The notes beneath the pieces were generated by a model that did not search any database, was not told the origin of the DNA, and saw only the letters and a list, made by a program, of their open reading frames with translations. A stretch of DNA of 64,000 bases from Methylobacterium durans (GTDB taxonomy: Bacteria; Pseudomonadota; Alphaproteobacteria; Rhizobiales; Beijerinckiaceae): contig NZ_CP029550.1 in the NCBI RefSeq assembly GCF_003173715.1, positions 2,666,001-2,730,000 on the forward strand, written 5' to 3'. The position numbers and the translations under genes are program-made. Shown in pieces: positions 1 through 64,000 of this stretch; position 1 is the stretch's first letter, and each line of letters starts with the position of its first letter.

Positions 1-369
1 GCGCGCCTCGCCTGTTAGGCCCTCGTAGTGGCTGCGGGCAGCATCGAGCATGACCTGCGTGCCGGTGACGTTGGTGCGGATGAAGGCGCCGGGCTCGGTG
101 ATGGAGCGGTCGACGTGGCTCTCGGCGGCCAAGTGCATCACCGCTTGCGGCGCAAACTCGCGGAAGGCGGCGTTGACGGCGGCCGAATCGCAGATATCGG
201 CCTCGATCAGGCGGTGGCGCGGGTTGGCCTCAAGCGGTGCGAGCGAGACGGGATTGGCCGCGTAGGTGAGCGCGTCGAGGGTCAGCACCTCGTGGCCGAG
301 ATCCTGGACGAGGTGGAGGACGAGGGCAGAGCCAATGAAGCCGCAGCCGCCGGTCACCAGGATGCGCAT
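1..369 (-). CDS. rfbB: dTDP-glucose 4,6-dehydratase, N-terminal part (cut by window edge)
   Basis: This is the first 123 codons of an extended short-chain dehydrogenase; the rest lies beyond position 1. It converts dTDP-glucose to dTDP-4-keto-6-deoxyglucose in dTDP-L-rhamnose synthesis in the cytoplasm. The start at 369 opens directly into the Rossmann nucleotide-binding motif TGGCGFIGS. The family-typical LTYAAN, MHLAAESHVDRSI and TNVTGT motifs follow in order. rfbC lies 71 bp upstream on the same strand, so the two are probably cotranscribed and supply rhamnose to surface polysaccharide. The large glycosyltransferase at 5.3-9.0 kb has a rhamnan-synthesis domain, which fits. The family call is secure; only the C-terminus is unseen. 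Confidence 0.93.
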   Translation of the reverse strand, partial: MRILVTGGCGFIGSALVLHLVQDLGHEVLTLDALTYAANPVSLAPLEANPRHRLIEADICDSAAVNAAFREFAPQAVMHLAAESHVDRSITEPGAFIRTNVTGTQVMLDAARSHYEGLTGEAR

Positions 370-440
370 GGGATCAGTCTCGCTGAAAGTCGGGCCGTGG
401 TGCGGGCGCTTGACCCAAGATCGTGTCGCCGATGGGGCGA

Positions 441-995
441 TTAGTCGAACAGGTGCGGCAGGTCCGCCAGCCGCGGAGCAACCTTGTCCTTGTCCGAGAG
501 GATAGCCTGCTCGGCCGCGACCGGCCAGGCAATGGCGAGGGCCAGATCGTTCCAGAGCAGCGCCCGGTCGTGCTCGGGGCTGTAGTAGGCATCGACCTTG
601 TAGGCGACCATGGTGTCGGGCGTCAGGGTGCAGAAGCCGTGAGCGAAACCGTGTGGGATGAACAGTTGCTCTCCCCCTTCCGCATCGAGGCGGACCGCCA
701 CGTGCTGGCCATAGGTGGCGGAGGAGCGGCGCAGGTCGACGGCCACATCCAGGATAGCGCCCTGCAGTACGCGCACGAGCTTGGCTTGGGGCGCCGGGTG
801 GACCTGGAAGTGCAGGCCGCGCACCGTGCCCTTCGGCGCGGAGAAGGACTGATTGTCCTGCACAAAGGCGATGTCGATACCACTATCGGCAAGGACGTCG
901 GCGCGATAGGTCTCGGAGAACCAGCCGCGATCGTCACCGAACCGCTGCGGAACGACACGCGTCACCGCGGGAATGTCTGTGGGAATTACCTTCAT
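441..995 (-). CDS. rfbC: dTDP-4-dehydrorhamnose 3,5-epimerase
   Basis: This 184-residue cupin epimerase has the usual RmlC length. It performs the third step of dTDP-L-rhamnose synthesis, epimerising C3 and C5 of the 4-keto sugar. Visible family motifs are GDDRGWFSETYR near the N-terminus, KGTVRGLHFQ with the catalytic His around residue 62, and IPHGFAHGFCTL in the second half. It precedes rfbB on the same strand and probably heads the operon here. The 450 bp upstream are AT-rich and should hold the promoter. No frameshift or missing catalytic residue is seen. Confidence 0.95.
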   Translation of the reverse strand: MKVIPTDIPAVTRVVPQRFGDDRGWFSETYRADVLADSGIDIAFVQDNQSFSAPKGTVRGLHFQVHPAPQAKLVRVLQGAILDVAVDLRRSSATYGQHVAVRLDAEGGEQLFIPHGFAHGFCTLTPDTMVAYKVDAYYSPEHDRALLWNDLALAIAWPVAAEQAILSDKDKVAPRLADLPHLFD

Positions 996-1443
996 CCAGG
1001 ATGCTCGCTTGCGCGGTGATTTGCTCCGCCGAGACGGCGATCGCCTCCGACATTCGTCGACGCCGGCTGCCAGCTGTTTGGTGCCGCTGTCAAGCGCCAG
1101 TTATCGCCTTGAGAAGCTAGCATGCACGCGAGAGCGCTGTCCTTATATCACGAAATTTAGAGCTTGGGCATACAACATCGGTTGCGCGCATGTTGCCTGA
1201 ATCCTAATATTCGTCGTTTTCGCCTTTGCAACATCGAAAACCTCGGTCTCCTAAAGCTTTTGCGAGTATTAAGATTTTTACGTTACGCAGGTCGCTTTTC
1301 TCAGGTGATTTCGCTATTTCGGATTGAGTATTCTATTAACAATAGGTCAGAATGACTAGCAAATATAATGAGTTTTAGGGGTGATTTTAATGGATTCGCG
1401 CTCGACGCTCGATGACTCCAAAAATTTATCATTGCTCCGTACT
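996..1443. other. AT-rich intergenic region without a recognisable gene
   Basis: This stretch is clearly richer in A and T than its surroundings, above all at 1140-1440. Its short reading frames have no recognisable protein character. It separates the rhamnose genes from the accessory patch and probably contains the rfbC promoter, reading leftward. No tRNA, terminator or repeat was found. Confidence 0.5.
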
Positions 1444-1779
1444 TTAATCAAGAAGTGTCAAGCGTTCAGCTAGATTGAAAAGTTTGAGGGCAGCGCTGTG
1501 CGTTTCGATTACCTTGCGGAGCGCCTCTGCCTCCACCGGTGTGATTTCCCCGCTTGTTACCCAGCGCAGCAAGGCCGCGGTCGCCGTAGGGAGATCCATC
1601 GGCGCCTGGATTGGCGGTAGTTTGAAGACGATCGGGCGGTCTCGAAGGAGCGGCAGTACTGTCCCGAGCACTCCTGCGTCTGGGCGTGGATCGGGGCGCC
1701 TCACTCCGGTAGAGCCGCCGTCAGCCTGCACGCCATGGGCGAGGGCGCGGGTGCCTGCTCTGGTGCTGGCGAGAGGCAT
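1444..1779 (-). CDS. Hypothetical protein, probably a decayed remnant with a DUF5681-like C-terminus
   Basis: The last 60 residues, from LPLLRDRPIVFKLPPI onward, resemble the C-terminus of DUF5681-type proteins common in alphaproteobacterial accessory regions. Those end in a DRP-x-F-LPPI segment followed by a helical part rich in Ala and Glu. The expected N-terminus (glycine- and arginine-rich, then a helical domain) is not seen in this frame. The first 45 residues look like out-of-frame sequence. I therefore suspect a truncated or frameshifted gene. It lies downstream of the 177-residue unknown protein on the same strand. The function is unknown and the family resemblance is from memory. Confidence 0.4.
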   Translation of the reverse strand: MPLASTRAGTRALAHGVQADGGSTGVRRPDPRPDAGVLGTVLPLLRDRPIVFKLPPIQAPMDLPTATAALLRWVTSGEITPVEAEALRKVIETHSAALKLFNLAERLTLLD

Positions 1780-1874
1780 AAGGCTGGCTTCTGCGAGCGA
1801 CCCGCCATCAGCCGGGGGGAAAGCGGTCCCGTTTCGGGCACCGTCATTTCGATCGCGCGCTGCTTGACCGCCGC

Positions 1875-2408
1875 TTATGGAGCATCCAGTTCGCGCACAA
1901 GCGACTTGCGGCGCGCTATAGCTCGTCGCTCGTAGCGATCAAGTCGGGAGAGTTGGCCGATCAGCCCGCTGACCCGCGCCGCGGGTTGCGATCTGCGGGT
2001 AGCGGCCACCATCGCGTGGATTTCCTTATTGTTGAGCCCCGCATCGAGGCCCGCCTTGACCAGGGTCAAGGTTGATGGCTCCGCCCCACCCTTCTCCATT
2101 TCCCGAAGCAGGCGGTCCAGTTCCGACAGCAACCCCGCACGAATGCTCCGGATCCTAACGAGGTGAAGCTGCGCCTCTGCCACGAGGCGGGCTGCGGCGA
2201 GCGCCGGCCCCTCTCCTGCTCGAGGCCCCGCGATCGCGCGAGCGACCTCCTCGACCTGCAACCCCCATCGCGGGTCTGCGCTGAGATCGACGGCCAGCCC
2301 GTGCCGGAACGCGTTGCGGCTCGCCCGATCTTTGCCCGCCCGCGTACGGGGACCTGTGCTCTTCCGCGCGTTCTCGCGATTGGCGGCTGTCTGTGCGGGT
2401 GAGGTCAC
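1875..2408 (-). CDS. Conserved hypothetical protein (177 aa)
   Basis: The N-terminus, SPAQTAANRENARKSTGPRT followed by GKDRASRNAFRHGLAVDL, is a signature I recognise from a group of uncharacterised proteins in Methylobacterium and Bradyrhizobium accessory regions. The rest is helical, with a basic tail, and no catalytic motif can be named. Its ATG overlaps the stop codon of the upstream HNH protein in an ATGA arrangement (2405-2408), so the two are translationally coupled. Such genes often sit beside HNH and phage-like genes, but nothing here shows a function. Confidence 0.7.
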   Translation of the reverse strand: MTSPAQTAANRENARKSTGPRTRAGKDRASRNAFRHGLAVDLSADPRWGLQVEEVARAIAGPRAGEGPALAAARLVAEAQLHLVRIRSIRAGLLSELDRLLREMEKGGAEPSTLTLVKAGLDAGLNNKEIHAMVAATRRSQPAARVSGLIGQLSRLDRYERRAIARRKSLVRELDAP

Positions 2409-3625
2409 CGCCGCGCCGACCCGCGTTGATCGCTGGACGCATCAATCGCTTCGCCCTCGATGACTTGGTCAGAGGCGGCGCGCAGGCGGGCACCCAACGC
2501 CGACCGCCGCCTGTCGATCTCGCGCAGCACGCCATTCCGGCGGCCGTCGGCGTTGGCGATCATGCGCTCGATGCGGTCGAGGTCGTCCAGCTTGCCGGAG
2601 AGTGCCTGGGCCGAGATTGCCTCGTCGGTGAGCCCGTGCTTGGCGAGAAGCGCTGCAACCTGGCGCACCGCCTCTCGCTTCCCCGAGCTCCACCCACGAA
2701 CGAGCTCGTCGCGCTTCATTTGGAAGGTGTCCTGTTCAGGCTCCCCATAGAGATCTAGAAGGTAGCTGAGACCTTGCCGACGCGCCGTTCTGAGCAACAC
2801 TGTTCTGAGCCGCCTCAGGCGTTGCGCCTCCCATAGGAGATCGACGACATCCTTGACCCACAGCCACTCGATCGTGTCCCGGGGCTCGACCGACACCCCC
2901 ACGGCGGTCAGCAGCCGGCCGTAGCCGTCCGGGTCCTCGTCGGGCAGGAGCGGTGGTGGCGTGAGAAGCGAAGCGATCTCCGGTGGGATGAGCGCCTCCA
3001 GACTTCCTGCCAGAACCTGCTGGTCCTCTCGCTTCGGCGCGCTCGACATTCCAAACCCGATGGATGACTGGTTGCGTGTAGGCGGCCTCTGGTGCGTCAG
3101 CGCCGCGGCGACCTGCGCAGGCGCGTACTTTTGAAGGTTCGCGATTCGTTCTGCCAATGGTTTTTCGGCTTCAGCCGCCTTCCTCCACAAAGATCGTCCA
3201 AATCCGGGCATCTTCTTAGCTGATCCGGCCGATATACCGAACAGCGCAGTTTCTCTCGGCACTACAGCCCCACTGAGTTTACGCTTCAACGGGCTTGCCC
3301 TCGAACCCGGCAGAAGTCGCTCGGGTGCGGTCGCGCCGATGTGGCGGAGCTTCTGCCGCTTGGCGCGCGCCGTGCGAGCGTGATCGTCCCGGGTCTTCTC
3401 ACGGCCGCAGGCCTCGTGGGCGGGGCCCATGTTGCCGAGCTCGTCCATGCCCCCGAGCTCAAGCGCTCGGATGTGCTCGACGATCCAGCGCTCGCGGGCC
3501 CCGTCGATGCGCTCGCCGCAGACCACGCATCTGCCGTTCGTGCGCTCCCAGGCTTGGAGACGCCGGCGCGGGGAGAGGCGGCTGCGCGGCGTCGTGCCGA
3601 TATCCTCAGGGGTGATGAGGGGCAT
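2405..3625 (-). CDS. HNH endonuclease domain fused to a conserved unknown domain
   Basis: This 406-residue protein has two unlike parts. Residues about 20-80 form an HNH nuclease fold: CVVCGE, then WIVEHIRALELGG, then a second Cys near HEACGREKTRDDH. The basic tail HIGATAPERLLPGSR is where stand-alone HNH proteins of this group usually end. Residues about 200-400 (PPLLPDEDPDGYGRLL onward) look like a separate unknown protein usually encoded beside the TGPRT-type gene that follows here. The join may be a real fusion or the result of a lost stop codon or frame error. An internal Met (GMSSAPKR) could start the second protein. It overlaps its downstream neighbour by four bases. Confidence 0.72.
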   Translation of the reverse strand: MPLITPEDIGTTPRSRLSPRRRLQAWERTNGRCVVCGERIDGARERWIVEHIRALELGGMDELGNMGPAHEACGREKTRDDHARTARAKRQKLRHIGATAPERLLPGSRASPLKRKLSGAVVPRETALFGISAGSAKKMPGFGRSLWRKAAEAEKPLAERIANLQKYAPAQVAAALTHQRPPTRNQSSIGFGMSSAPKREDQQVLAGSLEALIPPEIASLLTPPPLLPDEDPDGYGRLLTAVGVSVEPRDTIEWLWVKDVVDLLWEAQRLRRLRTVLLRTARRQGLSYLLDLYGEPEQDTFQMKRDELVRGWSSGKREAVRQVAALLAKHGLTDEAISAQALSGKLDDLDRIERMIANADGRRNGVLREIDRRRSALGARLRAASDQVIEGEAIDASSDQRGSARR

Positions 3626-3839
3626 GACGCTTGTCCGTGCGAGTTGAGCGGCCGGAGAGGGCTTTGAGGGCGCGATGGGAGAGGCTCTCCCAGTCGCAGA
3701 GGAGCTGCTCGTAGCGCTCGATCAGGGCTCGGAGCTCGGCGTCCTGCTCCTCGGGCACGAGCTTGGCGCGAAGGCCCAAGGACGCGACAGTCAGGCGTGC
3801 GGGATCAATCGCGCGTGAGCGCGGTCTCTTGCTGGGCAT
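3606..3839 (-). CDS. Small hypothetical protein (77 aa)
   Basis: A short, charged protein with a helical middle containing EEQDAELRALIERYEQLL, then a basic tail. It overlaps the start of the HNH gene by 20 bases on the same strand, the arrangement expected in a compact operon, and this is the main support for it being real. It may be a helper or DNA-associated protein of the accessory operon, but I recognise no family. Confidence 0.5.
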   Translation of the reverse strand: MPSKRPRSRAIDPARLTVASLGLRAKLVPEEQDAELRALIERYEQLLCDWESLSHRALKALSGRSTRTDKRHAPHHP

Positions 3840-3915
3840 GGCGTGCCTCGCAGGTTGTTAGGAAGGATAGGGAGGGGGCTGACGCCTGAGACTCAGCAGG
3901 GCTTTGTCAGCAGGC

Positions 3916-4326
3916 TTAGCTCAGTGCAGCGCAGGGACCAGGGACTGAGATGCACCGGTGTGGCGGTGGCCTGACGTCGTGATGCGTGACAGATTCGGGT
4001 AGCGAATGTTGCCGAGGATCGGGAATCGTTGACGATTGCGGGCTGTGAGGCGAATCCGGGTATCCCTCCGCTGCTGGTGAGATTACCTGATCCGAGGCCG
4101 TTCGCGATTTCGTCAGCTGCGCTGGTGCGACGGCTTGCTGTGCCTGACGAGCCGCGAATGCACGAGCTTCCCTTGCGGCCTTCCAGGTTCCTTTGAGGGC
4201 AGCGGAGAGACAGATGTTCCAGGACTCGCCAGTCACCGTGCGACGGGCTCGGGCCGCCTCAGTGGCGGCGCTCATGATAGCACGGCGGTTGTAAGCGCCT
4301 CCCACGAAGAGTGGGCGCGTTCGCAT
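3916..4326 (-). CDS. Hypothetical small protein with an ALKGTWK-type helix
   Basis: Only the N-terminal third looks protein-like: NRRAIMSAATEAARARR followed by SWNICLSAALKGTWKAAREA. This pattern (an AIM helix, then SW..xLxxALKxxW) recalls small uncharacterised phage- or plasmid-type proteins. The C-terminal half is low in recognisable character and may be out of frame or decayed. I chose the Met at 4326 so the NRRAIM segment is included; a Met at 4275 is also possible. It is divergent from the XRE regulator, with two operator palindromes between them, so it could be regulated by it. Confidence 0.35.
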   Translation of the reverse strand: MRTRPLFVGGAYNRRAIMSAATEAARARRTVTGESWNICLSAALKGTWKAAREARAFAARQAQQAVAPAQLTKSRTASDQVISPAAEGYPDSPHSPQSSTIPDPRQHSLPESVTHHDVRPPPHRCISVPGPCAALS

Positions 4327-4493
4327 AGAAGCTTGTGCGCGAGCTGCAGCGATCTTAGCAAACCCTGCTGCTGCAGTCTGGGCGCGACGGTCACAGGATG
4401 AAATCTGCGCACGGTCAGCGCGTAGGTGCTGAAGCGCGGAGGACCACGAGATGGAACGGCGATGGCACATGAGAAAGCTCGCTCCATGATCAA

Positions 4494-4510
4494 TCAACAT
4501 AAAATGTTGA
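4494..4510. promoter_or_regulatory. Operator palindrome 1 of the XRE regulator
   Basis: TCAACATAAAATGTTGA is a perfect inverted repeat with 7-bp arms and an AAA centre. A second palindrome of the same design lies 38 bp downstream, centre to centre. Both sit between two divergent genes, right before a small helix-turn-helix gene, so they are probably its autoregulatory operators. Confidence 0.75.
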
Positions 4511-4531
4511 TACCGGCCGGCGTGAAGCCAG

Positions 4532-4548
4532 TCAACAAAAATTGTTGA
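4532..4548. promoter_or_regulatory. Operator palindrome 2 of the XRE regulator
   Basis: TCAACAAAAATTGTTGA is a perfect inverted repeat, again 7-bp arms around AAA. It shares the frame TCAACAW-AAA-WTGTTGA with the palindrome at 4494-4510. It covers the possible TTG start at 4542, which argues that translation starts at the GTG at 4554. Confidence 0.75.
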
Positions 4549-4553
4549 ATCGC

Positions 4554-4778
4554 GTGTCGCCAGCTCTCGCTCGCGCCGCTCGCGCGCTACTAGGCATGAC
4601 GCAGTCCGAACTAGCACAAGCTGCTGGGCTTGGGTTGTCGACTATTGTCGACTTCGAAAAAGAGAGACGCCTAGTATCTGACGAATCTGTTCGGGCGATT
4701 AAAGACGCTTTGGAAGAAGCAGGGATAGAATTCATTTGTGAAGATGGAGGCGCCCACGGACTCAAGCGGCGGAATTGA
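4554..4778 (+). CDS. XRE-family helix-turn-helix regulator (small)
   Basis: A 74-residue protein that is almost wholly one XRE DNA-binding domain. ALLGMTQSELAQAAGLG is the first helix and turn, STIVDFEKERR the recognition part, and a short C-terminal segment (ALEEAGIEFI) follows. Proteins like this are common autorepressors in alphaproteobacteria. Two perfect 17-bp palindromes lie immediately upstream, one running up to position 4548, so autorepression is likely. A TTG at 4542 would add four residues but lies inside an operator; I prefer the GTG at 4554. No strong Shine-Dalgarno is visible for either start. The target beyond its own promoter is unknown; the divergent gene at 3916-4326 is a candidate. 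Confidence 0.82.
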   Translation: MSPALARAARALLGMTQSELAQAAGLGLSTIVDFEKERRLVSDESVRAIKDALEEAGIEFICEDGGAHGLKRRN

Positions 4779-4848
4779 TTTTACCGGCTGTGATTTCTGG
4801 AGCCAATTGATGCGGACAGCGTATCTCCCCTTCTAAATGAGAAGGTAG

Positions 4849-5244
4849 ATGCTGTCGGAAGAGCAAATAGCAAAGTTGGAAGCTCAGGTATTGATCTGTT
4901 TTACCAAAGAGCGAGACGCCGCCTCTGAGTCTACACTGTACTGTCACGACTGCTTCCTGAAGTTATCAGAACGAAGCCAAATGGCGCAGTTTGCCAGTTG
5001 GACTCGGCGCCTGGTGGCGTGCCACCCCGCTCTTCATCCGTTAGTCAAACGCGCCAATGAGTCGCTCAACGGAAAGGAGTCTTCGGCTGACGAGGCGGAC
5101 AACCCCGAAGAGTTGCGCCGGGCGTGGCGAAACGGCAAACCATGGTCGGCCAGCGATAGGCGAATTTGTTGCAGCTCTGCTTTGCACCTCGCGCTATGGC
5201 TTCGGTCGACCCGCCGGAGGTCTGGTGCCGCGTCGCAAGAGTAA
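4849..5244 (+). CDS. Hypothetical protein (131 aa), doubtful
   Basis: The first 85 residues have plausible protein character: a charged helix, MLSEEQIAKLEAQ, then a Cys-containing segment CHDCFLKLSERS. The C-terminus becomes an Arg/Ser-rich run that looks like out-of-frame sequence. It precedes the large glycosyltransferase by 21 bp on the same strand. No family is recognised. It may be a real small gene with a frame error or a chance reading frame. Confidence 0.3.
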   Translation: MLSEEQIAKLEAQVLICFTKERDAASESTLYCHDCFLKLSERSQMAQFASWTRRLVACHPALHPLVKRANESLNGKESSADEADNPEELRRAWRNGKPWSASDRRICCSSALHLALWLRSTRRRSGAASQE

Positions 5245-5265
5245 AATCAGTGCAAGGTCGGGCAA

Positions 5266-8200
5266 ATGCGGTTCGCTCGACCCAAATCTCTGCAGGAATT
5301 ACAAGACCCGTCTATCGGGAAATTTATGGAATATGCCATGCGGGTGAATTTTTTTCGAGCAAGAGCAAGATTAAAGAGAAGCAAATCAATCGTCAGGAAG
5401 AGTATATTATTCGACAGTGCTTATTACGCGCAGGTCTACGGCCTCAGCAGGCACATAGATGCAGCCGAGCATTTTTGCAAAATTGGCTGGAAAAAAGGAT
5501 TTAATCCATCTCGGTTTTTTGATGTAAATTTTTACTTAAGCGCCTACGAGGATGTTCGAAAGGTTGGAGCGAATCCTCTCGTACATTACCTCACGGAAGG
5601 CGCGCAGGAGTTCAGATGGCCTGTTAAGGATTTTGACGTCGCGGCATTTTGTGCGGCGCACGCTGAGTTGGATCCGCGCACTCAAAATCCAGCCGAGTTT
5701 TGCGTCGAGAAATATGGTGGCTACGATTGGACACAGGAGCAATATCGCTCCGTCGTCCTACCAGAGGATGTCGTTCACGCTTTCAAATCGAGATTTGATC
5801 CTGACTTTTACAGGTCTATGAATATCGACACCTGCGAAGCTGGTGAGGATCCCTACTATCATTTTATCAATCGCGGTCAATATGAGGACCGTGATCCAGC
5901 GCCGGAATTCGATATCGGATTTTACAGAAGCAAAATCAGGTCAACGGACGAGCTTCTTGGAAACCCGATCTTTCACTACGTTCGGCAAGGGCGGCCGCAA
6001 GGTGCAGCGACACAACCTGCGGATGCGATTAATCTCGATACGCGGACGATATCACCCGCGACACACGACCTGAAGATCTGCGTTCATGCACACTGCTATT
6101 ACCCGGAACTCCTGAGCGAGGTCCTGCCGGGCTTCGCGAACTTGCCGGCCACGGCCAAGGTGGTCATCACAACTTGCTCAGAACCCGACAAGGAGTTCAT
6201 ACAGAAACGCCTCTCCCGTGAGGCCTTTCCGCAAGCCGTCGAGGTTCGGCAAGTTCCTAATCGCGGCCGCGACCTCGGTCCCTTTCTCATCGGGTGCCGG
6301 GACATATGGCGCGACTTTGATATCGTGGTTCACGTTCACACGAAGGTGAGCCCTCACATCCGCTGGGGCAAGCACTGGCGCGAATACTTGCTCGATCAGA
6401 CGTTTGGCTCGGAAGGGCTTGTCAATGATGTATTGAGTCGGTTTCAGGCGGAGGCAGACTTGGGGTGCCTCTACCCGCGCAATTTCTGCAAAATCCGTCG
6501 TTTCACGCAGAAGGAAGGCAACACGTCGGTCATCGAAGCGATGATGCAGCGCCTGGGCTATGGAAGAGAGACGCTGCAGCAATCCGACTACCCTGCCGGA
6601 TCAATGGCATGGTATCGGACCAGCGCGCTGACCGCGCTCACCGAATCCATCGACAGTTACGATCAGTTCGAGGAGGAAGCGAGGCAGCTCGACTTCACGT
6701 TCGCGCATGCCTTGGAGCGGATCCTGCCGCTCGTGGTGCGCGCGTCGGGCTATCGGGTCTGCAGCTACACGACGTCTCGGCGATCTCGCCTGATTCCGCG
6801 TGCCGATTTTCCGGCGCGTGAGAACACCTATATGGATATTCCGGATCGCTGGATCGGCGATACTCCGAACATTGCGCGCCATCCGGTCCTACCGACTGCA
6901 CCGGCAAGTCGAGTCTACAATGAGCGCTGCCTGAACATTCACTGGATCATCCCCTCGTTCAACGCGAGGGGCGCCGGCGGCCACATGAGTATCTTCCGCA
7001 TGGTGGAGTTCCTGGAGCGTTTCGGCCACCATCAGACGCTGTGGCTGCAAAGCGCGATCGACTTTTCGGATCAAGCAGAAGCGCGGAGCCGCGCTCAGCA
7101 ATGGTACCGGCCTATCGGTCAGAACGTGCACGTCCGCTTCCTGCCCGAGGATATCCGGCAACTCTCTGGCGACGCGTTGATTGCGACCGAACGCTGGAGC
7201 GCGTTTCCGGCCTCGCTGGCGGTCAACTTCAAGGAGCGCTTCTACTTCGTGCAGGACTTCGAGCCGAGCTTCTATCCGGCCGGCGAGCTTCAGATCCTGA
7301 CAGAAGCGACGTACGATTTCGGATTTGCAGCTCTGTGCGCCGGGCCATGGCTCGGCCAGCTGATGCGGGAGCGCGGTCTCTGGACGCGTTGCTGGGACCT
7401 CTGCGCCGAACACGAGGTCTATTATCCAGGTATCCGGCCGCCCGTTGGCGAGCGGCCAATCCGCATTGCCTTCTATGCGCGGCCTTACACCCCTCGGCGC
7501 GCGGTAGGACTAGGCTTTGCAGCGTTTGAGATTTTGCATCGCCGAGGCGTGAATTTCCATGTCGAGTTGTTCGGGGAGGCCAATCTCGAAGCTGAATTCG
7601 ATTTTGCTCATACGCAGCACGGTGTCCTGACGCATGAAGAGCTCAGTGATCTGTACCGCAACAGCGATATCGGTGTTGTCTTTTCCTCGACAAACTATTC
7701 CCTGATCCCCCTTGAAATGATGGCTTGCGACCTGCCGGTCGTCGAGATCGACGTGCCGAGCACGCGCGCAGTCTTCAAGAACGATGAGGTCTACTTCGCG
7801 TCGCCGACGCCCTACGGGATTGCGGATGCGATCGAAGCTCTGCTGAACGATAAAGACCGGCAAGCTCAGCAGCGCGAACGGGGGCGCGCCTTCGTGGAGC
7901 GCACCTCGTGGGAGCGCAGTGCCAGGGCTGTCGAGTCCGCCATCCGCGAGCGCATCGCGGAACTCGGCTACACGGCCCTGTCGCCAGAGCCCTTTCCAGC
8001 GCCGGTCGTCGTCGACAAGCCCAAGGCGACGGTCCTCATCCCGACCTACAATGCCGGAGCGTCGTTCGCCCAAGTCCTCGATCAGGTGACGCGTCAGGCC
8101 TGCGATTTCGCCTACGACATCCTGATCATCGACAGTGAATCGACCGATGGCACCTACGACCTCGCGAAGGGCTACGCGGATCGGGGCGTCCGCATCGAGC

Positions 8201-9039
8201 GGATCCCGAAAGCCGAGTTTCAGCACGGGCGTACCCGAAATCTCGGAATCGAGCGCTCCGAGGGCGCGTATGTCGCCCTGATCACGCAGGATGCCTGCCC
8301 GCGCAATTCGCACTGGCTTCAACACCTCATCGGCGGCTTCAGCCGCGGACCACGGGTGGCGGGCGTCATCGGGCGCCACGAAGCGTATCCCGAGCACGAC
8401 GCCTTTACCCGCCGTGACATGACCGAGATGTTCGACGGATTAGCGCTCCTGCCGGACGTGATCGACCGTGACAACGGCTTGCCGAGCTACATCTATCCGG
8501 GAGGTCAGACATGGCAGATGCTGATGCACTTCTACTCGGACAACAATTCGGCGATGTCTCGAGAGGCGTGGAAAGTGCTGTCCTATCCTGAAATAGAATG
8601 GGGCGAAGACCAGGTTTGGGCGAACGAAATGTTGAAACTTGGATTCCAGAAGGCCTATGTCAATGAGGCGGTCGTCTATCACTCGCACAAGTTCGATCTG
8701 AAAACTCAGTACAAGACATCCATGACGGAAGGTAAGTTCTGGGCCGAGCAATTTGGCATCAATCTTCATCCGGATCCTGAGGCCGCGATCGCGGCGATGA
8801 ACGCTCGCGATCAAGCGTTTGCTATCTGCCACAGCATCGATGCGGATGCCTTGGAGCAGCGTCGCCTTTTCAATCGCGCCATCGTCGAAGGGCGAAGCGC
8901 AGGATATCGCGCGGCTCCCCTCTTTGAGATGCCGAGTGGAAGTGGAGTCACTAGGACGACGGCGATTATCTCCAATGGATGGTTGAGGTTAATGCTCGAT
9001 CGAGAGCATTTTTATAAATATACAGGATGGTTTACCTGA
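5266..9039 (+). CDS. Three-module glycosyltransferase (RgpF-like, GT4-like, GT2)
   Basis: This 1257-residue cytoplasmic enzyme probably builds a rhamnose-containing surface glycan. Residues about 60-265 hold repeats of an FDxxFY...NPxxHY motif often found at the N-terminus of large glycosyltransferases. Residues about 268-510 resemble rhamnan-synthesis protein F (VHAHCYYPEL, VPNRGRDLGPFL, VVHVHTK). Residues about 555-900 form a GT4/WsaF-like GT-B module (IHWIIPSFNARGAGGHMS, then EELSDLYRNSDIGVVFS and PLEMMACDLPVVE). Residues about 918-1200 form a GT2 module (TVLIPTYNAGASF, IIDSESTDGT, ITQDACP). The dTDP-rhamnose genes at the left edge fit this role. The N-terminal quarter is AT-rich and the rest GC-rich, suggesting mosaic origin. 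The start is the first ATG after an AAGG; 5326 is an alternative. Confidence 0.88.
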   Translation: MRFARPKSLQELQDPSIGKFMEYAMRVNFFRARARLKRSKSIVRKSILFDSAYYAQVYGLSRHIDAAEHFCKIGWKKGFNPSRFFDVNFYLSAYEDVRKVGANPLVHYLTEGAQEFRWPVKDFDVAAFCAAHAELDPRTQNPAEFCVEKYGGYDWTQEQYRSVVLPEDVVHAFKSRFDPDFYRSMNIDTCEAGEDPYYHFINRGQYEDRDPAPEFDIGFYRSKIRSTDELLGNPIFHYVRQGRPQGAATQPADAINLDTRTISPATHDLKICVHAHCYYPELLSEVLPGFANLPATAKVVITTCSEPDKEFIQKRLSREAFPQAVEVRQVPNRGRDLGPFLIGCRDIWRDFDIVVHVHTKVSPHIRWGKHWREYLLDQTFGSEGLVNDVLSRFQAEADLGCLYPRNFCKIRRFTQKEGNTSVIEAMMQRLGYGRETLQQSDYPAGSMAWYRTSALTALTESIDSYDQFEEEARQLDFTFAHALERILPLVVRASGYRVCSYTTSRRSRLIPRADFPARENTYMDIPDRWIGDTPNIARHPVLPTAPASRVYNERCLNIHWIIPSFNARGAGGHMSIFRMVEFLERFGHHQTLWLQSAIDFSDQAEARSRAQQWYRPIGQNVHVRFLPEDIRQLSGDALIATERWSAFPASLAVNFKERFYFVQDFEPSFYPAGELQILTEATYDFGFAALCAGPWLGQLMRERGLWTRCWDLCAEHEVYYPGIRPPVGERPIRIAFYARPYTPRRAVGLGFAAFEILHRRGVNFHVELFGEANLEAEFDFAHTQHGVLTHEELSDLYRNSDIGVVFSSTNYSLIPLEMMACDLPVVEIDVPSTRAVFKNDEVYFASPTPYGIADAIEALLNDKDRQAQQRERGRAFVERTSWERSARAVESAIRERIAELGYTALSPEPFPAPVVVDKPKATVLIPTYNAGASFAQVLDQVTRQACDFAYDILIIDSESTDGTYDLAKGYADRGVRIERIPKAEFQHGRTRNLGIERSEGAYVALITQDACPRNSHWLQHLIGGFSRGPRVAGVIGRHEAYPEHDAFTRRDMTEMFDGLALLPDVIDRDNGLPSYIYPGGQTWQMLMHFYSDNNSAMSREAWKVLSYPEIEWGEDQVWANEMLKLGFQKAYVNEAVVYHSHKFDLKTQYKTSMTEGKFWAEQFGINLHPDPEAAIAAMNARDQAFAICHSIDADALEQRRLFNRAIVEGRSAGYRAAPLFEMPSGSGVTRTTAIISNGWLRLMLDREHFYKYTGWFT

Positions 9040-9711
9040 AAAATTTTAGATTATCATTTTTAAATACAAGATATCGCACGGAAAACCACCAAGTTCCGTT
9101 TCGAAATCGTGAAACGCTCGTGCAGCACGGGCCGCGTCTGCGGGGTGGTGACCACGCCGCTCACCCTCCCGCCGCGATCGATCAGGAGGAACCCAGACTG
9201 GACAGCCGCACAGCAAATGGCAGAACGAACCCATTCCAGGAGGCCTGGGTGCGTCTGAATCCGGTAGCGACGTTTTGCAAAGCTTCCCAGGGCAGATCTC
9301 GAGGCACCGTTAAAGCTCTGGGCCCGATCTGATGCCAACCAATGGTGATCGTGGCCGCCGAGGTGCTCAGCGGCGACGGGTTTGATTCGATGCGGCGAAC
9401 CGGAGGGTTTGGCGTGTCCGCTGCAGCCATGAGCACGACCCGGCCCGCCCTGAGGCGCTCGGAAATCCTGCCCGCCGCAGTGCTGACGCTCCCTGCTCGG
9501 CTTCCGGCCGGCGCAGGGACCGCGGTTTGGCGCGACGCTCTCGCCCATCCAACCTCGGCATCGCCCAACGCATGAAGATCCGGTCACGCGATGTCTGACC
9601 CGTTGGCGGGGAACAAGCTCAGCCCGCATCGCGCGATCAGGACAGGTAGATCATGCCGGGCAGGCGTCGGGTTGAACGCCCGATCCCGGCCTGCTAGCAA
9701 GCCAAGCGAGG
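9040..9711. other. Intergenic region before the tRNA; no supported gene
   Basis: Several frames are open on the minus strand, but none has a recognised motif or a ribosome binding site. The first 40 bases are AT-rich, like the end of the glycosyltransferase gene. The rest returns to host-like GC and probably includes the tRNA-Thr promoter. One minus-strand frame (9182-9568) has moderate protein character and could be a decayed gene. Confidence 0.4.
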
Positions 9712-9786
9712 GCCGGTGTAGCACAGCGGTAGTGCAGCGGTTTTGTAAACCGAAGGTCGGGAGTTCGATCCTCTCCACCGGCACCA
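9712..9786 (+). tRNA. tRNA-Thr (anticodon UGU)
   Basis: The acceptor strands GCCGGTG (9712-9718) and CACCGGC (9776-9782) pair fully, followed by A and an encoded CCA (9784-9786). The D arm is GCAC/GTGC. The anticodon loop TTTGTAA gives UGU. The T arm carries GTTCGATC. The anticodon stem has one outer G-A mismatch. The 3' end is the integration site of the 21-kb element: its last part is repeated at 30957-30987. The element therefore restores the intact tRNA at its left end. Confidence 0.95.
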
Positions 9787-9787
9787 C
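9757..9787 (+). other. attL of the integrative element
   Basis: These 31 bp cover the T arm, acceptor 3' strand and CCA of the tRNA-Thr gene. They recur at 30957-30987 with one C-to-T difference. The tyrosine integrase lies just inside. The repeat therefore marks the left junction. Confidence 0.85.
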
Positions 9788-9847
9788 TCAAACGCTCTTG
9801 CTGGGCAAAGAGTTAGTGTCATACAGCGGCTTAAGGGCAACCGCACT

Positions 9848-11261
9848 GTAATTACCCACGCGGTTTGAGCGCCAGGTTCGAAGGACGTGCGGCGGCGCGG
9901 GGGTCGTGCGGGGGCCTTGTGCGGGGCCGGTTTGGCTGATTCGTTCGTGGGATGGGCCGCAGCGATCTCGAACGTCTGAGCCGGGAAGAACTGATCGAGC
10001 TGGTGCTGCGGCTGCAGCGCCCGCAGAAGACCTCGCGCACCTCCTCAAAGCCGCCGTCCACCGACCGCAAGGAGCGGCGGGAGCAGGCCAAGCCCGGCGG
10101 AGCCAAGCCCGGTCACGAGGGCCATAGCCGTGTGCTGAGCGAGGATCCCGACGCGGTCGTCGATCATCGTCCGGATCGGTGCGCGTGCTGCGGCGGCGCC
10201 TTGCACGGGGACCTTCCCGCCGAGGTCGTGAGCGTGTCCGAGCGGATCGAGTTGCCCGCCGTGGCGCCGGTGGTGACCCGGCATCGGCGGCTGGCCGTGC
10301 AGTGCCCGTCCTGCGGGGGGCGCGGCGTCGCGCCGGTGCCGCAGGCCGCGCGGGGCACGCCGTTTGGTCCGCGGCTGCACGCGGTGGCGACGTATCTGAA
10401 GACCTTCCAGGCTCTGTCCTACGAGCGGCTGCAGGCGGCGCTGTCGGATCTGTTCGGCCTGACGCTCAGTCAGGGCGGGCTGATGAACCTGCTCCGCCGC
10501 GCGCAGGCGCGCTTTCGGGCCGGCCGCGAGGCCGCCGTCGCAAAGCTGCGCCGTGCCGAGGTCGTCGCCTCGGACGAGACCGGGGTGCGCATCGAGGGCT
10601 CGAACTCCTATCACTGGGTCTTCCACTCGACGGACGCGGTGGTGCACACAGCCTCGCCGACGCGCGGCGCCGTCGTGGTGCGGGAGATGATGGATGGGCA
10701 CCGGCCCGCGGTCTGGATCTCCGACCGCTACACCGCTCAGCAGGGTCATGGCGTCCGCCACCAGACCTGCCTGGCGCATCTCGCCCGCGACGTGGCCTAC
10801 GCCGTCGAGGTGAGCGCCGATCCGGTGCCACTGCGCCTCCAGTTCTGGCTGCAGGCCGTGTTCGCCCTGGCCGAGCGCGTCACCGATCTGGCCGCCTCGA
10901 CGCTCGCGGCCAAACGGCGGGCGCTGGAGCGGCGGCTTTCCGACATCCTGTCCGCCCCGAGCCGCTGTGACCTGACCTACGAACTGCAGGCCAGGATTGG
11001 TCGGGCCCGCGATCAACTCCTGGTCTTCCTCGATCATCCCGGCACGGTCGCGGTCACAAACAACGGCTGCGAGCGCCTGCTCCGTCCCGCCGTCGTGCAA
11101 CGGAAGATGACCAATGGCTACCGTGCGATGTGGGCCGCTACCGGCGAGGCCGACATCCGCACCGTCGTCGACACCGCCCGCCTCTCCGGCGCCAGCCCGT
11201 TCGCGACGATCCTCGCCACCGTCGCCTGAACGGCGCCCCCATCAGAGGCGTGGGTAATTAC
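9848..11261 (+). mobile_element. IS66-family element with a single transposase (ISBst12-like)
   Basis: This 1414-bp element has terminal inverted repeats beginning GTAATTACCCACGC. It is flanked by the 8-bp direct repeat ACCGCACT at 9840-9847 and 11262-11269. Eight-base duplication is the IS66 hallmark. It lacks the tnpA and tnpB accessory genes, as in the ISBst12 subgroup. It sits between the attachment site and the integrase start, and may affect integrase expression. Confidence 0.92.
9952..11229 (+). CDS. IS66-family transposase (TnpC-type, 425 aa)
   Basis: A complete DDE transposase. It has the N-terminal SSKPPSTDRK segment, a zinc-finger-like CACCGG...CPSCGG region (about residues 80-125), and the catalytic core with SDETGVRI (first Asp), ISDRYTAQQG (second Asp) and NNGCERLLRP (Glu). 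Length fits single-gene IS66 elements. The terminal repeats and 8-bp target duplication are intact, so it may be recent and active. Confidence 0.93.
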   Translation: MGRSDLERLSREELIELVLRLQRPQKTSRTSSKPPSTDRKERREQAKPGGAKPGHEGHSRVLSEDPDAVVDHRPDRCACCGGALHGDLPAEVVSVSERIELPAVAPVVTRHRRLAVQCPSCGGRGVAPVPQAARGTPFGPRLHAVATYLKTFQALSYERLQAALSDLFGLTLSQGGLMNLLRRAQARFRAGREAAVAKLRRAEVVASDETGVRIEGSNSYHWVFHSTDAVVHTASPTRGAVVVREMMDGHRPAVWISDRYTAQQGHGVRHQTCLAHLARDVAYAVEVSADPVPLRLQFWLQAVFALAERVTDLAASTLAAKRRALERRLSDILSAPSRCDLTYELQARIGRARDQLLVFLDHPGTVAVTNNGCERLLRPAVVQRKMTNGYRAMWAATGEADIRTVVDTARLSGASPFATILATVA

Positions 11262-12216
11262 ACCGCACTCTCACACAGCGGTCCCTCACATGGCCCTCAT
11301 GACTGCTCGCCCTTGGAAGGACCCAAGCACCGGGGTCTATCATCTCAGACAGCGCACTCCTCGTAAGCTATTGGCTCGCGTGAGGGGACAATCGGTGACT
11401 CTCCCGGTGGCGGATGGCTTCGCCTCTGTGAAGATCGGGGACATCGTTCAGGCTTCGCTGAAGACCAAGGAGGCCAGCGAGGCACGGAAGCGACATGCGG
11501 TTGCCGATGGTGCGCTGAAGCGGTTCTGGGAGGCACAGGAGGCCGGACCCACCAGCTTGACCACAAGGGAGGCGGTGGCTCTCGCCGGGACACTCTATAC
11601 GGCCTTCACATCGGTCCTTGCTGATGATCCTGGTCCTCCTGAGCGTTGGGAGAAGGCGCTTCGGTTGAATGCCAAAGCTCGTGCCGGGGAGTTGGGTCTC
11701 GGGCTGGCAATAGGGAAAGAGGCGAACCAACGGGCTTCGATGGAGGATCGGTTCGGCGGTTTTGCTGATGCTGTCCTGGCTCGTGAAGGGCTCGTGGTCG
11801 ATCAGAAAAGCCGTGACCTCCTGCTCAGCACCATTGCCTCAGCGATGGACGATGCGTCAGCGAAGCTCACTCGTAACGCCCGGTTCGACTACTCCCCCGA
11901 TGTAGCTGCGCTGAAGTACCCCGCGTGGGAGAGTCGGTCGGGTGCAGAACCCTCCGGTGACGCCAAGGCTGAGCGCATCACAGTGGTCGAGCTGTTCGGC
12001 CGGTGGGCTGCCTACAACGCCGACAAGAAGGCGGCAGGGACCATCAAGCGGTACAGGGGAAGCCTTCAATCTCTCGTTCAGTTCGCCAAGGATCGAGACG
12101 TTCGGTCACTGACCCCTGATGACCTCTATGCGTGGGCTGAGCACCGGAGGGACGCCGAAGGGGTTTCGCCTCAGTCCATCAACAAGAACGACTTTGTGGC
12201 AGCCAGTGCCGTCTTA

Positions 12217-13381
12217 TACCAACCCTCACTGATCAGAACTCATGAGCCCAGGCGCGCAGGCCGATGGACATGATGCGCCAGGGTTGGTCGATGAGCTTGT
12301 TCCAAGCGTCGCAGCAATGATCGAGGATGGCCTCGTATGACGCAAAGATCCGGTTGCCGAGCCAGTTCTCGCGGATGAACTGCCAGAGGTTCTCGACCGG
12401 GTTCAACTCGGGCGAGCGCGCCGGCAGCGGCAGCAGCGTGATGTTGGCTGGGACGATGAGCTTCTTGGTCATGTGCCAGCCGGCCTGATCGAGCAGCAGC
12501 ACAGCGTGCGCACCGGCGGTGACGGCCCTGGCGATCTCGGCCAGGTGCAGGTTCATCGCCTCGGTGGTGCAGCGGGGCATGACGAGCCCGGCTCCCGTGC
12601 CACGAGCCGGGCAGATCGCGCCGAAGATGTAGGCGGAGGCGGTGCGCTGGTCCTTTGAGGCTGCAGGCCGTGTGCCGCGGCGTGCCCAACGACGTGTGAT
12701 GGAGTTCTTCTGACCGACCCGGGCCTCGTCGGCGAACCAGACCTCTATCGGCTTGCCGCCGACAGCCTGCGCGACCTCCGCCAAGCGAGCGGGGAAGGCT
12801 TTTTAAAAGCCGGGATGGCGTCCTGATCCTGAGCATGATGGCGCGGACGAGCCGAGAGCTTGGCGTAGCCCAGGCCCCGCAGAACCCGGCTCAAGGTCTG
12901 CTCGGAGACTGAGACGCCGTGCTCCTCCACCAGGAACTGAGCGAGATCGACCAGCCGCCAGCGCACCAGCCCGTGCGCAGCCGGCGTGGGTCCCGCCTCA
13001 ACCAAGGCCCGCAGCGCCTCACGCTGCTCAGCGTTCAGGCGCGGGCGGGCGCCAGGGGCTTTGCCGCCGATCAGCCCATCCGGCCCGTCGGCGTTGAAGG
13101 CCAGAACCCAGTCCCGCACCGTCTGCAGGCCAACCCCACCGAGAGCCGCCGCCTCGGAGCGCGAGCCGCCAGCATAGATCGCTGACAGCGCCAGCAGGCG
13201 ACGGGTCTGATCCGGGTCGCGCGAGCTCTTGGCCAGAGCTCGCAAGGCCTCGGCATCGAAGTCTGGCCGCAGCGGCACAGGAGCGGCCATCCCATCCTCC
13301 TCAGGCTACAAACCCGAGAAATGAATCACGACCCGTTCTGCACCGCTACCCAGCGTGAGTCCTGCTCAACGAGGCTTGGTA
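12217..13381 (-). mobile_element. IS630-like element, copy 1 (inside the integrase)
   Basis: The 1165-bp element has ends TACCAA...TTGGTA with imperfect inverted repeats (ACCAASCCTCRYTGA). The flanking repeat is TTA (12214-12216 and 13382-13384). Counting the duplication as 3 bp restores the integrase frame exactly. The usual 2-bp TA interpretation would leave a stop codon. It has a two-frame transposase on the minus strand. Confidence 0.88.
12233..13290 (-). CDS. IS630-family transposase, two frames joined by -1 frameshifting
   Basis: The first frame (13290 to about 12790) carries the helix-turn-helix part: SRSEAAALGGVGLQTVRDWV and the SARPRHHAQDQDAIPAFKK end. The second frame (to 12233) carries the DDE_3 catalytic domain: WFADEARVGQKN, LLLDQAGWH and SPELNPVENLWQF. 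The frames join by a -1 shift in a TTTT-AAAAA run near 12801-12809, giving FKK-AFPARLAEV as in other IS630 proteins. This is likely programmed frameshifting and not decay, because the other copy in the window (20155-21215) is organised the same way. Confidence 0.87.
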
Positions 13382-14118
13382 TTAGGGTGGGCTGCAAGCC
13401 GTCAAGGCAAGCTGTTGCTCTCTGAGAACCCCGTGAAGGGCATACACCTTGATGAGCCAAGGAAGGTCGCCAAGCGGGAAAAGACGTTCAGGGGAGGCGA
13501 GATAGCTGCGATCCTCAATGCAGCCTCAGCGGTGAAGCCTGACGAAAGGAACCCTACTCTCACTGATGCTTGCCGCTGGTGTCCTTGGCTTGCTGCCTAT
13601 TCCGGAGCCCGCATCGCTGAGCTTACCCACCTTGAGGGTCGTGACATCCGGGTTGAAAGCGGAATTACCGTGATGGACCTACGGGTGACGAAGACCGGAG
13701 AGCCAAGGACGGTGCCGCTCCATGCCCACCTCATCGAACAGGGCTTCCTTGAGTTCGTGAAGGCATCAGGATCAGGGCCGCTGTTCTACGATTCTGCTAG
13801 GCACGGGAAGGGCTCCGCTGCCTCACCGGCTGAACTGAGAGCGAACAAGGTAGCCAAGTGGGTGCGAGACACGGTGAAGCTCGATCCTGACGTCGATCCC
13901 AATCACGGATGGCGGCACACTTGGAAGACCAGGGCGCTCGGGGTTGGGATCGAAGAACGGCTCAGGGATGCAGTGACAGGCCATCGGGTCGCATCCGTCG
14001 GGCGGAAGTACGAGACACCCTCACTGTCTATGCTGGCTGGCGCTATGAGGCGGTTCCCCAGGTATGAGATCTGAGGCTGATCTCTAGGAACGTCAGTAAA
14101 AATCAGCGAGGCTATGGA

Positions 14119-15084
14119 ATGTCAGTGTTCTACCAGCACATTGGTGAGGCTCTTTGGCGTCGTGACGCACCTAAAAGTATTGGAACACCAGAGGGCGGAT
14201 TACGGCGCTTTCGGCTGCCAGAGATTGAGAAGCACCTCCAGAACATTCCTCCTTCTGAACTGGCCGCCGCGCACTCTAAGATGACAGAGCTTGCACCGAC
14301 TGGCTTTCAGGTCTGGGGTTTACCTGAAGGAGCGCGGGATGCCATCAAGAACATGGAGGACGGAGATTTCCTGATGCTGTTGGAAAACACGGACTTCAAG
14401 TTCGTCGGACAGGTACTGCACCGCTTATCAGAGCCCTGTTGGGACCTATCAAGGCACATATGGGGAGAAGCCCGTTTCCCGCTCGTGGTATTCTTGCAAG
14501 GCGAACTGACCTCTTATCCTTGGACAAACTTCTGCGCAGACTTCTCATTCGCTGACGGGTATCATATGCGCGGCAATACGATGCGCCTCTCCAGTGAGCG
14601 TATCGGTTCTTCGCCATGGCAAACGGAAGAAGGCTTTATCTCGCACTTGCTGACAACCACAGGAGTAAACCCGGAGGATCAAGCAAGCGACTTCCAGGCC
14701 TTTGCAAACAATCTGCAGATACACCTTCGCATGGTGAAGGCGCGAGCGGCTCAGCAGAGATTCAGGCAAGGCACCATTTCCAAGCAAGGAATGGAGTGTG
14801 CGTTTTGCAGCATGAGCATTCCAGAGGTTCTGGAAGCCGCCCATATCGTCCCTAAAGAACATGATGGCGCAGACGACCATCGTAATGCTCTGGTATTATG
14901 CGCTCTGCACCACCGGATGTTTGACTCTGGCCTACTGAGGATCAATCCGAACACTCGTTCTGTGCTTGCAGGCGGATCCTATTCCCTGGATGAACTGCGG
15001 GTCACGAGGCATCAGATCGCAGCCGGCCCACAGTGGCCACACGAGCGATCACTGAGATGGCGTTGGGAGAGGGGTTTAGGGTAG
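14119..15084 (+). CDS. HNH endonuclease with an EVE/PUA-like N-terminal domain
   Basis: A 321-residue two-domain protein. Residues about 60-130 (GFQVWGLPEGARDAI, MEDGDFLMLLENTDFKFVGQV, then a Trp- and Phe-rich strand ending PLVVFLQGE) resemble EVE/PUA-like folds that read modified bases. Residues about 235-290 are an HNH nuclease: CAFCSMSIPEVLEAAHIVPK, then HRNALVLCALHHRMFDSGLL. This architecture is known for modification-dependent restriction enzymes, so a stand-alone type IV defence role is a reasonable inference; the EVE-like call is from pattern only. It lies 44 bp after the integrase in lower-GC sequence and looks like island cargo. Confidence 0.82.
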   Translation: MSVFYQHIGEALWRRDAPKSIGTPEGGLRRFRLPEIEKHLQNIPPSELAAAHSKMTELAPTGFQVWGLPEGARDAIKNMEDGDFLMLLENTDFKFVGQVLHRLSEPCWDLSRHIWGEARFPLVVFLQGELTSYPWTNFCADFSFADGYHMRGNTMRLSSERIGSSPWQTEEGFISHLLTTTGVNPEDQASDFQAFANNLQIHLRMVKARAAQQRFRQGTISKQGMECAFCSMSIPEVLEAAHIVPKEHDGADDHRNALVLCALHHRMFDSGLLRINPNTRSVLAGGSYSLDELRVTRHQIAAGPQWPHERSLRWRWERGLG

Positions 15085-15279
15085 CCCGATTCCACCGCAA
15101 AAATCTCAGAGCCCTACCGCTAACCCCGGTTCACCCGTGTTCCCCCGTGCCACCCCCTCCGTGCTTTCGTTTCGGCAGGGGTAGGACCGGGGGAACAGCT
15201 GAAGTAGAGGGGCGTTAGTTCATGCACGGCTGAATCTATCCCCCCTTCGGCTGTGCGCATGTAACGGTCCTTCTCCTTT

Positions 15280-15308
15280 AGCCCTGGCTCTTGCCGGGGC
15301 TTTTCTTT
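15280..15308 (+). terminator. Intrinsic terminator after the EVE-like/HNH gene
   Basis: AGCCCTGGC and GCCGGGGCT pair over 9 bp (one T-G pair) around a TCTT loop, followed at once by TTTCTTT. It is well placed to end transcription of the nuclease gene 195 bp upstream. Confidence 0.8.
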
Positions 15309-15386
15309 ATCGACCCGCGCCACTGGCATGGTTTTGGCTTCGTCTCACTCCCGTCCTTGCGATGGGCGTTTCCTCCATAGACTCGG

Positions 15387-15413
15387 GCCGCTCCTCGTGG
15401 GCGGCTCTTCTTT
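15387..15413 (+). terminator. Second intrinsic terminator
   Basis: GCCGCTC pairs with GGGCGGC (7 bp with one T-G) around CTCGT, followed by a TCTTCTTT tract. It lies about 80 bp beyond the first terminator. Confidence 0.65.
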
Positions 15414-15430
15414 GCTCTCAGCTTAACGCA

Positions 15431-15595
15431 TCACAGAGCTACAGGATGGTGGGGCTTTAGCCCGATCCCGTCTGCCTCCTCTTGGCTCAGGACCTCGTCC
15501 GTGGCCGCCACCTCGCAAGCCGGGGCTACTCTCTCGCGAACCAACTCCGCAGCCGCTTCAGCACTCTCCGAGAGAACAACCCAGCGCTTCATGAC
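15431..15595 (-). CDS. Possible small protein (54 aa), doubtful
   Basis: From an ATG at 15595, preceded by an AGGGGA-like site, the frame reads MKRWVVLSESAEAAAELV and continues as an acidic helical peptide to 15431. Codon use looks reasonable, but no family is recognised. The longer upstream extension of the frame has no protein character. Confidence 0.3.
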   Translation of the reverse strand, partial: VMKRWVVLSESAEAAAELVRERVAPACEVAATDEVLSQEEADGIGLKPHHPVAL

Positions 15596-15870
15596 GGGCT
15601 CATCCCCTGCGATCCTGGGCGACTGACAGGTGACAACGAGAGGGTGGAGGGAGCGGGTCTCGGATGCTGTGTCCATGGCAGGGCTCACTGAGGGGAGCCC
15701 ATTACGTTCAGCGCGGCCGATCCGTTCCCAAGCTGAGCCGATCAGTAGGGCAGGCCCTTGTGAGAGGGTGAAGAACCCTGCCGAGAACCTATCACACACG
15801 TTGACATCGGAATTCTGATAGCTTCAGATCGCATCTTTCTCGATCCTATTGATAACGTGGAGGATGGGTG

Positions 15871-16452
15871 ATGCTGATCGGGTACGCCAGGACGAGCACG
15901 GTCGAGCAGATCGCCGGCCTGGAGGCGCAGGAGCGAGACCTCAGGGCTGCCGGGGTGGAGCGGATCTACCAAGAGCAGACCAGCGCGACCGGACCACGGA
16001 AGGCACTGACCGAAGCCTTGGACTACCTGCGAGAGGGTGACGCCCTGGTGGTGACCAAGCTCGACCGGCTGGCTCGCTCCGTGGCCGACCTCGTGGGCAT
16101 CATCAAAACCATTCAGGCGAAGAAGGCATCCCTGAAGGTGCTGGCCCTGTCGCTCGACACCGGCACACCCACGGGCAAGCTGATGCTGAACCTCTTGGGA
16201 TCCGTGGCTGAGTTCGAGCGTGATCTGATGCTGGAGCGGCAGCGGGAGGGGATTGCCAAGGCCAAGGCCGAGAAGCGCTACAAGGGCCGCAAGCCCACGG
16301 CGATGGCCAAGGCTGACGAGGTGAGGCGCTTAGCTGGGCAGGGGCTGACCCGGGAGGCGATAGCCAAGCAGCTCGGGATTGGAGTGGCGAGTGTCTACCG
16401 GGCTCTCAGGAGCGAGACCGGTGCAACAGAAGGCCGGGCTCAGGCAAACTGA
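15871..16452 (+). CDS. Serine recombinase (resolvase/invertase family)
   Basis: A complete 193-residue small serine recombinase. It has the catalytic Ser in GYARTSTVEQ, the conserved Arg in VTKLDRLARSVADL, and the SVAEFERDLMLERQREGIAKAK helix that crosses the dimer. A C-terminal helix-turn-helix follows (GQGLTREAIAKQLGIGVASV). GGAGG at 15859-15863 supports the ATG at 15871 over the GTG three bases earlier. In mobile elements such enzymes resolve dimers or invert segments. No paired recombination site was identified. It stands alone between the terminators and the repeat-rich region. Confidence 0.93.
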   Translation: MLIGYARTSTVEQIAGLEAQERDLRAAGVERIYQEQTSATGPRKALTEALDYLREGDALVVTKLDRLARSVADLVGIIKTIQAKKASLKVLALSLDTGTPTGKLMLNLLGSVAEFERDLMLERQREGIAKAKAEKRYKGRKPTAMAKADEVRRLAGQGLTREAIAKQLGIGVASVYRALRSETGATEGRAQAN

Positions 16453-16460
16453 GTACAGCC

Positions 16461-17440
16461 TCGTGGGCGGTCGCTTGGTGCTCAGGCTGGTCGCTTACCC
16501 TGAATGCCTTCCTTGCCATTCTCGGCGCTGCCCTGGTGAAGGAAAGGGGTACCGGCACGCTATGCGGTTATCTCAGAACAGATTCAGCGTTAGTCGCAGT
16601 GTTCCTGTTTGGCCAGTAAGCGTCGGTGTCGCTGCCATAGACCTCACGCAGCAGCTTGGATACGTCGAACTTCCACTCGTTTTCGCAGCACTCTTTGTAC
16701 AAGCACTCTATCGCAACTCGGCCGTCGTTCTTTTCAACGGCTCTGAGGAAGTCCTCTACGTCATACACAATGTCAGACGCACGCATATCTTCGGCGAATT
16801 CGCGACGATGATCCTCATAGTACTCAAGCGAGGCGTTCACCACTCTCTCGCTGATCTGGGTTGCAGAGAGGTGTGACAGCTCGCTCTCGTAAGATGCCAC
16901 CACTGTGAACGGCCACATCATCTGATCCCCCTCACTGCTGACCTCCGCTGGGCATAGTATCCGAAGGCCATGGATCCGCATCGTACCGCCGCCACGCCGT
17001 AAAGAGAAGGAGCTTGAGGGAGTATGTCGAGTATCTAATCACCCGGGGTACTCAGGGAGAGCTATTTTCTGAGGGCAGTATCTCGGTAGGACCTCTCCGA
17101 AACCATTGTCGCTCACCCCGGCTGTCCGGCCTAACACGGGGCTACTGGCTGATCAGGGCCTCACAGGCGGTCGTTTGACTGCTCAGGCTCCCTGCCCCCG
17201 GACCGCACCCTTGCCGTTCTGAGTGCTGCCCTGGTGAAGAAAATGGGTGCCTGAGGGTTGTGGCTGCTGATAGCAGACAGAGGCTGAGCCGCGGAGACGC
17301 ACTCTGGCGGCTTTGCTCATGCGGCCTCCCAGGACGGTCGATAGCTGCCTGAGGTAGTTCACCTGCCCGGGTGATGCCTTGGCCGTTTTTGACCGCAGGG
17401 CTAGCGACGGAAACCGGTGTCTGGGGTTGTGGGACACATA
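16461..17440 (+). repeat. Three degenerate copies of a 100- to 125-bp repeat
   Basis: Segments near 16461-16562, 17154-17256 and 17318-17440 share a common order of words: GGCGGTCG, GCTCAGG, CTTGCC, GCTGCCCTGGTGAAG, GGGTGCC. The exact string CTGCCCTGGTGAAG occurs at 16528 and 17226. The last two copies each run into a GGTTGTG word and lie 169 bp apart. A protein gene (16568-16921, minus strand) lies between the first and second copies. Confidence 0.6.
16568..16921 (-). CDS. Hypothetical protein (117 aa)
   Basis: An acidic protein beginning MMWPFTVVASYESELSHLS, followed by helical segments (ISERVVNASLEYYEDHRREF, then DVEDFLRAVEKNDGRVAIEC). GGGGGA six to ten bases before the ATG at 16921 fixes the start; a longer frame to 16981 lacks such a site. 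Base composition is lower in GC than the host. It is the only gene between the serine recombinase and the repeat array, on the opposite strand. No family is recognised. Confidence 0.65.
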   Translation of the reverse strand: MMWPFTVVASYESELSHLSATQISERVVNASLEYYEDHRREFAEDMRASDIVYDVEDFLRAVEKNDGRVAIECLYKECCENEWKFDVSKLLREVYGSDTDAYWPNRNTATNAESVLR

Positions 17441-17990
17441 TATCCAGACAGACGCTGAAAACCTTGGCGCGTAACCGGCAGCTTGTCCCTCCCCTTTAGC
17501 AGAAGAACGCCGCAAACCTGGCTCTGACGAACCTGCAGCGCAAAGGCGTTGTCCCCTCCATTATGGAAATGAACCTGAGGAGAAGGGTGCTGCCCCTGCC
17601 TGAAGAGGGTTGTTGCCTACCTTTAGGGAACAGGCTGCACCTCACTTGCCGCCGCTGGCCCGGGTTGTCGCCTACTCTAGAAGCCGGCCGGCATAAGTTC
17701 ATAGGCTCTGCTCCGGGGTTGTCCCTCCACTATCAGAAGAGGGCGGCTGCTCCCTGGTCTGCGGTTGTCCCTTCACTATAAGTAGGAGGCGGCCACAGCG
17801 AGCATCACCCCATGCTCACCTCCAGGGCCAATCTGCAAGCCCGCTCAGCCACTTAGAGGTTGTCACCACTAATAGAAGCCAAGCGGCCCCACTGCTGCTT
17901 ATCCCAATCATCCCGCGCCCGACAAAAGCCAAGCACGGTCAGTCACTTAGGGTTGTCCCTTACTATCTGAAGAAAAGCGCCCGTGGCCCA
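17252..17990 (+). repeat. GTTGTC-box repeat array (9 dispersed copies)
   Basis: A short word GG(T/C)GTTGT or GGGTTGTC recurs at 17257, 17426, 17548, 17609, 17664, 17718, 17764, 17859 and 17952. It is usually followed by CCCT-CACTAT-like sequence and an AGAAG or AGTAGG word, often with a small stem (for example CTGCT-GAT-AGCAG, or CCCTC...GAGGG at 17724). Spacing of the last seven is 46-95 bp and irregular. The array ends about 140 bp before the original start of the polymerase-palm-like gene. Iterons or a family of structured regulatory elements are possible. There is no protein gene here. Confidence 0.7.
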
Positions 17991-18160
17991 ACCGGTGCCC
18001 GCCCGTCTTCACCCCCCTTCATCACACCAACAAGACCAAAGGAGTTTCTTTGCGCCTGCTTGCCTGTGCTGCGGGGGTAAAACGCCTGTCTTCAACTCTG
18101 TTCAACCCGATAACACCAGAGAGTACCTACACTATGAACCACAAAGCTAACCCTGATGAT

Positions 18161-19407
18161 TGACCTGACCGGCATTTTGGACCGAGCCAGTTGCGAGGCT
18201 ACTGCATGGTAGCGGCCATGGGTAGGCGGAAGGCCAGATCCGGGAAGCTGACGGGCGCGGGCGGTCGATACCCCAAGGACGAGTGCGGCCGGACGCGGTT
18301 GTAAGTGGCTTGCCAAAGCCCGATCACAGCTTGTGCCTCTTTGAGCGAGTAGAAGATCTCCTGGCGCAGGCACTCGTCGCGCAGCTTGCCGTTGAAGCTC
18401 TCACAATAGCCGTTCTCCCACGGTGAGCCCGGCGCGATGTACTGGATCTGTGATCCAGCTTGGGCGACCCACTTGCGCAGCGCCTTCGCAACCATCTCAG
18501 GGCCATTGTCGCAGCGGACGTTCTCCGGGATGCCGTGCAGGCACATCGCCTCCGCCAGCGCCTCGATCACGCCCAGGCTGTTGATGCGCCGCGCCACCTT
18601 CAGCGCCAAGCAGGCTCGGCTGTGCTCGTCGATCAGCGTCAGGATGCGCAAGCTGCGGCCATCGTGGGTCTGCGCCTGCACGAAGTCGAAGCTCCAGACG
18701 TGGTTGCGATGCTGCGGCCGCAGCCGCACGCAGGAGCCGTCGTTCAGCCACAGCCGGCTGCGTGGCCGGTGCTTGTGCGGGACCTTCAGCCCCTCACGAC
18801 GCCAGATGCGCTGAACCCGATCCTTGCCCACCTGCCAACCACCTGCCTGCAGCAGAGCCGTGACACGGCGGTAGCCGTAGCGCCCGTACTCGGACGCCAG
18901 GCTGATGATGGCGCGGGTCAGCGCATCCTCGTCGGCTAGCACGGTGGGCACGTAGCGCTGCGTGCCGCGGTGCTGGCCGACGATCCGGCAGGCGTGACGT
19001 TCCGAGAGGCCGTACTTCTCCCGGATGCCAGAGACCGCCTGCCGGCGTCGCTCGGGGGCTACAAGTTTCCCGCCGCGACGTCCTTGAGCACCTGCTTCTC
19101 CAGGGACAGGTCCGCCACAAGGCGCCGCAGGCGGGCGTTCTCACGCTCCAGATCCTTCATCCGACGCGCCTGATCGACCTGCAGGCCGCCGTACTCCTTG
19201 CGCCAGCGATAGTAGCTCTGCTCGCAGATGCCCGCCTCTTTGCAGGCAATGGCGATGCTCTTGCCCCTGGGCTGTCTGCACCTCGATCTGGCGCAGCGTC
19301 AGCACCACCTGCTCGGCACTCGGCCTCTGTCCTCGCCTCATTTCCAGCTCCTCCGATCCTGGCTGATCCTCGCAATCAGCCCGGTCCAAAGCCAGCCGGT
19401 CAGGTCA
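18161..19407 (-). mobile_element. IS3-family element (IS407-like)
   Basis: A 1247-bp element with inverted ends starting TGACCTGACCGGC and a 4-bp direct repeat TGAT at 18157-18160 and 19408-19411. Four-base duplication is usual for the IS407 subgroup. It is inserted nine codons after the start of the polymerase-palm-like gene. Confidence 0.92.
18199..19341 (-). CDS. IS3-family transposase, orfA and orfB
   Basis: orfA starts at 19341 (MRRGQRPSAEQVVLTLRQIE) and stops at 19059. orfB continues in the -1 frame to 18199 and holds the integrase core: VWSFDFVQAQTHDGRS (Asp), CDNGPEMVAKAL (Asp) and YCESFNGKLRDECL (Glu). The LWLNDGSCVRLRP segment is typical of IS407 relatives. orfA has an internal frame break: four C at 19264-19267 where three would continue the expected KSIAIACKEAGICEQSYYRW reading. 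So orfA is either inactivated or miscalled. The orfA-orfB joint itself is normal programmed frameshifting. Confidence 0.85.
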
Positions 19408-20138
19408 TGATGACAACCTTGATGACAACCTGTTGACCTCACCTGACGACCGAGAATGGCAACGGAAACACAAAGACCGCTTCTTTGAACCCTGGAGAGT
19501 CCCTGTCAGCCCGAAGATGAAGAAACTTCTAAACAAGATCGATTACGTCCTCCGCTCCCACGAGGTTCTGGCCAGGCCCAGAAAGCGTACTCGCAAGGGA
19601 GACGCACAGGCTAACTTCAACGAAGCCGTGTCTGCTCTTGTGTGCGACCTGACTCACTGCGTTCTCATCGGACACACTGAAGGCATCGTCTTAACCCGCT
19701 CTATCGCGCTGCTGTCGGTAAAGTCCCGGTACAAGCCATCCTTCATCGGTAAGACCCTGCCTGACATCCTTGATCTGATGGCTGACCCGAAGCTGAGCCT
19801 CATCAGACAGGAGATCGGCACCAGGGAACCCGGAGCTAAGAAGGGGAACCTCACCAAGATCTGGCCTGGGATTACTTTGGAACGGCTGGTTACCGAGCAT
19901 GACATCCAACTGGAGGACATCCGCTACAGACCACCAACAGAGTGCATCATCCTGAAGTCAACCAAGGAAGGCTACTGGGATCAGACACAAGCTATCAACT
20001 ACGATGATACACCAGAGACTCACTCGATGAGAACAGAGATGCAGCTCATCAATGATTGGCTAGGCAGGGCCAACATCGGGTTCAACCAAAGCCTCGCCCA
20101 GGTAGACAGCCCGGTAGACATCCATAACCGATGCCTGA

Positions 20139-21298
20139 TACCAATCGGTGGTGATCATAACTGATAGGCCCAGTCACGCAGGCCGATGGACATGATCTTC
20201 CAAGGCTGGTCGATGAACCGGTTCCAGACCTGACAGCACTGCTCGACAATGTCCTCGTAGGACGAGAAGACGCGGTCGCCGAGCCAGTTGTCGCGCAGGA
20301 ACTGCCAGACATTCTCGACCGGGTTGAGTTCCGGGGCGCAGGCTGGCAGCGGCAGCAGGGTGATGTTGGCGGGCACGACGAGGTCGTGGGCGACGTGCCA
20401 GCCCGCCCCATCGAGGATCAGCACGGCGTGGGCGCCTTCCTCGACGCTGCAGCTGATCTCCCTGAGGTGCTCGTTCATCGCCGCGGTATCGCATCTCGGC
20501 ATGATGAGGCCGGCACCCTTGCCCTTCTCGGGACAGATCGCTCCGAAGATGTAGGCGTGGGCCGTACGTTGGTCCTTGGGCGCCGAGGGCCGGCTGCCGC
20601 GGCGCGCCCAGCGGCGGGGCAGCGTGTTCTTCTGGCCGACCCGAGCCTCGTCTGACCACCACACCTCGATGGCCGCGCCAGCCGGCAGCCGGGCTCGGAT
20701 CGCCCTCACCTCGGCTGGCAAGTTTTTTTGAAGGCTGCCAGTGCGGCCGGGTCCTGCTCATGATGGCGCGGGCGTGCCGACAGCTTGCGGAAGCCGAGTT
20801 GTTTCACCGTGCGGCCCACCGTGCTCTCGTCCAGGCTCACGCCGAAGCTGGCGTAGATCCAGGCGGCGAGATCCTTCAGCCGCCAGCGCACCACGCCGTG
20901 TCGATCCGGGTCCGGCCCGCTCTCGACGATCTGCGCCAGCGCTTGACGCTGCGCATCGCTCAACTTGGCTGGGTTGCCCGGGGCCTTGCGGTTGATCAGC
21001 CCGGCCGGGCCGGCTGCGTTGAAGGCGAGCACCCAATCGCGCACCGTCTGCAACCCTACCACCCCGATCCGAGCCGCATCCGTGCGGCTGCCGCCCTCGT
21101 AGATCTCGGCCAGCGCCAGCAGCCGGCGGCTCTGGCCCGCGTCTCGGCTGGCCTTGGCCAGACGTCGAAGATCGTCGGCGTTGAAATCCTCACGCAGAGC
21201 AACCGCAGCGGACATGGCAAACCCTCCCGGTTCGCCTCATCGAACCAGATCCGCCGCCGATACGAAACCTCGTGAGTCGCTATCACCGTCGACCGGTA
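20139..21298 (-). mobile_element. IS630-like element, copy 2 (inside the polymerase-like gene)
   Basis: The 1160-bp element has ends TACC...GGTA, with 13 of 17 terminal bases matching between ends. The flanking repeat is TGA (20136-20138 and 21299-21301). As with copy 1, a 3-bp T-N-A duplication restores the host gene frame and a TA duplication does not. Its transposase is clearly related to but diverged from copy 1, so these are two different elements, not a recent duplication. Confidence 0.88.
20155..21215 (-). CDS. IS630-family transposase, two frames joined by -1 frameshifting
   Basis: The first frame starts at 21215 (MSAAVALREDFNADDL), carries the helix-turn-helix part and ends at AAFKKTCQPR. 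The second frame carries the DDE_3 domain: VWWSDEARVGQKNTLP, LILDGAGWHV and APELNPVENVWQF, ending at 20155. The switch is a -1 shift on an A7 run (T7 at 20723-20729 on the plus strand), giving FKK-NLPAEV. The catalytic Asp, Asp and Glu are all present, so the element may still be active. Confidence 0.87.
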
Positions 21299-22113
21299 TG
21301 AGACGGATCTTCACGAGACAGAGGTTCACCTCAGGTGGACGGCTCTTCGGAGGGTTCTGGCAGAGTCTCAAGAAGGAGCATCGATATGGACTCATCATCG
21401 AAGGAGAACCAGCAAGTGAGCTTGATTACGGTCAGATAGCTCCACGGTTACTCTATGGGTTAGTCGGAAAGACACCTCCAGATGGAGATCTTTACGCAAT
21501 ACCGGAGTTAGCCAATGAGCCAGACCGGAAGGAGTGCAGGAAGGGACTCAAGAAGCTCCTGAACGCGATCTTGTTCATGGAAAAGACCATCGAGAGTAAG
21601 CCCAAGGGTACAGCCAGACAGCTCCCTAGGCGGTACTCAGCACCCGAGCTGGTGCAGATGTTGAGAGACAAACACCCTGAGATATCTACATACTTCGAAA
21701 CAGGGATCGGCCATCACCTCCAGTATCTTGAGAGTCAGGTTCTGGTGGAGGTTCTGATCAAACTCAGGAGGAAGGGTGTCATAGCTCTACCTCTCCATGA
21801 TGCCATCCTTGTTCCTAGATCCAGAAGGCATGAAGCAGAGGAGGTTATGGCCAATGTGTTCAGGAGGCAGTCAGGTCTAAAATCAATCGTAGAGCATAAG
21901 CCTTGGTACATAGAGAATGAGACAGAGAGCAAGAAACCATATGGGATCATAGATACCTATACCAAGATAACACAACCAAGCTAACCATCCCTTATAAGAG
22001 CCCGTAAGGATCTCTCCGGTCCTTCTCTTGGGCACCTAACTATCTCCCACAACAAATAAATCCCGATCCTTCAACACAGGCGGCTTCACCCCCGCTTCCG
22101 TGAACGAACCCTC

Positions 22114-22491
22114 ATGTCTATCGAAATCACTATCATCCCATCCAGCCGACACCGGCATCGCTATGACGCCTACCTCGGTGAAACCCTCCTGACCACCTCT
22201 CGCATCCCGTTCTTCGACGGAGCCCGAGAACTGCTCTCAAGGGGCTACGATCCAAACACCAGCCTGACCATGAGGCACCAAGGGTCAGCCCATGACTCAC
22301 TCCGGTCCACCCTCGGCTCAGCGGCAAAACTGACTGTGGTCGAGAATGGCCGAGATGGGCCGACCCTGGGAAGCTACGAGCCTTACCCGTTGAAGGAGAG
22401 ACGCAGGGCCGAGAAGCTATCCAGCCGTAGGATCGAACCTGAGCACCAGGGCAGCCTCAGCAGCGGCGACGGAGCCGTCATTAGTGCCTGA
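22114..22491 (+). CDS. Hypothetical protein of mobile elements (125 aa)
   Basis: A small basic protein beginning MSIEITIIPSSRHRHRYDAY, with a middle segment TMRHQGSAHDSLRSTLGSAA like that in uncharacterised proteins from alphaproteobacterial islands. It follows the polymerase-like gene by 129 bp on the same strand. Its last codons overlap the first copy of the 85-bp repeat that flanks the HNH-HIT gene. The function is unknown. Confidence 0.65.
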   Translation: MSIEITIIPSSRHRHRYDAYLGETLLTTSRIPFFDGARELLSRGYDPNTSLTMRHQGSAHDSLRSTLGSAAKLTVVENGRDGPTLGSYEPYPLKERRRAEKLSSRRIEPEHQGSLSSGDGAVISA

Positions 22492-22525
22492 GTAGCCCTA
22501 AGGCAGAACCCCGGCTGTACGAGCG
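22441..22525 (+). repeat. Imperfect 85-bp direct repeat, left copy
   Basis: About three quarters of these 85 bases match 23654-23738 without gaps, including GCCTGAGTAGCCC and ACGAGCG. The two copies flank the HNH-HIT gene. The left copy includes the stop region of the preceding gene. Confidence 0.7.
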
Positions 22526-22626
22526 CACTTCCCGGGGGTGCCGCTCAGGCCAAACATGGGGAGAGTACCGGCACACCTTCGCTTGCGCTCTTCCCCTTTT
22601 CTCCGGGGTCAGGCTGTAAGGCTTGT

Positions 22627-23616
22627 ATGACCTCGCCCTTCCACGAGCTGCGCCGCTTCATCACCGAGCAGATGAGGATGTCGCACATCTACCAACCCCT
22701 GATGCTGAAGGCGCTTCTTGAGGGAGGTGGTTGGGCATCAACACGGACGGTCGCCTCGGCCTTCCTTGAGCGAGACGAGAGCCAGATCGACTACTACTCC
22801 GAGATCGTGAAGCGGATGCCCGGACGGGTGCTGGCTGCCCACGGGCTGGTGGAGCGGGAGGGTAGTGGCTTTCGGCTGATCCCGGATGCTCTCGCGCTAT
22901 CCGAGGAGGAAAAGGCGCAACTCCTACGGCTCTGTGATGATGCAGTAGCAGCTTACGTCGAGAAGCGCGGCAAACGGCTCTACGCTCACCGGCAAGCCGC
23001 TCTCGGCTTCATCTCAGGCAATGACCGCTACGAGGTGCTGAAGGGGGCTGGGTACCGCTGTGAGCTTTGTGGCGTCCCCGCCGACGAACGCTTCTTGCAC
23101 GTCGATCACATCATTCCGAGGCGACATGGTGGGAGCGATGACCGAGCCAACCTCCAAGCCCTCTGCTACCAGTGCAACGGGAACAAGGGAGCCAAAGACG
23201 CAACCGACTTCAGGGCTGTCCGAGCCGAGAGTGACGCCCGAGAGGCCAGCTGCCCTTTCTGTGACACCACGGGACGAGAACTCGTAGCTGAGAACAGCCT
23301 CGCCGTTGCTTTCCGCGACCTCTACCCTGTCACTCCACTGCACACCTTGGTCATCCCGCGTCGGCATGCGGCGACCTTCTTCGATCTTTATGAGCCTGAG
23401 CGGCGAGCGATGAACCTGCTGCTGGATGAGGCGAGGTCACAAATACGAAGCGCAGATCCAGCCGTAACCGGGTTCAACATCGGCATGAACTGCGGCGACG
23501 ATGCCGGGCAGACGGTGCCTCACGCGCACATTCACTTGATCCCGAGGCGCCGTGGTGACGTTGAGCAGCCCAGAGGTGGCGTCCGCGGGGTCATACCCGG
23601 GAAAGCTAACTACTGA
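22627..23616 (+). CDS. Winged-helix / HNH nuclease / HIT-domain fusion
   Basis: A 329-residue protein with three parts. Residues 1-115 look like a winged helix of restriction-type proteins (YQPLMLKALLEGGGWAS, then KRMPGRVLAAHGLVEREG). Residues about 135-200 form an HNH nuclease: YRCELCGVPADERFLHVDHI, IPRRHGGSDDRANLQALCYQ, CNGNKG. Residues about 210-325 form a HIT domain: CPFCDTTGRELVAENSLAVA, PLHTLVIPRRH, and the triad HAHIHLIPR, with all catalytic His present. HIT enzymes cleave nucleotide phosphates or adenylylated ends. Joining one to a nuclease suggests a DNA end-processing or nucleotide-signal-linked defence role, which is an inference. Imperfect direct repeats flank the gene. Confidence 0.9.
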   Translation: MTSPFHELRRFITEQMRMSHIYQPLMLKALLEGGGWASTRTVASAFLERDESQIDYYSEIVKRMPGRVLAAHGLVEREGSGFRLIPDALALSEEEKAQLLRLCDDAVAAYVEKRGKRLYAHRQAALGFISGNDRYEVLKGAGYRCELCGVPADERFLHVDHIIPRRHGGSDDRANLQALCYQCNGNKGAKDATDFRAVRAESDAREASCPFCDTTGRELVAENSLAVAFRDLYPVTPLHTLVIPRRHAATFFDLYEPERRAMNLLLDEARSQIRSADPAVTGFNIGMNCGDDAGQTVPHAHIHLIPRRRGDVEQPRGGVRGVIPGKANY

Positions 23617-23653
23617 CGGCCAAGCACGGAGCAGCGCCAAGGAAGCGCCTGCT

Positions 23654-23738
23654 GATCACCAGGGCGGCGTCACTGGCGGCAACGGAGTGGTTTCGGATGC
23701 CTGAGTAGCCCCGAGGCAGAACTACGGCTGCACGAGCG
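23654..23738 (+). repeat. Imperfect 85-bp direct repeat, right copy
   Basis: Matches 22441-22525 without gaps at about three quarters of positions. The period between copies is 1213 bp and encloses the HNH-HIT gene. Confidence 0.7.
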
Positions 23739-24219
23739 AGGCTGCTGAGGTGAAGCAAGCAGGTCGGCTTGCTGCCCTTTACTCGCTGCTGCTAGTTGGC
23801 AACCCAAGCTAGAAAATACGCGACCGCAAACTGAAAAGGAAGAAGCGCACCCAGGAGGATGATGGGCGAATATGGATAGTACATATGGCTACGCCGCCTC
23901 CAGCAACGATTCTTCTTCTACCTTCAACCAGACTTGTTTCATAGAGCGAGTCCGCTCTCGTACGAGGCACTGACCCGGTACGAACTCTGACAAACCGAGT
24001 CGCTGTCTTAGCCAACACCAGGAGAGCGCTCAGACTCAGCCACTCTCAAGCACAAGTCTCGTTTAGGCTTAGCCATGGGAGCCTTGATGCAGATTAATGG
24101 TAGAATCTTATCTGGATGCCTCAGGAACCCTGCTGCTACACCAGGATTGACCGATACACGAGTGCTAGTGGCATGGTCTCGTGTGGCTCTGATGGATGTT
24201 AACTTCTCGACGTGCGGGG

Positions 24220-24270
24220 ATAGCCTCGCTTCTTCGTCTTAACGGGCGCAGAGGCGGGGCTATTTCTTTG
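24220..24270 (+). terminator. Intrinsic terminator
   Basis: ATAGCCTCGC (24220-24229) pairs over 10 bp, with one T-G pair, with GCGGGGCTAT (24254-24263), followed by TTCTTTG. The loop is long (24 nt). It could end transcription from the HNH-HIT gene. Confidence 0.65.
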
Positions 24271-24519
24271 TGGCATGCCCTTCTGATCGCCAGGAGCAAA
24301 GCCAGGGTCTTCTACCTCCATCTACCGGCGAGGCTTCCAGTAGACCGTCAGCACTCAGGGACTCGCTGGTTCCCACCCCACAGAACCCTAGGTAGTTGCG
24401 ATTGGCATCTGGTGGCACCGATTAACTTGGATTAGTGCACGACATGCCTTGGGATAACCGCGCTGCACCCCTGGCTTAGCCTCTAGAGAAGTGTAAACCC
24501 ATCCTTGATGGGGGCCGTT

Positions 24520-24687
24520 ATGAATTTTGCGCCACTGATCGTCGCTGCGTTGCTTACGCTGTCCGCAAGTGCGGCTTACGCCTCGCTGCGGTGTTCCGCA
24601 CAAGGGTCGCGCCTAGAGAGCATTTCTGGAACTCTTCTCATCGCCGGACTCGCGATGTTGGCTGGAAGCCTGCCGTTGTTTCACTGA
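24520..24687 (+). CDS. Small membrane protein (55 aa), tentative
   Basis: From the ATG at 24520, after a GGGGG run, the peptide reads MNFAPLIVAALLTLSASAAY, a hydrophobic or signal-like segment. A polar loop with RCSAQGSRLESIS follows, then a second hydrophobic segment GTLLIAGLAMLAGSLPLF. Two membrane passes are likely. A TTG at 24505 could extend it by five residues. No family is recognised. Confidence 0.42.
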   Translation: MNFAPLIVAALLTLSASAAYASLRCSAQGSRLESISGTLLIAGLAMLAGSLPLFH

Positions 24688-24747
24688 CACACTGCTTCTG
24701 AGTACCCGCCACATCACTTCGAGCGTCTTCACTGGTGGGTCGCAGGG

Positions 24748-25005
24748 TCAAACTGCGGCTGCGGTGCCAGATTCAGGGCTTACATCGACCGGCTCAATCC
24801 CTTCCGGTGGTTCGGCCAGCGGCATCCAGTGTGTCGGGTTTGGACCATCCCAGGGCACCGTCGTTTCGCCCGTCCATAGCCGCCATTGCCCCTTGCGGCT
24901 GTAATGCGTGAGAACACCCACGAACTGGTCCCGACCGTCGAATAGCAAAGCCTTGGTGCCTTCCTCTGTTGGGGCAGTGTCGATAGATTGCCAAGAACTC
25001 GTCAT
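24748..25005 (-). CDS. DUF551-like protein
   Basis: The protein starts MTSSWQSIDTAPTEEGTKAL and ends with the THWMPLAEPPEG segment. This WQxIDTAP ... HWMPLPEPP frame is the pattern of DUF551 proteins common in phage and island genes. The ATG at 25003-25005 lies inside the 8-bp target duplication of the neighbouring IS66 element. That element has therefore separated the coding region from its native promoter; the original upstream sequence is now at 27781 onward. The longer frame to 25029 is made of IS sequence. Confidence 0.75.
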   Translation of the reverse strand: MTSSWQSIDTAPTEEGTKALLFDGRDQFVGVLTHYSRKGQWRLWTGETTVPWDGPNPTHWMPLAEPPEGIEPVDVSPESGTAAAV

Positions 25006-25088
25006 CGCCGTAAGCGGTGTTCGAAGCACACCTTCCGGCAGCTGCGATGTGGGGCGAGGATGATCTCCGAGGAGATCGTTTTGTGTCT

Positions 25089-25514
25089 ATGCTCGACCAT
25101 ATGCTTGAGCCGCGAACCGTACGGCGACTGGAACTCTTCACCGGGGTCACGGGCCGGCGACGCTGGTCGGACGAGGCGAAGGACCGCATCCTGCAGGAGG
25201 CGTTGAGACCGGGAGCGGTGGTCTCCGAGGTGGCCCGCCGGCACGGTCTCTCGCCGCAACACCTGTTCACCTGGCGCCGCTTGGCCCGACAGGCGCGTCG
25301 GGCCGCTGCCCCTTCGCCTCTGTTCGTGCCGGCCGTGGTCGAACCGATCCCGCAGGAGCCGCGCATGGCGGTTCCACCCCACGAGCCAGCGTGTCGCTCG
25401 CTGCCGAGGCATGGCATCGAGGTGGAGATCGGCGGCGCAGTAGTGCGCATCGGCGCCGGCGCGCAGCCCGATGCGATCACAGCCGTGATCCGCGCGTTGA
25501 AGGCTGGCTCGTGA
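25089..25514 (+). CDS. tnpA: IS66 accessory protein TnpA
   Basis: A 141-residue IS66 orf1-type protein. The N-terminal helix-turn-helix reads RRWSDEAKDRILQEAL then VVSEVARRHGLSPQHLFTWR, as in transposase IS3/IS66 orfA-like proteins. The C-terminal half is Pro/Ala-rich and ends VIRALKAGS. Its stop overlaps the GTG start of tnpB in GTGA (25511-25514). I chose the Met of MLDHMLEP because the upstream frame is terminal IS sequence. Confidence 0.9.
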   Translation: MLDHMLEPRTVRRLELFTGVTGRRRWSDEAKDRILQEALRPGAVVSEVARRHGLSPQHLFTWRRLARQARRAAAPSPLFVPAVVEPIPQEPRMAVPPHEPACRSLPRHGIEVEIGGAVVRIGAGAQPDAITAVIRALKAGS

Positions 25515-25866
25515 TCGGCCCGACCGGTGCGGTACGGGTGATGGTCGCCACAAAGCCGGTCGACTTCCGCAAGGGCATGGACGGGCTTGCTGGCTTGGTG
25601 CGGGAGGCGATGGATGCCGATCCGTTCTCGGGGCCGTCTACGTGTTCCGCTCCAAACGCGGCGACCGCGTGAAGCTGCTCTTCTGGGATGGTACTGGCGT
25701 GGTGCTGGTGGCCAAGCGGCTGGAGCAGGGTGAGTTCCGCTGGCCGAAGGTGCAGGACGGCGTGATGCGGCTGAGCGCGGCGCAGCTCTCCGCTTTACTC
25801 GAAGGACTGGACTGGAAACGCGTGCACGAACCGCGGGCGGTGCCGGTTCCGCTCGTCGCAAGCTGA
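25511..25866 (+). pseudogene. tnpB: IS66 accessory protein TnpB, frameshifted
   Basis: The frame opens with RVMVATKPVDFRKGMDGLAG, the TnpB signature, up to DADPFSG. The rest (YVFRSKRGDRVKLLFWDGTG and the C-terminus ending PVPLVAS) is in the next frame. One G is missing from the run at 25630-25633; five G would give SGAVYVFRS and a full 118-residue protein. The same defect type recurs in host genes in this window, so a sequencing error is as likely as real decay. Confidence 0.85.
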
Positions 25867-25934
25867 GCAGAAAAGAACGCCAGACCTCATCAAACTGGCT
25901 GCAAGCCGCTGATCGGTATGATCTAATCTGCTCC

Positions 25935-27467
25935 GTGAGCGCGACCACGCAGCCCCTGCCGGATGACCCTGAGACCCTCAAGGCGATGCTGCTGGAGGCA
26001 CGCGCCGAGAGTGAGCGGCTGCGGCAGATCATTCGGGAGCTGCAGCGTCATCGCTTTGGACGCCGTGCCGAGAGCTGGCCCGAGGACCAGTTGCTGCTGG
26101 CGCTGGAGGAGGCCGAGCAGGTCGAGGCCGCCGATCACGCCGGCGGCGAGGAAACGGCGCCGACCGTGAAGGCGGCACGGATTGCCAAGCGGCGCACAAA
26201 CCGAGGCGCACTGCCCGGCCACCTTCCGCGGATCGAGAGGCTCATCGACATCGCGAGCACAACTTGCCCGTGCTGCTCAGGCTCGCTGCACTGGATGGGC
26301 GAGGATGTGTCCGAGCGCCTCGACATCGTGCCAGCTCAGTTCCGGGTGCTGGTGATCCGCCGGCCGAAATATGCCTGCCGGGCCTGCGAGGAGGTCGTCG
26401 TGCAAGCCCCGGCACCGGCACGGCTGATCGAGGGCGGGCTGCCCACCGACGCCCTCGTTGCGCAGGTGCTGGTCTCGAAATACGCCGACCACCTACCGCT
26501 CTACCGTCAGGCACAGATCTATGCGCGTCAGGGGATCAGCCTCGACCGCTCCACCCTCGCGGACTGGGTCGGACGCGCCGCCTTCCTGCTGCGGCCGGTG
26601 CACGCGCGGCTGCTGGAGCATCTGAAAGCCTCGGGCAAGCTGTTTGCCGACGAGACCACCGCGCCGGTGCTCGACCCAGGGCGCGGGCGCACCAAGACAG
26701 GCCAGCTCTGGGCTTATGCTCGGGATGATCGACCCTGGGGCGGCACCGACCCGCCCGGTGTCGTCTACCTCTACGCGCCCGACCGCATGGCCGAGCGACC
26801 GGCGGCGCATCTGTCCGGGTTCGAAGGTGTGCTGCAGGTGGACGGCTACGCGGGCTACAAGGTTCTGGCCGAGCGCGGTCCGGTGCAACTGGCCTACTGC
26901 TGGGCTCATGTCCGCCGCCGCTTCTACGAGCTGGCACAAGCCGGCCCGGCGCCCATCGCGTCAGAGATGCTGGCCCGTATTGCGGGGCTGTATCGGATCG
27001 AGGCCGAGATCCGCGGCCGCTCGGCCGAGGAGCGGCGCGCAGCGCGCCAAGAGCGCAGCCGCCCTGTGATCGAGGCCTTGGAGCCTTGGCTGCGGGAAAA
27101 GCTCGCGCTGGTCAGCCAGAAGAGCAAACTCGCTGAAGCCATCCGCTACGCGCTCGGCCGCTGGGCCGGCCTGTCGCTCTTCCTTGAGAACGGCCGGGTC
27201 GAGATCGACTCGAACGTGGTGGAGCGGGCCATCCGTCCGTTGGCTCTGACACGGAAGAATGCGCTCTTCGCTGGATCCGACGGTGGCGGCGAGCACTGGG
27301 CGGTGATCGCCTCGCTGATCGAAACCTGCAAGCTCAACGGCGTCGAGCCGCAAGCCTACCTGGCCGACGTCATCATCCGCATCGTCCAAGGCCATCCGCA
27401 GCGGCGCCTCGACGAGCTTCTGCCCTGGGGCTACCCGAGCACACCCACCCTCCAAGCTGTGGCCTGA
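25935..27467 (+). CDS. tnpC: IS66 transposase TnpC
   Basis: A 510-residue transposase. It has an N-terminal leucine-rich coiled coil (LLEARAESERLRQIIRELQR, RFGRRAE), a zinc-finger pair (CPCC...CRAC) and the PTDALVAQVLVSKYADHLPL segment. The catalytic domain follows with KLFADETTAPVL (Asp), LQVDGYAGYK (Asp) and SNVVERAIRPLALTRKNALF (Glu). It starts at a GTG. Full family length and intact motifs suggest it works if tnpB is intact. Confidence 0.95.
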   Translation: MSATTQPLPDDPETLKAMLLEARAESERLRQIIRELQRHRFGRRAESWPEDQLLLALEEAEQVEAADHAGGEETAPTVKAARIAKRRTNRGALPGHLPRIERLIDIASTTCPCCSGSLHWMGEDVSERLDIVPAQFRVLVIRRPKYACRACEEVVVQAPAPARLIEGGLPTDALVAQVLVSKYADHLPLYRQAQIYARQGISLDRSTLADWVGRAAFLLRPVHARLLEHLKASGKLFADETTAPVLDPGRGRTKTGQLWAYARDDRPWGGTDPPGVVYLYAPDRMAERPAAHLSGFEGVLQVDGYAGYKVLAERGPVQLAYCWAHVRRRFYELAQAGPAPIASEMLARIAGLYRIEAEIRGRSAEERRAARQERSRPVIEALEPWLREKLALVSQKSKLAEAIRYALGRWAGLSLFLENGRVEIDSNVVERAIRPLALTRKNALFAGSDGGGEHWAVIASLIETCKLNGVEPQAYLADVIIRIVQGHPQRRLDELLPWGYPSTPTLQAVA

Positions 27468-27486
27468 GAACGCTCCGGTTCTCACA

Positions 27487-27717
27487 TCAGTCGGGCCGCG
27501 TGAACAGGGTCCGGAACAGCGCCTCGGATTGACGCAGCCCCTCGTCAGTCAGCACTACCGACTTGGCGCGTCCGACCGGATCCGCAATCAGCCCTTTGGC
27601 GTGAAGACGTCTAAGCACGGTCCAGTCGAAGCCCTTCCAAGCTCGACGCTCGTCGTGGAGCGTCAGCCACAGAAGGGCGAGCACCGCCTCGTCAATGCGC
27701 TGCTCGTCGACCGCCAT
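27487..27717 (-). CDS. DUF6429-type passenger protein of the IS66 element
   Basis: A 76-residue protein with EARIDEAVLALLWLTLHD-like order (here EQRIDEAVLALLWLTLHDER, then AWKGFDWTVLRRLHAKGLI, then GRAKSVVLTDEG). I recognise this as a DUF6429 protein, often found beside IS66 genes. It lies inside the element's inverted repeats and convergent to tnpC, so it travels with the IS. The function is unknown. Confidence 0.82.
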   Translation of the reverse strand: MAVDEQRIDEAVLALLWLTLHDERRAWKGFDWTVLRRLHAKGLIADPVGRAKSVVLTDEGLRQSEALFRTLFTRPD

Positions 27718-27866
27718 CAGAGCAGATTAGCACGCCGCGCTCACACCGGCGTGGTGCCAGCCGAACGGTTACTCATCGCCTCGCATTCCGTTCTGATCAT
27801 GTAAATCAGGCGCTGGCTTGATGCTTTGGGAACCGCTGCCTTGTGAGTTAGCGGCTTTTAGCCAAG

Positions 27867-28298
27867 CTAAGTTTCTTCCAACCGGATTTCCCTCACTCGC
27901 CGCACGATCATGGTGAGAAGCCCGCTGTTGAACGCCTCTGCTAGGGCGCCCTCGCTGGAACGATTTAGACGGACCAGCACCGTCAACACTTGCGCAATCT
28001 GGCGTGTCGTCGCCCGGGCAAGGGTTGTAGGGTCGTCCCGCAGCGAGCGCCATTCGTCCGATTGCGTCCACTCTGCCCACGGGAAGTCCGGGAGGATCCA
28101 TCCAAGGGCGTAACATGTATGAACAAAGGCATCTGCAGTTGCACTAGGTTCGAAGTGCCTAGTGACCTCGTGGCCATCATCATCGTGTTCTTCGATCCAG
28201 GTGCCAAACACATACATAGGGTCTTCGAAAACTTGTATGTAGCTCTCTAAGGCTGCGAAACGTTCGTCCGGCCTGTCTACGTTCATGCTGGCTCTCAT
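27867..28298 (-). CDS. DUF6508-like protein
   Basis: A 143-residue acidic protein whose middle (AFVHTCYALGWILPDFPWAE) and following helices (LARATTRQIAQVLTVLVRLN, FNSGLLTMIVRRVREI) match the pattern of DUF6508 proteins of islands and plasmids. A second Met at 28286 could be the start; neither has a strong ribosome site. It ends 94 bp beyond the IS66 target repeat. The function is unknown. Confidence 0.7.
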   Translation of the reverse strand: MRASMNVDRPDERFAALESYIQVFEDPMYVFGTWIEEHDDDGHEVTRHFEPSATADAFVHTCYALGWILPDFPWAEWTQSDEWRSLRDDPTTLARATTRQIAQVLTVLVRLNRSSEGALAEAFNSGLLTMIVRRVREIRLEET

Positions 28299-28437
28299 GA
28301 GGAACCAACCCTAGGCAAGGGCCCACTTGTTCCATCGGAAGCCCAAACGCTCAACAAGGCCTGCCATCCCATGTTCTGGCAGCGCACCATCATTCAAACG
28401 GGATACGGGTACTGGTTCAGCCGCTTGAGCCTGCCAC

Positions 28438-28506
28438 TCAGCGTTGAGTTAGGTGCAGCCAAACGCGGACGTACCCGCGGCTGATCAAACAGCCGTTGGC
28501 CTTCAT
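28438..28506 (-). pseudogene. Fragment duplicate of the 29857-30072 gene
   Basis: Read on the minus strand the 22-residue tail is MKANGCLISRGYVRVWLHLT, then QR and a stop. The gene at 29857-30072 ends KDRLISHGYVRAWLHLTRQ. The similarity covers only the last 20 or so codons; the sequence upstream has no matching frame. It is a decayed second copy left by a duplication within the island. Confidence 0.6.
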
Positions 28507-28661
28507 TCCTCGTCGCCTACGCTCTGCCTTCACCTAGGCGCGACCACCAGCGGCACCAAAGCAAGACTCAGCGTCTAATCCGGGAGAGCCCGAGGAACGG
28601 CCGAATCTCGTGTCGCCCACGGCCGGCCTATTCGGGGATGCTAGGCAGAAGGACTTGTGGC

Positions 28662-29408
28662 TTAAGGACAGGCCTTCCGAACATCGGCCCAGCCATTGTC
28701 TAGCGCGGCTCCCGATCTGATTTCAGGAAGAACGCAGACGTGGTCGCCTGGGAATGCCTCCCGCCAAACGAATCCTTGGATGCAGGCGTCTGGACCAGAG
28801 GGGCCGCCTGTAGGACTACGCCGCGCCGCAGCCTGAGAGTTGTCCTTTTGTGCTTGGTCACGAACGTCAGGTGTCACACATACATGATCATTTGGATTGG
28901 CTTCGCGCCAGATCAAGCCTTGTACGCATGTATCTGGCCCATAAGAGCAATCTCGTGCACCTGTAAGCGGCTGCCGAACCGTGCCTGCACTCTTACAGCA
29001 GTAAACTTTCGATCCTGTCCAGCAACCTGCACCACTTGATGAACCTTCAGGAGGAGTCGCCCGACTCTCGTCAGTGTTACAGGAGCCAGCGCAGAAAGGA
29101 GCCGTCCCATCCCAGCGGCAACTTCGCGTAGATGATCCTCCAGGAACTTTGCAGCACAGAGCCTTTGTGCCCGTCGCGCAGCCCGCGCCGAATGGAGGAT
29201 TCACATTTACGAATGGATAGATCCAATGGCTAGGTATAGCGTCGAGCCGAGATACTTCCTGCTCGTCCGAGCCACATTCACCGGCACAGAATGGCGCCGT
29301 CCCCGCCCATCGGCAAGATTGTGCTTTCACTTGCGTAGAAGCCAGCACAAAGCTCAATGCCGCAATCAGGATTACTCCGATATGGCCTCTCTGACTCATC
29401 GACGTCAC
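28662..29408 (-). CDS. Secreted cysteine-rich protein with two kinds of internal repeat
   Basis: A 248-residue exported protein. The signal peptide is IGVILIAALSFVLASTQVKA, cleaved before QSCRW. Two copies of SCRWxGTAPFCAGxC ... GAGCxTGxKxxCCK occupy about residues 30-140. Two copies of CxQGxxWREAxPxDHVCVxP follow (about residues 155-245). The second repeat type is widespread in secreted proteins. Disulfide-rich periplasmic or extracellular folding is expected. Sixteen or so Cys are evenly paired by repeat. The role is unknown; surface interaction or enzyme inhibition are possibilities. It stands alone in the right part of the island. Confidence 0.8.
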   Translation of the reverse strand: MTSMSQRGHIGVILIAALSFVLASTQVKAQSCRWAGTAPFCAGECGSDEQEVSRLDAIPSHWIYPFVNVNPPFGAGCATGTKALCCKVPGGSSTRSCRWDGTAPFCAGSCNTDESRATPPEGSSSGAGCWTGSKVYCCKSAGTVRQPLTGARDCSYGPDTCVQGLIWREANPNDHVCVTPDVRDQAQKDNSQAAARRSPTGGPSGPDACIQGFVWREAFPGDHVCVLPEIRSGAALDNGWADVRKACP

Positions 29409-29695
29409 TTCCCCTTCAGCGCTGCTGCAGGCCGACTCAAGGACAGACGATCGTGGGGACCTCTTTTAGCGAGGTTCTACTGCGTGCTCATTCGCGATCA
29501 TGAATCTAGTAAAACCTCAGATCAATAGCATATAACGTACGGTTGCCTTGAGCGCAATCTCGCATGAGCCGAGGCGATGCAATCACGGCATGTGATTAAT
29601 GCCTAACTACTAAGACTAAGCTGGCGCAGGTCCATCTATTCCTCACGTGGAACATCGTGTGGCCTACCGGTTACCAGGTCCGTGTACCAGACTTG

Positions 29696-29860
29696 TCACT
29701 TCCGGCTGATCTCATCCCGCACATGATCAAGCGTCGCCTCAGCCCCGAACCGTTCAGCCAATCGTGCAAGCCGGTAACGCCCCTTTCTCCAAGGGCAGAA
29801 GATGCGGTCAAAGCGGACCACCACATACGGATACCGGCTCAGCCGCTCCGGGATGCTCAT
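29696..29860 (-). CDS. Small hypothetical protein (54 aa)
   Basis: The protein starts MSIPERLSRYPYVVVRFDRI and continues with YRLARLAERFGAEATLDHV, a pattern of small uncharacterised alphaproteobacterial proteins. The usual relatives have two CxxC pairs; here only one Cys remains (FCPW), so a zinc site is lost or degenerate. Its ATG overlaps the stop of the upstream gene in ATGA (29857-29860), which fixes the start and implies coupling. Confidence 0.65.
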   Translation of the reverse strand: MSIPERLSRYPYVVVRFDRIFCPWRKGRYRLARLAERFGAEATLDHVRDEISRK

Positions 29861-30072
29861 TGCCGGGTCAGGTGCAGCCAAGCGCGGACGTAACCGTGGC
29901 TAATCAGGCGATCCTTGGCCTTCTCCCGTTCGTCGACCTCACTGAGGTCATCCAAGGCGTCGGAGATGGCATCATGGAGAGCCCTGACAGCATCACCCCG
30001 GCTCTTGGCGAGGTAGGCCACCGCGATAGCTGCCACGTCACCCGGAGTGCGCTTCTTCGTTGCGTCAGCCAT
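29857..30072 (-). CDS. Small hypothetical protein (71 aa)
   Basis: A helical protein, MADATKKRTPGDVAAIAVAY then SRGDAVRALHDAISDALDDL, ending LISHGYVRAWLHLTRQ. AGAGGG eleven bases before the ATG at 30072 supports this start over the longer frame to 30129. It is coupled to the downstream 54-residue gene. A decayed copy of its 3' end lies at 28438-28506. No function is known. Confidence 0.65.
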   Translation of the reverse strand: MADATKKRTPGDVAAIAVAYLAKSRGDAVRALHDAISDALDDLSEVDEREKAKDRLISHGYVRAWLHLTRQ

Positions 30073-30306
30073 GGCCCGACCCTCTGTGAGAACAAAGAGC
30101 GAACAATCTGATTCGGTTCCTACGGTCAAGGCTGGCTGAGAGGGAGGCGAGCTGATGGCTGTGACCTCGAATGCCGTAGGTTCTTCAGGAACGTGACCGC
30201 ACCCTCACCATAGCCCCGGGATCCGGCAGCGGGTCGGCGACATTAATCCAATCAGGATTTGCCATCACCAGATCTGCCGTAGGTCAGTTGCGTTCGGTTT
30301 CGAGCC

Positions 30307-30633
30307 ATGTCCACGCGAGGTTTGATCTTCCTCACAGTCGTTCTAGTCGCCTCACCAGCGAAGGCAGCGATATGCTCGGTCAGCTCGGACGATATTGATG
30401 AAGTTGAGCGTCTATTTGATAGTCAGAAGACTACTAGGGAGCAGAAGGAGGAGGAATTTATGAGCTTCCTCTCAAAGCAGCAGGATATTACGCCCACAAC
30501 CGTGCTATCGAAGTACATTGAAATTAATTTTGGCAGCAGCCGAGATGAAAAGCATATCGTTTCGCAAATCGAGGTAGATCTGAAAGCAGCAATAGAAACA
30601 CTATCGGCTAGATGCGCCAGAAATATCAAATAA
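30307..30633 (+). CDS. Small exported hypothetical protein (108 aa)
   Basis: The N-terminus, LIFLTVVLVASPAKA followed by AICS, is a clean signal peptide. The mature part is helical and charged (DDIDEVERLFDSQKTTREQK, then HIVSQIEVDLKAAIETLSAR) with two Cys that may form a disulfide. Codon use is AT-richer than host genes, fitting island origin. It is the last gene before attR. No family is recognised. Confidence 0.62.
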   Translation: MSTRGLIFLTVVLVASPAKAAICSVSSDDIDEVERLFDSQKTTREQKEEEFMSFLSKQQDITPTTVLSKYIEINFGSSRDEKHIVSQIEVDLKAAIETLSARCARNIK

Positions 30634-30956
30634 GTCAGGCCACCTTGCTATTCCTCAAAGGACGATATGCCGTCGGCGTCGTCTCCGATAGCTCCGCCAA
30701 TCGCGACACGGGCGCTAGGAACAACTCGGCGGCGTAGCGCAGGTTTACCGACACTGATGGCTGAGCGCGGTAGCAAGCAGGCTCATATCACCCAGATTCG
30801 CTCCTAGGCGTCTCTCATGGTTGTTAGGGTCACGGTGCCGTAAGCCTTCGCCACGCTATCGTTCACCTCACGGCTTGACGGTCACACGCGAGTCTCACAC
30901 AATGCGGCTCCGGGTTGCTCGTAAGTCATTGTAATAGCTGGCGTGTGGTCGTTTCC
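30634..30956. other. Island right end, no gene
   Basis: No protein or RNA gene is supported between the exported protein and attR. Short open frames lack motifs. Confidence 0.45.
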
Positions 30957-30987
30957 TCGGGAGTTCGATCCTCTCCACTGGCACCAC
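30957..30987 (+). other. attR of the integrative element
   Basis: This 31-bp copy of the tRNA-Thr 3' end (T arm through CCA plus one base) is identical to 9757-9787 except one C-to-T change at 30979. No tRNA 5' half precedes it, so it is not a functional tRNA. It marks the displaced host end of the integration site. Confidence 0.85.
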
Positions 30988-31334
30988 ACCCGGCCCGCGC
31001 CGACCGATCCGCAAAATCTTTCGTTCCGCTGCGGCGTCACGCGCATTCAGACTCGGTTCAAGCGCGGCAGTTCACAAGGTCGCCATCGTCAAGCTCTGCT
31101 CACAGGGCGGCGGTATTCGGCTCAGGTTCTCTGATGTCCGCCGGTCTTCAAGCCGTGATGATCGGCTGAAGATCCGATGAATGCATTTTTCAGAACCCGT
31201 TAAATCCCGTCTCGATAGCACCGCGGTGACACGACGGTGATCGCCTCGCGTCCGTCCGGTGCAGGCCCGTCTCACGACGGCCGGCACGGCGACGGACGAG
31301 ACGGGCCGGCGCTGTCGCATCCACGCGCAGGGCG
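30988..31334. other. Host intergenic region upstream of nepR
   Basis: No gene is seen. It should contain the nepR-ecfG promoter. I looked for the EcfG consensus GGAAC-N16/17-CGTT and found no match here. Confidence 0.45.
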
Positions 31335-31559
31335 GTGATGACACGCGAACCGGACGACAGACAGTCATGGCCGGAGCCGAGCCCGGCAACGGCTGCGCGG
31401 AAGCGCCGGAACCGTCTCGATCCCGCCGCACGGCGGCGCATCGGCCAGAACCTGCGGGCGCTCTACGCCGAGGTGCTCTCCCAGCCGCTGCCGGAGCGCT
31501 TCGAGACTTTGCTCGCGGATCTCGCCGCGTCTCTCGAGCCTGAGGAGCCTTCGCGATGA
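31335..31559 (+). CDS. nepR: NepR anti-sigma factor of the general stress response
   Basis: A 74-residue protein with the NepR core IGQNLRALYAEVLSQPLPER then FETLLADLAA. In alphaproteobacteria NepR holds EcfG inactive until phosphorylated PhyR binds it. It overlaps ecfG by four bases (ATGA), the usual arrangement. phyR and its kinase are not adjacent here. GTG and ATG starts are adjacent (31335 and 31338). Confidence 0.93.
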   Translation: MMTREPDDRQSWPEPSPATAARKRRNRLDPAARRRIGQNLRALYAEVLSQPLPERFETLLADLAASLEPEEPSR

Positions 31560-32131
31560 TGCAGACCGCGACGCCTGTCGGCACGCCGAGCGGGGCCGAT
31601 GCCGAGATGCGCGATCTCCTGCTCGGTGCGATTCCCGCGCTCCGGGCCTTCGCCTTCTCGCTCACCTACGATCTCGACCGCAGCGACGACCTCGTCCAGG
31701 ACACCCTCGTGCGCGCCTGGACCAAGGCCGACACCTTTCGCCGCGGCACGAACCTCACCGCGTGGCTGTTCACCATCCTGCGCAACCTGTTCTATTCCGA
31801 GCAGCGCAAGCGCAAGCGCGAGGTGGAGGATGCCGACGGCGTTCTCGCCGGACGCCTGACGAGCCTGCCCGAGCAGGAGGTCCGCGTCGAGATGCGGGAA
31901 TTCCAGGCCGCCCTCAACCTGCTGCCCTTCGCGCAGCGCGAGGCGCTGGTCCTCGTGGGCGCGCAGAATTTCACCTACGAGGAGGCCGCGGAGATCTGCG
32001 GCGTCGCGGTCGGCACCGTCAAGAGCCGGGTCAGCCGCGCTCGCCTGCGCCTCATCGAGGCACTCGGGCTCGAAGGCACCGACGACATCGGGGCCGACGC
32101 CCTCACCCGGGCCGCCCTCGATCCACGCTGA
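31556..32131 (+). CDS. ecfG: ECF sigma factor EcfG
   Basis: A 191-residue ECF15-type sigma factor. Region 2 is AFAFSLTYDLDRSDDLVQDT then LVRAWTKADTFRRGTNLTAW; region 4 is LPFAQREALVLVGAQNFTYE then VAVGTVKSRVSRARLRL. It directs transcription of general stress genes in Methylobacterium and relatives. It is translationally coupled to nepR. A near-perfect target promoter lies at 55238-55262 in this same window. Confidence 0.95.
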   Translation: MMQTATPVGTPSGADAEMRDLLLGAIPALRAFAFSLTYDLDRSDDLVQDTLVRAWTKADTFRRGTNLTAWLFTILRNLFYSEQRKRKREVEDADGVLAGRLTSLPEQEVRVEMREFQAALNLLPFAQREALVLVGAQNFTYEEAAEICGVAVGTVKSRVSRARLRLIEALGLEGTDDIGADALTRAALDPR

Positions 32132-32240
32132 TCCTCCGCGGCCGGATACGATCCGGAAACGGGCGTCCGCGCGTGGCCGCAACTATCCGTTCACCGTTCC
32201 TCAACGGGTTGCGTCGTAGAGGGCGGAGGAGAGGTCGGTC

Positions 32241-33311
32241 ATGGCGTGGAAGGTCGGCGGCGCGCTGGCGTCGCTCCTCGTGCTGCTCTGGGTATCGAAC
32301 TCGGCCGCGGTCGGTCCCGCCTCCGAGCATGCACCCGCACGGCAGGATGCGACGCAGCGCGGGATCTGGCGCCGCGACTATCGCGCCCCGGCGGCGATCC
32401 CCTTTCCCGAATCCAATCCCTATACCGAGGCGAAGGCCGAACTCGGCCGGCGCCTGTTCTTCGACCCGATCCTGTCCGGCGACCGCGACCGGTCCTGCGC
32501 GAGTTGTCACGTCCCGAATCTCGGCTGGGCCGACGGCCGGGCGCGGGCGGCCGACCTCAACGCCGGCGACATGGACCTGCGCACGCCGAGCCTGCTCAAC
32601 CTCGCCTGGCAGGAGCGCCTCGGCTGGGACGGGAAGTTCCGGACCCTCGAATCCGTGAGCTTCTTCCCGATCAACGGGCCCGCGAACATGAACCTCCCGA
32701 CCGCGGAGGCCCTCCGCCGGCTGTCGGAGGACGAGGGTTACGCCCGCGCCTTCGCCGAGGCCTTCCCCGATCCCGCCGTGACGAAGGAGCGGGTCGAGGC
32801 CGCGCTCGCCACGTTCGAGCGCCTCATCGTCTCGCGGCCCGCGCCCTTCGACCGCTGGATCGCAGGGGACGAGGGGGCGATCGAGGCGGCGGCCAAGCGC
32901 GGCTTCGACCTCTTCAACGGCAAGGCCCGCTGTGCGGCCTGCCACAGTGGCTGGTCGTTCAGCGACGGCTCCTTCCACGACATCGGCACCGCGACCGGTA
33001 CGGATATCGGCCGCGGCCGCTTCTTCCCGGGTTCGCCGGCCCTGCGCTACGCCTTCAAGACGCCGGGACTGCGCGAGGTCTCGCGGCGGGCGCCCTACAT
33101 GCACAATGGGGCGGTGCCGACGCTCGAGGCGGTCATCGATCTCTATGACCGCGGCGGCATCGAGCGGCCGAGCCGCTCTCCGGACATCCGGCCCCTCGGC
33201 CTCGCCCCGTCGGAGAAGGCCGACCTCGTCGCCTTCCTCAGGACGCTCTCGTCGGAGCCCGGCCGGGTGCCGGCGCTGGCCGACCTCACCCCGGACACGC
33301 CGCGCCCCTGA
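32241..33311 (+). CDS. Di-haem cytochrome c peroxidase (MauG/CcpA family)
   Basis: A 356-residue periplasmic di-haem protein. The N-terminal hydrophobic segment (VGGALASLLVLLWVSNSAAV) exports it. Two CxxCH haem sites are present: CASCH near residue 90 and CAACH near residue 235. GRRLFFDPILSGDRDRSCAS and the second-domain RRAPYMHNG segment are family signatures. It would reduce hydrogen peroxide or act as a MauG-like oxidase. Its start lies 110 bp after ecfG; stress control is plausible but not shown. Haem attachment would need the ccm genes at the right end of the window. Confidence 0.9.
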   Translation: MAWKVGGALASLLVLLWVSNSAAVGPASEHAPARQDATQRGIWRRDYRAPAAIPFPESNPYTEAKAELGRRLFFDPILSGDRDRSCASCHVPNLGWADGRARAADLNAGDMDLRTPSLLNLAWQERLGWDGKFRTLESVSFFPINGPANMNLPTAEALRRLSEDEGYARAFAEAFPDPAVTKERVEAALATFERLIVSRPAPFDRWIAGDEGAIEAAAKRGFDLFNGKARCAACHSGWSFSDGSFHDIGTATGTDIGRGRFFPGSPALRYAFKTPGLREVSRRAPYMHNGAVPTLEAVIDLYDRGGIERPSRSPDIRPLGLAPSEKADLVAFLRTLSSEPGRVPALADLTPDTPRP

Positions 33312-33542
33312 TCCGGGATCGCGCCCTGGCGCCCGTGCCCCTGCGTGCGGGCATGGCCTGAACGCGCGCGCAACGCGGTCGCGCTCCAAACATCGTCAAG
33401 ACGAAGCGCCGCCCCCGTTCTGCACGCGACTCACAGCGTTAACCTTTCGGTAAGCTTTGTTAACAAATCGTTGGCACGATCCCTCAATCACAAGTTAACT
33501 GTCTCGGACAGCCTTCATCAATTCTCCGCTGCCGAGGCGCCG

Positions 33543-34595
33543 ATGTCTCATTTCAGGAAGAGTTTGCTTCACTCCGGCCTGGCAGCGATCGTCGCGCTGC
33601 CGCTCGGCGTGCTTGGCACGGCGCAGGCACAGGCCCACGTGAAGTGGTTCTGCGCCTTCAACGTCGCCGGGCAGCCCGAGGGGCTGCAGAACGTCCTCTG
33701 CCCCAATTTCGAGTGGCTGGTCGCCATCGCGCTCCTCTGCCTGATGGGCGGCTGCCTCATGGAAGGCACGCCCCTCGGCACCGCGCTGCTCAACGCCCTA
33801 GACCGGGTGACGACACGGCTGCGGACGGATACCGGGCTCCTCGTGCGGGTCGTCTGCGGCTTCTTCTTCGTGTCCCTGTGGAACCTCGGCGGCATCATCC
33901 TCACGCCCGAACTGAAGACCGACGCCGCCTGGGTCTCCTGGCTGCAACTCGGCATCGCCGCGATGCTGATCTGGAAGCGGACGCTGCCCGTCGCGGCGCT
34001 GGGCATCGTGTTCCTGTTCGGCCTCGCGACTTGGACCTACGGTGCGTTTCATCTCGCCGACTACCCGGTCTTCCTCGGCATCGCCGCCTACCTGGCGCTC
34101 ACCGGGCTCGACCGGACGCCGTTCGGCATCCGTCCGATCGACGTGGTGCGCGTCACCGCCGCGGTGACCCTGATGTGGGCCTCCGTGGAGAAGTGGGCTT
34201 ACCCGGATTGGACCGCGCCGCTCCTCGCGGCCAAGCCCGCCATGACGCTCGGGGCAAGCCCGGAGCTCTTCATGAAGGCCGCGGGCGTCATCGAGTTCAC
34301 CCTCGCCTTCGCGCTGATCTGGACGCCCCTCGTGCGCCGCGTCGCCGCCATCCTGCTGGCCGCCATCTTCATCTCGGCGGTCTTCGAGTTCGGCAAGATC
34401 GACGCGGTGGGCCATTCCGGCATCATCGTGGTGCTGCTCGGCATCGCCGCCGACGACGCCCGCACCGCGGCGACCCGCCGGGACGTCGTGCTGGCCCCCG
34501 CCTATTACGGCGCGGCGCTGGCGAGCTTCCTCGCCCTCTATTATGTGGGCCACGCGCTCCTCTACGGCACCTTCGCCACGCTGCCGACGATCTGA
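33543..34595 (+). CDS. Multi-pass membrane protein, DoxX-like
   Basis: A 350-residue integral membrane protein. A signal-like first segment (SGLAAIVALPLGVLGTAQAQ) is followed by about eight hydrophobic segments, with short polar loops (for example LWNLGGIILTPELKTDAAWV). The ASVEKWAYPDWTAPLL segment recalls DoxX-type proteins. I chose the ATG at 33543 because it begins the signal segment; the frame is open further upstream but without protein character. The region 33312-33542 before it is intergenic and AT-rich in part. The function is not known. Confidence 0.7.
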   Translation: MSHFRKSLLHSGLAAIVALPLGVLGTAQAQAHVKWFCAFNVAGQPEGLQNVLCPNFEWLVAIALLCLMGGCLMEGTPLGTALLNALDRVTTRLRTDTGLLVRVVCGFFFVSLWNLGGIILTPELKTDAAWVSWLQLGIAAMLIWKRTLPVAALGIVFLFGLATWTYGAFHLADYPVFLGIAAYLALTGLDRTPFGIRPIDVVRVTAAVTLMWASVEKWAYPDWTAPLLAAKPAMTLGASPELFMKAAGVIEFTLAFALIWTPLVRRVAAILLAAIFISAVFEFGKIDAVGHSGIIVVLLGIAADDARTAATRRDVVLAPAYYGAALASFLALYYVGHALLYGTFATLPTI

Positions 34596-34720
34596 CGAAC
34601 GGCCTGAAGCAATCGGTCGGCAGGGGCGGGCTTTCCTCGGGAGGCCCGCCGCGCCGCGTCTCGACGGCGAGGGAGACCCGCGGGAGGAGGACGGAAATCG
34701 GCAGGATCCTGATCGGCCTG

Positions 34721-35233
34721 ATGCTCGCCGGCCTCGGCTGCGCCGCGATGGGCCTCCTCCTCCTCGTCGCGCGAGGTGCGGAGCCCGGCGGCATCGAGGA
34801 GGTCTGGCTGCTCCTCGGCCCGCCCGACCTGGGGGCGGTCGATTTTCCGACGCTGCGGCGCGCGCGGCTCCCCATCGATGCGCTCGCCTGCCCGCCGGAA
34901 CACTGCCGCAACGCCGTTCCCGATCTCGTCCCGCCGCTGCTGCCGGTCTCGGGCGAGCGGTTGCGCGCCATCGTCGCCGAGGTGGCCACGGAGATGCCCG
35001 GCACAGAGCCCGTCTTCCAGGCCCGCTGGGCGGAGGAGGACCGCTACGTCACCCGCTCGTTCTGGCTGCGCCTGCCGGACACGATCAACGTGGCGATTAT
35101 CGGCGCCGGGGAGGAGCGATCGACGCTCGCCCTCTATTCCCGCAGCCAGGTCGCGCTGCACGATCTCGGCGGGAACCGGGCCCGCCTCGTCCGATGGCTG
35201 GAGCGGATCGCCGCTAAGGCGCGCACGCCCTGA
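34721..35233 (+). CDS. DUF1499 family protein
   Basis: About 170 residues. A single membrane anchor (MLAGLGCAAMGLLLLVARGA) is followed by the DUF1499 domain: QARWAEEDRYVTRSFWLRLP, DTINVAII, LALYSRSQVALHDLGGNRAR and VRWLERI. The start is uncertain because no ribosome site is clear near 34721. It follows the membrane protein on the same strand by about 125 bp. The function of DUF1499 is unknown. Confidence 0.75.
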   Translation: MLAGLGCAAMGLLLLVARGAEPGGIEEVWLLLGPPDLGAVDFPTLRRARLPIDALACPPEHCRNAVPDLVPPLLPVSGERLRAIVAEVATEMPGTEPVFQARWAEEDRYVTRSFWLRLPDTINVAIIGAGEERSTLALYSRSQVALHDLGGNRARLVRWLERIAAKARTP

Positions 35234-35243
35234 AAACGGGCCC

Positions 35244-35976
35244 TCAGCCGGGGGAGGGGGCCGGCACCAGCACGCGGGCGGGCGCGAGGCGGGCGGCGCG
35301 GCGCACCTGCCGCACGGCGACGGGGCGGTAGAGCTGCTTCGTGGCGTCGACCACGTGCAGCCCCGCGAAGGGCAGGGACAGCGCCGTGCCGAACCGCTCC
35401 CAGGCGCCGGCCGTCTGCAGGATCAGGCGCCCGCGCACGGGAGGCATATAGAGGGCCTCGGCCCATCCCTCCGGTGAGAACAGCGTGTCGCGCATCAGGC
35501 GGCCGAGCTGTGAGCGGCTGTAGGGCTGGCCGTGGCCGAAGGGCGTTGCCTCCCGCCGCGCCCAGACCCCTCGGCGGTTCGGCACCACCAGAATCATCCG
35601 GCCCCGGGGTCAGGGTGCGCCAGACTTCCTGCAGCAGCTCGGTCGGGCTCTCGACGGATTCGAGGGCGTGCACGAGGATCACGCGGTCCACCGCCGCCTC
35701 GGGCAGCGGCATCATGGTCGGGTCGGCAAGCGCCGAGCAGGAACGGCCGGAACCCGGCCAGTTCACCACGCCCTGCGTCGCCGGCATGAAGGCGAGGGTG
35801 CGCTCGGCGATACAGTGGACGGGGCCGAGATAGGGCGTCGCGTAGCCGAGCCCGAGGACGCGCAGGCCGGAGACCGAGCCGAGGAATCCGTGGATGGCCC
35901 GGCCCACGATCCGGTGCGTCACGCCCCCGAGGGGCGACGCGTAGAAGGCACGCAGGTCGGTGACGTCGAGACGCAT
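35244..35976 (-). pseudogene. SAM-dependent methyltransferase, frame broken
   Basis: The first frame (35976 inward) has the class I methyltransferase core: LRVLGLGYATPYLG, DPTMMPLPEAAVDRVILVHA, LESVESPTELLQEVWRTLTP. The rest (MILVVPNRRGVWARREATPF, GHGQPYSRSQL and a helical end) is in another frame down to 35244. The break is near 35605-35612 in a CCCCGGGG stretch. Two extra G would give TPGGRMILVV and a 244-residue protein of normal length. Given several similar breaks in core genes here, a sequencing error is likely. Substrate unknown. Convergent with the DUF1499 gene. Confidence 0.8.
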
Positions 35977-36163
35977 GGGCGGCGGGTTACGATACGTCGG
36001 CGTCGGGAGGCGGCACGGGATTGCTCCGCCCGGACCCCTCGCCGAATGGCTCCAAATGCTTCAATGGGGTTGCCGAGCGCCCGCGGCAAGCGGGTCGGCC
36101 CGGAACTCGCCGCGCCGGCCCAGGTTCTCCGCGGGATTGAGTCGGCAGACGAGGAGATCCGCC

Positions 36164-36943
36164 ATGGCCGCCCCGAAGCCCGAGATCCGCACCTTCCTCT
36201 GCCGCAGCGACAATATCGGCGTGCTGATGCGCGACCCCGCCACGGGGGCCTGCGCGGCGATCGACGTGCCCGAGGCCGCTCCGGTGCTGAAGGTCCTCGA
36301 CGAGACGGGCTGGCGCCTGACCGACATCCTCGTCACGCACCGCCACGCCGACCACATCGAGGGCATTCCCGAGGTGAAGCGGGCGACGGGCGCCCGGGTC
36401 ACGGCGCCCGCCAAGGCGGGCGGCGCGGTGCCGGAGGTCGACGTCGCCGTCTCCGAGGGCGACACGGTGCGGGTCGGCGACCTCGCGGGGCAGGTCTGGG
36501 AGACGCCGGGGCACTGCGCCGACCACGTCACCTACTGGTTCCGTGATGCCGGGATCGTCTTCGCGGGCGACACCCTGTTCACCCTCGGCTGCGGCCGGGT
36601 GATGGAGAGCCCGCCCGAGACCCTGTGGCACTCGCTGACCCGCTTTCTCGCCCTGCCCGATGGGACGGAAGTCTTCAGCGGCCACGATTACGTCCTGTCG
36701 AACGCCCGCTTCGCCCTGGCCGCGGAGCCCGATAACGAAAACTTGAAAGCGCGTGCCGAGGAGGCCGAGCGCGCGAGCCGGGAGAACCGCTTCCTCATCC
36801 CCTCGACGCTCGGCATCGAGCGGGCTACGAATCCTTTCCTGCGCAGCACCGAGTCGGCGCTCGCCCGTGCGGTCGATCTCAGCCCCGGGGCCGACCCGGC
36901 CGCGGTGTTCGTGGCCCTGAGAGCGTGGAAGAATCGGTTCTGA
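36164..36943 (+). CDS. gloB: Hydroxyacylglutathione hydrolase (glyoxalase II)
   Basis: A 259-residue metallo-beta-lactamase-fold hydrolase that splits S-lactoylglutathione to lactate and glutathione. The metal motif THRHADHIEG, the later GHCADHV and FAGDTLFTLGCGR, and FSGHDYV are all present. The C-terminal IPSTLGIERATNPFLR is the glutathione-binding tail of this family. GAGGAGA seven bases before the ATG at 36164 fixes the start; the frame is open further upstream. The partner enzyme gloA lies at 49861-50256. Confidence 0.9.
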   Translation: MAAPKPEIRTFLCRSDNIGVLMRDPATGACAAIDVPEAAPVLKVLDETGWRLTDILVTHRHADHIEGIPEVKRATGARVTAPAKAGGAVPEVDVAVSEGDTVRVGDLAGQVWETPGHCADHVTYWFRDAGIVFAGDTLFTLGCGRVMESPPETLWHSLTRFLALPDGTEVFSGHDYVLSNARFALAAEPDNENLKARAEEAERASRENRFLIPSTLGIERATNPFLRSTESALARAVDLSPGADPAAVFVALRAWKNRF

Positions 36944-37247
36944 TCCGAACCATTCAAGAAAAATTTATTGCCATCTCAAACAAAACTGAACATATGACAG
37001 CGGTGGAGCTTTGAAACGCTCCATCGCTCACGGCCCCGGCGGGGCTGCGCACACGTCGTCAGAAGCGTGCAGTGGCGCGCTTCCGTTGGTCAGATGGGGG
37101 TCTGTCTCGCCGTATCATCTCTCCCCCTCCCGCCTTCCTCTCCCTTTCGTACAGCCGGAACGCGCCGACGAACCCGAACGGACCGAGACCGTCCGCGAAG
37201 ACAGGCTTGAGCCAGTCGCGGTCGAGGAGGCCCACGGCCCTGTCCGC
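36944..37247. other. Intergenic region between gloB and the TetR gene
   Basis: The first 60 bases are AT-rich (AAGAAAAATTTATTGCC and following) and could hold a promoter. The frame of the regulator is open through here but the residues have no family character. No RNA or repeat was found. Confidence 0.4.
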
Positions 37248-37895
37248 ATGCCCGGTCGATCGACGGCCCGCCTGACGGGTCCGGCGGCGCGCGCACGCCC
37301 GACGCCGGTCTCTGCGGACGTTCGGCTGCTCGCCATCGCGACGGAGCACCTCGCCCGCCTCGGCCCGAAGCGCGTCACCGTCGTCGCGGTGGCCGCCGAA
37401 GCCGGCATGACCCATGCGAACGTCTACCGCTACTTCCCGTCGAAGGACGCGCTCCTCGACGCCGTGGCCGGGCGCTGGCTGCGCGACGTCGAGACCCGCC
37501 TCGCCGGTATCGCCGATGGGCCCGATCCCGCCGACGACAAGATCGAACGGCTGCTCGGCGCCCTCTCGGCGGTGCAGCGGGATGCCCTCGTCGACGAGCC
37601 CAACCTGTTCGCGGTGCATCTCGACGCGACCGTCGAGGCGCGCCCGATCGCACGGCGTCACCGGGTCCGGCTGCGCAGCCTCGTGGAGCGGATCGTCGAG
37701 GAGGGCATGGCGACCGGCGCCTTCTCGGCCCGGGACCGCGAGCGGGCCATCGCCTACATCTTCGACGCGAGCTACCGCTTCACCCATCCCCTCGCGATCC
37801 AGCACGACTCGGACGTGCCCCGCGATCTTGTCGAGGCCCGGCTCGGCGCCGTGATCCACGCGATCCAGCGCGTCCTGCGCGCGGGCATTTTGTAG
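37248..37895 (+). CDS. TetR-family transcriptional regulator
   Basis: A 215-residue regulator. The N-terminal helix-turn-helix reads KRVTVVAVAAEAGMTHANVY then RYFPSKDALLDAVAG, the TetR signature. The C-terminal ligand domain ends in helices EARLGAVIHAIQRVLRAGIL. I started at the ATG at 37248 because the upstream residues do not look like protein. A perfect 11-bp inverted repeat directly follows its stop codon, in the region before mdh. Target and ligand are unknown. Confidence 0.85.
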   Translation: MPGRSTARLTGPAARARPTPVSADVRLLAIATEHLARLGPKRVTVVAVAAEAGMTHANVYRYFPSKDALLDAVAGRWLRDVETRLAGIADGPDPADDKIERLLGALSAVQRDALVDEPNLFAVHLDATVEARPIARRHRVRLRSLVERIVEEGMATGAFSARDRERAIAYIFDASYRFTHPLAIQHDSDVPRDLVEARLGAVIHAIQRVLRAGIL

Positions 37896-37896
37896 G

Positions 37897-37928
37897 CGAA
37901 GTGACAGGATTTAATATCTGTCACTTCG
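37897..37928. promoter_or_regulatory. Perfect 11-bp inverted repeat after the TetR gene
   Basis: CGAAGTGACAG and CTGTCACTTCG pair perfectly around a 10-nt AT-rich centre. No T-tract follows, so it is a weak terminator candidate. It is also long enough to be an operator, for example for the adjacent TetR regulator or for the mdh promoter 270 bp downstream. The two options cannot be separated by eye. Confidence 0.55.
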
Positions 37929-37983
37929 TGCTCCCGGCGGCCAGCCGGACCGCGTGGCCAGCCTAAAGCCTTCGTCCCGCTGA

Positions 37984-39158
<1,175 letters not shown>

Positions 39159-39232
39159 GCGTTTCGGGCGGGAGGCCGGAGGCCGTCCGCCCGCCTCCCC
39201 TTCCGCTGCTCGCACCCCCGGACGAGGCTGCC

Positions 39233-40429
39233 ATGAACATACACGAGTATCAGGCGAAGGGGGTTTTGCGGGAGTTCGGGGTTCCGGTCTCGCGGGGTGT
39301 TGCGATCTTCGACGCATCGGAGGCGGAGGGCGCGGCGCGCGAGCTTGGCGGTCCGGTCTGGGTGGTCAAGAGCCAGATCCACGCGGGCGGGCGCGGCAAG
39401 GGCAGCTTCCAGGGCGCGGCGCCGGGCGCCAAGGGCGGCGTGCGCGTCTCCAAGTCGGCCGAGGAGGTCGTCCAGAACGCCCGCGAGATGCTGGGCCAGA
39501 CCCTGGTCACCGTGCAGACCGGGCCGGCCGGCAAGCAGGTCAACCGCCTCTACATCGAGGAGGGCGCCCAGATCGCGGCCGAGTTCTACCTCTCGATGCT
39601 GGTCGACCGGGCCACGGGCGGCGTCGCCTTCGTGGTCTCGACCGAGGGCGGCATGGACATCGAGGCGGTTGCCCACGACAGCCCGGAGAAGATCCACACC
39701 ATCCCGGTCGATCCGGCCACCGGCATCCAGCCCCATCACGGCCGCGCGGTGGCGCGCGCCCTCGGCCTGTCGGGGGCCCAGGCCAAGCAGGCCGAGGCGC
39801 TGAGCGCCAATCTCTACCGGGCGTTTGTCGAGAAGGACATGAGCCTGCTCGAGATCAACCCGCTGGTGCTGACCGCCACGGGCGAGCTCAAGTGCCTGGA
39901 CGCCAAGATCGCCTTCGACGGCAACGCGCTCTACCGCCATCCCGACATCGTGGGCCTTCGCGACGAGACCGAGGAGGACGCCAAGGAGATCGAGGCCTCC
40001 AAGCACGATCTCGCCTACATCGCGCTGGATGGCACGATCGGCTGCATGGTCAACGGGGCGGGGCTGGCCATGGCCACGCTCGACATCATCAAGCTCTACG
40101 GCGAGGAGCCGGCCAACTTCCTGGATGTGGGCGGGGGCGCCAGCGAGGAGAAGGTGACGGCGGCCTTCCAGATCATCACGGCCGATCCGAACGTGAAGGG
40201 GATTCTGGTCAACATCTTCGGCGGGATCATGAAGTGCGACGTGATCGCGCGCGGGGTGATCGCGGCGGTGAAGACGGTGGGGCTGTCGGTGCCGCTGGTG
40301 GTGCGGCTGGAGGGCACGAACGTGGAGGAGGGCAAGGCGATCATCCGGGGCTCGGGGCTCAACGTGATCCCGGCCGACGATCTGGACGATGCCGCGCAGA
40401 AGATCGTGGCCGCGGTGAAGGGAGCCTGA
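39233..40429 (+). CDS. sucC: Succinate-CoA ligase, beta subunit
   Basis: A 398-residue ATP-grasp subunit, full family length. It starts [20 protein letters not shown]. Further marks are [13 protein letters not shown] (nucleotide site), [20 protein letters not shown] (metal site), and [17 protein letters not shown] with [17 protein letters not shown] near the end. With SucD it converts succinyl-CoA to succinate with formation of ATP or GTP. It lies 74 bp after mdh and is followed one base later by sucD. Confidence 0.97.
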
Positions 40430-40430
40430 C

Positions 40431-41314
40431 ATGTCGGTGATGATCGATGCCAACACCCGGGTGATCTGCCAGGGCTTCACGGGCAAGAACGGCACCTTCC
40501 ACTCGGAGCAGGCGATCGCCTACGGCACCAAGATGGTGGGGGGCACGAGCCCGGGCAAAGGCGGGGCGACGCATCTGGGGCTGCCGGTGTTCGACACGGT
40601 GGCGGAGGCGCGGGAAGCCACGGGGGCGGAGGCGAGCGTGGTCTACGTGCCGCCGCCGGGAGCGGCGGACGCGATCCTGGAGGCGGTGGCGGCGGAGGTG
40701 CCGTTGATCGTGTGCATCACGGAGGGGATCCCGGTCCTCGACATGGTGCGGGTGAAGCGGGCGCTGGTGGGCTCGAAGTCGCGGCTTGTGGGCCCGAACT
40801 GCCCCGGGATCGTGACGGCGGGGGAGAGCAAGATCGGGATCATGCCGGCCAACATCTTCCGTCCGGGCAGCGTGGGGATCGTGTCGCGGTCGGGCACGCT
40901 GACCTACGAGGCGGTGTTCCAGACGACGACGGCGGGTCTTGGCCAGACGACGGCGGTTGGGATCGGGGGGACCCGGTCAAGGGGACGGAGTTCATCGACG
41001 TCCTGGAGCTGTTCCTGGCGGATCCGAAGACGGAGTCGATCGTGATGATCGGGGAGATCGGGGGCTCTGCGGAGGAGGAGGCGGCGCAGTTCCTGGCGGA
41101 CGAGGCGCGGCGGGGCCGCCGGAAGCCGACGGTGGGGTTCATCGCGGGGCGGACGGCGCCGCCGGGGCGGCGGATGGGTCACGCGGGGGCGATCATCTCG
41201 GGGGGCAAGGGGGGCGCCGAGGACAAGATCGCGGCGATGGAGGCGGCGGGCATCCGGGTCTCGCCCTCGCCCGCCCGCCTCGGATCAACCCTCGTCGATA
41301 CCCTCAAGGGATGA
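40431..41314 (+). CDS. sucD: Succinate-CoA ligase, alpha subunit, frame broken by one missing base
   Basis: The alpha subunit carries the CoA site ([28 protein letters not shown]) and the phosphohistidine in [15 protein letters not shown]. The frame breaks at the G run 40965-40970: seven G would read [13 protein letters not shown] and give a 294-residue protein, the family length. This enzyme should be needed for the TCA cycle, so a base missing from the data is more likely than a mutation. It starts immediately after sucC. Confidence 0.93.
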
Positions 41315-41481
41315 GGCCCGCCGGCAGCTGCCCTGCGGCTGCCGCAGCCGCCGCGTACCCATATGAGCGGCAGACGCGCTCCGGCCGATAGCCCGGGACG
41401 CGGTCCGAAGACGGTTCAAGGCGGAGCCGGCCGCGCGAGCGGCCCCAGGAATCCTCCGCGCAACTCTGGGATGGACGGACG

Positions 41482-44466
41482 ATGGCACGTCAGGACGTCA
41501 ACGAAGCGCTCCTCGAAACCTCGTTCCTCTACGGCGGCAACGCCGCCTATATCGAGGAATTGCAGGCGGCCTTCGCGCGCGACCCGAGCTCGGTCGATCC
41601 CGAGTGGCAGGACTTCTTCCGCTCCCTCGGCGAGGATGGGACCCTCGTCGAGAAGAACGCCGCCGGCGCATCCTGGGAGAAGCCGAACTGGCCGGTGCCG
41701 CTCAACGGCGAGATCGTCTCCGCCCTCGACGGGAACTGGGGCGCCCTGGAGAAGGCGATCGGCGACAAGATCGTCGCGCGCGACGCCGGCAAGGAGAAGG
41801 GGGCCGCCGGCGCCGCCATCGTCGCCAAGACCGGCGTCTCGGTCGAGCAGGCGACCAAGGATTCGGTCCGCGCGATCATGCTGATCCGCGCCTACCGCAT
41901 GCGCGGCCATCTCCACGCCAAGCTCGATCCCCTCGGTCTCGCCCCGCGCGGCGACCACGAGGAGCTGCACCCGCAGCATTACGGTTTCCAGGAGCCGGAC
42001 TGGGACCGCCCGATCTTCCTCGACAACGTGCTCGGTCTCGAGTTCTCGACCATCCGCGAGATCGTGAAGATCCTGGAGCGCACCTATTGCCAGACGCTCG
42101 GCGTCGAGTTCATGCACATCTCCGACCCGGCCGAGAAGGCTTGGATCCAGGAGCGCATCGAGGGCAAGGACAAGGAGATCTCGTTCACGCCGGAAGGGCG
42201 CCGCGCGATCCTCAACAAGCTGATCGAGGCGGAGGGCTTCGAGAAGTTCCTCGACCTCAAGTACACCGGCACCAAGCGCTTCGGCCTCGACGGCTCGGAA
42301 TCGATGGTCCCGGCGTTGGAGCAGATCATCAAGCGCGGTGGCGCCCTCGGCGTCGAGGAGATCGTGCTGGGCATGGCCCATCGCGGCCGCCTCAACGTGC
42401 TGACCAACGTGATGGCCAAGCCCTTCCGGGCGGTCTTCAACGAGTTCAAGGGCGGTTCGTCCTCGCCGGCCGAGGTCGAGGGCTCGGGCGACGTGAAATA
42501 CCATCTCGGCGCCTCGTCCGACCGCAACTTCGACGGCAACGACGTCCACCTCTCGCTCACCGCCAACCCCTCGCATCTCGAGATCGTCGATCCGGTGGTG
42601 CTGGGTAAGGTGCGCGCCAAGCAGGATCAGTTGGCCAAGCCCAATGTCGACCGCAAGAAGGTGCTGCCACTCCTCATCCACGGCGACGCGGCCTTCGCGG
42701 GCCAGGGCGTGGTGGCGGAGTGCTTCGGCCTGTCGGGCCTGAAGGGCCACCGCACCGGCGGCTCCGTCCACTTCATCATCAACAACCAGATCGGCTTCAC
42801 GACCGACCCGCGCTTCTCGCGCTCCTCGCCCTATCCGTCCGACGTGGCGAAGATGGTCGAGGCGCCGATCTTCCACTGCAACGGCGACGACCCGGAGGCC
42901 GTGACCTTCGCGGCCAAGGTCGCCACCGAGTACCGGCAGAAATTCGGCAAGCCCGTCGTGGTGGACATGCTCTGCTACCGGCGCTTCGGCCACAACGAGG
43001 GCGACGAGCCCGCCTTCACGCAGCCGAAGATGTACCAGCGGATCCGCAAGCATCCGACGGTGCTGGAGACCTACGGCCGCAAGCTCGTCGAATCGGGCGC
43101 CGTCACGCAGGAGGCCCTCGACGCCCGCAAGGCCGAGTTCCGGGGCATGCTCGACAGCGAACTGGACGTCGCCGGCAACTACAAGGCCAACAAGGCGGAT
43201 TGGCTCGACGGCCGCTGGTCCGGCTTCAAGGCCGTGCGCGAGGACGTGGACGATCCGCGCCGCGGGCGCACCGGCGTGCCCGCCGAGACGCTCCGCGAGA
43301 TCGGCCAGAAGATCACGCAGGCGCCCCCCGGCTTCCACCTGCACCGGACCATCCAGCGCTTCCTCGACAACCGCGCCAAGGCGGTGGAGACGGGGCAGGG
43401 CATCGATTGGGCGACCGCCGAGGCGCTGGCCTTCGGCTCTCTCCTCCTCGAAGGCCACCGGGTCCGTCTTTCCGGCCAGGACGTCGAGCGCGGCACCTTC
43501 TCGCAGCGCCACGCCGTCGTGGTCGACCAGGAGAACGAGCAGCGCTACACGCCGCTAAATTCCGTCCGCGAGGGGCAGGCGCACCTGGAGGTCATCAACT
43601 CGATGCTCTCCGAGGAGGCGGTGCTCGGCTTCGAGTACGGCTACTCGCTCGCCGAGCCGAACGCCCTCGTCCTGTGGGAGGCGCAGTTCGGCGACTTCGC
43701 CAACGGCGCGCAGGTCGTCGTCGACCAGTTCATCTCGAGCGGCGAGCGCAAGTGGCTGCGCATGTCCGGCCTCGTGATGCTGCTGCCGCACGGCTACGAG
43801 GGGCAGGGCCCGGAGCACTCCTCCGCGCGCCTTGAGCGCTACCTGCAGATGTGCGCCGAGGACAACATGCAGGTCGCCAACGTCACCACGCCCTCGAACT
43901 ACTTCCACATCCTGCGTCGCCAGTTGAAGCGCGACTTCCGCAAGCCGCTCGTGCTGATGACCCCGAAATCGCTCCTGCGCCACAAGCGGGCGGTCTCGAG
44001 CCTCGACGCGATCTCGGAGGATTCGACCTTCCACCGCATCCTGTGGGACGACGCGGAGCACGAGGAGGGCGGCATCAAGCTCGTCAAGGACGACAAGGTG
44101 CGGCGCGTCGTGCTCTGTTCGGGCAAGGTCTACTACGACCTCTACGAGGAGCGCGAGAAGCGCGGCGTCAGCGATGTCTACCTGATGCGCGTCGAGCAGC
44201 TCTACCCGTTCCCCCTCAAGGCCCTCGCCACGGAGATGAGCCGCTTCCGCAACGCGGAGGTGGTCTGGTGCCAGGAGGAGCCCAAGAACATGGGCTCTTG
44301 GAGCTTCGTCGAGCCCTACCTCGAGTGGGTGCTCGGCCAGGCCGGCGCCTCGGTGAAGCGGGTCCGCTACGTCGGCCGCCCGGCCTCCGCCTCGACGGCG
44401 GTGGGCCAGATGTCGAAGCATCAGGCGCAGCTCCAGGCCTTCCTCAACGAGGCGCTGGCGGTCTGA
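41482..44466 (+). CDS. sucA: 2-Oxoglutarate dehydrogenase E1 component
   Basis: A 994-residue thiamine-diphosphate enzyme that decarboxylates 2-oxoglutarate and passes succinyl to the lipoyl groups of SucB. The N-terminus has LYGGNAAYIEELQAAFARDP, the family's E2-contacting helix. The core shows VLGMAHRGRLNVLTNV, HGDAAFAGQGVVAEC and HFIINNQIGFTTDPR (cofactor site), then GYSLAEPNALVLWEAQFGDF and LPHGYEGQGPEHSSARLERY in the C-terminal half. Length is normal. It is part of the mdh-suc operon, 167 bp after sucD. Confidence 0.97.
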   Translation: MARQDVNEALLETSFLYGGNAAYIEELQAAFARDPSSVDPEWQDFFRSLGEDGTLVEKNAAGASWEKPNWPVPLNGEIVSALDGNWGALEKAIGDKIVARDAGKEKGAAGAAIVAKTGVSVEQATKDSVRAIMLIRAYRMRGHLHAKLDPLGLAPRGDHEELHPQHYGFQEPDWDRPIFLDNVLGLEFSTIREIVKILERTYCQTLGVEFMHISDPAEKAWIQERIEGKDKEISFTPEGRRAILNKLIEAEGFEKFLDLKYTGTKRFGLDGSESMVPALEQIIKRGGALGVEEIVLGMAHRGRLNVLTNVMAKPFRAVFNEFKGGSSSPAEVEGSGDVKYHLGASSDRNFDGNDVHLSLTANPSHLEIVDPVVLGKVRAKQDQLAKPNVDRKKVLPLLIHGDAAFAGQGVVAECFGLSGLKGHRTGGSVHFIINNQIGFTTDPRFSRSSPYPSDVAKMVEAPIFHCNGDDPEAVTFAAKVATEYRQKFGKPVVVDMLCYRRFGHNEGDEPAFTQPKMYQRIRKHPTVLETYGRKLVESGAVTQEALDARKAEFRGMLDSELDVAGNYKANKADWLDGRWSGFKAVREDVDDPRRGRTGVPAETLREIGQKITQAPPGFHLHRTIQRFLDNRAKAVETGQGIDWATAEALAFGSLLLEGHRVRLSGQDVERGTFSQRHAVVVDQENEQRYTPLNSVREGQAHLEVINSMLSEEAVLGFEYGYSLAEPNALVLWEAQFGDFANGAQVVVDQFISSGERKWLRMSGLVMLLPHGYEGQGPEHSSARLERYLQMCAEDNMQVANVTTPSNYFHILRRQLKRDFRKPLVLMTPKSLLRHKRAVSSLDAISEDSTFHRILWDDAEHEEGGIKLVKDDKVRRVVLCSGKVYYDLYEEREKRGVSDVYLMRVEQLYPFPLKALATEMSRFRNAEVVWCQEEPKNMGSWSFVEPYLEWVLGQAGASVKRVRYVGRPASASTAVGQMSKHQAQLQAFLNEALAV

Positions 44467-44473
44467 GCGGACG

Positions 44474-44776
44474 ATGGCCTACTTCCTGCTCCGCCTGACG
44501 CCGCCTCGGCCGACCTTCCCGTTCGACGCGACGGAAGGCGAGAAGGCGCTGTTCCACGAGCACGCGGCCTACTGGTTGGAGCGGGCCGAGGCCGGCGCCG
44601 CCCTCGCGGTCGGGCCGGTCTTCGAGGCTTCGGGCGCCTGGGGCCTCGCCCTCGTCGAGGCGGAGGACGAGGACGCCGCGCGCGCCCTCGGGGAGGGCGA
44701 CCCGGTCATCCTCGCGGCAGCCGGGTTCACCTACGCCGTCTCGGCCGTTCCGTCGTTGATCCTGCGGCCCCATTGA
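44474..44776 (+). CDS. YCII-related domain protein
   Basis: A 100-residue small alpha-beta protein beginning [20 protein letters not shown], with the [20 protein letters not shown] and [20 protein letters not shown] segments of the YCII family. It has the conserved His near residue 30. It is inserted between sucA (8 bp before) and sucB (52 bp after), so it is cotranscribed with the dehydrogenase complex. Members of this family are poorly understood; some act on small aromatic or lactone substrates. A role with 2-oxoglutarate metabolism is only suggested by position. Confidence 0.8.
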
Positions 44777-44828
44777 GCCCGGCCGCGCACTAGTCAGAGG
44801 AGGTCCCCGCAGCGGGGGCATAGAGAGC

Positions 44829-46130
44829 ATGGCAACCGACATCCTCGTCCCGACGCTCGGCGAATCCGTGAGCGAGGCCACGATCGGCCGCTGGTTCAAG
44901 AAGCCCGGCGATACGGTGGCGGCCGACGAGCCCCTCGTCGAGCTGGAGACCGACAAGGTGACGCTCGAGGTCAACGCCCCGGCCGCGGGCGAGCTCGGCG
45001 AGATCCTGGTCCAGGACGGCGAGACGGTGGAGCCCGGCGCGCTCCTCGGCTCGATCGTGGAGGCCGGCGCGGGCGGCTCCAAGGCGCCCGAGAAGCCGGC
45101 TGCGAAGACCGAGACCAAGGCCGAGAGCCGCAGCGAGGCTCCGAAGCGGGGCGCCGAGGACGCACCCGCCCGGGAATCGGCCGCGGCCTACGGCAACCAC
45201 GGCGACGCGGCGCCGGCCGGCGCCCGCCAGGGCAGCGACCACGGCCCGGCCGTGGCGAAGCTCGCCCGCGAATCGGGCGTCGATCCGTCGAGCATCAACG
45301 GCAGCGGCAAGGACGGCCGGGTGACGAAGGGCGACATGCTGGCGGCGATGGCCAAGGGCCCCGCCCAGCCGGCCCCCGCCAAGGAGGCGCGGCCCACCCT
45401 GCCGCGGGCGCCGTCCGCACCGGACGACGCCGCGCGCGAGGAGCGCGTGCGCATGACGAAGCTGCGCCAGACCATCGCGCGCCGCCTCAAGGACGCGCAG
45501 GACACGGCCGCGATGCTGACGACGTTCAACGACGTCGACATGTCCGCCGTCATGGCGATGCGCGCCCAGTACAAGGACATTTTCGAGAAGAAGCACGGCA
45601 CGAAGCTCGGCTTCATGGGCTTCTTCACGAAGGCGGTGATCGGCGCGCTCAAGGACGTGCCGGCCGTCAACGCCGAGATCGACGGGCAGGACATCGTCTA
45701 CAAGAACTACTACCACGTCGGCATCGCGGTCGGCACGGACAAGGGCCTCGTCGTGCCGGTGGTGCGCGACGCGGACGATCTGTCCATCGCCGGCATCGAG
45801 AAGAAGATCGCCGGCTTCGGCAAGAAGGCCCGCGAGGGCAAGCTGTCGATCGACGAGATGCAGGGCGGCACCTTCACGATCACCAACGGCGGCATCTACG
45901 GCTCGCTGATGTCGACGCCGATCCTCAACGCGCCGCAATCGGGCATCCTCGGCATGCATCGCATCGAGGAGCGCCCGGTGGTCCGCGCCGGCAAGATCGA
46001 GGCGCGGCCGATGATGTACCTCGCCCTGTCCTACGACCACCGCATCGTGGACGGGAAGGAGGCCGTGACCTTCCTCGTGCGGGTCAAGGAGGCCCTGGAG
46101 GATCCGGGCCGGCTCGTGCTGGACCTGTAA
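44829..46130 (+). CDS. sucB: Dihydrolipoyllysine succinyltransferase (E2)
   Basis: The E2 core of the 2-oxoglutarate dehydrogenase complex, 433 residues. The lipoyl domain (residues 1-80) has the modified Lys in [15 protein letters not shown] Pro/Ala-rich linker follows. The peripheral-subunit-binding domain is [29 protein letters not shown] (about residues 138-180). The catalytic domain has [20 protein letters not shown] and the active-site [20 protein letters not shown]-like sequence precedes the ATG. Confidence 0.97.
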
Positions 46131-46287
46131 TCGCGGCGTCTCACAGCCCACCCATTCAGAGCGCGAGCCCTCGGGGTCACGAGGGACGCGCGCCGATCCG
46201 GAAGACGAGGTGTCCGGCATCGCTGGGCCGCAAGGATAGCTGCGGCGTGCCATCGAGCCCGAGATGCCGGAAGGAAGACCGCATACC

Positions 46288-47694
46288 ATGAGCAGCTACG
46301 ATCTCGTCGTCATCGGCACCGGCCCCGGGGGCTATGTCTGCGCCATCCGGGCGGCCCAGCTCGGGCTGAAGACGGCGGTCGTGGAGAAGCGGGCGACCCA
46401 TGGCGGCACCTGCCTCAACGTCGGCTGCATTCCCTCGAAGGCGCTGCTCCACGCCTCCGAGGCGTTCCAGGAGGCGGGCAAGCACTTCGCCGATCTCGGC
46501 GTGATCGTCGGCGAGCCGAAGCTCGACCTCACGAAGATGATGGCCTTCAAGGACGAGGGCGTCGCCGGCAACACCAAGGGCGTCGAGTTCCTGCTCAAGA
46601 AGAACGGCGTCGACACCTATCACGGCACCGGCCGCCTCGCCGGCGCCGGCCGCGTCGAGGTGATCGCCGAGGATGGCGGCAACCAACTCCTCGAGACCAA
46701 GAACGTGGTCATCGCCACGGGCTCGGACGTGGCGAAGCTGCCCGGGGTCAGCATCGACGAGAGGGTCGTCGTCTCCTCCACGGGCGCGCTCGAACTGGAA
46801 AGCGTACCGAAGAAGCTCGTCGTGATCGGCGCAGGCGTGATCGGGCTCGAACTCGGCTCGGTCTGGCGCCGGCTCGGCTCCGAGGTCGTGGTGGTCGAGT
46901 ATCTCGACCGGGTGCTGCCGGGCATGGACGGCGAGGTCGGCAAGCAGTTCCAGCGGATCCTTGGCAAGCAGGGCATCACCTTCAAGCTGTCGGCGAAGGT
47001 CACCGGCGTCGAAGTGGGCAAGAAGGGCGGCGCCACCGTCACCGTCGAGCCGGCTGCGGGTGGCGAGGCCGAGAAGATCCAGGCCGACGTCGTCCTCGTC
47101 GCCATCGGCCGCGTTCCCTTCACGGACGGGCTCGGGCTGGAGACGGTCGGCGTCCAGACCGACAACAAGGGCCGCATCCAGACGGACAGCCAGTACGCCA
47201 CCAACGTCACCGGCATCTACGCGATCGGCGACGTGATCGCAGGGCCGATGCTCGCCCACAAGGCGGAGGACGAGGGCGTCGCGGTCGCCGAGATCCTGGC
47301 CGGCCAGTCGGGCCACGTGAATTACGGGGTGATCCCGAACGTGGTCTACACCTTCCCGGAGGTGGCCTCGGTCGGCCGGACCGAGGAGGAGCTGAAGAAG
47401 GAGGGCATCCGCTACAATGCGGGCAAGTTCCCCTTCACGGCGAACGGCCGCGCGAAGGTGAACCACACCACCGACGGCTTCGTGAAGATCCTGGCCGACG
47501 CCGACACCGACCGGGTGCTGGGCGTCCACATCGTCGGGGCGGATGCAGGCAACCTCATCGCCGAGGTCGCGGTCGCGATGGAGTTCGGCGCGAGCGCGGA
47601 GGACGTCGCGCGCACCTGCCACGCGCACCCGACCCTCACGGAGGCGGTCAAGGAGGCGGCGCTCGCCGTCGGCAAGCGCGCGCTTCACATCTGA
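46288..47694 (+). CDS. lpd: Dihydrolipoyl dehydrogenase (E3)
   Basis: A 468-residue FAD enzyme reoxidising the lipoyl groups of SucB. The FAD motif [19 protein letters not shown], redox pair [19 protein letters not shown] motif [15 protein letters not shown], the second FAD motif [20 protein letters not shown] and the C-terminal [15 protein letters not shown] with the catalytic His are present. GGAAGGAAG ten bases upstream supports the ATG at 46288; the frame is open to 46264. It closes the operon; the next gene is convergent. Confidence 0.97.
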
Positions 47695-47703
47695 CGGCGC
47701 TCC

Positions 47704-48576
47704 TCAGGCGCTGCGCCGGGCCGGGACGAAGTCGGCGACCCGCAGGAGCGCGGTCGGCGCGGGCGCGGCGGTCTGCGCGTTGAGGAGATAGGGGCGGCGC
47801 AGGCCGAGCGCGTGGTGCAGCGCGAGGTCGATGTCGCGCGCGTAGAACGGCATCTTCAGTACGAACGACACGCCGAAGAAGCGCGCCGCATGGGCGATCG
47901 GCTCTGGGTCGCCGCTCGTCATCAGGGTCAGTTGCGTCGGCAGCTTGAGGGGCTGGACTTGGCAGGCCAGTTCGAGCCCGTCGAGCCCCGCGAGATTGGC
48001 GTCGATGAAGGCCAGCGCGTAGGACCCCATCCGCAGGAGCTTCAGAGCGTGCCGTCCGCTGTCGGTCTCATCGACCGCGAGGTTGAAGCCGCTGCGCGTC
48101 AGCACGCGCCCGATCATGCCGCGCCCGGCCTCCGAGGAGGAGGCCAAGAGCACCGAGGTCGGCTGCCGGCGACGGGCATTCGCCCGCAGCAGGTTCTCGA
48201 TGTGCTCGGGGTCGAGAGGCGTCTTCAGGACCTCGTAGGCGTTGAGGCTCTGGGCAAGCTCCTGCCATTGCGGGAAGACGCGGGCCGCGACGAGGACGAG
48301 GCAGGGCAGCGTCGCGCCGCGCTTGCGGGCGAGGGCCACCGCCTCCGGTCCGCTCAGGCCGTCGAGCTGCAGGCCGACGAAGCCGAGGGCCGGCCGGTGC
48401 GTCAGGACGGCGTCGATGAGATCCTCGCCCGATTTCGCCTCGACGATCGTGGCGGCCGGATCGAACCGCCGAACGATCGCGGCGAGGCTCGTCCGGCGGC
48501 CGGCATCGGCATCCGCGATGAGGACGGTCGCTGTGCCCGTCTCCGGGGCACGCGGCGCGGGGTGGGAGTCCGGCAT
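47704..48576 (-). CDS. Tandem receiver-domain protein, first receiver degenerate
   Basis: A 290-residue protein with two response-regulator receiver domains and no output domain. The first (about residues 15-130, ATVLIADADAGRRTSL) has Gln where the phosphorylated Asp should be (FVGLQLDGLSG). The second (about 140-265, TSVLLASSSEAGRGMIGRVL) keeps Asp in AFIDANLAGLDGLEL and Lys in FVLKMPF. It may act as an adaptor or phosphate sink. It is convergent to lpd. Partner kinase unknown. Confidence 0.8.
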   Translation of the reverse strand: MPDSHPAPRAPETGTATVLIADADAGRRTSLAAIVRRFDPAATIVEAKSGEDLIDAVLTHRPALGFVGLQLDGLSGPEAVALARKRGATLPCLVLVAARVFPQWQELAQSLNAYEVLKTPLDPEHIENLLRANARRRQPTSVLLASSSEAGRGMIGRVLTRSGFNLAVDETDSGRHALKLLRMGSYALAFIDANLAGLDGLELACQVQPLKLPTQLTLMTSGDPEPIAHAARFFGVSFVLKMPFYARDIDLALHHALGLRRPYLLNAQTAAPAPTALLRVADFVPARRSA

Positions 48577-48751
48577 GGCAATCCGTCGGCTCGAAGGTCG
48601 TTTCCGGCAGATCGTAGCTCGGGAAAGGTGTGCGGGCCCTTAACTTGAATTTCCGTTGCGTCCACCCGGCTTCGCGCGATGAAATTTTCGTCGGACTGAA
48701 ACAAAGCAGTCCAGTTTCGGTCTCTTCGTAATCAACGGAGGATAATTTGAG

Positions 48752-49719
48752 TCACGGGCGCTGAGCGGCCCGGGGATGAGCCGCGTCGAAGGCGCTCATC
48801 AATCGTGCGGCGTCGAGCTTCGTGTAGAGCTGCGTCGTCGAGAGCGAGGCGTGACCGAGCAGCTCCTGGATCGCCCGCAGCTCTCCCCGGCGGGCGAGGA
48901 GATGCGTCGCGAAGGAGTGGCGCAGGGCATGCGGCGTGGCGCTGTCCGGCAGGCCGAGGGCGCCCCGCATGGCGGCCACGGCGTACTGGATGACGCGGGG
49001 GAGAGCGGGCCGCCGCGGGCGCCGACGAAGAGCGCGTCGTCCGGGTCGAGGGTGTAGGGGCAGGCCTTGAGGTACGCCGCCACCGCCTCGGCCACCACGG
49101 GCAGGACCGGGACCATGCGGACCTTGCCGCCCTTGCCCGTCACCGTGACGGCGTCGATCCCGGTCAGGGGCGCGTCCTTGCGGGCGATCCCGAGCGCCTC
49201 CGAGATGCGCAGGCCCGCCCCGTAGAGGAGCGCCAGCACCGCGGCGTCCCGGGCGAGGATCCAGGGCTCGCGGTCCTCGCCTTCCCGCAGGTCGGTCCGC
49301 GTCATCGCGCGAGCGGCCGCGACCCCGAGCGGGCGGGGCAGGCGCCGCTCGACCTTGGGCGAGCGCACGGCGCCGAGGGCGGCCACGGTGCCGTGGCCCT
49401 CGCGCTCCAAGTAGCGGGCGAAGGAACGCACGCCGGCGAGCGCCCGCATCAGGGAGCGTCCGCCGATGCCCTCCGCCCGCCGCGCCGCCATGAAGGCGCG
49501 CACGTCGCGCGGCTTCAGCGCGACGAGGTCGGGGATGCGGGGCGTACCGCGCCGCGCATCGAGATGGAGCAGGAACTGGCGCAGGTCGCGCTCGTAGGCC
49601 TCGACCGTGTTGCGCGCCATCCGGCGCTCGCGGCTGAGCCCGTCCGCCCAGGCCCGCACCGCCTCCCGCAGGGCCGCGTCTCCGGGTGGCGTGGGGTCGA
49701 GGGCCGGGGGAGCTGGCAT
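48752..49719 (-). CDS. xerC: Tyrosine recombinase XerC, frame broken by one missing base
   Basis: A site-specific recombinase that resolves chromosome dimers at dif with XerD. The core-binding domain ([20 protein letters not shown]) and catalytic Arg ([13 protein letters not shown]) are in the first frame. The His-x-x-Arg ([13 protein letters not shown]), second His ([13 protein letters not shown]) and Tyr are in the second frame. The break is the G run 48997-49001 on the plus strand (C on the coding strand): one more base gives [13 protein letters not shown] and 322 residues. Sequencing error is likely. Divergent from gloA. Confidence 0.9.
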
Positions 49720-49860
49720 CCGGGATCCTGCCGCGTGGTGGGTCACGATTGGGATAGGCTCGCGCCGGTTGACGCTCCGTTGCGAAGCGTAAGGGGCTCG
49801 CCGGATCGGCGATGGCCGCCAGATACGGGTGGGCCGTTCAGAGAGAGGCGTTTCCCGCAC

Positions 49861-50256
49861 ATGTCCAAGCCCGTCCACAGCATGGTCCGCATCCTCGACG
49901 AGGCGCGATCGCGCGACTACTACGCCCGCGCCTTCGGCCTCGAAGTCGCCGACCGGTTCGATTTTCCCGACTTCACCCTGATCTACCTGCGCGATCCCGC
50001 CTCGCCGTTCGAGCTCGAGCTGACGGTCAACAAGGGGCGCAGCGAACCCTACAACCTCGGCGACGGGTACGGCCACATCGCCGTGGTCGTCGACGACGTG
50101 GAGGCCGAGCACGCCCGCTTCGCGAAGGAGGGCCTGCCCGCCACTCCGGTGAAGGAGCTGAAGCACGGCGATACGCCGCTCGCCAAGTTCTTCTTCGCGA
50201 CGGATCCGGACGGCTACAAGATCGAGGTGATCCAGCGGGGCGGCCGTTTCGCCTGA
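49861..50256 (+). CDS. gloA: Lactoylglutathione lyase (glyoxalase I)
   Basis: A 131-residue glyoxalase I that converts the methylglyoxal-glutathione adduct to S-lactoylglutathione. Marks are HSMVRILDEARSRDYYARAF (metal His), ELELTVNKGRSEPYNLGDGY, GHIAVVVDDVEAEH (second His) and FFATDPDGYKIEVIQRG (Glu). It is on the plus strand between the divergent xerC and the Crp gene. It works with gloB (36164-36943) in detoxifying methylglyoxal, relevant for one-carbon and sugar metabolism. Confidence 0.95.
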   Translation: MSKPVHSMVRILDEARSRDYYARAFGLEVADRFDFPDFTLIYLRDPASPFELELTVNKGRSEPYNLGDGYGHIAVVVDDVEAEHARFAKEGLPATPVKELKHGDTPLAKFFFATDPDGYKIEVIQRGGRFA

Positions 50257-50272
50257 GCGCCGGAGGGCAGCC

Positions 50273-51037
50273 TCAGGAGCGGCCCAGCATCGTCGCGAGC
50301 GGGACGTAATCGGTCAGGCCGGCGAGGCTCTTCGGCTCGACGAGGGTCACCTGCGTTCCGGTGATGCGGACGAGGCCGTCGCGGCGCAATTGCTGGATCG
50401 TCCGGTTGGTGTGGACGATGCTGAGGCCCAGCGTGTCGGCCAGGATCTCCTGCGTGACAGGCAGGGTGAAGCTGTCGCCCTTCTCGACCCCTGCGAGGCA
50501 CAGCCGCTCGCGCAGTTCGAGGAAGAGAGGGCCGACGCGCTCGTAGGCGGTCTGCCGGCCGAGCCGCGTCACCTGATGGGAGAGGAGCGCCTCCTCGGCG
50601 GCGGCGAGGGCGCGCAGGGCCCGGGCCAGCGGCGCGTCCCGGCTCGGCAGCGCGAGGCCCATCGTCCGGAGCGGCTCGGCATCCGCCACGACCATGGCGG
50701 TCAAGCTCACGGCGGCGGCGTAGCGCAGGGGCGCGCGGTGCGGATCGACCCCGATCACGTCGCCGGGCAGCACGAAGCCGAGGATCTGCCTGCGCCCGTC
50801 GGCGAGGATGCGCTGGCGCGCGCCCCATCCCGCCCCGACGAGGAGGGGCGCGCCCGCCGGACCCTCGGCGCCCGCGAGGCCGGTGCGGGGGGGAGCGGAC
50901 CGCGCGCGCAGGCCGAGGCCGGCCAGCGTCTCGCGGAGGGGTTCCATGACGCCGGACGGGAACGCGGCCAGCGCCTCGATGCGACGGGCGAGCGGCTCGA
51001 TCGGAGCCGAGAGGGTCTCATCCCGGGCCGCGATCAC
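50273..51037 (-). CDS. Crp/Fnr-family transcriptional regulator
   Basis: A 254-residue regulator. The N-terminal cyclic-nucleotide-type barrel has ILADGRRQILGFVLPGDVIG. The C-terminal winged helix reads LPVTQEILADTLGLSIVHTN then RTIQQLRRDGLVRITG. No Cys cluster for iron-sulfur is visible, so it is not an oxygen-sensing Fnr proper. The GTG start overlaps the stop of the upstream receiver gene (GTGA, 51034-51037), so the two are translationally coupled, downstream of the hybrid kinase. It is probably the transcriptional output linked to that signalling set. Confidence 0.87.
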   Translation of the reverse strand: MIAARDETLSAPIEPLARRIEALAAFPSGVMEPLRETLAGLGLRARSAPPRTGLAGAEGPAGAPLLVGAGWGARQRILADGRRQILGFVLPGDVIGVDPHRAPLRYAAAVSLTAMVVADAEPLRTMGLALPSRDAPLARALRALAAAEEALLSHQVTRLGRQTAYERVGPLFLELRERLCLAGVEKGDSFTLPVTQEILADTLGLSIVHTNRTIQQLRRDGLVRITGTQVTLVEPKSLAGLTDYVPLATMLGRS

Positions 51038-51432
51038 GAGAGCCGACCTCCGGGCCGGTCGATCAGCCTCGCCACCGCCCGCATCAGATCGGCCGCCCGG
51101 AACGGCTTCTCTACGCGCGGCACACCGCTGAAGGTCGGCGGCAGGATCCCCTCGTCGACACCCGTCGCGAACACGATGGGCACATCCTTGCGCATGAGTT
51201 CCTCGGCGAGACGGTAGACGTCCTCGCCGGGCAGGTTGATATCGAGGATCGCGATGTCGACGGCCTGCGTCCGGCTGAGACTGAGAGCGCGCTCCAGGTT
51301 CGGTGCCGGCCCGACCACCTGCGCGCCCTGCGCGCCCAGGGCCTGAGCGATGTCGCAGGCCAGGATGTACTGGTCCTCGACCACCAGCACGCGGCGGCCA
51401 GAGAGCAAGGCAGCGTCGCCTGAATCCGCCAT
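51034..51432 (-). CDS. Single-domain response regulator
   Basis: A 132-residue receiver with no output domain. RVLVVEDQYILACDIAQALG holds the acidic pair, AILDINLPGEDVYRLAEELM the phosphorylated Asp, and VEKPFRAADLM the conserved Lys. Such stand-alone receivers are typical partners of HWE kinases. It starts 3 bp after the hybrid kinase and ends overlapping the Crp-type gene, so the three form one operon. Confidence 0.9.
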   Translation of the reverse strand: MADSGDAALLSGRRVLVVEDQYILACDIAQALGAQGAQVVGPAPNLERALSLSRTQAVDIAILDINLPGEDVYRLAEELMRKDVPIVFATGVDEGILPPTFSGVPRVEKPFRAADLMRAVARLIDRPGGRLS

Positions 51433-51435
51433 CGC

Positions 51436-54400
51436 TCAACCCCCAGCTTCGTCCGCCGCGTGGGCTTCGACCTCGATGAGGACCGCCTCGGCGGAATCAC
51501 TCAAGGGCATCTCGATCACGCAGCGGACGCCGCCGGGCGAGAATTCGAGGGCGGTCGTCGCGCCGAGCTCGTAGGTGAGGCCGTCCTCGATCAGCTCGCG
51601 GCCGAAGCCGCGCCGGGCCGGGCCGGTATCCAACATCCGGACCCCGCTCTCGCGCCACTCGAGCAGGAGGCGCCGGTCGCCGTCCTGGCCGAAGGCACGC
51701 CAAGAGATCGTCACGTGCCCGTCCGGGCCGGTGAGCGCGCCGTACTTGATCGCGTTCGTCACGAGTTCGTGGAGAGCGAGCCCCAGGGTCTCGGCGGCCT
51801 TCTGGCGCAGGCGCACGCCGGGGCCCGAGAGGGAGACCTGCGCGCCGTCGCGGGCCGCGTGGTGGATGACTTCGTCGCCGATCAGTTCGGCCAAGTCGAT
51901 GCTCGAATCGGCCGTGCGGGTCAGGATGTTCTGGGTCCGCGCAAGAGCGCCGATGCGCCCGTCGAAATGGGCCAGGAACCCGTCCAGGGTCGCGGTGCTC
52001 TCGGCGGTGCGCTTGGCGAGCGAGCGCACCACGGCCAGGATGTTCTTCACCCGGTGCTGCAACTCGGCGAGGAGGAGGCGCTGGCGATCCTCGGCGCGGC
52101 GCCGCTCGTGCGTGTCCGTGCAGGAGCCGAACCACTTCACGATCGTGCCGTCGGCGTCGCGCATGGCCTCGGCGCGCGTGGTGAACCAGCGATAGTGGCC
52201 CTTCCGGTCGCGGAACCGCAACTCCACCTCGAAGGAGCGGCCGCTCTCGCCTGCCTTGGCCCAGGCGGCGTCCGTCGCCTCCCGGTCCTCCGGATGGACC
52301 GCCGATGTCCAACCCTGGCCGAGTGCCCTTCCGTCCTCCAAGCCGGTGTACTCGTAGAAGCGCGGGTGCACGTAATCGCACTGGACCTCCGGCGTCATCG
52401 TGAACAGGAAGGCGGGCACGGCCCGCTCCATGTGGTGGTACCGCTCCTGCGTCTCCTTGAGGGCGCGCTCGGCCCGCGCGGCTGCCGTGATGTCGAGGAA
52501 GGTCATCACCACGCCGGCGATGAAGTTGTCGATGTTTCTGTAAGGTAGCACACGTACGAGATAGCGCGCGCCCGAACTCGGATTTTCCACCTCTCGTTCG
52601 ATGGTGCCGAGCGTGCGCAGGACGCGCCGGATATCATCCTGAAGGTCCTGGTACGCGATGAGCGGCGCGATGTGGGTGATCGGCCGGCCGAGGTCGCTCT
52701 CGATCAGGTGGAAGATCTCGACGACTGACGGCGTGAAACTCTTCACGCAGAAGTTATTGTCGAGGAACACGGTCGCGATCTGCGTGCTCTCGAGCAGGTT
52801 CTTGAGGTCGCTGTTCGCCCGGTCGAGCTCGTTGACGCGGTGGCCCAGCTCGCTGTTGACGGTCTGCAATTCCTCGTTCGTCGATTGCAGCTCCTCCTTC
52901 GAGGTCTCCAACTCCTCGTTGGCCGATTGCAACTCCTCGTTGACGGACTGGTATTCCTCGTTCGAGGATTTCAGCTCCTCGTTCGTGCTCTCCAGTTCCT
53001 CGATCGTCGCCTGCAGGCGCTCGCGGGTGAGGCGCAGTTCCGCTTCGAGGCGCTGCACGTGCTCGTCGCGGACGAAGTTCGGTGCAGGCTCGGCGGCCTC
53101 GTCGCCCTCCAGGATCTCGCCGTCCTGGAACAGGACCACGTAGCTCGTCGCGTCGTCCGGGCTCAGGCGGATCGGCTCGACGACCAAGGTGACCACCCGA
53201 CGATGCCCGTTCAGCCCGATCTGGATGCGTTCGGCCTTCACCGGCTTGCCCTCGGCCTCCGCTTTGTGGAGGGCTGCCCGCAGGTCGAGGCGCAGGTCGC
53301 GGTGCGCGAGATTGAGGAGGTTGAGGCTCGCCGCGCCCGGCGAGGGCGCGAGATAGTGCCCGGTCCGGCCGGAGAAGTGCAGCACCTCGTAGGCCGAATC
53401 CGTGATCACGTAGGCCGGGGCGTAGCGCTCGGCGACCTGCTCCGCCCGTCGCGTCAGGGTGCCGGTGACCTCGCGGGTGCGCACGTCCTTCTCGGCCGCG
53501 GGCCCATTCCGATCGCTCGACGCCGCTAGGGGGAAATCGGGCAGGACGCGGGTGACGCTGTCGAGCCGGCGAAAGATCCGGTAGCGCCGGTCTGCCGGCA
53601 CGAAGATCTTGTTGTGGCGGGTGACGTTCTCGGAATTGCCGAGGAACAGGTAGCCGCCTGGGCGCAGGGCGAAGTGGAACAGGGGAATGACCCGGTTCTG
53701 CAGGTCGTTGTTGAGGTAGATCAAGAGGTTGCGGCAGGAGACGAGGTCGAGGCGCGAGAAGGGCGCGTCCTTGATCACGCTGTGCTGGGAGAAGATGCAC
53801 ATCTCCCGCAACTCCTTGACGACACAGTAGGTGTTGCCCTCCCGCACGAACCAGCGGGCGAGCCGTTCCCGGCTCATGGTCTGCGCGATGGTCTCGGTGT
53901 AGCGGCCGACGCGGGCCGCGGCCAAAGCCCGGCCGTCGATGTCGGTGGCGAAGATCTGTACCTGCGGCACCAAGTCGAGCTTGGCCATGTGCTCGCGCAG
54001 AAGGATCGCGATGGAATAGGCCTCCTCGCCCGTCGCGCAGCCGAGAACCCAGATACGGACCTGGTCCCCCGGACCCTTGCCGGCAAACAGCTTCGGCACG
54101 ACCTCAGTTTCGAGGAACTCGAACTCGCCCGCATCCCGGAAGAACTGGGTCACGCCGATCAGGAGGTCGTTGAAGAGGTGCTGCACCTCGGCCGGGTCGG
54201 AGCGCAGGAAGTCGATGTAGCCCTCGATCGAATCCGCCTGGGCGACGAGCATCCGCCGCTGGACCCGACGCAGGAAGGTGTTCTGCTTGTAGCCGTGGAA
54301 ATCGTGGCCGGTCTTGTTGCGCAGCACCGCGGCGATGCGTGTGAGGTTGCGCGTGACCGTCTGACGGAGCGCGCCGGCGGAGCGCGACCGGGTGATGCGC

Positions 54401-55032
54401 TCGAGATGCCCCGCATAGGTCGCGATGTGCTCCGGCATCTGCTCGGGCCGCATCACGAAATCGACGATCGCCGCCGCGGCGCTACTCGTGGTGATGCCGG
54501 TGTCGCGGTCGTCCACGCGCTGCTCGGCCAGCGTCAATCCGCCCCGCTCCTTCACGGCGGTGGCGCCGAGCGTCCCGTCGCTGCCGGTTCCGTCGAGAAT
54601 GACCGCGACCGCGCGCTCGTTCTGGTCCTCGGCCAGCGAGACGAGGAAGCTGTCGATCGAGCCGCGCTCGGCGGAATCGGCCTCGACGGCCGCCACGCTG
54701 AAGCGGCCCTCGCGCACCGCCAGGATGGTCCCGGCATCGGCGAGGTAGACGTGGTCGGCCTCGATGGGGGCGCCGTCGACGATCGCCGCGAGGGTGAGAA
54801 GCGGCGAGGCGTGGATCTCGCGCAGCACGCGCTCCGGCTCGGCCGCCTCCCGCTGCTGCAGGACGATGACGTAGGCGAGGTTGCCGCTCTCGCCGAGATG
54901 CCCGAAGAAGCGGTCGACGGACTCGATCGCGGCGCTCGTGGCGCCGATGCCGACGATCATCGGCGCGGTGCTCTCGGCGACCGCGTCGTCGGCGTCTTCG
55001 GTCGGCCCGGATTCGTTCGCTCGCTCGCTCAC
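51436..55032 (-). CDS. CheB/CheR/PAS/HWE hybrid sensor histidine kinase
   Basis: A 1198-residue cytoplasmic signalling protein. Residues about 25-205 are CheB methylesterase-like, but the catalytic Ser is Thr (GIGATSAAIES) and the catalytic His is Gln (VIVLQQREA), with Asp kept (LDGTGSDGTLG). Residues about 220-490 are a CheR methyltransferase (VLGCATGEEAYSIAILLREH, LVSCRNLLIYL). Residues about 655-755 are a coiled coil with ELxSxNEEL repeats. Two PAS domains follow (about 760-990). The C-terminal HWE kinase has AELQHRVKNILAVVRSLA (His), HELVTNAIKYGAL and LEWRESG. The esterase part is probably inactive. Operon with a receiver and a Crp-type regulator. Confidence 0.93.
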   Translation of the reverse strand: MSERANESGPTEDADDAVAESTAPMIVGIGATSAAIESVDRFFGHLGESGNLAYVIVLQQREAAEPERVLREIHASPLLTLAAIVDGAPIEADHVYLADAGTILAVREGRFSVAAVEADSAERGSIDSFLVSLAEDQNERAVAVILDGTGSDGTLGATAVKERGGLTLAEQRVDDRDTGITTSSAAAAIVDFVMRPEQMPEHIATYAGHLERITRSRSAGALRQTVTRNLTRIAAVLRNKTGHDFHGYKQNTFLRRVQRRMLVAQADSIEGYIDFLRSDPAEVQHLFNDLLIGVTQFFRDAGEFEFLETEVVPKLFAGKGPGDQVRIWVLGCATGEEAYSIAILLREHMAKLDLVPQVQIFATDIDGRALAAARVGRYTETIAQTMSRERLARWFVREGNTYCVVKELREMCIFSQHSVIKDAPFSRLDLVSCRNLLIYLNNDLQNRVIPLFHFALRPGGYLFLGNSENVTRHNKIFVPADRRYRIFRRLDSVTRVLPDFPLAASSDRNGPAAEKDVRTREVTGTLTRRAEQVAERYAPAYVITDSAYEVLHFSGRTGHYLAPSPGAASLNLLNLAHRDLRLDLRAALHKAEAEGKPVKAERIQIGLNGHRRVVTLVVEPIRLSPDDATSYVVLFQDGEILEGDEAAEPAPNFVRDEHVQRLEAELRLTRERLQATIEELESTNEELKSSNEEYQSVNEELQSANEELETSKEELQSTNEELQTVNSELGHRVNELDRANSDLKNLLESTQIATVFLDNNFCVKSFTPSVVEIFHLIESDLGRPITHIAPLIAYQDLQDDIRRVLRTLGTIEREVENPSSGARYLVRVLPYRNIDNFIAGVVMTFLDITAAARAERALKETQERYHHMERAVPAFLFTMTPEVQCDYVHPRFYEYTGLEDGRALGQGWTSAVHPEDREATDAAWAKAGESGRSFEVELRFRDRKGHYRWFTTRAEAMRDADGTIVKWFGSCTDTHERRRAEDRQRLLLAELQHRVKNILAVVRSLAKRTAESTATLDGFLAHFDGRIGALARTQNILTRTADSSIDLAELIGDEVIHHAARDGAQVSLSGPGVRLRQKAAETLGLALHELVTNAIKYGALTGPDGHVTISWRAFGQDGDRRLLLEWRESGVRMLDTGPARRGFGRELIEDGLTYELGATTALEFSPGGVRCVIEMPLSDSAEAVLIEVEAHAADEAGG

Positions 55033-55237
55033 GGATACTCTCTCGCTCGCGCCTCAGCGTCGTGTCCGGTCGGGCGCTCGCGGCGCACCGGAGCCGGAAC
55101 GCACCGCGTTCCACTTGCTTCCATAGCTCAGATCGCCGGGGGCTTCCAGCTTTGTCGGAGACCAATTTTCAGTCGATCACGACGAGTATCGGACTGTGCA
55201 GCTTCCGATCTTGTATCCCGTAGGTCGTCGACCGCGC

Positions 55238-55262
55238 GGAACATCGATGCGGTCTCGCCGTT
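55238..55262 (+). promoter_or_regulatory. EcfG-dependent promoter
   Basis: GGAAC (55238-55242), 16 bases, then CGTT (55259-55262) matches the alphaproteobacterial EcfG consensus GGAAC-N16/17-CGTT exactly. It lies 30 bp before the ATG of the isochorismatase-like gene and reads toward it. ecfG itself is at 31556-32131. Confidence 0.8.
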
Positions 55263-55292
55263 ATCGGCGTCCCATTCCAAGAAAAAACAGCC

Positions 55293-55925
55293 ATGATTGC
55301 GTTGGATGACGATAAACTGCGCCACGGAAACTTGGGCGCAACCTGCCTGCACCTGTGCGTCGACATGCAGGGAATGTTCGCGGAGGAGACGGACTGGCAC
55401 ACACCCTGGATGGACCGCGTCCGGCCGAACGTCGCCCGGCTCGTCGAGGCTCAGGCCCCCCGCACGCTGTTCACCCGTTTCATTCCGGCCGCCCATCCGG
55501 GCGAGGGCCGCGGAACCTGGGCACGGTACTACGAGCGCTGGGCGAGCATGACGCGGGAGCGGCTCGATCCGGGATTGATCGAGCTCCTGCCCGAACTCGC
55601 CCGCCACGTGCCGCCCGGCGAGATCTTCGACAAGACGCTCTACTCCCCCTGGGTGGACGGGGCCCTCGACGCCCGCCTGCAGGCGCGCGGGATCGACACA
55701 CTTGTGGTGACGGGGGGCGAGACCGATGTGTGCGTTCTCAGCACGGTTCTCGGCGCGGTCGATCACGGCTACCGCGTCGTGATCGTCACCGATGCGCTCT
55801 GCTCCTCCTCCGACGAGGCGCACGACGCCCTCCTCACCCTGTACCGGTCGCGCTACGGCCAACAGGTCGAGACCGTCACCACCGCGACGGTCCTGGCGAA
55901 CTGGACCCGACCCGAGAACCCATGA
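55293..55925 (+). CDS. Isochorismatase-family cysteine hydrolase
   Basis: A 210-residue hydrolase. The catalytic Asp is in LHLCVDMQGMFAEETDW, the Lys in FDKTLYSPW, and the Cys in VTGGETDVCVLSTVLGAVDH. The substrate could be an amide such as a nicotinamide or ureido compound, but cannot be told from sequence. Its stop overlaps the start of a histidine phosphatase gene. An EcfG-type promoter 30 bp upstream places the pair in the general stress response. Confidence 0.9.
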   Translation: MIALDDDKLRHGNLGATCLHLCVDMQGMFAEETDWHTPWMDRVRPNVARLVEAQAPRTLFTRFIPAAHPGEGRGTWARYYERWASMTRERLDPGLIELLPELARHVPPGEIFDKTLYSPWVDGALDARLQARGIDTLVVTGGETDVCVLSTVLGAVDHGYRVVIVTDALCSSSDEAHDALLTLYRSRYGQQVETVTTATVLANWTRPENP

Positions 55926-56509
55926 CCGCTCCGACCCGCATCGTCTGCATCCGCCACGGCGAATCGACCTTCAACGCCGCCCACCGGGCGACCGGCCGCG
56001 ACCCGCTCCACACCGACGCGCGGCTGACCGAGCGCGGCCACGGGCAGGTGCGAGCGGCCCGCGGGCGCCTGCGCGACATCCCCTTCGATCTCGTGGTCAC
56101 GTCCCCCCTGACGCGGGCGATCGAGACGACGATGGGCCTGTTCGGGGAACACCCGGCCTCACCCCGGATCCTCGTCGAGGTCCTGCACCGGGAGTGCCAG
56201 GAGAGCAGCTGCGACGTCGGCCGCGCCGCCTCGCAGATCGCGGCGGAGTTCCCGCACCTGCAGGTCGGTCACCTGCCCGAGATCTGGTGGCACGCGGACG
56301 GGGAGCCGAACGCGGACGGCATTCATGTCGAGCCGCGCCACCTGTTCGACGCCCGCGTCCTCGAATTCCGCGCCTGGCTCAGCGCGCGCCCGGAGCGCAC
56401 CATCGCGGTCGTCGGGCACGGGACCTTCTTCTTCCACCTGACGGGGCAGTGGCTCGACAATTGCGGGAGCGTGGAACTCGACCTCGCGGCCGAGCCGGCG
56501 CTGGCGTGA
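55922..56509 (+). CDS. Histidine phosphatase family protein
   Basis: A 195-residue phosphoglycerate-mutase-like phosphatase. The catalytic RHG motif is in IVCIRHGESTFNAAHRATGR, the second Arg in VVTSPLTRAIETTMGLF, and the second His in TIAVVGHGTFFFHLTGQW. Small phosphorylated metabolites or proteins are possible substrates. It overlaps the preceding hydrolase by four bases (ATGA) and shares its EcfG promoter. Confidence 0.9.
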   Translation: MTAPTRIVCIRHGESTFNAAHRATGRDPLHTDARLTERGHGQVRAARGRLRDIPFDLVVTSPLTRAIETTMGLFGEHPASPRILVEVLHRECQESSCDVGRAASQIAAEFPHLQVGHLPEIWWHADGEPNADGIHVEPRHLFDARVLEFRAWLSARPERTIAVVGHGTFFFHLTGQWLDNCGSVELDLAAEPALA

Positions 56510-56578
56510 GGGCTCCAGCTATCTGAGTGGGAAGCATTCTCTCGCGCCGAACCGGCACCCGCTTCAGCGGAAGATGCT

Positions 56579-56806
56579 CTACGTCTTGTCGCCCGCCTTC
56601 GGCTCGCTCACCTTCTCGCCGGCGATGCACTCGGTCATGAAGGTCTCGCGCAGCGTGCCCTGCATGGCATTCTCGTCGGCCTTGGCGCCGCATTCCTTCT
56701 CGCGGGCGGCCTGAGCCGGATCCGCCGGAGCGCCGGATTGCGCGAGCGCGCCCGCCGTGCCGGCGGCGAGGAGGGCGAGGACGAGGGCGGTTGCTTTCGG
56801 GGACAT
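56579..56806 (-). CDS. Small periplasmic PsiF-like protein
   Basis: A 75-residue exported protein. The signal peptide is TALVLALLAAGTAGALAQSG. The mature part has one PsiF-type repeat, CGAKADENAMQGTLRETFMT followed by EC, with two Cys that can pair. PsiF proteins are phosphate-starvation-related in enterobacteria; here the regulation is unknown. It is convergent to the phosphatase gene. Confidence 0.72.
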   Translation of the reverse strand: MSPKATALVLALLAAGTAGALAQSGAPADPAQAAREKECGAKADENAMQGTLRETFMTECIAGEKVSEPKAGDKT

Positions 56807-56893
56807 GGCTTCCTGCCGGCATGCGTGAGGCGCGGGCCGTCCGCTCGGGCGCCCGCCTGACCGCGGGAGAAACCCGCGGGCCGCCTTGCGGGT

Positions 56894-57619
56894 TCAGGCT
56901 CGCGCCGCCGCGCGTCCGGCTCTCGCGGCGTCGAGCCGGTCGCGCGCCCGGATGACATCGACCGACGGCGCCCGGCGACCGATGCCGAGCGCCTCGTCGA
57001 GGATCGCGGCGGCGTGCCCCCAGGTGCCCGGCGCGAAGGGCGCCGCGCCCTCCGCCACCTCGGCCGCGCAGCGCGCATCTTCCGCCGCCGCGATCGACGC
57101 CGTGGCGGCGCGCCCGACAGAGGCCGCGAGCGCCCCCGCCATCCAGGCGCGGCGCCGGGCCGCCGCCTCGGCCGCCGTCCCGCCCCGCCACGCGGCCGCG
57201 CGCGCCGCGGCGAGCGCCGCCTGAAGGTCGTCCGCGCCCTCGCAGCGGGCCGCGAGGTCGGGCATGGCGGCCCGGTCGAGGAGCGGGGGCAGGATGCGGC
57301 GGATGCTCTCGCGGGCGAGGAAGCGGGTGCGCTCCGCTTCCACAGCTTCCGTGTCGGCCGAGCCCGACAGGCGCAGCACGAAGGCCATCAGGCGCGGCCG
57401 CTCGGCGTCGGGCATCGCGTCGTTGAGACCGAGCGCGTAGGCCGCGAGCGGCCGCGAGAAGCAGGGCGGAAGGTCGGAGGAGGCGGTGACGGACCGGTAG
57501 GGCAGTCCGGCCGCCACGATCGCCGCCTCGTTGATGCAGGTGCCGCCGTCCGGCCCCGGAAAGGCGTGGGAGCCCGGCAGCAGCCGCCAGTTCAGGATAT
57601 GCTCGAAGCCTGCGCTCAT
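56894..57619 (-). CDS. Conserved hypothetical protein (241 aa)
   Basis: The N-terminus, LPGSHAFPGPDGGTCINEAA followed by IVAAGLPYRSV, is a pattern I recognise in uncharacterised proteobacterial proteins. The rest is Ala-rich and helical (DLQAALAAARAAAWRGG and following). The start at 57619 opens the conserved N-terminus. It lies 70 bp after the nickel exporter gene on the same strand. The function is unknown. Confidence 0.75.
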   Translation of the reverse strand: MSAGFEHILNWRLLPGSHAFPGPDGGTCINEAAIVAAGLPYRSVTASSDLPPCFSRPLAAYALGLNDAMPDAERPRLMAFVLRLSGSADTEAVEAERTRFLARESIRRILPPLLDRAAMPDLAARCEGADDLQAALAAARAAAWRGGTAAEAAARRRAWMAGALAASVGRAATASIAAAEDARCAAEVAEGAAPFAPGTWGHAAAILDEALGIGRRAPSVDVIRARDRLDAARAGRAAARA

Positions 57620-57689
57620 GCCCGCGCCTCCTCCGATCGAGACTGGCACGGCGGGACGGCGTTTGGCGAGGGGCCTGTTCCCGCGGCCC

Positions 57690-58709
57690 TCAGGCGCCCG
57701 GCCCGGCGGCGAGGCCGGCGAGCATCGCGGCTCCGAGTGCGAGCACGAAGGCGGCGGCGAGGAGTTCGAGGCCCGCCACCGCCACCGGGCCCGCCTGTCC
57801 GCGCCCGCCGGCGAGGCGCAGGGCGAGCGCCTTGGCGAAGACCGCAAGGCTCGCCAGCGCCCCCGTCGTCAGGGCGGTGCCGAGCGCCATGGCGAGGGTG
57901 GCGAGGATGCCGGCGCCGAGCATACCCTGCGAGGCGGCGAAGACGAGGATGAGGATCGCCCCCGCGCAGGGGCGCGAGCCCGCCGCCAGCACGACGCCCG
58001 CCCGCTCCCGCCAGGTGCGGAGCCGGCTGACGCGCTCCGCGTCGGTGAGGTGGAGGTGCCCGCAATCCGGCCCGCAGGCGGCGGCCGGCGTGCCGAGGGC
58101 GGCGAGGCGACCGGCCTTGCGCCACGTCAGCGCGAGACCGACGAGGGCGACGAGGGCGAAGCTCACGGTCTCGATCACGCTGCCGGCCCGGCTCATGCCC
58201 GCGGCGGTGGTGTTGAGGAGGAAGATCCCGACCGTCACGATGAGGATCGCCACGAGCGCCTGGAGGAGCGCGGCGGCGAAGCTGAGCGCGAAGCCCCGCA
58301 GCAGCGCCCGCTCGCCCGCCACGATGTAGCCCGCGATCACCGCCTTGCCGTGGCCGGGCCCGGCGGCGTGGAACACGCCGTAGGCGAAGCCGAGTGCGAC
58401 GATGGGCCAGGATCCGCCCTCGCTCCGGAATGCGGCGACCGCTGCCTGGAGGCTGCGCGAGAAGCTTCCCTGCACCGCGAGGAGCCAGCCGCCGAGGCCG
58501 GTGGCTGCGGGGGCCGCCTCGCGCAGACCCATGCCGAAGGGCGAGCGGGGCGGCGGCGCCGCGAGACCGGGCGCCACGAGCCACATCAGCCCGGCCAGCA
58601 GCAGGGACGCGAGGGCCACGGCCCCCGCGGCGAGGGCGAGGCGGGCCCCGAGCCGGGCCCCCGGGACGCGCGCGGGCCCGGTGGCGGCGAGGACGGCGGG
58701 CGGGCTCAC
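57690..58709 (-). CDS. Nickel/cobalt transporter (NicO/RcnA-like)
   Basis: A 339-residue membrane protein with about seven hydrophobic segments. The NicO signature FAYGVFHAAGPGHGKAVIAG in the first third carries the metal-binding His. A His- and Cys-containing loop follows (ACGPDCGHLHL), then GSRPCAGAILILVFAASQGM. It moves nickel or cobalt across the inner membrane. Its GTG start overlaps the stop of the DUF1007 gene (GTGA, 58706-58709). This pair is a common unit. Confidence 0.88.
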   Translation of the reverse strand: MSPPAVLAATGPARVPGARLGARLALAAGAVALASLLLAGLMWLVAPGLAAPPPRSPFGMGLREAAPAATGLGGWLLAVQGSFSRSLQAAVAAFRSEGGSWPIVALGFAYGVFHAAGPGHGKAVIAGYIVAGERALLRGFALSFAAALLQALVAILIVTVGIFLLNTTAAGMSRAGSVIETVSFALVALVGLALTWRKAGRLAALGTPAAACGPDCGHLHLTDAERVSRLRTWRERAGVVLAAGSRPCAGAILILVFAASQGMLGAGILATLAMALGTALTTGALASLAVFAKALALRLAGGRGQAGPVAVAGLELLAAAFVLALGAAMLAGLAAGPGA

Positions 58710-59385
58710 GGGCAGGCCACGATCACGCGGTTGGCGAATTGCACGCCGTAATTCGAGGCGGCGGTGAGCGCCTCGAAGAAAGCCTCCGTCATGCCGGGCT
58801 TGGCGGCGTCCGCGGTCTTGGCCTCGGCGGGCTTCGGGCGCGTGACGGTGGCGGCGCAGCCCCCGGCGCGCCGGCGAGGCGCGCGGCGTCGGCGCCCTCC
58901 GCGAGGCTGAACGAGACGAAGTAGGCCGGGTCGTAGACCTCGAGCGCCACGACGCCGCGGCCCTGCGGCGCCGGGCTCTTCAGGGGCAGCAGGAAGCTCA
59001 GGGTGAGGGCGCCGCCCTCCACCGCCATGCGTGGCTCGGCGGGCTCGGCGAAGGCCTGCTCCTTGCCCGCCACCTTCAGCTTCGTGAAGTAGCCGAATTC
59101 GGCGAGGTTCGCGGTGTTCTCGGCAGCGAGCCCGGCGAGCTCGTCCGGCGTCAGCTTGCCGTCGCCGTTCTTGTCGAGACCCTGCGTGATGAAGGCGGAG
59201 TAGGACGCGTCGAAGGTCCAGGCGTGGCGGATGCCCGTGACCCTGCCGCCCTCCGCGTAGTCGATCTCGGCCTTCGCGACGACCCAGACATGCGGGTGGG
59301 CGTGAGCCGGCCCGGCGAGGAGGCCGGCGGCCGGCAGGCTTAGGGCGAGAAGCGCGCGGCGGAGGAGGGGCGAGGCGATCGGCAT
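58706..59385 (-). CDS. DUF1007 periplasmic protein, frame broken by one missing base
   Basis: A 226-residue exported protein partner of NicO transporters. The signal peptide LLALSLPAAGLLAGPAHA is followed by HPHVWVVAKAEI, then the DUF1007 core (HAWTFDASYSAFITQGLDKN, GDGKLTPDELAGL, which looks like an EF-hand). The frame breaks at the C run 58860-58864: six would read GAPGGCAATVTRPK and continue to the C-terminus NRVIVACP. Sequencing error is likely. It probably binds the metal ion in the periplasm. Confidence 0.85.
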
Positions 59386-59609
59386 GGTCGCGGGACGCTC
59401 GCGTGACGGGGTTAACGAAACCTGAAGCGGCCGTCCCTCGACGGGGCGCCCGGCTGACCGCGTTCCTCGCGGTCCAGTTGGGCGAAAGTCGGGCGTCGTG
59501 TCCAGGGCCCGCCTTCGGGGCACTTCGCCCCGCTCATGCGAAGGGCACCGCCGCAGCCTTGCCGCGACGATGCCCTGCCGGATCCGTTGCGCCCGCTTCG
59601 GGCGCCGGT

Positions 59610-59957
59610 TCAGTCGGCCGAGGCGACCTCGACGATGTCGCCGCGGCGCGAGAACGCGATGGTTGCGTCGCGGCCGTCGGCGCCGATGCTGCCGGGCACC
59701 GAGAGCTGGACGGTCTGGTCGGCGTTCAGCGTCGTGACGAGGCGCACGACCTGCGGCTGCTCGCTGTGGCCGTTCAGGGCGGCGAGCGTCGCCACGACCC
59801 GGTAACCGTCCTTCTCGGCGGTGTAGTAGATCGAGCCGCGGAACGAGCCGAGATCGACGGTATTCGCCTTGAGCGGCTTCAGCTCGACGGCGGAGGCCGC
59901 GGTGACCGAGGCGAGCGAGAGCGCGGCCGCGGCGAGGGCGAGCGAGAGGGTACGCAT
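59610..59957 (-). CDS. Small exported hypothetical protein (115 aa)
   Basis: The signal peptide LSLALAAAALSLASVTAASA is followed by a beta-rich mature part (DLGSFRGSIYYTAEKDGYRV, VVRLVTTLNADQTVQLSVPG). No Cys in the mature part. No family is recognised. The region 59958-60359 upstream holds its promoter, an AT-rich patch at 60060-60130 and the ccm terminator, but no gene. Confidence 0.75.
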   Translation of the reverse strand: MRTLSLALAAAALSLASVTAASAVELKPLKANTVDLGSFRGSIYYTAEKDGYRVVATLAALNGHSEQPQVVRLVTTLNADQTVQLSVPGSIGADGRDATIAFSRRGDIVEVASAD

Positions 59958-60316
59958 GATGTGAGTCCTGTGCGGTTACTGTCCGCCGGGAGCGCCCGTA
60001 CGGAAAGCCGGTGGCACCGGGAGACCGCACTATGCCGGCACGATGCTGCGCCGCGAAGACATGATTTTCGCGGCGCACAAATGCACAGAAATCATACCTT
60101 GTGCGATTATTCACCCATAAATGCACAAGAATGCATGGCTTGGTGATTCGAACTTGAGCCGCACGCGGCCGGCTTGCAAAATTTTTCGAAGTCGAGGTTC
60201 GCCGAATCCCGCAGCGAGTTTTGCGGTCTCGGTAGGTGGCGAAGGACATGGCGTGAGGGGCGCGGCTTCCGTCGCCCGTTCGAGAGCCGGGTTAAGGGAA
60301 AAGGCGACAGGGCCCC

Positions 60317-60344
60317 GGTGCGAGCTGCCCGGAGACATCGCACC
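60317..60344 (-). terminator. Possible terminator of the ccm operon
   Basis: GGTGCGA (60317-60323) and TCGCACC (60338-60344) form a 7-bp stem 16 bp after the ccmH stop. On the minus strand a CCTTTTCCC tract follows about 14 bases later. The gap makes it a weak intrinsic terminator. Confidence 0.35.
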
Positions 60345-60359
60345 GCTCGGGCGTGGCCT

Positions 60360-60827
60360 CTATTTCCGCCGCAGCAGCGCGGCCACTTCCGCTTCCTCGG
60401 AGGCCGAGAGGCCGGCGGGCGGCGGAAGGGCCCTGCGGCGGGCCAGGCGCCAGATCCCGAGGGCGCCGAGGAGCAGTGCGGCGAGCGGCGTCAGCCACAG
60501 GAGCAGCGTGTGCCATCCGAGGACGGGGCGCAGCAGCACGAACTCGCCGTAGCGGCGCACCACGAAATCCTCGACCTGCTGGTTGTCGTCGCCCGCGCGG
60601 ATGCGCTCGCGCACGATGAGGCGCAGGTCCCTGGCGAGCGGCGCGTCCGAATCGTCGATCGACTGGTTCTGGCAGACGAGGCAGCGCAGGCCCGCCGAGA
60701 TCTCGCGGGCGCGGGCCTCCTGCGCGGGATCCTTCATCACCTCCTCGGGCTGCACGGCCTGAGCCGCGCCGCCCGCGAGCAGGGCCGCCGCCAGCAGAAG
60801 TGTCCGGGCGTGGCTGCGCGTCGTCAT
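60360..60827 (-). CDS. ccmH: Cytochrome c maturation protein CcmH
   Basis: A 155-residue CcmH/CycL protein. The signal peptide is RTLLLAAALLAGGAAQA. The redox motif is LRCLVCQNQSIDDSDAPLAR (CxxC), and the C-terminal anchor is TLLLWLTPLAALLLGALGIW. It reduces apocytochrome c for haem attachment. Its ATG overlaps the ccmF stop (ATGA, 60824-60827). Confidence 0.95.
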   Translation of the reverse strand: MTTRSHARTLLLAAALLAGGAAQAVQPEEVMKDPAQEARAREISAGLRCLVCQNQSIDDSDAPLARDLRLIVRERIRAGDDNQQVEDFVVRRYGEFVLLRPVLGWHTLLLWLTPLAALLLGALGIWRLARRRALPPPAGLSASEEAEVAALLRRK

Positions 60828-62826
60828 TCGGCCGGCACCGCGTTCGGCGGCAGGGATTTCGCCCGCGCCCGGGTCGGGGCGCCGACGCGCATGCGGCGGT
60901 CGGTGAGCGAGACGGCGCCGCCGAGCGCCATTACCACTGCGCCGAGCCAGATCAGCAGCACGAGCGGCTTGTAGTAGAGGCGCAGGCCGATCGTGCCGTC
61001 CGGATGCACCTCGCCGAGGCTGGCGTAGACCTGGCTGGCGCCGACCGTCAGCAGGCCGGATTCCGTCACGGTCATGCGCCGGCTCGGGTAGAAGCGCTTG
61101 CCGGTATCGACGGAGCCGACCGCATCGCCGTGCCGGTTGCGGACGGTGAGGATGGCCGCCGTCTCCTCGTAGTTCGGGCCGGAGCGCGGCGAGACCCGCT
61201 CCAGGGTCGCCACGTAGGGGCCGGTCGCCAGCGTCTCGCCGGGCTTGAGGGTGGCGAGACCCTCCGTCGCCCAGCCCTGCGCGGCGATGCCGAGCACCAC
61301 GATGCCGACGCCGCCATGCGCCAGCGCCGTGCCCCAGGCCGAGCGCGGCAGGCCGATGGCCCGCCGCCAGATCAGGCCGGGCGCGGCGGTGCGGTTCGAG
61401 CCGTAGCCGCGGGCGCGGCTGATGATCTCCAGGGCCGAACCGACCACGAGGTAGGCGCCGAGGCCGATCCCGACGGGGGCGAGGACCGGCCCGCCCCAGG
61501 TCAGGGCCAGCGTGGCGAGGCCGACGACGAGGGCCAGCGCCAGGGCCGCGAACAGGCGTTGCGTGGCGGCGAGCGCGTCGCCCCGCTTCCAGGCGAGCGT
61601 CTGGCCGAAGGGGACGATCAGGAGGAGCGGCACCGCGAGCGGCACGAAGGTCGTGTTGAAGAAGGGCGGACCGACCGAGATCTTGTCCCCCGTCGCCATC
61701 TCCAGGACGAGGGGATACAGCGTGCCGACGAGGACGGTGGCGCAGGCCGCGACCAGGAACAGGTTGTTCATCACGAGCGCCCCCTCGCGGGAGATCGGCG
61801 CGAACAGGCCGCCCTGGCGCAGGAGCGGCGCCCGCCACGCGAACAGCGTCAGCGAGCCGCCGATGAACAGGACCAGGATGGCGAGGATGAAGACGCCGCG
61901 GGTCGGGTCGGTGGCGAAGGTGTGGACCGAGGTGAGCAGCCCCGAGCGCACGATGAAGGTGCCGAGCAGCGACAGCGAGAAGGTCAGGATCGACAGCAGC
62001 ACCGTCCAGACCTTGAGGGCGTCGCGCTTCTCCATGACGACGGTGGAGTGCAGGAGCGCGGTCCCGGCGATCCAGGGCATCAGCGAGGCGTTCTCGACCG
62101 GGTCCCAGAACCACCAGCCGCCCCAGCCGAGCTCGTAATAGGCCCAGTACGAGCCCATCGCGATGCCGAGCGTCAGGAAGCTCCAGGCGATCAGAGTCCA
62201 GGGCCGCACGGCCCGGGCCCAGACGGCGTCGATGCGGCCCTCGATGAGCGCGGCCGCCGCGAAGGCGAAGGTGATCGAGAAGCCGACATAGCCCACGTAG
62301 AGGAGCGGCGGGTGCACCGCGAGGCCGACATCCTGCAGGAGCGGGTTGAGGTCGTTGCCCTCGATCGGCGCTGGCATGGCGCGGGTGAAGGGGTTCGAGG
62401 TCGTGATGATGAACAGGACGAACACGAAGGTGATGAGGCCCTGCACCGCGAGGGTGTTGGCCCGCAGCACCGGCGGCACCGAATCGTGGGCCGCCGCCAC
62501 CAGCGCCCCGAACAGGGTGAGGATCAGGATCCAGAGGAGCATCGACCCCTCGTGGTTCCCCAGACGCCGGAGAGCTTGTAGAGGAAGGGCTTGGTGGTGT
62601 GCGAGTTCTCGACGACGTTCTGGACCGAGAAGTCGGAGGTCGCGTGCGCGTAGGTGAGCGCCGCGAAGGCGAAGAGCACGCAGGCGAAGGCGCCGAGCGC
62701 CGCGGGCGTGGCCACCTGGCGCAGGGCCGAATCGCCCGTGCGGGCGGCCCAGACCGGCATCACCGCCTGGACGAGGGAGAGCGCGAGCGCGAGCGCGAGC
62801 GCGAAATGGCCGACCTCGACGAGCAC
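60824..62826 (-). CDS. ccmF: Cytochrome c haem lyase CcmF, frame broken by one missing base
   Basis: A 667-residue inner-membrane protein that attaches haem with CcmH and CcmI. The N-terminal part (VEVGHFALALALALSLVQAV) is in the first frame. The WGGWWFWDPVENASLMPWI haem-handling motif and the following segments are in the second. The break is at the C run 62558-62561: five would read KLSGVWGNHEGSMLLWIL. All family motifs are otherwise intact, so a missing base in the data is likely. Confidence 0.93.
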
Positions 62827-62858
62827 TGGCTATCCTTCCCTTGCCTGTCCCACGCGCG

Positions 62859-63386
62859 TCATCGCTCGCTGCGCGGTCCGAGGGCCTTGTCGTTGGCCGT
62901 CGCGGATTTGCCCGCGTCCTTGCCGGCTGCGTCCTTGCCCGCGTCCTTGCCCGAACCCTCCTGCCATCGCCCCTGCGCCTTCAGCGCGTCGGCCACCTCG
63001 CGGGGCATGTAGGATTCGTCGTGCTTGGCGAGCACGGTGTCGGCGCGGAAGAGGCCGCCGGGCTCCAGCACCCCCTCCGTCACCACGCCCTGGCCCTCGC
63101 GGAACAGGTCCGGCAGCAGGCCCTTGTAGGTGACCTGCACGGTGGCGTTGGTGTCGGTGACGGCGAAATCGATCTTCTGGTCCGTGCCGCGCTGGAGCGA
63201 GCCCTCCTTCACGAGCCCGCCGAGGCGGAAGCGCGTGCCGGGGGCCACCCCCTGATTCGCGACCTCGGTGGGCGAGCGGAAGAACACGATCGAGCCGCTC
63301 ATCGCGGACAGGATCAGCCCGACCGCGAGCGCCAGCACGGCGCCGCAGGCGGTGATCAGGACGAGGCGGCGGCTCTTGCGGGTCAC
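62859..63386 (-). CDS. ccmE: Cytochrome c maturation haem chaperone CcmE
   Basis: A 175-residue periplasmic haem chaperone. The N-terminus [20 protein letters not shown] is a membrane anchor. The OB-fold follows ([40 protein letters not shown]). The haem-binding His is in [11 protein letters not shown]. The C-terminus is a Lys/Asp/Ala-rich tail with repeats. A GTG at 63386 fits the family start; a frame open to 63455 would add 23 residues. Confidence 0.93.
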
Positions 63387-63533
63387 GGTTTCGGGATCCT
63401 GCTGCCGGAGCGGACGGCGCGACCGGGCATCGGCCCCGCGCACCGGTCTTCGCATACATTAACGGGAGAAGGGTGTCGGCTCGGGCGCCGCGCGGGTCAA
63501 GGGCCGCGGCCGGGACCGATTGTCAGGGGTGGC

Positions 63534-64000
63534 TCACGGCTTCGTGCTCGTCCCGTGCAGGTCGAGCTCGCGGGCGAGGGCGTCGAGGCGCTCCACCGCG
63601 CCCGTATCCGCCGCAAGCGCCATGCGGGCCCGGTCGAGGGTGCGGCTCGCCTGCTTGCGCTCACCGAGCGCGCTGTAGGAGCGCACGAGGCGCAGCCACT
63701 CGTCCGGGGTGCCGCCCTTGGCGGAGAGCCGCCGGTCGAGGCCGGCCACCATGCCGCGGATCGCCGCGTCGCGCTCGGCCGCCGGCATCGCCTTGACGGC
63801 GGCCACCGCCGCCTCGGTGTCGGCCCGCGACTCGGCGTCCGCCACCGCGGGTTTCGCCACCGTCCCGGACAGCGGATTGGCCCGCGTGCGGGGCTCGGGG
63901 TTCGTGTCGGTCGCCTTGCCGGGAGCGAGGCCGAGCTCCTTCGCCTGGGCGTCGAGGCGCTCCAGCGCCGTCCCGTCGGCGCCGAGGGCGGAGCGGGCGC
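63534..64000 (-). CDS. ccmI: CcmI (CycH), C-terminal part (cut by window edge)
   Basis: The C-terminal 155 residues of a CcmI protein; the start lies beyond position 64000. The TPR-type part includes AKGGTPDEWLRLVRSYSALG. A segment of about 26 residues is repeated: ARSALGADGTALERLDAQAK and ARMALAADTGAVERLDALAR. CcmI holds apocytochrome c for CcmF/CcmH. It heads the ccmI-E-F-H operon. Confidence 0.88.
   Translation of the reverse strand, partial: ARSALGADGTALERLDAQAKELGLAPGKATDTNPEPRTRANPLSGTVAKPAVADAESRADTEAAVAAVKAMPAAERDAAIRGMVAGLDRRLSAKGGTPDEWLRLVRSYSALGERKQASRTLDRARMALAADTGAVERLDALARELDLHGTSTKP

Follow-up and report, generated by a model that had tools for sequence, protein, structure and literature searches.

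An HNH nuclease fused to a HIT nucleotide hydrolase, carried on a tRNA-Thr island, as a candidate defence enzyme

A single open reading frame at positions 22627-23616 of the window (the whole 64,000-nucleotide stretch of Methylobacterium durans DNA analysed here; all window features given below lie on the forward strand) encodes a 329-amino acid protein that joins an HNH nuclease domain to a HIT hydrolase domain, with both active sites complete, and that is carried as cargo by a 21.2-kb island at a tRNA-Thr gene. Relatives of this protein occur in very different microbes, a good part of them near antivirus genes, which suggests that it is an uncharacterised defence enzyme. The reading favoured here, to which about an even chance may be given, is that HNH-HIT is a one-gene nuclease directed against mobile elements, in which the HIT domain would control cutting through an adenylylated nucleotide. 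If this is true, then the cutting of nucleic acids is directly tied, in a compact one-gene enzyme, to the chemistry of dinucleotides or of DNA adenylylation.

Pfam places both catalytic domains above the respective family cut-offs: the HNH domain (PF01844) with an E-value of 2.5e-14 and a score of 53.6 bits against a cut-off of 21.4, and the HIT domain (PF01230) with an E-value of 6e-20 and a score of 72.1 bits against a cut-off of 21.5. The HNH core, as delimited by the Pfam match and by conservation, spans residues 145-189 (23059-23193) and contains C145-x2-C148, D160-H161-I162, N175 and C180-x2-C183-N184. The HIT domain spans residues 218-309 (23278-23553), with the cysteine pair C209-x2-C212 (23251-23262) at its start and the histidine triad H299-A-H301-I-H303 (HAHIH, 23521-23535), whose second triad histidine, H301, would presumably be the nucleophile, as is known for HIT enzymes. 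An alignment of 57 family members shows no variation at the triad, at the CxxC pair or at certain further positions of HIT, and conservation of at least 90% at the HNH residues, H161 and N175 included. The claim of the earlier note that a complete HNH site and a complete HIT triad occur in one protein is thus confirmed. The likeness of the CxxC pair and of the conserved histidines to zinc-bound HIT structures indicates that C209-x2-C212 is probably part of a zinc site.

The N-terminal domain (residues 1-110, 22627-22956), which carries a conserved MRMSHIYQP motif, had been described as a winged helix, and this description holds only at the level of the AlphaFold model, which predicts a winged-helix-like topology for the domain (pLDDT 87.9); the domain has no Pfam match, and a fold search made with it returned nothing significant. 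A search among proteins whose length would not accommodate the fusion gave the domain in 52 of them, 83-213 amino acids long, of which eight have an HNH match and many are apparently gene fragments; the domain is hardly found outside the HNH-HIT family. A scan for promoters and terminators found none.

The fusion is not unique to the window, but belongs to a family whose members bear automatic source names: 'Ap4A HIT family hydrolase', to which some records add '5-methylcytosine-specific restriction end...'. A protein search confined to 0.55-1.75 times the length of the query matched 3748 sequences at E ≤ 0.001, and among the best 120 of these 3748, with the window protein first, all 120 have both Pfam domains. 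A genome scan using one genome per species gave at least 595 matching stretches, and at least 36 of the 80 loci kept (L004-L039) match both the N-terminal/HNH part and the HIT part, 30 of them (L004-L033) nearly from end to end. Two of the remainder (L035 and L036) are interrupted by contig ends, and in three (L034, L038 and L039) the matched stretch is broken by stops or frame changes. A locus in a Nitrosarchaeum metagenome-assembled genome (L037, 23-844) keeps the N-terminal and HIT parts and is missing most of the HNH core. The record titles of the fusion loci name alpha-, beta-, gamma- and deltaproteobacteria, cyanobacteria, Vampirovibrio, Bacteroidetes, Bacillota, Marinimicrobia, Eremiobacterota and Thaumarchaeota, although single assignments may be wrong because many of the loci are metagenome-assembled genomes. 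Full or nearly full copies are also present on eight viral contigs (L084-L091), that of L090 matching from residue 39 on.

The ratio of nonsynonymous to synonymous change (dN/dS) was computed for the entire gene in four close pairs that do not overlap, and is 0.18 (L086/L087), 0.15 (L024/L025), 0.06 (L016/L022) and, with synonymous sites near saturation, 0.18 (L010/L019). The HNH and HIT domains taken singly give values of at most 0.16, and the N-terminal part is looser in L086/L087, at about 0.5 from few changes. Both the HNH and the HIT domain are under purifying selection, and the fusion is not a product of chance, because the architecture is shared by the best 120 homologues, the site residues are conserved and selection acts on both domains.

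The listed matches to the HIT domain, by sequence and by structure alike, comprise Hint, Fhit and Ap4A phosphorylase, along with other HIT proteins. The domain therefore resembles Hint, Fhit and Ap4A enzymes, and the comparison with aprataxin that was drawn in the earlier note is not supported. Aprataxin is missing from the best 60 of 63 sequence matches and from two 50-row structure lists, an absence that does not amount to exclusion. In aprataxin a C-terminal zinc finger follows the HIT domain; the HNH-HIT chain ends at residue 329, without such a finger, and because it stops 26 residues past the triad it leaves no room for one. The standing of an aprataxin-type repair enzyme as a candidate identity was lowered on this ground.

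An aprataxin-like action may be envisaged without membership of the aprataxin family: the HNH domain would cut foreign DNA, and the HIT domain would strip AMP from the 5'-adenylylated ends that DNA ligase forms in attempting to reseal the cut, so that the break stays open. Aprataxin is described in the accessible text of its source as an RNA-DNA deadenylase that corrects abortive ligation (PMC6043908). The nuclease and HIT sites of HNH-HIT lie in one chain and are conserved together, and HIT is joined as well to a second nuclease type, GIY-YIG, which would suit a step on cut ends, but the listed structure matches and the short C-terminus both speak against such a role, and we regard it as unlikely.

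The joining of HIT with GIY-YIG was found at a locus of the genome scan (L064, 9761-10402, +), where HIT is fused in frame to a GIY-YIG-like domain. A search with this protein gave at least five proteins that have both PF01541 and PF01230 (P0173-P0177) among the best 120 of 3981 matches; most of the remaining 115 are either stand-alone HIT or HNH-HIT proteins. GIY-YIG-HIT, with a length of about 213-216 amino acids, represents a second case, separate from HNH-HIT, of a nuclease joined to HIT, and no description of GIY-YIG with HIT was found in the accessible portion of the literature. In a tree of HIT domains a single clade for the HNH fusions is rejected (AU test, p 0.0098), and a single origin of the fusion was set aside on this result; HIT and nuclease have therefore probably come together, been exchanged or come apart on more than one occasion, to the extent that a short tree of 127 kept columns, made by a quick method and with few supported forks, can be relied upon. 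The tree excludes L034, L038, L039, L087, eight further Pelagibacteraceae copies and rows in which the HIT part is too short, as well as stand-alone loci that are partial or at contig edges, including L050-L052, L066, L069, L070, L073 and L076.

The neighbourhoods of the family were evaluated by taking, at each of the 36 fusion loci, up to two open reading frames of at least 130 amino acids per side, which gives 121 proteins. These match 195 PADLOC models at E ≤ 1e-10, the commonest model occurring in five members, as against 45 models, the commonest in two members, for 103 neighbours of 31 stand-alone HIT loci, and 37 models for 114 proteins from 18 arbitrary stretches of same-class genomes. 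The tallies give a direction and no exact ratio, because it is models and not genes that are counted (one helicase or methylase can match dozens) and because neither phylum nor place was matched in the controls. In the second control each of the 25 models listed (of 37) occurs in one member, and 23 of these 25 are GajB models, probably matched by one UvrD-type helicase. The stand-alone HIT control leaves out ten of eleven Pelagibacteraceae loci, which share a layout, and one open reading frame of more than 2100 amino acids, and it is not neutral, as it contains the GIY-YIG-HIT locus L064 and a DUF3427 locus, L072; the partial matches L040-L042 are in neither the fusion set nor the control set.

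Twenty neighbours picked as promising, 19 of them from genome loci, were also scanned against PADLOC one by one, and seven had no match (two of L008, two of L028 and one each of L014, L027 and L009). Neighbours match PADLOC models at E ≤ 1e-10 at no fewer than 12 of the 36 genome loci (L004, L005, L008, L020, L021, L027, L030, L031, L033, L035, L036 and L038). They include a full-length HmaA, at 1625 bits, as the second gene downstream in L005, and a C5-methylase together with an HpaII restriction enzyme in L030. A viral contig (L091) has a full-length PD-Lambda-4_A, at 880 bits, as the second open reading frame upstream, and in the genome G273 the adjoining gene encodes a T5orf172-type nuclease. 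Ordinary genes identified by Pfam, such as those for a peptide transporter, an adenylate kinase and an rRNA methylase, are also found among the 121 neighbours; many fusion loci adjoin metabolic or uncharacterised genes, and no partner gene is constant. The earlier note had held that a defence role would be called into question if homologues were found mainly in housekeeping contexts. Such a predominance is not clearly seen, given that defence genes lie near at least a third of the genome loci (for neighbours picked as promising), even though many neighbours are ordinary or uncharacterised.

The recurrence of type IV genes among the neighbours would suit HNH-HIT being itself a modification-dependent (type IV) restriction enzyme, in which the N-terminal domain would read a modified base, the HNH domain would cut and the HIT domain would handle modified nucleotides. 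An McrBC pair is found in L008, where a MrcB_N/AAA (McrB-like) gene is followed by an McrC gene, identified by Pfam and not by PADLOC, whose end is 12 bp upstream of where the HNH-HIT match begins. DUF3427 type IV enzymes are adjacent in L021 and L036, an mREase_IV-like nuclease is a neighbour in L035, and a protein with SRA and HNH, detected weakly and below threshold, lies nearby in L084. In the cyanobacterial loci L024, L031 and L038 a 312-amino acid gene of one family lies 52 bp downstream, and its L031 copy is assigned to HNH_2 by Pfam (an EVE-like identity, also considered for this neighbour, was rejected, as Pfam gave HNH_2 only). In L072 (6397-13139) a stand-alone HIT gene lies between two DUF3427-related helicase genes, along with NUDIX-like and MazG-like genes, both named by eye. 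Type IV genes are, however, common in islands anyway, Pfam recognises no modified-base reader in the HNH-HIT protein, and none is suggested by the fold search with the N-terminal domain, which gave no significant match, so that this reading too is judged improbable.

That the gene lies on a mobile element, as the earlier note had proposed, is borne out by a 31-nt direct repeat that bounds the island. The left copy, attL (9757-9787), is the 3' end of the tRNA-Thr gene (9712-9786), which is the sole Rfam match over 9000-32000, and the right copy, attR (30957-30987), is identical to it at 30 of 31 positions. Both flanks are adjacent without the island in all four relatives examined (G014, G011, G027 and G020), which were chosen because their flanks are close together; in other relatives the flanks are further apart. 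Across the island the GC content is about 57-68%, as against about 66-75% downstream of it, but GC is by itself no marker of the island edge, because the left flank also has 54-67%. The integrase that adjoins the tRNA gene is split into an N-terminal part (DUF6538 and SAM-like, 11290-12273) and a C-terminal part (13355-14074) by a transposase-bearing insert (open reading frames within 12240-13290), and the island is therefore probably unable to move by itself now. This insert and a second one of its kind are taken to be of IS630 type, a name given by eye from their HTH_32 and HTH_33 domains.

Besides this second insert of the same kind (20155-21215), the island carries IS66 and IS3 elements and a serine resolvase/invertase (15868-16452). 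The open reading frames on the two sides of the second insert (19433-20164 and 21154-21984) are possibly one interrupted gene, and the latter matches phrog_4756 (3.7e-29), which has no assigned function. Among the window open reading frames scanned, the only other defence-like gene of the island is a second nuclease, of the HNH_2 family (14119-15084), 7.5 kb away from HNH-HIT; its C-terminal part resembles the model of a phosphorothioate-DNA restriction enzyme below the cut-off (51.7 against 180 bits). Just outside the island, a 1257-amino acid protein (5266-9039) has at least two glycosyltransferase parts. The idea that the tRNA-Thr site is a defence hotspot was rejected, since the longer inserts at this site in G007, G030, G017 and G025 appear by eye, from the starts of their open reading frames, unlike defence islands.

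In one further relative (G021, L246, reverse strand) the same attachment repeat and flank are present with segments homologous to both sides of the HNH-HIT gene, and at that place the alignment to the fusion gene is confined to its first 19 codons (15 of 19 identical, in the first 400 bases of reversed L246). The gene was therefore probably once present in this sister island and was lost there. The remnant is followed in G021 by an L,D-transpeptidase-like gene, named by eye. In the window the fusion gene is enclosed by an 87-nt direct repeat, whose left copy (22439-22525) is 77% identical to the right (23652-23738); the region of the left copy matches only its own genome and G021 among 41 genomes searched.

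These repeats, together with a patchy distribution and with open reading frames that cluster with the window resolvase at 11 loci, the window included, would fit a selfish or homing nuclease, in which the HNH domain would drive the spread of the gene or island that carries it and HIT would be a passenger; homing enzymes often contain HNH domains. At E ≤ 1e-30 the fusion is found in one of 61 relatives, its own genome, with no match in any of 36 other genus genomes or 24 order genomes, and at E ≤ 1e-60 four of 385 class genomes match, its own included, one of them over residues 186-327 only; E. coli gave no DNA-level match. A homing role is nevertheless quite improbable. No copy covering 80% of the protein was found in 50,697 phage records, of which 131 matched, or in 72,556 plasmid records, of which 83 matched; the neighbours are variable, with defence genes among them; and homing gives no reason for keeping the HIT site intact. 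The lack of such copies was also the ground for rejecting a phage or plasmid gene in the strict sense, the eight viral-contig copies notwithstanding. Least probable of all is that the protein is a nucleotide hydrolase of housekeeping function with an accessory module for nucleic-acid binding, for although stand-alone relatives of the HIT domain are widespread in the genome scan, 11 Pelagibacteraceae stand-alone HIT loci have one neighbour layout in common (by eye) and the archaeal L037 is without most of the HNH core, the lack of matches in the other genus and order genomes, the history as mobile cargo and the purifying selection on HNH all argue against it.

The anti-mobile-element reading is thus preferred. 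HNH-HIT would spread on islands and prophages, and would most likely protect the cell or the resident element from other DNA elements. We infer this defence role from the conserved intact sites, the mobile cargo and the recurrent defence neighbours, and the cutting of DNA from the HNH domain, which with the N-terminal domain would bind and cut foreign DNA. Less certainly, the HIT domain, as a putative Ap4A/AMP-type hydrolase, may couple cutting to an adenylylated small molecule. In the simplest form of coupling the nuclease would be held in check or released by a nucleotide sitting in the HIT site, and HIT would also destroy that nucleotide. This gating step is speculative and is suggested by family resemblance alone; nucleotide-dependent control is favoured because the HIT domain is closest to hydrolases of free nucleotides. 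A broader and rather doubtful proposal is that HNH-HIT and, separately, GIY-YIG-HIT represent a class of effectors against mobile elements that has not been described before; in these nuclease-HIT fusions HIT would act on an Ap4A-type signal or on 5'-adenylylated DNA ends, so that cutting would be timed by, or protected from, the adenylation chemistry of the host and the breaks could not be resealed.

The significance of HNH-HIT lies in its occurrence across bacteria and in archaeal records, in its two intact active sites of different chemistry and in its defence-rich context. What biological role Ap4A-type nucleotides play in bacteria has long been an open question, and a HIT domain fused to two unrelated nucleases provides a concrete protein with which that role can be tested.

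Comparison with known systems places each part of the protein beside well-studied relatives. PADLOC (version 2.0, 2023) has no model that matches over the whole length: 14 families match at E ≤ 0.01, each to one part, with a best score of 36.3 bits. The HNH part has sequence matches in the PDB to the HNH domains of McrA, Cas9-type enzymes and IscB, and shares with these endonucleases (PF01844) the intact core, the two CxxC pairs and the DHI motif; it differs from them in lacking RNA-guide or Cas modules and in being joined to HIT. An IscB-like RNA-guided enzyme was rejected, the guided_IscB model (NCBIfam) scoring 51 bits against a cut-off of 175, over residues 134-204 only. The HIT superfamily hydrolases (Hint, Fhit, Ap4A phosphorylase; PF01230) are matched by a domain that here, instead, forms the C-terminal portion of a nuclease carried by mobile DNA. 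ThsC of type II Thoeris is, in the accessible text of its source, a protein of the HIT family that is linked to a defence system (PMC8565338); its PADLOC model matches HNH-HIT at 1e-9 over residues 238-304 only, with no other Thoeris match among ten selected window open reading frames, and ThsC is a separate gene beside the Thoeris genes, whereas the HIT domain of the window is fused to a nuclease. GajA of Gabija, which the available portion of its source describes as a nucleotide-sensing nuclease (PMC8136825), is the working model proposed for HNH-HIT, although it is a different protein, and no Gabija model is among the 14 PADLOC matches. The GIY-YIG-HIT fusions resemble HNH-HIT in having the same kind of HIT domain C-terminal to a nuclease, and differ in the nuclease domain, in their shorter chain and in being without the N-terminal domain of the HNH-HIT family. 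No description of an HNH-HIT fusion was found in the literature, as represented mainly by openly readable papers. The domains are singly familiar; what is new is their combination, its spread and its context.
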